In this document: one piece after another, positions 1 to 25,544 of the stretch
How positions within the stretch are numbered: the stretch's first letter is position 1
Layout: each line of letters starts with the position of its first letter
Source: a virus
DNA length: 25,544 nt
Direction: 5' to 3' (one strand)
Virus record (IMG/VR): IMGVR_UViG_3300044618_000144
Coordinates: 1-25,544 of that record
Program-made: the position numbers and the translations under genes
The notes under the pieces: model-generated
The model's input: the letters and a program-made list of their open reading frames with translations, nothing else
Told to the model about the DNA's origin: nothing
Databases searched by the model: none

Positions 1-239
1 AGGTTGCCATTGATGAATTGATAAAGGTATTAAAAGAGCCTATTATCACTAGGTCTGAAGATGACATATCTGCTGACAAGTTAAAGAACGCTGCGTCAGC
101 TAAAAGATTGGCATTTGAAGATGCTTTGAATATGTTATCTAAGATTGAAGAAGAAGAGAATAAAAGTAGCGATTCACAGATTCCTACGATAAACGTAGGA
201 AATGGTGGATTCGCAGAAGGCAAAGCGAAAAAGAAATAA
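1..239 (+). CDS. C-terminal part of probable terminase small subunit
   Basis: The reading frame is open from the left edge (first full codon at 3) to a TAA at 237-239, so the gene starts outside the window and only about 78 residues are visible. The tail is helical and charged, with the segment DKLKNAASAKRLAFEDALNM and then an acidic stretch, and ends in a Lys-rich AKKK. In phages of this type the gene just before the large terminase usually encodes the small, DNA-recognising terminase subunit, and the 'AAxAKRLAFxDAxxxLxxIE' pattern resembles the end of such proteins as I recall them. A TTG at 18 is a possible start, but the upstream codons read as continuous protein, so I regard the gene as truncated by the window. 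Only 31 bp separate it from terL. The small-subunit call is inferred mainly from position. Confidence 0.55.
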   Translation, partial: VAIDELIKVLKEPIITRSEDDISADKLKNAASAKRLAFEDALNMLSKIEEEENKSSDSQIPTINVGNGGFAEGKAKKK

Positions 240-270
240 CATTAAATACTTTTTGCAAAAGCATATATAA

Positions 271-2490
271 ATGGAAAATAATCTTTACAAAATACTTGAC
301 GATCATATCACAAAAAATGTGATAACTACAAAAAATAGATTCAAGAGTTGGGAGTATGGATACAATAAAGATTATGATGTTGTTGTCATATCAAAAGACG
401 GAACTATTGGTGAGATATATGAGATTAATAGTGTAAAGATAGCTTTACCGTCTAGGCCTGACAAAGTTGCTAATTATGAAAACAAATGGGTAGCACAAGA
501 ATATCCAACTGAATTGCAAAAAATTAAAACAATATTTGATTGGAATAGAAGAGATAATGCTTTTAAGTCAAAATATGTTGACTTAATTGAAGGCGAATTT
601 GACAAAAGGGAGAATGGATATTGGTTCATAAATAATGGTGTGCCTACATACATGACAGGAACGCATTATATGTATTTACAATGGACAAAGATCGACATTG
701 GTTTGCCTGACTTCCGAGAATCAAATAGAATATTTTATATATATTGGGAGGCATGTAAGGCTGACAGTAGATCTTTTGGAATGGGTTATTTAAAGAATAG
801 GCGTTCTGGATTTTCATTTATGTCAAGTGCTGAAATAAGCAATACAGGTACAATAGTTAGGGATTCGAGAATTGGTATATTATCAAAAACTGGTAGTGAT
901 GCCAAGAAGATGTTTACGGATAAAGTTGTTCCAATTGTAAGAAACTATCCATTTTTCTTTAAGCCAATTCAGGATGGTATGGATAATCCTAAGACTGAGT
1001 TGGCGTTTCGCGTTCCTGCTAGTAAGATTACTCGTAAGAATATGGACCAAGAAAATCAAGATGATATTGATGGGCTTGATACAACAATTGACTGGAAGAA
1101 CACAGCTGACAATAGTTATGATGGTGAGAAGTTATTAATGCTTGTACATGATGAATCAGGAAAATGGGAGAAGCCTGAAAACATATTAAATAACTGGCGA
1201 GTAACAAAAACTTGTTTAAGGCTAGGTAGTAAAATTGTTGGCAAGTGCATGATGGGATCAACATCAAATGCTTTGAATAAAGGAGGTGAGAATTTCAAGA
1301 AATTGTATAATGATAGTGATCCAAGAACAAGATCTGCCAATGGTCAAACAAAAAGTGGATTATATTCATTATTTATTCCAATGGAATGGAATATTGAAGG
1401 ATATATAGACGAGTTTGGTTGGCCTGTATTTGAAGATCCTAAAAAACCGATAATTGGTATTGATGGGGAAATGATAACGCAAGGCGTTATTACTTGGTGG
1501 AATAATGAAGTAGCTGCATTAAAAAGTGATTCTGATGCATTGAATGAATTTTACCGACAATTTCCTAGAACTGAATCTCACGCATTTAGAGATGAGTCAA
1601 AGCAGTCTGTATTTAACTTAACAAAGATATATCAGCAGATTGACTATAATGATTCACTTATAAAAGATCATGTACTTACAAGAGGTTATTTTCATTGGAA
1701 GAATGGTATAAAAGATAGCGAGGTTATTTGGACTCCAGACAAGAATGGTAGATTTTTAGTTTCTTGGATTCCTAATGGTAAGTTACGAAATAATGTTATA
1801 ACTAGAGGAGGCAAAAAGTTTCCTGGCAATGAACATTTAGGAGCTTTTGGATGCGACCCTTATGATATATCTGGAGTAGTTGGTGGTGGCGGATCTAATG
1901 GAGCTTTGCATGGAATGACTAAATTCCACATGGAGGAAGCTCCAACTAATGAGTTCTTTTTAGAGTATATTGCAAGACCTCAGACAGCTGAGATATTTTT
2001 TGAAGATGTATTAATGGCTTGTGTATTTTACGGTATGCCAATTTTAGCTGAGAATAACAAAGCTAGATTATTATATCACTTTAAAAATAGAGGGTACAGG
2101 GCTTTCTCAATGAATCGACCTGACAAACACAAAACAAAACTATCTAAAACTGAAATAGAAATAGGTGGTATACCTAACTCATCTGAAGATGTAAGACAGG
2201 CTCATGCATCAGCCATTGAAACATATATTGAGGAATATGTAGGTCTTGATACCGAAGGAACATACAGAGATAATGATTGCATGGGATCAATGTATTTCAC
2301 AAAGACATTAGAAGATTGGGCTAGATTTGATCCTAGCAATAGAACAAAACACGATGCTTCTATTAGTTCAGGCCTAGCTATTATGGCTACACGTAAGCAT
2401 TTGTTTGAAGTAGAGAAAAAGGAATCAAAAATAAGTATTAAATTTGTAAAATACGACAATCGTGGAATTAGAAGCGAAATATTAAAATAA
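271..2490 (+). CDS. terL: Terminase large subunit (packaging ATPase/nuclease)
   Basis: This 739-aa protein is the DNA-packaging motor: the N-terminal ATPase drives DNA into the prohead through the portal and the C-terminal RNase H-like nuclease cuts concatemers. A Walker A-like loop lies at about residues 174-184 (LKNRRSGFSFM, a non-classical form). Walker B is at 288-295 (LLMLVHDE, D294/E295) and a coupling motif at about 328-333 (MGSTSN). Candidate nuclease acidic residues are D529 (GCDP), E594 (ILAENN) and D695 (KHDAS), in the expected order and spacing. The length fits crAss-like and related podovirus terminases. The start at 271 follows an A/T-rich leader without Shine-Dalgarno. The last A of its TAA is the first base of the portal ATG, which suggests translational coupling. 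I am very confident of the function; the individual catalytic residues are assigned by eye. Confidence 0.93.
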   Translation: MENNLYKILDDHITKNVITTKNRFKSWEYGYNKDYDVVVISKDGTIGEIYEINSVKIALPSRPDKVANYENKWVAQEYPTELQKIKTIFDWNRRDNAFKSKYVDLIEGEFDKRENGYWFINNGVPTYMTGTHYMYLQWTKIDIGLPDFRESNRIFYIYWEACKADSRSFGMGYLKNRRSGFSFMSSAEISNTGTIVRDSRIGILSKTGSDAKKMFTDKVVPIVRNYPFFFKPIQDGMDNPKTELAFRVPASKITRKNMDQENQDDIDGLDTTIDWKNTADNSYDGEKLLMLVHDESGKWEKPENILNNWRVTKTCLRLGSKIVGKCMMGSTSNALNKGGENFKKLYNDSDPRTRSANGQTKSGLYSLFIPMEWNIEGYIDEFGWPVFEDPKKPIIGIDGEMITQGVITWWNNEVAALKSDSDALNEFYRQFPRTESHAFRDESKQSVFNLTKIYQQIDYNDSLIKDHVLTRGYFHWKNGIKDSEVIWTPDKNGRFLVSWIPNGKLRNNVITRGGKKFPGNEHLGAFGCDPYDISGVVGGGGSNGALHGMTKFHMEEAPTNEFFLEYIARPQTAEIFFEDVLMACVFYGMPILAENNKARLLYHFKNRGYRAFSMNRPDKHKTKLSKTEIEIGGIPNSSEDVRQAHASAIETYIEEYVGLDTEGTYRDNDCMGSMYFTKTLEDWARFDPSNRTKHDASISSGLAIMATRKHLFEVEKKESKISIKFVKYDNRGIRSEILK

Positions 2491-4919
2491 TGGAGAAATT
2501 ATCAGTTGTAATTTATCAATCACCCTTTCCAAACCAAATGGCTAGCGATGAAGAAAAATCTACCGTTGAATATGGTTTGAAAGTTGCAAAATCAATTGAG
2601 GGTGAGTGGTTTAAACGTAAAGCAAATACATGTCGGTTCTATGATCAGTGGGGTGAATTCCATCGTTTAAGATTATATGCAAGAGGTGAACAACCTGTAC
2701 AAAAATATAAAGATGAATTAGCTGTAAATGGAGATATGTCTATGTTAAATTTAGACTGGACTCCAATTCCTATTATACCCAAATTCGTTGACATTGTTGT
2801 TAATGGAATGAATGATAGGCTTTTTACTATCAAGGCTGAATCGCAAGATGTTATGTCTGCTGAAAAGAAAAACATATTTCAAGATATGATTGAAGCTGAC
2901 ATGGTAGCAAAAGATTTTTTGCAAATGACAAAAGATCAGTTTGGTATTGATGCATTTAATGTTAATCCTGATGAGCTTCCTGAAAATGATGAAGAATTGT
3001 CATTATATATGCAATTAAAATACAAGCCATCTATTGAAATTGCTGAAGAAGTTGCTATTGATACAATTCTTAAAATGAATGAGTATTCAAAACTTAAAAA
3101 GCAGATTGATTATGATTTGACTGTTTTAGGTAAAGCAGTTGCGCGACATACATTTTTAGTTAACGATGGATTAAAAGTTGATTATGTAGATCCATCAAAT
3201 TTTATTCATAGCTATACAGAGAAGCCTGACTTTTCAGATTGTTATTATTTTGGAGAGGTTAAACAAGTTCACTATACTGAACTTTTAAAAATTAATCCTA
3301 ATTTAACTGATGAGCAATTGAATGAAATAAGAAACGCATCATCCGCTTGGTATGATTATTTTCCTATTATACGAAACTATCAAGATAGCGCATTTTTAAA
3401 TGAAGTAGTTACATTACTTTATTTTAATTACAAGACCAGTAAACGATTTGTATGGAAAAAGAAAATTCTTGAGAATGGTGGAGAGCGAGTAATTAGAAAG
3501 AACGATACATTTAATCCTCCAATTGAGGAAGGAATGATGTTTGAAAAAGTTGAAGCGGTTCGAGATGTTTGGTATGAAGGCATATTGGTAGGTGGATCTA
3601 ATATCATATTGAAATGGGATATGATGAAAAACATGGTTAGACCTAAGTCAGCTACACAAAAAGCACTTCCTAACTATGTTGTATTTGCTCCTAGAATGTA
3701 TAAGGGAAATACCGAATCATTGGTAAGGCGCATGATTCCTTTTGCTGATCAGATACAACTTACTCATTTGAAGTTACAACAAGTAATGGCGCGAGTAGTT
3801 CCTGATGGGGTGTTCATTGATGCTGATGGTATTAATGAAGTCGATCTTGGAACAGGAGCTGCTTATAATCCAGAAGATGCGTTAAAATTATATTTTCAAA
3901 CTGGTAGTGTTATTGGTAGAAGCTACACTCAAGATGGAGAATTCAATAATGCTAGAGTTCCTATTCAAGAATTAAATTCAAATAGCGGTCAATCAAAAAT
4001 GGCTGCTTTGATAGGCAACTACAATCACTATCTAAATATGATACGTGATGTAACAGGTATTAATGAAGTAAGAGATGGGTCAACTCCTAGCCCTGACGCA
4101 TTGGTTGGTGTACAAAAGTTAGCAGCATTAAATTCAAATACAGCAACCAGACACATATTAGAAGGTGGTCTTAATATAACAAAGAAACTAGCTGAATGTT
4201 TATCAATACGAATTGCTGACATATTAGAATATTCTGACTTTGCTGAAGAGTTTGCAATGCAGATAGGCAAGTATAATGTTGCTATTCTAAATGACATCAA
4301 AGATCTTTATTTGCATGATTTTGGTATTTTTATTGAGTTGTCTCCAGATGAAGAGCAAAAGCAAATGCTAGAGGCTAATATACAAGTATCATTACAACAA
4401 CAGACTATTGATTTAGAGGATGCTATTGATATTAGAATGATTAATAATATCAAGTTGGCAAATGAATTGTTAAAGCTAAAAAGAAGAAAAAGGCTAGAGC
4501 AAAAACAGAAAGATCAAGAGATGCAATTCCAAATGCAAATGCAAAGTAACATTCAATCTCAACAGGCAGCTGCTGAATCTAAAGCTCAATTAGTTCAACT
4601 TGAATCTCAATCTAAAATACAGTTAAGGGAGGCCGAAATGAATTTTGCTGTTCAACAAATGCAAGCCGAAGCTGCTATTAAAGCTCAGTTAATGGAAAGA
4701 GAGTTTCAGTATAATATGCAACTAAAAGGAATAGAAACTGATAACTTGATGAAGCGTGAAGAGAAAAAAGAGGAAGCTAAAGACAAGCGAGTTGATCTTC
4801 AAGCAACAAGACAATCTGAATTAATTAACCAAAGAAAGAATAATTTACCTCCTTTAAATTTCGAGAGTAGTGAGGATTCTTTAGATGGATTCGACTTAGA
4901 AAGTTTTAGTCCTAAATAG
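2490..4919 (+). CDS. Portal protein
   Basis: This 809-aa protein probably forms the dodecameric portal ring at the capsid vertex, where the terminase docks and the tail is later attached. Support comes from its place directly after terL, its large size (typical of crAss-like/P22-like portals), and a central region rich in the aromatic and polar motifs of this class (for example the segment around VRRMIPFADQIQLTHLKLQQ). Roughly residues 678-790 are Gln/Met/Glu/Lys-rich heptad-like helix (MQFQMQMQ onward). This fits a C-terminal barrel or coiled coil projecting into the capsid, followed by a short acidic tail. Its ATG shares one base with the terL stop (TAATG). An in-frame Met at residue 17 is an alternative start, but the overlap arrangement favours 2490. 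A palindrome follows the gene at 4923-4948. Confidence 0.88.
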   Translation: MEKLSVVIYQSPFPNQMASDEEKSTVEYGLKVAKSIEGEWFKRKANTCRFYDQWGEFHRLRLYARGEQPVQKYKDELAVNGDMSMLNLDWTPIPIIPKFVDIVVNGMNDRLFTIKAESQDVMSAEKKNIFQDMIEADMVAKDFLQMTKDQFGIDAFNVNPDELPENDEELSLYMQLKYKPSIEIAEEVAIDTILKMNEYSKLKKQIDYDLTVLGKAVARHTFLVNDGLKVDYVDPSNFIHSYTEKPDFSDCYYFGEVKQVHYTELLKINPNLTDEQLNEIRNASSAWYDYFPIIRNYQDSAFLNEVVTLLYFNYKTSKRFVWKKKILENGGERVIRKNDTFNPPIEEGMMFEKVEAVRDVWYEGILVGGSNIILKWDMMKNMVRPKSATQKALPNYVVFAPRMYKGNTESLVRRMIPFADQIQLTHLKLQQVMARVVPDGVFIDADGINEVDLGTGAAYNPEDALKLYFQTGSVIGRSYTQDGEFNNARVPIQELNSNSGQSKMAALIGNYNHYLNMIRDVTGINEVRDGSTPSPDALVGVQKLAALNSNTATRHILEGGLNITKKLAECLSIRIADILEYSDFAEEFAMQIGKYNVAILNDIKDLYLHDFGIFIELSPDEEQKQMLEANIQVSLQQQTIDLEDAIDIRMINNIKLANELLKLKRRKRLEQKQKDQEMQFQMQMQSNIQSQQAAAESKAQLVQLESQSKIQLREAEMNFAVQQMQAEAAIKAQLMEREFQYNMQLKGIETDNLMKREEKKEEAKDKRVDLQATRQSELINQRKNNLPPLNFESSEDSLDGFDLESFSPK

Positions 4920-4922
4920 TTA

Positions 4923-4948
4923 TTTACAGTAAACGGTTTACTGTAAAC
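4923..4948. repeat. Tandem palindromes / perfect 12-bp inverted repeat
   Basis: TTTACAGTAAAC (4923-4934) and GTTTACTGTAAA (4936-4947) are perfect reverse complements separated by one base. Each half is also close to its own palindrome: GTTTACTGTAAAC (4936-4948) is a perfect 6-1-6 dyad, and TTTACAGTAAA (4923-4933) is its left-hand twin, with centres 14 bp apart. There is no T-run after it, so it is not a normal intrinsic terminator. It sits 4 bp after the portal stop and 14 bp before the next ATG. It may be an operator or an mRNA processing/stability hairpin. Confidence 0.75.
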
Positions 4949-4962
4949 AACACAATATAAAT

Positions 4963-5604
4963 ATGGCGTATATAGAACATAATTTTTTCCCTTTAAAAGT
5001 ATTCGTTAGAAATGAATACATGTATCAATTTAAAAAAGGGCATGGTGAATTTACAGAAGGCGTAATTATATCGGTAAGATGTATGCCAGGTCAAGCTGCA
5101 TTATTTCAAGTTTTGCTTGACAACGGTGTAATGAGAGATAAGTTGCCTAGTCATGCACTATTAACTGATCCTGAGTTACCAGATCCAGACCTACCTTTCC
5201 ATTACTTACAGATATGGAACTGTTTTAGCTATCGTTTTACATTGACACAACTTTCTTATGTGTATGATACAAATGTTGATGTATATATGAAAGATAGGCA
5301 GTGGCACAAAGGAACTTATTACGCTACAATAAATTGGGGGTCTAACGATATAAATACTGATATTACATTGGCTGAAGATCCACTAGAGCATAAATCACAT
5401 CATATAATATTACTTGATAACGGTCAGATAGCCTTACAGCCAAACAATAGAGTACGTTGGTATGAGCCTTCATTTGTTACAAAAGAGTTTCCATCTAAGC
5501 CTGACTACTTGGTTAATAACGCTTGGTTTAACTGCGAAGGGTTTGATAAGTGGCATACTGAAGATTCAGACGCTATGTTTTATGACAACGTAAACCTAGA
5601 TTAA
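4963..5604 (+). CDS. Conserved phage protein of unknown function between portal and scaffold
   Basis: A 213-aa soluble protein rich in aromatic residues and Asp, with no signal peptide, membrane segment or catalytic motif that I can identify. The segments NFFPLKVFVR (about 7-16), LPSHALLTDPELPDPDLPFH, LQIWNCFSYRFTL and LDNGQIALQPNNRVRWYEPSF look well structured. They recall a family repeatedly seen next to portal genes in aquatic and crAss-like phages, whose function I do not know. In many phages this slot is occupied by a head-maturation protease, but no Ser-His or other protease signature stands out. It may act as a virion or head-assembly protein. The start follows an A/T-rich leader just after the palindrome at 4923-4948, and the stop TAA forms the foot of the first hairpin of the downstream intergenic region. 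Confidence 0.8.
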   Translation: MAYIEHNFFPLKVFVRNEYMYQFKKGHGEFTEGVIISVRCMPGQAALFQVLLDNGVMRDKLPSHALLTDPELPDPDLPFHYLQIWNCFSYRFTLTQLSYVYDTNVDVYMKDRQWHKGTYYATINWGSNDINTDITLAEDPLEHKSHHIILLDNGQIALQPNNRVRWYEPSFVTKEFPSKPDYLVNNAWFNCEGFDKWHTEDSDAMFYDNVNLD

Positions 5605-5627
5605 TCGGATTTTTACCGATTATTTAC

Positions 5628-5704
5628 TTGCCAAATTGCATGAATTTTTCCAGATTTGGCAACTGAGAAACAGCCAAAACATCAAAAAAATCTTTATTTT
5701 GGCT
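5628..5704. repeat. Two inverted repeats GCCAAA-N19-TTTGGC
   Basis: The core GCCAAA occurs at 5630-5635 and 5673-5678, and its complement TTTGGC at 5655-5660 and 5698-5703. Both pairs are separated by exactly 19 bases. The inner pair (5655-5660 with 5673-5678) could also fold together with a 12-base loop, so two mutually exclusive RNA structures are possible. As DNA, the sites would be four half-sites for a dyad-binding protein. Confidence 0.7.
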
Positions 5705-5706
5705 CA

Positions 5707-5763
5707 TGCATAATATATTAGCTATATTGCCTAAAATTATATGCTTTTGCATAATATATTAGC
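5707..5763. repeat. 16-bp direct repeat, two copies 41 bp apart
   Basis: TGCATAATATATTAGC occurs exactly at 5707-5722 and again at 5748-5763. The core TAATATATTA is itself a perfect palindrome. The pair lies 38 bp upstream of the promoter-like box at 5801. An exact 16-mer repeated within 60 bp is unlikely by chance even in AT-rich DNA. It may be a regulator binding site. Confidence 0.75.
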
Positions 5764-5800
5764 CATTATTAGCAGTTTATACGTAATAAAATATAATTAT

Positions 5801-5808
5801 TATATTTG
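5801..5808 (+). promoter_or_regulatory. Bacteroidota-type -7 box (TATATTTG) before scaffold and capsid genes
   Basis: TATATTTG matches the Bacteroidota -7 consensus TAnnTTTG. It lies 21 bp before the ATG at 5830, which leaves room for a short A-rich leader. I see no clear -33 TTG at the ideal distance, but that element is poorly conserved. It follows the structured repeats and precedes the scaffold-capsid pair, the genes most in need of strong late expression. Confidence 0.6.
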
Positions 5809-5829
5809 TAAAAAAATAAATTTAATAAA

Positions 5830-6951
5830 ATGGAAGGAGAATTTAAAGTAAGAGCAGTAGATTTTGAAGAAAAGTCTGTTGCCGAAATAGAACAACAGTT
5901 ACTTGATGAACATGCTGAAAATACAGGTCAAGTTCAAGATGAGCCAACTGTAGATAAAGTTGATATTAGTGAACCAGTAAATATAGTTGCTGAAACACCA
6001 GTTGAACCTCAAGATATTGAGATAGACGACAACAAAGTTCTTTCATATATTGGAAAAAGATATAACAAAGAGATTAGCAATCTTGATGAATTGTTTGAGC
6101 AAAGATCAAGTAATGAGGATTTAGATCCAGAGGTTGCTACTTATTTGAAATACAAAAAAGAAACTGGTCGTGGAATCGAGGACTTTATGAAGTTAAATAA
6201 AGACTATGATTCTATGGATCAAGACCAATTGTTATTTGAATATCGTAAGAATAAAGATAAATATCTTGATGAAGATGATATTAAATTCGATCTTGATACT
6301 CAGTTTGGATATGATCCAGATTATGAGGAAGAGAAAGAAATAAAGAAAAAACAATTGGCTAAGAAAAAAGAACTCACAAAAGCTAAGGAATATTTCAACA
6401 ACTTAAAAGAACAGTATAAAGTTCCTCTTGAGTCAAGAGAATCTTTTGTTCCACAAGAAGAGAAAGAAGCCTATGAAGCTTACAAGAGTTATAAACAAAC
6501 TGCGAATCAAGCGGATGAAGAGCAGGCAAAAAGGTCAAAGTATTTCACTGAAAAAACTTCTGAGTTGTTTTCTGATAAATTCGAAGGTTTCGGATTCAGT
6601 ATTGATGAAAACAAAAAAGTAGTTTATAAACCAGCTGAAGCACCAGACTTACTGAAAGATCAATCAAATCTTCAGAACTTTGTATCAAAGTTTTTGAACG
6701 ATGAAGGTTATCTAAAGGATGCTGAAGCTTTTCACCGAGCTATTGCAGTGGCTTCAAACCCAGAGAAGTTTGCCAAATTTTTCTACGAGAAAGGTATGAC
6801 AGACGCGGTTGACAATGTTGCCAAAGAGTCTAAAAATATAGATATGACTCGACAAGCAACACAGGTCACACCAGCTCCAGGTTTCAGAGTTACAGCTATA
6901 GATGATGATCGTGGCAACAGATTAGTAATTAGAAACAAAAACAAAAACTAA
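5830..6951 (+). CDS. Putative capsid scaffolding protein
   Basis: A 373-aa, strongly charged, mostly helical protein directly upstream of the major capsid gene. The first 80 residues are acidic and probably disordered (Glu/Asp/Pro/Val). About residues 150-250 are a Lys/Glu-rich coiled-coil segment (EEEKEIKKKQLAKKKELTK). The extreme C terminus turns basic (GNRLVIRNKNKN), as expected for the capsid-binding tail of phage scaffolds. Length, composition and position all fit a scaffold that guides capsid assembly and then leaves the prohead; no sequence motif proves it. Only five bases separate it from the capsid gene, so the two are surely co-transcribed, probably from the box at 5801. The ATG follows TAATAAA, the local start style. 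Confidence 0.72.
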   Translation: MEGEFKVRAVDFEEKSVAEIEQQLLDEHAENTGQVQDEPTVDKVDISEPVNIVAETPVEPQDIEIDDNKVLSYIGKRYNKEISNLDELFEQRSSNEDLDPEVATYLKYKKETGRGIEDFMKLNKDYDSMDQDQLLFEYRKNKDKYLDEDDIKFDLDTQFGYDPDYEEEKEIKKKQLAKKKELTKAKEYFNNLKEQYKVPLESRESFVPQEEKEAYEAYKSYKQTANQADEEQAKRSKYFTEKTSELFSDKFEGFGFSIDENKKVVYKPAEAPDLLKDQSNLQNFVSKFLNDEGYLKDAEAFHRAIAVASNPEKFAKFFYEKGMTDAVDNVAKESKNIDMTRQATQVTPAPGFRVTAIDDDRGNRLVIRNKNKN

Positions 6952-6956
6952 AAAAA

Positions 6957-8354
6957 ATGGCTGGTACAGTACAAGCGAGTCCTGGTGTTGCAATTACACC
7001 TAGCTCCGTTAAGGCAACATTGCCTACAAACTACATTACAAACTTTGATTTCTTGAATCAGTATCTTCCTGATACTTATGAAAAAGAATTCGAACGTTAT
7101 GGAAACCGATCTATCGCATCTTTCTTGCGTATGGTTGGTGCTGAACTTCCTTCTAACTCTGACTTAATTAAGTGGGCAGAGCAAGGTCGTTTACATACTA
7201 AATATGCTTCTGTTACAGCAGTTGGCGCATCTGGTGGTGATGACTCTGTAACTTTTGATATTGGTACAGGAACTTGTGTTTTTCGAATTGGTCAAACTGT
7301 ATTTTTATCAAATAATGCTTCTGCGTCTTCATCTTATAAAGGTATCATAACTGCTTTACCTGCTTCTGATCGTTTTACAGTAGCTTTCTATAATGCAGGT
7401 GGTATCTTAGCAGGTGATACTGGAGCTACATTTACTGCTTTCGTTTATGGTTCTGAATTCAAAAAAGGATCTAACGGAATGTCAGGTTCATTGGAAGCAG
7501 TAGATAGTATCTTTGAAGTATCTCCTATTATCATCAAAGATAAGTATGTTGTATCAGGATCTGATATGGCTCAAATCGGATGGGTTGAAGTATCTACTGA
7601 AAATGGTGCTACTGGTTATTTGTGGTATTTGAAATCAGAGCATGAAACTCGTTTGAGATTTGAAGATTATCTTGAAATGGCAATGGTAGAAGGTGTTGTT
7701 GCTGAAGCTGGTTCTGGTGCTATTGCTGCAACTGGTGATTTAGGCAACAAAGGTACACAAGGTTTATTTGCTTCTGTCGAATCAAGAGGAAATGTATGGG
7801 CTGGTGGTAATCCATCTGCTTTGTCTGACTTCGATACTATCGTACAACGCCTTGACAAGCAAGGAGCTATCGCTGAAAACGCATTGTTTTTGAATCGTCA
7901 GTTCTCTTTTGATATTGATGATATGTTAGCTGCTCAAAACTCTTACGGAGTTGGTGGTACATCTTACGGATTATTCGATAACAGCGAGCAAATGGCTTTG
8001 AATCTTGGATTCACAGGATTCCGTAGAGGTTATGAGTTCTACAAAACTGACTGGAAATACCTTAACGATGCTACTCTTCGTGGTGGTCTAGTTGGTGGAG
8101 CTGTAAACGGAGTTTTAGTTCCTGCTGGTACAACTACAGTTTACGACCAAGTTCTTGGTAAAAACGCAAAACGTCCATTCTTACACGTTCGTTACCGAGC
8201 TTCTGAAGCTGAAAACAGACGTTACAAAACTTGGATGACTGGTTCTGCTGGTGGTGCTGCAACTAGCGATCTTGATGCAATGGAGGTTAACTTCTTGTCT
8301 GAAAGAGCTCTTTGTACACTTGGTGCAAACAACTTCTTTATCTTCAAAGGATAA
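6957..8354 (+). CDS. Major capsid protein
   Basis: This 465-aa protein should form the icosahedral shell. The N-terminal region, with FLNQYLPDTYEKEFERYGNR (about 29-48), the following SIASFLRMVGAE and KWAEQGRLHTKY, is what I recall from capsid proteins of crAss-like and related aquatic podoviruses (HK97-type fold). About residues 90-168 form a Gly/Ser/Thr-rich beta segment (CVFRIGQTVFLSN and following) that looks like an inserted surface domain. Codon choice is distinctive: Arg is mostly CGT here (CGN about 14, AGA about 5), whereas neighbours prefer AGA, as expected for very high expression. The gene follows the scaffold by five bases and is closed by a strong terminator. The start is preceded by a run of A residues and no Shine-Dalgarno. 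Confidence 0.9.
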   Translation: MAGTVQASPGVAITPSSVKATLPTNYITNFDFLNQYLPDTYEKEFERYGNRSIASFLRMVGAELPSNSDLIKWAEQGRLHTKYASVTAVGASGGDDSVTFDIGTGTCVFRIGQTVFLSNNASASSSYKGIITALPASDRFTVAFYNAGGILAGDTGATFTAFVYGSEFKKGSNGMSGSLEAVDSIFEVSPIIIKDKYVVSGSDMAQIGWVEVSTENGATGYLWYLKSEHETRLRFEDYLEMAMVEGVVAEAGSGAIAATGDLGNKGTQGLFASVESRGNVWAGGNPSALSDFDTIVQRLDKQGAIAENALFLNRQFSFDIDDMLAAQNSYGVGGTSYGLFDNSEQMALNLGFTGFRRGYEFYKTDWKYLNDATLRGGLVGGAVNGVLVPAGTTTVYDQVLGKNAKRPFLHVRYRASEAENRRYKTWMTGSAGGAATSDLDAMEVNFLSERALCTLGANNFFIFKG

Positions 8355-8364
8355 GAATAAATAA

Positions 8365-8403
8365 AGACAGAGTATCATTAGTGATACTCTGTCTATTTTT
8401 TTT
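8365..8403 (+). terminator. Intrinsic terminator after the major capsid gene
   Basis: A perfect 13-bp stem (AGACAGAGTATCA 8365-8377 / TGATACTCTGTCT 8382-8394) with a TTAG loop is followed by one A and eight T residues (8396-8403). It starts 10 bp after the capsid stop. This is the strongest terminator in the window and should make a capsid-ending transcript the most abundant mRNA. Confidence 0.93.
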
Positions 8404-8423
8404 AAAAATTTAAATTATATAAA

Positions 8424-9203
8424 ATGGAAAAATTATCAATTAAGAGAATTACTCTCGAACCAAAAGACAGAACTTATATTCTGCGAAACAATCAAGCTCC
8501 TTTAGCTTATTATATAGCTTCAAAGGATGCACCTAGACAACGTCTGCTTTACTATTGTGAAGAGACAAATACAAATCATCCTCTTCGATACGCACGAAAT
8601 TCAAATACACCTTTTCAGGAAGAACAAGATCAAAATGTTATTGTTGAGCCAATTGTATTTGAAGATGGTGTCCTTACAGTTCCTAGAACAAATCCAGTTT
8701 TACAACAATTTTTACATTACCATCCTGGAAATGGAAGTGAGTTTTTTGAATTTGACAATGAAAAAGATGCTGAAGAAGATATTCAATCAATGTATTCAGA
8801 ACTTGATGCACAGTTGGCCGCTAGAGATTTGGCTGCAAATGATTTTAATACACTAGAAGCCGTTGCTCGTATTTTAGTTGGTGGTCAAGTTGATAAAATG
8901 AGTAGCTCTGAGATTAAGAGAGACATGATGATTTATGCGAAGAGATACCCGCAAGATTTCTTGGAGGCTGTAAATGATCCTTCATTAAAGATAAACAATA
9001 TCGCAGCTAGAGCTATATCAGATGGTTATTTGGTTTTAAAGAATCATGGTAAGGATTTGTATTTCAATCTAAAAGAAAATAAAAAGAAACTATTAACTAT
9101 ACCATTTGGCGACAACGCAACATCTGTTTTAGCGTCCTATTTACATTCAGATGAGGGTATTGAGCTATATCAATTCCTAGAAGATAAATTGTCAAATAAT
9201 TAG
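8424..9203 (+). CDS. Conserved phage protein of unknown function after the capsid gene
   Basis: A 259-aa soluble protein. The N-terminal half (about 1-110) holds motifs such as LRYARNSNTPFQEEQ and PIVFEDGVLTVPRTNPVLQQ plus FLHYHPGNG. The middle is acidic and helical (about 112-175), and the C-terminal part (about 200-259) ends in IPFGDNATSVLASYLHSDEG. I recall similar proteins next to capsid genes in aquatic and crAss-like phages, but no biochemical role is known to me. It could be a head-associated, head-completion or DNA-interacting virion protein. No membrane segment or signal peptide is seen. The gene starts only 20 bp after the capsid terminator, and I find no promoter-like box in that gap, so it may depend on readthrough and be expressed well below the capsid protein. 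The ATG follows TATAAA. Confidence 0.85.
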   Translation: MEKLSIKRITLEPKDRTYILRNNQAPLAYYIASKDAPRQRLLYYCEETNTNHPLRYARNSNTPFQEEQDQNVIVEPIVFEDGVLTVPRTNPVLQQFLHYHPGNGSEFFEFDNEKDAEEDIQSMYSELDAQLAARDLAANDFNTLEAVARILVGGQVDKMSSSEIKRDMMIYAKRYPQDFLEAVNDPSLKINNIAARAISDGYLVLKNHGKDLYFNLKENKKKLLTIPFGDNATSVLASYLHSDEGIELYQFLEDKLSNN

Positions 9204-9211
9204 TATATTTG
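9204..9211 (+). promoter_or_regulatory. -7 box (TATATTTG) before the 104-aa gene
   Basis: TATATTTG, an exact TAnnTTTG match, begins immediately after the TAG stop of the 259-aa gene and lies 32 bp before the ATG at 9244. The position fits a dedicated promoter for the short cassette that ends at the terminator at 9583-9609. No convincing -33 element is visible. Confidence 0.55.
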
Positions 9212-9226
9212 CATTGTTATTAATAA

Positions 9227-9240
9227 TTAAAACGTTTTAA
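9227..9240. repeat. 14-bp perfect palindrome before the 104-aa gene
   Basis: TTAAAACGTTTTAA is a perfect palindrome lying three bases upstream of the ATG at 9244 and downstream of the predicted start of transcription. It could be an operator or simply A/T-rich leader sequence. Confidence 0.5.
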
Positions 9241-9243
9241 AAA

Positions 9244-9558
9244 ATGGAAAAATTCTTAAAATTAACTGCTGGATCTAATGTTACACTTCTTAATGCTTCT
9301 AGCATTCAGTTTGTTGCTGCTACATTAGCTAATCCTACATTAGTAGATGTTTTGTATGGTGCTGGTGGCGCTACTGCTGGTTCTGATACTATTCGTATCA
9401 CATCATCTGCAACTGCAACAGCTGCTTCGCAAGCTGCATTTAGAGATGCTATTTATGATGCTATTGAATTAGCTAATAGAGCATCAAGCAACCCTGATTC
9501 ATTTATTGTTCCTGCATTACCTACTGGTATTACTATTGCAAGTGCAGCTTTGAATTAA
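9244..9558 (+). CDS. Small Ala/Thr-rich protein, possible structural or decoration protein
   Basis: A 104-aa protein with a very biased composition (Ala, Thr, Ser, Gly), short beta-like segments (MEKFLKLTAGSNVTLLNAS, SDTIRITSS) and one helical stretch (about 60-78, AAFRDAIYDAIELANRAS). There is no signal peptide or Cys. I do not recognise the family with certainty. The single-gene cassette, flanked by its own promoter-like box and a strong terminator and lying between capsid and neck genes, suggests an abundant structural protein such as a capsid decoration or head fibre component. That is an inference from context and composition. It starts after an A-run, as do most genes here. Confidence 0.8.
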   Translation: MEKFLKLTAGSNVTLLNASSIQFVAATLANPTLVDVLYGAGGATAGSDTIRITSSATATAASQAAFRDAIYDAIELANRASSNPDSFIVPALPTGITIASAALN

Positions 9559-9582
9559 TAAGCTATCAAACTAGAAAGGAAG

Positions 9583-9609
9583 AGGCACTTAATACAAGTG
9601 CCTTTTTTT
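9583..9609 (+). terminator. Intrinsic terminator after the 104-aa gene
   Basis: The stem AGGCACTT (9583-9590) / AAGTGCCT (9596-9603) has an AATAC loop and runs into seven T residues (9603-9609). It closes the single-gene cassette, and only three bases later a promoter-like box begins. Confidence 0.9.
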
Positions 9610-9612
9610 ATT

Positions 9613-9620
9613 TATCTTTG
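9613..9620 (+). promoter_or_regulatory. -7 box (TATCTTTG) for the neck/tail operon
   Basis: TATCTTTG matches TAnnTTTG and begins three bases after the T-run of the preceding terminator. The ATG of the ring protein gene is at 9626, five bases after the box. In Bacteroidota transcription starts a few bases after this element, so the transcript would begin at or next to the ATG, giving a nearly leaderless mRNA. There is no clear -33 TTG. Confidence 0.55.
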
Positions 9621-9625
9621 TAAGT

Positions 9626-10330
9626 ATGATAAACGAAGTTAGAAATACAGTTCTGTCCATATTAGCAAAAGACAATCGAGGATATGTAACTCCATTTGAG
9701 TTTAATCTTTATGCTAAACAAGCTCAACTTGAAGTATTTGAAAGATATATCTATCTATATAGCAATGCGATTATCAAGCAAAATCAAAGAGCGCATGGAG
9801 AAGGATATGCTGATGTGCCTAAAAAACTTGCTGAAGTATTAGATACCTTTTACAAGGTTGGTTCACTTACTTATACTGCTCCAAATTTTGTAGCACCTAC
9901 AGATAGTTATTTCATTCAGAAATTAGTATTGAATAACAAAGAAATAGAGAAAGTGAGTCATCAAAAAGCACTTTATTTATTAGATTCTAACCTAACTTCT
10001 CCATCTGTTGCTTATCCTGTTTATACGTTAAATGATGGAGTATCTTCTGCAAGAGCTAACTTTACAGTTTATCCTAATACAATAACATCAAATGTTAAAG
10101 TTCATTATTTAAGGTATCCTAAAGAGCCGAAATGGACATATACATCTATTGGTGGCGATCCATTATTCAATCCATCCGCTATAGATTATCAAGATTTTGA
10201 AATGCCATTAAGTGACTTCTCTGATTTAGTTGTTAAGATATTACAATATGCTGGTGTGTCAATAAGAGAACAAGAAGTTATGGCGGCAGCTAAAGCTGAA
10301 GAGTTACAAGAAATACAACAAAAACAATAA
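9626..10330 (+). CDS. Neck/tail ring protein (crAss-like conserved structural protein)
   Basis: A 234-aa protein whose N terminus (MINEVRNTVLSILAKDNRGY, then VTPFEFNLYAKQAQLEVFERY) resembles a conserved structural protein of crAss-like phages that I associate with the neck rings below the portal. The rest is mixed alpha/beta, with KVHYLRYPKEPKW at about 150-162, a C-terminal helix and a Glu/Gln-rich end. The start at 9626 is favoured because homologues as I recall them begin with the same Met-Ile-Asn motif. It lies only five bases after a promoter-like box, so the leader may be absent. The next gene begins after a three-base gap. Assignment to a structural protein is fairly secure; the exact ring position is inferred. 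Confidence 0.75.
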   Translation: MINEVRNTVLSILAKDNRGYVTPFEFNLYAKQAQLEVFERYIYLYSNAIIKQNQRAHGEGYADVPKKLAEVLDTFYKVGSLTYTAPNFVAPTDSYFIQKLVLNNKEIEKVSHQKALYLLDSNLTSPSVAYPVYTLNDGVSSARANFTVYPNTITSNVKVHYLRYPKEPKWTYTSIGGDPLFNPSAIDYQDFEMPLSDFSDLVVKILQYAGVSIREQEVMAAAKAEELQEIQQKQ

Positions 10331-10333
10331 TAA

Positions 10334-11242
10334 ATGGCATACATTACTAACTATCAATATTATACTAACAATGGTGTAATACCTGAAGATGTGAATTGGG
10401 GTTCATATCAATATGTTAGCCTTGCTGATATAGTTAACAATTTTATGCTTATGTATGTTGGCAATGATAAACTTGTCAATAATGTTGAGCGATACACTGT
10501 ATTATTTCACGCAAAAAGAGCTATTCAAGAATTAAACTATGACGCATTAAGAAATATAAAGGTAGTTGAATTGCATTTAGATGATAGTTTAAAAATGGTA
10601 CTACCACCTGATTATGTTAACTACGTTAGAATATCATTATTAAGACAAGGTGTATTATTCCAATTGACTGAAAATAGAACAATACTATCAGCAACAGCAT
10701 ATTTACAAGACAATAATCTTGACATAATCTTTGACTCAAATGGAGAGGTTGTTACAGGCACGTCTAAAGTTGATATGATGCGATTAGATAAACAATTATA
10801 CACTGGTCCTGGTCCTTACAATGGCGGTTATGGATGGGCTTACAATGGCGATTGGTATTTTGGTTATTCTATAGGCGGACGTTATGGTTTACAAACTGAC
10901 ACAGCAAACAGAAATCCTAAATTCACTATTAATAAAGCTGCTGGCGTAATTGACTTTTCAACTGGTGTTGAAGATGGTTATGTCGTTTTGGAATATATAT
11001 CTGACGGTATGGAGAATGGTGATGATTCTCTTATCACAATCAACAAGTTAGCTGAGGAGTATATCTATAATTATTTGAAGTGGGCTATTCTTAGTAATAA
11101 AACAGGAGTGCAAGAGTATATTGTAAACAGAGTTCAAAAAGCCAAGACAGCATCATTACGAAATACAAAAATACGATTAAGTAACTTGCATCCAGCTAGA
11201 CTATTAATGTCATTAAGAGGCAAAGATAAAATCATAAAATAA
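10334..11242 (+). CDS. P22 gp4-like tail adaptor / tail tubular protein
   Basis: A 302-aa protein. The segment NNVERYTVLFHAKRAIQELN (about 50-69), followed by YDALRNIKVVELHL and LPPDYVNYVRIS, matches my memory of tail-tubular (gp4-like) adaptor proteins of crAss-like and aquatic podoviruses. These connect the portal to the tail. A Tyr/Gly-rich loop (about 155-185, GPGPYNGGYGWAYNGDWYFGYSIGG) sits in the middle. The C-terminal part is helical and basic (RVQKAKTASLRNTKIRLSN). The gene lies directly after the ring protein gene (three bases), and its TAA overlaps the ATG of the muzzle gene by one base (TAATG), so the three are surely translated from one mRNA. No signal peptide is seen. Confidence 0.78.
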   Translation: MAYITNYQYYTNNGVIPEDVNWGSYQYVSLADIVNNFMLMYVGNDKLVNNVERYTVLFHAKRAIQELNYDALRNIKVVELHLDDSLKMVLPPDYVNYVRISLLRQGVLFQLTENRTILSATAYLQDNNLDIIFDSNGEVVTGTSKVDMMRLDKQLYTGPGPYNGGYGWAYNGDWYFGYSIGGRYGLQTDTANRNPKFTINKAAGVIDFSTGVEDGYVVLEYISDGMENGDDSLITINKLAEEYIYNYLKWAILSNKTGVQEYIVNRVQKAKTASLRNTKIRLSNLHPARLLMSLRGKDKIIK

Positions 11243-14200
11243 TGGAATTAAATAAGACTTTTATTGCAGGTAAGATGAATAAGGATCTTGACGAAAGACT
11301 TGTTCCTGATGGTGAATTTATTGATGCATTAAACGTAACTATTGATACTACATCTGGATCTAATATAGGAGCTGTATCAAATTCACTAGGCAATACATTA
11401 GTTACAAATATTCAACAATTAGTAGAAGATGAAGATGTAGTATATGTTGGGTCAAATGCCAAAACAATAGGCTCGGTAACTTATGAGGCTGACAACTTGA
11501 TATATTGGTTGGTTACTAGTGATACATTTGACGCTATATTTGAGTACAGTGAGATATTCCAATTTACAAGCATTGTTTTGCTTTGTACTCAAGGTCAGTT
11601 GAATTTTAATAAGAACTATCCTGTAACTGGTATAAACTTTATTCCTGCATCTAAAGGTGAAGGACCATTTTTATATTGGACTGATGGATTAAATCCACCA
11701 AGAAGAATAAATATATCTAGAGCAAAAAGCTATGTTACTGATGATTCTAGAATAATTGATGATATAGACGTTATTATTAAACCACCTTTATATTCACCTA
11801 AAATTGATTTGTCTTTTGATACATCTGTTAGCGCATCAAACAATATTCAAGATAAGTTTATTTATTTTTCTTATAGATTTAAGTATAAAGACAATCAATA
11901 TAGTTCATTAGCTCCATTTTCTTCTGTAGCATTTCATGCAAGTGGATTTGCTTATGATTATAATACAGGAGACAACAAAGGAATGTTAAATAAATATAAT
12001 AAAGTTGACGTTACTTTTGATACTGGAAATGAATTCGTAGAGGAAATACAAGTATTATATTTTGACACATACAAATTAAATGTATATATAGTTGGTAATT
12101 ACAATAAAGCTGATTTAGGTATAGACGATAATTCAAAATACCAAATTCCTACATTTAGCTCAAATAAAATATATACACCTTTAGAGTCAAGCGAGGTAAC
12201 TAGATTATTTGACAATGTACCATTAACTGCAAAAGCACAAGAGATAATTGGAAATAGATTGGTTTACGGTAATTATATTCAATTTAGAGATATTGTAAAT
12301 GCTAGCGGCGTAAAGATAGTTCCCAATTATTTATTATTATTAGAACCTGATGCGATCACAACTGAACCTAAAAAAACATTTAGAAGTGATCGTGATTATG
12401 AAATAGGAATTGTATATTTAGATGAGTATGGTAGGATGACTACTGCTTTAACAAGTAAACAAAATACATTATATATACCTCCAGCAAACTCTGATACAGC
12501 AAACTCTATCAAAGTAACATTGAATAATGAACCTCCTTTTTGGGCTACAAATTATAGATTTGTAATTAAGCAAGCTCAAGGTGATTACTATAATATATTT
12601 CCAAGAACTTTTGTTGTTGATGGTGTATTTAGATATTTTTTAATCAATGAGTCAGATAGAGATAAAATTACAGTTGGTGGATATGTTATCTTTAAAACAG
12701 CAGATGGGGTAGCCACTCATTCAAATAAACAGTTTAAAGTTCTTGAGCTTGAGTATAAACAAGCAACAACTCCATTTACTACTGAGGGATTATACTTTAA
12801 AATTAAAGCTGATCCAATTGATGTATTTTTAGATGAGCCTCAAGTTCAAACATATTATACATATCAAGGCGGCAGAGGTCCTAGACCTAGTGCTTGTGCT
12901 GGTGGTACTGAGACGGTAACACCAGTTAGAAATAGATCAGTAAATGTAGAATTTGAATATGCATATTATGCTAATAATGGAGACAATACATTAATACATC
13001 CTTATCAAAATGATGCTCCTAATGTGTATATATCTTATTATCATGTAGGATCATCTCCATTAGAAAACGATTATAGATTAACTATTAAAATACTTCCAGA
13101 TCCTACAAATCCTACTAATTTAGCTACACATTTCCAATGGACTATTATTCCAGATGCTGATAGTGGGTGGAGTTCTTCTATAGCAATACCATTTGGATCT
13201 AATTATGCAGTTCCAATAACAGCAACAATGTATTTTATTTTAAATTTTGAAAATGGAAATTATAATTTAGGCGATTTGTATTGCTTTAATGTAAGGGCGA
13301 ATTATTTTGCAAATGGAGTGTGGACAAGTACAGTTATAGATACAGTTACGGGTACAAGTTTTCAAAATGGAATACCTACTACACCAGATAATGATTTAAA
13401 TGATTACGATCCAGATGATTATGGAGGTCATGCAATATTACCATTTAATGATCCTATATATCCTGGAGCAAGTATTCAAATAAACATAATAAGAGATACT
13501 CCTACAAATTCTAGTGATCCAACTAGAGACCAAACTAATTCTTGGACAAGTGATAATTATTATAAGAATTTAGAGGAATGGTTTTGGAAATCAGGAGCAT
13601 ATAAATCATTTAAATATAAAGATTTTAGCGATAATTTAATTACGTCAGCTAATAATATAACGTTTAGAAGATCTCAAAGTGGTACTGTTCCTTTGGTAAC
13701 TGGAACTCCTACATCAAATTATATATTTGAAGATCCTAATCCTAGCACTGGCGTATTGTGTATGTTAATTAGAGGGGTAGGAGATAATGAAGGTTGTGAT
13801 AGAAATGAGATATTATGTGAAATAGAAATAACTCAAACTCCAACAGTTCAACTTTCTGCCGAAACAGTTCCATTGGTGTCAGACGTTGATTTGTTCTATG
13901 AAATGCGTAAGACTTATAGAATAGAAAATGGTAATCACATGGTATCATGGCCTTATGCTGATTATACATCTGCATCTATTATTTTTCCTACTGTTCCATC
14001 AGTAGCAGGTAAAACAGTATTAGGTCCGCTAAATCCAAATTCACCTACATCGACTGATATGATGCACTCATTTAATATCGGTGAAAAAGTATGGGTTCAA
14101 AATTCAGATACAACACCGCCTATAATTGGTCCTGTTAGTGGTGAATACACTATATTGTATGTAACTAATTATGCAATAGTTATTGATGTAGGATTTCCTG

Positions 14201-15264
14201 GAACTGGTGCTGCAACGCCAGGGAAAGTATATTATAAATTATGGGAGAGCGATCAAGATTTAAATGCATCTCCATCTCCAGTTTCACTTGTAGTTGAGTT
14301 AAATAACGTAACATCCGACAACTCAGATTTCAATGCTTTTGCTTTTGGAAATGGCGTTGAGTCATATAGGATTTACGACAACTTTTTAAGACCTACTATG
14401 AAATATAGCCCAAGAGCAACAAGTGTTATTGAGGACTATAAACAAGAAGAAAAAATAGCATCTCTTTGTTATAGTGGTATATACAAAGGAGACACATCAA
14501 CCAATAGATTGAACTCATTTAATTTATCACAGGCAAACTTCAAGAATTTAGACAAGCAATACGGTCCAATTCAAAAACTTTACGCTCTAGATACCAATCT
14601 AATGGTATTACAACAAGACAAAATAACGTCAGTTCTTTATGGAAAGAACTTGTTGGTCGATGCTGTTGGGGGTGGCCAAGTAGCATCTGTACCTGAAGTA
14701 TTGGGTAATCAGGTTGTTCATCCATCAGAGTACGGAATTAGTAATAATCCTGAAAGTTTCGCTAAATTTTCAAACATGATATTTTTCACTGATTCAAGAA
14801 GAGGTGCTGTATTGCAAATGTTAGGAGATCAAGTAGTTGAAATATCATCAAATGGAATGAGAAATTATTTTAGAGATGAGTTAAAGGATAATCCAAATAC
14901 ACAAAAACTTGGAATGTATGATCCTTACAATGATACTTATGTTTTATCATTTACTGATGTAAGACAAGGAAGCTGTGAACTATCAATTAATCCAGACTTT
15001 AGAACTATTCGTTTTGATACAAATGGGAATTCTTATTTTATGTTTAAAATTGAATCTAATGAATATTGGGCGATTACTTTGCAAGATTCTGGATCTGGCA
15101 CTGATTGGGTTAATATATTAATTGACTCTGGATACGGAGATCAAGATATTTATGCCTATGTAGATAGCAATGAATCTATACGAGCAAGAGATATTGATTT
15201 TGTTATTGAATATTGTGACGGATCAACAGTTACATTTGTATTGATTCAAGATGGAGTAAATTAA
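11242..15264 (+). CDS. Tail stabilization / muzzle protein, N-terminal part with C-terminal BACON-like domain
   Basis: A 1340-aa, beta-rich, Asn/Tyr/Thr-rich protein. The N terminus (LNKTFIAGKMNKDLDERLVP, then DGEFIDALNV and VSNSLGN) is the signature I recall from the 'stabilization' proteins of crAss-like and related podoviruses, which form the tail muzzle. Repeated beta segments through about residue 1236 fit a multi-domain tail structure; YDPYNDTYVLS marks the end of the common part. About residues 1244-1340 look like a separate BACON-type Ig-like domain: NEYWAI, DWVNI, DSGYGDQDI and a closing VLIQDG follow its usual W / W / G.G / Q pattern. The expected C-terminal module of the family is missing and is found in the next gene. 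The start overlaps the previous stop (TAATG). Confidence 0.82.
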   Translation: MELNKTFIAGKMNKDLDERLVPDGEFIDALNVTIDTTSGSNIGAVSNSLGNTLVTNIQQLVEDEDVVYVGSNAKTIGSVTYEADNLIYWLVTSDTFDAIFEYSEIFQFTSIVLLCTQGQLNFNKNYPVTGINFIPASKGEGPFLYWTDGLNPPRRINISRAKSYVTDDSRIIDDIDVIIKPPLYSPKIDLSFDTSVSASNNIQDKFIYFSYRFKYKDNQYSSLAPFSSVAFHASGFAYDYNTGDNKGMLNKYNKVDVTFDTGNEFVEEIQVLYFDTYKLNVYIVGNYNKADLGIDDNSKYQIPTFSSNKIYTPLESSEVTRLFDNVPLTAKAQEIIGNRLVYGNYIQFRDIVNASGVKIVPNYLLLLEPDAITTEPKKTFRSDRDYEIGIVYLDEYGRMTTALTSKQNTLYIPPANSDTANSIKVTLNNEPPFWATNYRFVIKQAQGDYYNIFPRTFVVDGVFRYFLINESDRDKITVGGYVIFKTADGVATHSNKQFKVLELEYKQATTPFTTEGLYFKIKADPIDVFLDEPQVQTYYTYQGGRGPRPSACAGGTETVTPVRNRSVNVEFEYAYYANNGDNTLIHPYQNDAPNVYISYYHVGSSPLENDYRLTIKILPDPTNPTNLATHFQWTIIPDADSGWSSSIAIPFGSNYAVPITATMYFILNFENGNYNLGDLYCFNVRANYFANGVWTSTVIDTVTGTSFQNGIPTTPDNDLNDYDPDDYGGHAILPFNDPIYPGASIQINIIRDTPTNSSDPTRDQTNSWTSDNYYKNLEEWFWKSGAYKSFKYKDFSDNLITSANNITFRRSQSGTVPLVTGTPTSNYIFEDPNPSTGVLCMLIRGVGDNEGCDRNEILCEIEITQTPTVQLSAETVPLVSDVDLFYEMRKTYRIENGNHMVSWPYADYTSASIIFPTVPSVAGKTVLGPLNPNSPTSTDMMHSFNIGEKVWVQNSDTTPPIIGPVSGEYTILYVTNYAIVIDVGFPGTGAATPGKVYYKLWESDQDLNASPSPVSLVVELNNVTSDNSDFNAFAFGNGVESYRIYDNFLRPTMKYSPRATSVIEDYKQEEKIASLCYSGIYKGDTSTNRLNSFNLSQANFKNLDKQYGPIQKLYALDTNLMVLQQDKITSVLYGKNLLVDAVGGGQVASVPEVLGNQVVHPSEYGISNNPESFAKFSNMIFFTDSRRGAVLQMLGDQVVEISSNGMRNYFRDELKDNPNTQKLGMYDPYNDTYVLSFTDVRQGSCELSINPDFRTIRFDTNGNSYFMFKIESNEYWAITLQDSGSGTDWVNILIDSGYGDQDIYAYVDSNESIRARDIDFVIEYCDGSTVTFVLIQDGVN

Positions 15265-15277
15265 ATACCTTTATAAT

Positions 15278-16294
15278 ATGTGCGATTGCTTAAAAATAAA
15301 TTATATTCCAATTGGAGAAGAGCCTGTATCAATAGAAGTTAAATCTAGCGGAATTGAAAATTCAAGGAATACTTATGAATTTGTGTACAATGATGATGAA
15401 TTTATTATATTATGGAGTGGCATTAATTGGGAATTGTATATTAGTGATGCTTTAATTTGGATATTGTCAGATGATTCAATATGCCCAATTGGAAATTGGA
15501 CTAATTATAATGACAATAATATTTTTTCTGGATTTAGTACAGAAGAATGTGAACCTAGAAAAACCATAACATATTCAAAAGTTGCTGAGGGATGGAATTC
15601 ATTTTGGTCTTATCAACCTGACTGGATGACTGAAATGAATAGTACATTTTATACATTTAAAGATGGTGAACTATGGAAACATAATGTAAATACCACTAGA
15701 AACAATTTCTATAATCAGCAATACAAATCAAGCATACGAACTATTTTTAATACTAATCCATTAGAAGTAAAAGTATTTAATACTTTATCTTTAAATAGTA
15801 GTCATCCTTGGGATGCTGATGTATATACAAACATTTCTGCTGGATCTATTATACATACTTACTTTGTAGAAAAAGAAAATCAATGGTTTGCGTATATAAG
15901 ACGTTTCGATAATACTATTGATATAAAGGCTCTATCTACTCAAGGAGTTGGATCTGCCAATAGCACTAATATAACCAATCCAGAGGCCGTTATATTGAGC
16001 TTTTTATTTAATGTAGATTCAAGCATTAGTATTGGTGATAAGCTATATAAAAACTCAAGTGGTAATTTAGTTTTAATTGGAACTATAGTTGGCATATCAA
16101 TCAATTCAATAACTGTAGATACAACACCTGGAACAACGCCACTAACTACTGATTTCTTAATATGTGTTAAAAATAGCCAAGCTGAATCATTTGGAGCAAG
16201 AGGTTATTATATGAATGTTTATTTATATAACGATTCTGAGGAACAAGTTAAATTGTTTTCGGTAGGTACTTCAGTATTCAAAAGTTTTCTGTAA
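15278..16294 (+). CDS. Second part of the split muzzle protein with N-terminal Cys/Trp-rich module
   Basis: A 338-aa protein. Residues 1-91 form a small module with Cys at 2, 4, 69 and 91 and Trp-rich strands (WELYISDALIWILSDDSICP), resembling accessory modules on phage tail proteins. From about residue 96 the sequence (ITYSKVAEGWNSFWSYQPDW, then FYTFKDGELWKHN) matches what I recall as the C-terminal region of tail stabilization proteins. The end (AESFGARGYYMNVYLYND ... VFKSFL) matches their usual C terminus. So this gene seems to carry the missing end of the 1340-aa protein. It begins 13 bases after that stop, in a different frame. Its TAA is also the first three bases of a TAAATTTG box. A distinct tail protein of its own is the alternative. 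Confidence 0.78.
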   Translation: MCDCLKINYIPIGEEPVSIEVKSSGIENSRNTYEFVYNDDEFIILWSGINWELYISDALIWILSDDSICPIGNWTNYNDNNIFSGFSTEECEPRKTITYSKVAEGWNSFWSYQPDWMTEMNSTFYTFKDGELWKHNVNTTRNNFYNQQYKSSIRTIFNTNPLEVKVFNTLSLNSSHPWDADVYTNISAGSIIHTYFVEKENQWFAYIRRFDNTIDIKALSTQGVGSANSTNITNPEAVILSFLFNVDSSISIGDKLYKNSSGNLVLIGTIVGISINSITVDTTPGTTPLTTDFLICVKNSQAESFGARGYYMNVYLYNDSEEQVKLFSVGTSVFKSFL

Positions 16295-16299
16295 ATTTG
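16292..16299 (+). promoter_or_regulatory. -7 box (TAAATTTG) overlapping a stop codon
   Basis: TAAATTTG matches TAnnTTTG, and its first three bases are the stop codon of the 338-aa gene. The next ATG is at 16322, 22 bp downstream, a sensible leader length. It would start a unit for the internal virion proteins. The motif is short and could occur by chance. Confidence 0.45.
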
Positions 16300-16321
16300 T
16301 GTATATATAAATACTAAGAAC

Positions 16322-16957
16322 ATGATCGGATTAGCATTAGGGGTTCTTGGAGCTGGGTTAAATACAGTTCAAGCTATTCAAGCTCAAAAACAAATGAAGT
16401 TAGCAAATCAAGCAGCCACTAAAGCTGCTGAACAATTAAAAAACATAAAAGAATTTAATCCTTTTAAAGCTGTTCAAGTTCCCACTTTGGGATTTGATTT
16501 AGCTCAACAATCACAAGCTCAAGCAACAACACAGGCAATGCAATCATTGCAAGGTGCAGGTGCTGAAGGTGTTATTGGTGGAGTTGGAAATGTGCTTCAA
16601 GCTGGAAATGAGCAGTCTCTACAATTAGCAGCTCAGGCTCAGCAAGCGCAATCGCAAAGAGATATGGCTCAAGCTGAAGCAGAGCAAGGCATTCAAGCAA
16701 GACAAGCAGAAAGAGATTTTCAGATTGGAGCTTCTAAATTACAAGGAGCTCAGTCTGCCGCTGCCGCTGCTCGCGAAAATAAAAATGCGGCTATTCAAGG
16801 AATAGTAGGCTCTTTAGGAAGTGCTGCTCTTGGTGCTTATGAAGGTAGTGATCTTTATAAGCAAAATAAATATGCAAAAAATGCTAATTGGACTACTGAT
16901 AAAGTAACAAATCCATACATGAGTCAATTTATGAGCCCAATCGAACAAAGACCTTAA
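16322..16957 (+). CDS. Putative internal virion protein (Ala/Gln-rich)
   Basis: A 211-aa protein with a hydrophobic N terminus (MIGLALGVLGAGLNTVQAI, about 1-19), then long Ala/Gln-rich helix (about 20-160) and a second hydrophobic Gly/Ala stretch (about 158-176, IQGIVGSLGSAALGAYEG). This pattern resembles small ejection proteins such as T7 gp14 and P22 gp7, which are packed inside the capsid and inserted in the host envelope during DNA entry. It is followed by two larger proteins, as in the T7 and P22 internal-protein clusters. The N-terminal segment could be taken for a signal peptide, but no cleavage site is obvious and the Gly/Ala pattern suits a membrane-active virion protein. Function is inferred from composition and context. 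Confidence 0.75.
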   Translation: MIGLALGVLGAGLNTVQAIQAQKQMKLANQAATKAAEQLKNIKEFNPFKAVQVPTLGFDLAQQSQAQATTQAMQSLQGAGAEGVIGGVGNVLQAGNEQSLQLAAQAQQAQSQRDMAQAEAEQGIQARQAERDFQIGASKLQGAQSAAAAARENKNAAIQGIVGSLGSAALGAYEGSDLYKQNKYAKNANWTTDKVTNPYMSQFMSPIEQRP

Positions 16958-16961
16958 TAAA

Positions 16962-18479
16962 ATGGCAGAACCAATAGAATACGCTGGCTATCAAGCTACA
17001 AAGCCAATTGACTGGGCTTCTTTAACAGGAGACTTAACAGATCGTTATAATGCTATTAAAGCGCAAAGACAAAAGGAAAAAGAGTCTTTAGATGCGTTAG
17101 TAGATGTAAACAATAAAATACTTCAAACGACACAACTTGGAAAAAGTCCTAGTTCCAATGAATTTATACTTAAAGGCACTGAGACTGGCAGATCCAAAAT
17201 GAATGAATGGAACAAGTTGTTAAAATCTGGTGAAATATCCCCATCTGAATACAAAAGAAGAATGAGTAATTTAATGGATAGTTGGAATCAGTTTGCAATT
17301 ACCACAAAAACTTATGATGAGAGGATGCAAGAAATATTAAAGAACCAACAACCAGACGAAAATGGAGAAATTAAAGGTTCTGCTCTTGAATTAGAAAGAG
17401 CTAATGAATTGGCTCAATATCAAGATTTAAAAAATAAAGCCTTTATGATTGATGATGAAACTGGAAAGGCGTTTCTTGGCAAACTAAAGGATGGTGTTTT
17501 AGATCCTACTTCAGTTACAGATGTAAGATCATTAAATAATTTTCAAAATATAATTGATAATAAAATTCAACTTAATAAATTAGTTGATTCTGGAACGAAG
17601 AACTGGAAATCATTTAAAATTGAAAATGGTGTAAGAACAGTTGACGATATTCGTCAAAATAAAGATGCTTACGCTAAAGCAAAGTCAACTTTAATAAATG
17701 GAATTCTAAGTAATGATAATTCAAAAGCTAGTGTTTTAACTGATTACACTAATGATGAGTATGATTATTACTTAAATAATGATGATTTCTTATCAAGAGT
17801 CCAGAAAAGAGTAGAGGCTGAAAATTACGCTAGAGAGCTTAACAATAAACCACCGATGAATGAAGGTGAGTTAAATAATTTTATTGATTCCCAAAGAAGT
17901 AAATTCATACTTTTGCAACATGATGATCAAGGAATTTTACAACCTGTATTGACTAAAGAGCAAGATAAAGCTGCTTTTGATATTGTTGACAATGAAATTG
18001 AAATTAGAATGGGCAAGGAAGAGACAATGGACGAACCATATCGCGGTGGCGGTGGCGGAGGTGGTGGTGGATCGAATGATAAAGAAGAAAAACCAGCGTC
18101 AAATGTAGCTACAAAAGTTTTTAACGCTTGGAAAAATAATGACGCAGATGCATTAAGTATGGCAAGCGGTGGTAAATTGGTGTTTAAGTATGTAAAACCA
18201 TCTGGAGTTAATATATACGATGGTGATCCAAATGATAAAAATACTAAGTTATTAAATCCAGGAGGTCCAATTCAAGGAGTAAATGATTTAGCTACTTATT
18301 TTGTTGGAAAAGGATCTGCTAGTAAATGGGTAGATGATATGAATAAATTAAGACAATCATTAGGTACGGTAAAATCAGCATCTTATACATCAGCTCAAGA
18401 AGCAAATATAAAAGCAACATTGAAAGCTAATCCAGGAGCTACAAGACAACAAGCAATTAAAGTATTAGGTTACGAATAA
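16962..18479 (+). CDS. Putative internal virion / cargo protein with polyglycine linker
   Basis: A 505-aa mostly helical, charged protein. The N-terminal domain (about 1-355) contains YAGYQATKPIDWASLTGDLT at the start, a motif style common to internal proteins of crAss-like phages, and long Lys/Glu/Asp helices. A run of nine Gly (residues 362-370, bases 18045-18071) forms a flexible linker. The C-terminal part (about 385-505) is Lys/Asn/Ala-rich and ends in a short helix (TRQQAIKVLGYE). I recognise no enzyme motif. It is four bases downstream of the 211-aa gene and directly upstream of the giant gene, so a role as a capsid-internal or ejected protein is likely from position. No signal peptide or membrane segment. 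Confidence 0.75.
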   Translation: MAEPIEYAGYQATKPIDWASLTGDLTDRYNAIKAQRQKEKESLDALVDVNNKILQTTQLGKSPSSNEFILKGTETGRSKMNEWNKLLKSGEISPSEYKRRMSNLMDSWNQFAITTKTYDERMQEILKNQQPDENGEIKGSALELERANELAQYQDLKNKAFMIDDETGKAFLGKLKDGVLDPTSVTDVRSLNNFQNIIDNKIQLNKLVDSGTKNWKSFKIENGVRTVDDIRQNKDAYAKAKSTLINGILSNDNSKASVLTDYTNDEYDYYLNNDDFLSRVQKRVEAENYARELNNKPPMNEGELNNFIDSQRSKFILLQHDDQGILQPVLTKEQDKAAFDIVDNEIEIRMGKEETMDEPYRGGGGGGGGGSNDKEEKPASNVATKVFNAWKNNDADALSMASGGKLVFKYVKPSGVNIYDGDPNDKNTKLLNPGGPIQGVNDLATYFVGKGSASKWVDDMNKLRQSLGTVKSASYTSAQEANIKATLKANPGATRQQAIKVLGYE

Positions 18480-18491
18480 TAAATTTTAATT

Positions 18492-21400
18492 ATGCCAAAC
18501 GAAATAAAGCCAGTTATAGTTCAAGACGATGGGATCAATAGATCAATCAAACCTGTTATTGTTGCTGATGATGGAATCAATAAAGTAAAAAAAAAAGAGG
18601 TTTCACAATCAACACAAAAAAACGGAGCTATTTCTTCGGAAGCCTCCAAGACGGAAAATCAAAAGCGTTCGGAATCTTTATCTTCAGTAAATAGATGGGC
18701 TAATGTAACTGAACCAAAGGCTACACCTAGTAAATATAAGACTGATGATTATATTGATGTAATAGAGAATAAACCTCTAAAGAAAAAGAAAGTTGTATCA
18801 GTAAAGCCTGATCAATATGTTCCTGAAGTAAAAGTTACTGAAATTGATGCTCCTACGGAAAAGGAAGCTGAAATAATGATGGAGGAAGATTTCGGTAGAA
18901 AAGAATTCGATGCTTATCAAAATATCAATAAGATAGATAAAAACATTGCTTTCAAAACTGAAGATGAGGCAGTAAAAGAATTAAGAGAAAAATTTAAGGG
19001 AAGTGGATTTATTTTTGAAACCACTGGTGCTGGCAATAAAATAAAAATATCTACATCTACGAATGGTGGATTAACTACAATAAATTCAAAAGAATTTGAG
19101 TTAGTTCCTTCAGCGTTATATGGTCAATCACAGACTGGTATGCCGATTGCTCAATCTGAAGATTTAAACAGATTAAGCAACGATAAATATAATGAGATTG
19201 TTGACTTTATGAGTAAGTCAATACTTAAAAAGACGGATAAAGATTTCTTAAAAAAGGACGTAAAAGATTACGGACAACTTGTTAATCTAATGGCTGACAA
19301 TCCATATAAGTATGGAGAAGAATTTTTAAATCAATATGACACTGATAGATGGTTTGATAACCAATATAAAGATTTAGTAATTGAATCAAAAAGTCTTAAA
19401 AGAGATGAAGATCAACTATTAGCTCAATATGATGAATTTATAAAAAATCCAACTAGTCCAGAACAAGAAGCGGAATTAAAAAATAAAATAAATTCTCTTG
19501 ATGAAAGAAAAAATATACTAAAAAGTAAATACGATGACTTGGGTAGGTTGAATGATAAACTAAAAGTATCGTCAGCTGTATATTATAAAAATAAAGAGAA
19601 ACAAGGAAATACACTAGGTTTAATTTCTAGAAATGTTGCAAGTGGTCTATTTAATATGGGTAAAGCAGTAACTGGAATAACTGCTGACGTAATGCCTTAT
19701 GTGCTTCCAGAGGGATCTTTAATGCCAGATGTTCAAAGAGAAAAATTGAAGGCATCTGGAATGACTGATAATGAAATAAAAGATTATGCATCAAAGCAAC
19801 TTCGAAAGCAAATTGTTCCTGAAATCGGAAAGGGGTTGGTTGATTTAGTTTCATTTGGAACAACTGATGAATACATAAAATCTAAAGATAGAAGCGATTT
19901 AGAAAAAGTTGTATCTTTTCTATCCGAAAGTATAGGAACTGCATTGTCTGGAGGTGGTAATCCAGCATTGCAAAAAGTAGCTTTCTTTAGTCAGTCTTAT
20001 AATGCGATTGAAGATGAAATGAACTCTAGTCAATTTGATGGATTAAATCAATTTGAAAAAAAATTAATATCTGTTCCTTATGCAATGACAATAGGTGCAT
20101 TAGAGAATCTAGGGTTTAAATTTACAACTGGGGCAACAAAAAGTCCACTATTTAATAAGTTTGTAAATAATATAGTTTTTAGAACTTTCTCTAACTTACC
20201 AAAAAATGCATCGGCAACATTAATGCAGAATGAATTAAAAAGAAATACAGCAGCTATGCTAGCTAATGCTGGATTAAGAATAGTAGGTGGAGCTTTGGTA
20301 GAGGGAGCTGTTGAGGGTACTCAACAATTAGATGAAATAGCAATAAAGAATATATCAAATGCTATAACAGATAAAGATTACTTTCAAGATGTTCCTGATA
20401 TTACAACAGCCAAAGGAATTAATCAAGCGATTGGAGTTGCTGCCACTGATGCTTACTATGGTGCTTTAGGCGGCTTGATTATGTCTAGTGGATCTGAATC
20501 AGTTTCAGCCATAAGAGATGGATATAGCAATAAAAAGAGTGATGATGATTTTGCTGTATTTTCTAATTCATTAAAGGATAATAATCTTAGGTCGTCTATT
20601 GAGTCAGATATAAAATCTAAAATAGTAAGTGGAGATATAACAAAAGAAGAGGCAAAGGCTCAGATTGAATCAATGAACAAATCATATTCAATATTGCAGG
20701 CTATACCTGACAACTTAAGTTTAAGAGACCAAAGAGATTCATTTAATTTGATTCTTGAAAAACAAAAGATACAAAAAGAAATAGAAGGGAAAGACCCTGC
20801 TCTCGTTGCTGCTCAAACAGACAGAGTAAACGAGATTAATGATGAACTAAAAATAATAAGTAAAAATGCCGTTAAAGAAAGCACAAAACCAGTCGAAGAA
20901 GTCACAGCAGAAGGCGGTGGCGTTCAATATCAGGGAGTTGAAGAAGGACAACCTGAAATCAGGGAAGGAGAGAGGGCAGTCGGGGAAACCGCGCAGCCAG
21001 AAACAGATCTTGGCAATCGCCCTGTCGAAGGCAGGGGTATCCAAGAAGAAGTAACTCCTGTTGGAGAAGTATCTCTTCCAACCGATGAAATAGGTAGATC
21101 TGTAGGTAGTAAGGAATATAAAGCTGGTGTTAATCAAAAAAAGGGTAGATCTATAACACGAACTACTCCTGATGGAACAAAGATAAGAGGTACATTTAAA
21201 ATTGTTCCAGCTAGTGAATTAATTCCAAGTCATAATCCAAATACATTTAGTAAAAATGAATCGTTTCCTCAAAATAAAGAAGGTAGAACAATAAATGATA
21301 GGGATTATGAAACAGATAAACCAGCACAATCACAAGTAATTGACATAGCTCAAAACATTGATGAAAGAGCTGTTTCTCAAACTCCTATTGTTTCAAAAGA

Positions 21401-24400
21401 AGGAATTGTTTACGATGGAAACAACAGAACGATGAGTAGGCAATTAGCCGCTCAAAATAAAACTGATCAAGAATATATTCAATCTTTAAAAGATCAGGCT
21501 GATATGTATGGTCTTACTGAGGACGATGTTAATTTAATTGAGAATCCAACACTTGTTTTTGAAGTTGAGGAAAACTTGCCATTTGACACAAAGACTATGG
21601 CAATGTTTAATAAGCAAGAGAAGAAAGCTCAAGGTCCTTTGCAAAGAGCTGTTGCTATAAGTAAAAGAATTTCAGATAGAGCTAAAAGACAATTAGCTGA
21701 ATTATATGAAGGTGTAGAAGTTCCAAGTGATGTTACATCTGATCCTAAAAACATGAAGCAAGCTATTGATGTTTTAATTCAAGAGGGTCTAATTCAAACG
21801 GTTGAAATTCCTAGATATGTAGATAAAAATGTAGCTACTCCAGATGGTATAAGTTTTCTTGAAGGGGTGGTAATGGCTGCGAGTTTAAATGAAAATAGTA
21901 TAAGGGAATTGTCTGTTCCTGGAATGGGGGATATTAAAAAAGTAATACTTAAAAACATAGTAGGCTTAATGCAAAATTCCGCAAAAGGAAGCGATAGTCT
22001 TACAAAAGAAATAGCTGGAGCTATACAAATAATTCAAAAAGCAAAGGCATCAAAAATGTACGTAGAGGATTATCTTTCACAATACGATATGTTTGGTGAA
22101 AACCAATATACTGTTGGTGAGATGAGTATGGCTTTATTATTAGATACTAAAAAACCTACGATATTTAAAAATTTCTTAACCAACTATAATGAAAATGTAG
22201 GTGTTGAAAATATATTTGGGGAAGATACAAGTAAGGAAGCAATCTTAAACAATACAATAAGTGAATTAATAAGTGATTATGGAAAAATCAAAGAAAATCT
22301 TGAGGTCATTGCCGCAGAACGTGCTAAGCAAGTTGTCGAAAGTACTGAAGAGGTTAAACCAGCAGAAACAATCGAAGAAGTAAAAAAACTAGATGTAACT
22401 GATAAAACAAATTTACAGAAAGTTCAATCTTTTTTAGATAAGTTAGATAATGATCTTGACAAGTTTGGTAAAGAAACACTTGGTGTTAACTTACCAGTTG
22501 CTGTTGCAAAAGCAGTTGTTAAAACATTAAAGGCTTTAGTTAATGCAGGCGTATCTTTAGAGCAAGCTTTAAAACAAGCGGCAGAGATTCATAATGTTAG
22601 TGAGGTTGATATAGTTGACTCATTTGAGAAAATTAGAAAGAAAGAAAGTGAAGCAAGTAAGGCTGCTAAAAAAATATCTAAACCTATTAAAAAGAAAGTT
22701 ACTGTAAATGAATATACAGCACTAAAAGACCAGATTAGACTGGAAGCAAGAGCTGCTCGTGACGCTAAGGGTGACTTAAATACCAAGAGAAAAGCACTTG
22801 CTACTGCTATTAGTGGTATGGTTAATACTGGCAAAATAAAAACTACTCAGGCTAGCGTATTGATTAAAAGAATTAGCAACCTTAACTTAGATAATCCAGT
22901 AATGGTTGAACGATTTGTTAACTATGCTGAGAGAGTATTTGAGAAAGCTGACTATCAACAAACATTAGATAATGCATTCTCAATAAGAAAGTCCATCCGT
23001 AAAGCATTAAAGACTGACAACCAAGCTGAGGTAGTTGGAATGGCTAAGGAGTTTGCAAAGATTGATCCGTCAATGGTTGAGGACATTGATGCCTATCTAG
23101 AAATTGCTGATAAAGTCAAAAATGCTGTTAAGCCATCACGTACTAAGGGCGAAGAAGTTGTATTAAAACAAGCTGCAAATATTTCTGAAATTTCTGAATA
23201 TTCTAAAAAAGAAATCGAACGTCAAGAACAAATTAAAGCAGATGAATTTTTTGCTGCTTATAATGAAGTTGAAGGTTTATCAAAAGACATGTCTTTAAAA
23301 GAAATGAAAGACATAATAAACTCGCTGAAAGAAAATCCAGAGGCTGAGCCTGATAAACAGGGAAAAGTAATGGATTTCTTAAAAGAAAAGATGTCAAAAA
23401 TGTCAGATACTTTGCAGTCAATGTTTAAAGATGGTATTGATCCAATGACTGGAGAGAAGATTGAAATTGATGAAAAACAAAAAGAACTAATCGGTCGAGC
23501 ATTAAAAATTGACTTAAATGAAATGTCAATTAGAGAGGCCATTAAGATAGTTGAAGGTGTTGACAATTTCTTAACTAATCAAATTACAAGTGGTCTTGAG
23601 GCATCTGTTAGTTCTTATGAAGGAGCAATGAATAATAAACAATTGGTTCAAAAAGGCTTTAAGGCTAAAAGTCTAAAATTCTTGAAAAGCGGAAAAATAG
23701 GAAGAGGTTACACTGAACAATTGTTCTCACTTCCACTTATGATTGAAAAAATGTTTGGCGGTATAAACAAATCAATCGAAGTAATGAATAAGTGGGGATT
23801 AAGTAAATTAATTAATGGTGTAAATAAAGCTAACAAACAATTTAGCACTATTATTGATTCATATACAAAGCAACCATTTTATTCTACAAAAAATGCCCTT
23901 GGGGTTTATGTTATGAATAAAGGCTTTATGGATGCTGAAAATGTATATGAAAGAGCCATGATTGCAGAACTTAAAAGAAGTATTTTTGGAACTGAAGCTG
24001 AAATGAAAACTGAATTTGAAAATAGAGTTAAAATATTAAAGGATTCAATTGATTTATTAATAGAAGAAGGTAATTCAAAAGAAAAGAAGATGGGAGAATT
24101 GTACAAGAAAGTGTACAACAAACTTAATGTAGATTCAATGGATATGAGCGTTATTGAATCTAATGCATCTGATAATAACTTAGCGTCTGTAAATTGGTGG
24201 ATTAATGAATGGTCTAAGTACAAACCAGAACTTTTTGATGTAAGTTTATCCGTTTACAATACTATGCTAACTGCTGATTTGAATTATACTACACGTACAT
24301 TAAAAAATTTATCTTCAAAAGACACAGGGCTTGATGAAAATTTAGTTAGTCAGAATGGTGCTTTTACTTCATCTCTTAATAACATTGATAAAAATAAGTC

Positions 24401-25544
24401 AGGTGTTTTAATGGAAACAACAGGTAAAAGAAAATCAAATCAATATATCAGTCTTGATTTTGATGCTAATAATGCAAAAGCTTTAAAGGCTGCACTTGTT
24501 GATATTAATACTGCTTCAGCTATTAGACAAGTTGATGGATTTATGAAATCTAATTCATTCAAGCAATTAATTCCTGATTCAGATGATAGAAAAATAATTG
24601 AGAGAAGAATAAGTACATATATAAGAAGAGCGAAAGGTAAAAATATTGTACCGTCTGATACAATGCAAGATGTTGAGAGATTTGGAAACTTTATAACTGC
24701 TCTTGGTGTAGGTAAGGCATTAGGTGGTGTAAGTCAAGCTGTAACTCAGACAATCCCAGTTATGCTTAGTACTGCTGCAAATACAAGTAGATTTGATATT
24801 GCTGACGCTGAATTTAATGCGTGGTTAGATGATTTGGGTGTATCTACATCAAATCGTGGATTAGAATCACAAACAACAGTAGAATCAATTGATAGAAAAC
24901 TAGAGGCATCAAATGGAAATACACAAAAAATAATAAAAGGAGTTGAAGAATTAAGTCAATTTTACTTAAAAATATTCTTATCAAAACCTGATGTTTTTGT
25001 TGCTCGTTCAGCATTTAAGTCATACTACTTGCAAAATTTAAAGCGTAGAGGAATAAGCACTGATATTGATTGGAAAACACATAAGCCAGATATGGAAGCA
25101 GCTGAATATGCTGACGCTATGGTTAATAGACAGCAGAACGTATCTGATCCATTGTTAGCAGGTGAATTCTTAGCTAGTGATGAACCTATGAGAAAAATAA
25201 GCAGAAAGGGAGTTTTCCCATTTGCTTCATTTATTTTGAATCAAAAAGCAAGGATGTATAACGACCTTAGCACAGTTTTTAGTGATACTGCAACAAAAGA
25301 AGATAAGATAGCGGCGGCTAAATCTTTGGCAGGTCTTGCAGTTGAATTAGCTGCATTTCAATTAATTGGTTTTGGAATAAGAAGATTATATGATTCAATT
25401 GCAGCTTCATTATTAGGAGATGATGACGATGAGGAAGCAAAGAAAAAGAAAATGATTAACGCTACTAAATATCCAATTAAAAGTATTGTTAATGATATTG
25501 TATCTCCTTTACCTGGAATGACTGACAAATATGTAACATGGGGA
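18492..25544 (+). CDS. Giant polyvalent internal virion protein with ParB/DdrB-like domain (3' end outside window)
   Basis: One frame is open from ATG 18492 to the right edge: 2351 codons with no stop. Residues 7-31 are a tandem repeat (KPVIVQDDGIN / KPVIVADDGIN). Hydrophobic Gly/Ala segments lie at about 585-615 and 640-672, a charged helix at about 692-797, and a low-complexity acidic linker at about 797-862. About 895-1085 resembles a ParB/DdrB-like domain (VYDGNNRTMSRQLAA, Y974-R979). About 1292-1375 and 1400-1540 recall helical segments of large phage 'polyvalent' proteins. The C-terminal region has GVFPFASFILNQ (2240-2251) and a hydrophobic stretch at about 2275-2308. Such proteins are packed in the capsid and injected with DNA to act early in the host. 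I see no polymerase signature. A separate out-of-frame gene overlaps the linker. Confidence 0.85.
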   Translation, partial: MPNEIKPVIVQDDGINRSIKPVIVADDGINKVKKKEVSQSTQKNGAISSEASKTENQKRSESLSSVNRWANVTEPKATPSKYKTDDYIDVIENKPLKKKKVVSVKPDQYVPEVKVTEIDAPTEKEAEIMMEEDFGRKEFDAYQNINKIDKNIAFKTEDEAVKELREKFKGSGFIFETTGAGNKIKISTSTNGGLTTINSKEFELVPSALYGQSQTGMPIAQSEDLNRLSNDKYNEIVDFMSKSILKKTDKDFLKKDVKDYGQLVNLMADNPYKYGEEFLNQYDTDRWFDNQYKDLVIESKSLKRDEDQLLAQYDEFIKNPTSPEQEAELKNKINSLDERKNILKSKYDDLGRLNDKLKVSSAVYYKNKEKQGNTLGLISRNVASGLFNMGKAVTGITADVMPYVLPEGSLMPDVQREKLKASGMTDNEIKDYASKQLRKQIVPEIGKGLVDLVSFGTTDEYIKSKDRSDLEKVVSFLSESIGTALSGGGNPALQKVAFFSQSYNAIEDEMNSSQFDGLNQFEKKLISVPYAMTIGALENLGFKFTTGATKSPLFNKFVNNIVFRTFSNLPKNASATLMQNELKRNTAAMLANAGLRIVGGALVEGAVEGTQQLDEIAIKNISNAITDKDYFQDVPDITTAKGINQAIGVAATDAYYGALGGLIMSSGSESVSAIRDGYSNKKSDDDFAVFSNSLKDNNLRSSIESDIKSKIVSGDITKEEAKAQIESMNKSYSILQAIPDNLSLRDQRDSFNLILEKQKIQKEIEGKDPALVAAQTDRVNEINDELKIISKNAVKESTKPVEEVTAEGGGVQYQGVEEGQPEIREGERAVGETAQPETDLGNRPVEGRGIQEEVTPVGEVSLPTDEIGRSVGSKEYKAGVNQKKGRSITRTTPDGTKIRGTFKIVPASELIPSHNPNTFSKNESFPQNKEGRTINDRDYETDKPAQSQVIDIAQNIDERAVSQTPIVSKEGIVYDGNNRTMSRQLAAQNKTDQEYIQSLKDQADMYGLTEDDVNLIENPTLVFEVEENLPFDTKTMAMFNKQEKKAQGPLQRAVAISKRISDRAKRQLAELYEGVEVPSDVTSDPKNMKQAIDVLIQEGLIQTVEIPRYVDKNVATPDGISFLEGVVMAASLNENSIRELSVPGMGDIKKVILKNIVGLMQNSAKGSDSLTKEIAGAIQIIQKAKASKMYVEDYLSQYDMFGENQYTVGEMSMALLLDTKKPTIFKNFLTNYNENVGVENIFGEDTSKEAILNNTISELISDYGKIKENLEVIAAERAKQVVESTEEVKPAETIEEVKKLDVTDKTNLQKVQSFLDKLDNDLDKFGKETLGVNLPVAVAKAVVKTLKALVNAGVSLEQALKQAAEIHNVSEVDIVDSFEKIRKKESEASKAAKKISKPIKKKVTVNEYTALKDQIRLEARAARDAKGDLNTKRKALATAISGMVNTGKIKTTQASVLIKRISNLNLDNPVMVERFVNYAERVFEKADYQQTLDNAFSIRKSIRKALKTDNQAEVVGMAKEFAKIDPSMVEDIDAYLEIADKVKNAVKPSRTKGEEVVLKQAANISEISEYSKKEIERQEQIKADEFFAAYNEVEGLSKDMSLKEMKDIINSLKENPEAEPDKQGKVMDFLKEKMSKMSDTLQSMFKDGIDPMTGEKIEIDEKQKELIGRALKIDLNEMSIREAIKIVEGVDNFLTNQITSGLEASVSSYEGAMNNKQLVQKGFKAKSLKFLKSGKIGRGYTEQLFSLPLMIEKMFGGINKSIEVMNKWGLSKLINGVNKANKQFSTIIDSYTKQPFYSTKNALGVYVMNKGFMDAENVYERAMIAELKRSIFGTEAEMKTEFENRVKILKDSIDLLIEEGNSKEKKMGELYKKVYNKLNVDSMDMSVIESNASDNNLASVNWWINEWSKYKPELFDVSLSVYNTMLTADLNYTTRTLKNLSSKDTGLDENLVSQNGAFTSSLNNIDKNKSGVLMETTGKRKSNQYISLDFDANNAKALKAALVDINTASAIRQVDGFMKSNSFKQLIPDSDDRKIIERRISTYIRRAKGKNIVPSDTMQDVERFGNFITALGVGKALGGVSQAVTQTIPVMLSTAANTSRFDIADAEFNAWLDDLGVSTSNRGLESQTTVESIDRKLEASNGNTQKIIKGVEELSQFYLKIFLSKPDVFVARSAFKSYYLQNLKRRGISTDIDWKTHKPDMEAAEYADAMVNRQQNVSDPLLAGEFLASDEPMRKISRKGVFPFASFILNQKARMYNDLSTVFSDTATKEDKIAAAKSLAGLAVELAAFQLIGFGIRRLYDSIAASLLGDDDDEEAKKKKMINATKYPIKSIVNDIVSPLPGMTDKYVTWG
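20866..21054 (+). CDS. Nested small basic protein, out of frame inside the giant gene
   Basis: A 62-aa reading frame in the +1 frame relative to the giant gene. The protein (MPLKKAQNQSKKSQQKAVAF, then NIRELKKDN, and LAIALSKAGVSKKK at the end) strongly resembles a small basic phage family that I recall as MPLKKGxSxKAVSxNIxxLxxEG...KQAxAIALSxAGxSKKK, of unknown function. Lys/Arg/Gln dominate, and it could bind nucleic acid. The ATG follows AAGTAAAA, the same A-rich start style as other genes. Third positions are about 77% G/C (47 of 61 codons), very unlike its neighbours. The host frame here is only an acidic low-complexity linker (797-862). That pattern favours a real overlapping or overprinted gene over a chance frame. 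Expression is unproven. Confidence 0.65.
   Translation: MPLKKAQNQSKKSQQKAVAFNIRELKKDNLKSGKERGQSGKPRSQKQILAIALSKAGVSKKK

Follow-up and report, generated by a model that had tools for sequence, protein, structure and literature searches.

The arrangement studied here, a small phage gene lying inside another gene, has its nearest precedent in embedded spanin genes, in which Rz1 is encoded within Rz and for which a read-through route to embedding has been proposed (PMC6139136). Like the gene described here, an embedded spanin gene is small and complete, lies in a shifted frame and escapes gene callers. The products differ, since spanins are lipoproteins whereas the nested products here are basic and soluble-looking. 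The spanin survey reported no family that was both embedded and separated, and it described no exchange of unrelated occupants (PMC6139136), whereas the DUF6496 family considered here occurs both nested and free, in a slot that exchanges its occupant. Viral overprinting, as in PhiX174 E and K, likewise involves same-strand, +1 internal overlaps with one disordered product; one frame is ancestral, and the other arises de novo and is usually without homologues (PMC8227390). Overprinted pairs of that sort usually have the newer protein in the small frame; in the present locus a known family occupies the small frame, and it is the host linker that looks overprinted.

The host gene resembles phage polyvalent proteins in its DdrB-like ParB domain and its multidomain, module-swapping build; the words 'overlapping' and 'frameshift' are absent from the text describing those proteins (PMC5512222). 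It can also be likened, judging by part of their published description, to the crAss001 cargo proteins gp45-gp50, large crassvirus proteins carried in the virion, and that part of the account describes no nested gene (PMC10172136). The nested products themselves match small proteins of DUF6496 (PF20106) and, weakly, of phrog_1375, and free DUF6496 members carry stops in the frame that nested copies keep open. A literature search returned no publication on DUF6496 and no account of a swappable nested-gene slot. The usual explanation of overlapping genes is the birth of new proteins within old ones; the evidence here points the other way, to an old gene kept within a host gene that must adapt, in a place that can be refilled by an unrelated gene. 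The locus thus offers a clear multi-genome case of how existing genes become nested and of the recoding needed.

The nested gene and its giant host

The window (the whole 25,544-nucleotide stretch of DNA analysed) comes from a crAss-like environmental phage, which its virion module places in Crassvirales (muzzle match PF25731, E=1.9e-19, profile search). Terminase, portal and capsid families were also matched among its genes, and its major capsid protein (MCP) is 65% identical to that of MW202828 and 51% identical to those of Flavobacterium elemoviruses. The giant host gene encodes a polyvalent-type protein, as judged by a multidomain architecture that includes the DdrB-like ParB domain PF18763. 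The window and the record both end at 25544, inside this gene (ORF 18492..>25544). The features are:

5830..6951, plus strand: gene for a 373-aa protein, located between the portal and MCP genes; the homologue in relatives hosts a second nested family
18492..25544, plus strand: polyvalent-type giant host gene, its ORF open at the window end
19965..20864, plus strand: last 300 residues of the giant's N-module, the end of which marks the slot (alignment A2, scan, profile search)
20846..20865, plus strand: A-rich start context of the nested gene (5.15 bits)
20865..21056, plus strand: giant stretch overlapping the nested gene, an acidic E/G-rich linker, near-neutral in sequence and stop-free
20866..21054, plus strand: nested gene for a 62-aa DUF6496-family protein, ATG to TAA, in the +1 frame of the giant (family match, 40 nested loci, codon-position and dN/dS signature)
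21171..21557, plus strand: DdrB-like ParB domain of the giant, residues 894-1022, directly past the slot (PF18763, E=9e-12)

The initial annotation had described a complete ORF of 62 aa, in +1 relative to the giant frame, that resembles an established small basic phage family. The ORF was found exactly as quoted (20866-21054, ATG to TAA), and the resemblance was borne out by a match to PF20106 (DUF6496) at 31.6 bits against a curated cut-off of 24 (E=2.1e-7). The protein also matches phrog_2423 (E=0.0018), has a pI of 11.0, and aligns over its full length with free copies from L013, L056, L058, L060, L020 and L033 (alignment A1). The giant reads the same stretch as the predicted Glu/Gly-rich linker (14 E and 10 G in 64 residues, pI 4.3). 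A search of NCBIfam gave no match, and GenBank phages queried with the DUF6496 protein gave a weak match only. Two scans of viral contigs, together with the window, yielded 40 loci (39 distinct nested sequences) at which a DUF6496 ORF lies nested in this frame; many other copies are free-standing. Most nested hosts have homologues of the last 300 residues of the giant's N-module (alignment, scan, profile search). We consider it very probable from these sequence comparisons that the ORF is a genuine, separately translated DUF6496 gene nested in a crAss-like giant gene, likely a former free neighbour that was recoded and now occupies an exchangeable slot. A hidden gene slot thus appears to exist here that is not visible in ordinary annotation.

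Identity as an embedded spanin was rejected, the nested product having no lipoprotein or transmembrane signal; by eye, its sequence is lysine-rich and has neither a lipobox nor a hydrophobic stretch. A search of genome contigs returned two metagenome-assembled contigs only. One DUF6496 relative, 67% identical to the window protein, lies on a contig binned as Candidatus Fokinia solitaria (L161, CAMCJK010000058.1), possibly a misbinned phage contig.

Free relatives, recoding and origin

Free-standing homologues of the nested protein are present in L013, L020, L033, L056-L062, L092, L095, L098 and others. By eye, the free genes in L092, L095 and L098 lie near lysis-type genes (lysozyme-, spanin- or holin-like).

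A stop arises in the host frame if a small-frame codon ends in T before AA, AG or GA. Such T-ending codons number 0/955 in nested DUF6496 copies, compared with 57/231 in free copies and 929/2555 in window genes, and random synonymous recodings of eight nested proteins keep the host frame open with a probability of at most 0.0015. Lysine is written as AAG at 81% in nested copies but at 34% in the giant flank and 33% in free copies, so that much of the host reading becomes glutamate. Stop-avoiding codon endings and AAG lysine together draw an acidic linker from a basic protein and make nesting tolerable; the sequences show the wobble positions of the nested gene recoded in this way, the host frame staying open and yielding an acidic, flexible linker. 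The same signature supplies a search rule for more such genes, namely to look for ORFs that are rich in lysine and free of T-ending codons ahead of AA, AG or GA. Correlation of codon usage was discarded as an indicator of the older frame, being uninformative because both frames depart from the genome.

The initial annotation had further proposed that an existing small gene was captured and read through, leaving the linker as the overprinted product. Free homologues, a drifting giant frame and the unfused gene order of L060 support this. The order in L060 is a homologue of the giant N-part (E about 6e-12 to L016), then a gene for 433 aa, then DUF6496 as a free gene, then a C-part homologue (E about 9e-7). 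Most likely an originally free-standing neighbour was engulfed by read-through of the gene upstream of it, which in most lineages extended into the following gene as well. At L016:8116-10386 the host ORF stops 66 residues beyond the nested one and is followed by separate genes, a possible intermediate between read-through and fusion. The 433-aa gene between the N-part and DUF6496 in L060 is not predicted by a simple read-through model, and the L060 arrangement may have come about by denesting; trees for the nesting events have few alignment columns and fix neither their count nor their direction.

The reverse history, in which the small protein was born de novo within the linker and later escaped to become free-standing, would follow the usual account of viral overlapping genes (PMC8227390), and DUF6496 trees leave the family unrooted. 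We regard it as unlikely, because free copies sit in unrelated gene contexts (for example L033, L098 and L108), because they lack the codon bias that opens the host frame, and because it is the small frame that is constrained while the host frame is near-neutral.

For the captured gene we envisage translation by internal initiation on the giant mRNA at the A-rich start. The gene-like start context noted in the initial annotation was confirmed with a matrix derived from gene starts, on which the nested start scores 5.15 bits (medians: genes 4.08, background -3.82). Both frames lie one base apart on the same mRNA, so ribosomal frameshifting from the giant could in principle reach the small frame and produce a fusion with no separate protein; this is very unlikely, since the start context is gene-like and almost every copy retains an ATG and an MPL/MPF start, as free genes do.

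Selection in the small frame

Comparison of giant homologues for this insert found the small frame intact in the 40 nested loci, with the giant frame drifting. Among 20 nested DUF6496 copies, differences at the three small-frame codon positions were 0.23/0.20/0.38, in the same order in every identity bin. The small-frame third position is the giant's first and the small-frame second is the giant's wobble; coding in the giant frame only would make the small second position the most variable, yet it varies least, so the small frame is constrained. Purifying selection in the +1 frame, which the initial annotation had suggested testing for, is visible in a pairwise dN/dS of 0.26 for the small frame versus 0.90 for the giant (pairs not independent), each conditioned on nonsynonymous change in the other frame, with only 52 sites synonymous in both, too few for a four-way table. 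In 190/190 pairs (again not independent) similarity was higher for the small protein than for the host peptide. In the comparison of the window with L003, identity at giant third positions rises from 67% upstream to 97% within the overlap, and between L005 and L006 nucleotide identity is 54% and 43% in the flanks and 97% in the overlap.

ORF length was rejected as a sign of significance, because 132 giant genes contain 605 alternative-frame ORFs of at least 35 aa. Among alternative-frame ORFs in these giants, 103 were more conserved than the host, 94 of them (94/103) in DUF6496 or the second family described below, and two further more-conserved ORFs resemble the second family; the 73 that were not more conserved than the host included none from either family. 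Since alternative-frame ORFs of such length are common, the small ORF could be imagined as a chance by-product of a low-complexity linker with the giant frame alone coding. That reading is barely tenable, as substitutions gather at the small third position and spare the giant's wobble, free-standing homologues exist, and the same signature recurs in two unrelated families.

Low-complexity alternative-frame ORFs (MKNSKQQQ...LSKKKQLQIL) farther along giants also seem more conserved than the host frame, and may reflect a composition effect or another nested gene:

L008:10193-10333, L059:10547-10651, L093:7580-7687, L017:10631-10747, L096:10631-10741, L153:9487-9678, L015:5513-5635: low-complexity alternative-frame ORFs

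Exchange of occupants and a second host gene

A search with the end of the giant N-module showed that most relatives lacking DUF6496 have a different ORF in its place and frame, MPFKSKQQVKYLYSQKPELAEKWRKE..LPKKV. This second family (MPFKSK...) is also small and basic. Homology to DUF6496 was considered and is unsupported (hhalign probability 1.4%); its match to phrog_1375 is weak (E 9.6e-5 to 0.06 by member; no match for the L148 type). In 22 distinct copies within giants, codon-position differences were 0.28/0.17/0.39, the small protein was more alike than the host in 230/231 pairs, and T-ending codons before AA, AG or GA numbered 0/463. A divergent occupant (MPYKSEAQRKFFHANQ...) of the same slot, perhaps a third type, was seen at L148:8854-9000.

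Giant sequence in the window and L110 is 90% identical as far as 20877, which takes in the first 12 bases of the ORF, and 86% identical again from 21040, where the final 15 bases of the ORF begin; the ORF differs in between:

20866..20877, plus strand: left shared end of the slot, where identity with L110 reaches its limit
21040..21054, plus strand: right shared end of the slot, the last codons and stop of the nested gene, where identity with L110 resumes

As read from this alignment, the nested ORF alone is swapped between the two phages, and the shared ends suggest exchange by homologous recombination at the common first and last codons. The nested gene behaves as the constrained unit, exchangeable whole for an unrelated small basic gene. 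In L132 a second-family ORF fills the slot (8875-9006), with a DUF6496 C-terminal remnant about 200 bases downstream (9199-9261); L132 and L059 are one phage, and the arrangement looks like an ongoing replacement or an old exchange. This remnant, the L060 order and the short L016 host fit capture by read-through, then exchange.

A second host of this family, again with the nested ORF in +1, is the gene between portal and MCP, whose product of about 378-428 aa is homologous to that of window 5830-6951; this arrangement was found at 25 loci (21 of them distinct), and the position of the host gene suggests a possible scaffold.

L193, L194, L196-L198, L216, L220-L222, L225-L227, L229-L237, L239-L242: second family in the portal-MCP gene, near the host N-terminus

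Codon-position differences in these copies were 0.25/0.19/0.32, and the small protein was more alike in 188/210 pairs. No second-family copy was found in the window. By these comparisons the slot takes two unrelated families, one of them also nested in a second virion-region gene, which goes beyond the initial annotation. On balance we favour the view that these are dual-coding cassettes, stop-free in the host frame, which swap between unrelated small basic families and lodge in at least two virion-region host genes, so that an existing gene may ride inside another without breaking it. Conservation as a DNA or RNA element (a recombination site, or a packaging or regulatory signal) would suit a sharp identity island at the border of exchanged modules, but is scarcely credible when conservation tracks small-frame codon positions, two unrelated sequences fill the slot, and the second family is also used in the portal-MCP gene.

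The 21 DUF6496 records have one copy each and no second-family match. Of a further 33 records, 31 hold a single second-family copy and lack DUF6496; L060 has the free DUF6496 gene and L140 has neither. The two families were found together in no tested genome (records may be incomplete), a mutual exclusion which suggests that they may do the same job. The L140 giant has the N-module, and neither nested family occurs anywhere in its 55.5-kb record.

Given the small size and strong basicity of the two products, and the location of their host genes among the virion genes, we tentatively raise the possibility that the small proteins bind nucleic acid and are virion-related, made or packaged with the head. 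The predicted DUF6496 model is a confident two-helix structure (pLDDT 88), and a fold search of the small protein against the PDB and viral models gave nothing at E<=0.001.

The annotation of cultured phages omits a conserved small gene that is present once per genome in almost every record tested. As the initial annotation had anticipated for genes of this kind, copies in cultured elemoviruses and MW202828 are unannotated. In Flavobacterium phage elemoE 6-9C, MPFKSKAQMKACYSQDNPKWDCKKWSKETPSKKSLPNKVKKK is nested in gp18:

NC_055854.1 52512-52637 (L077:22513-22638): second-family ORF, unannotated, in the elemovirus giant gene
MW202828.1 (L075:35956-36084): similar second-family ORF, unannotated, in the MW202828 giant gene

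The part of the Cellulophaga phage Calle_3 sequence inspected contained no convincing nested copy. The nested second-family ORF occurs in 68 Flavobacterium elemovirus records, and its presence in cultured phages makes the finding testable. Between the elemovirus and MW202828, only 131/601 bases align, covering the nested ORF, and over 20 codons the small frame is 85% identical and the host frame 55%.
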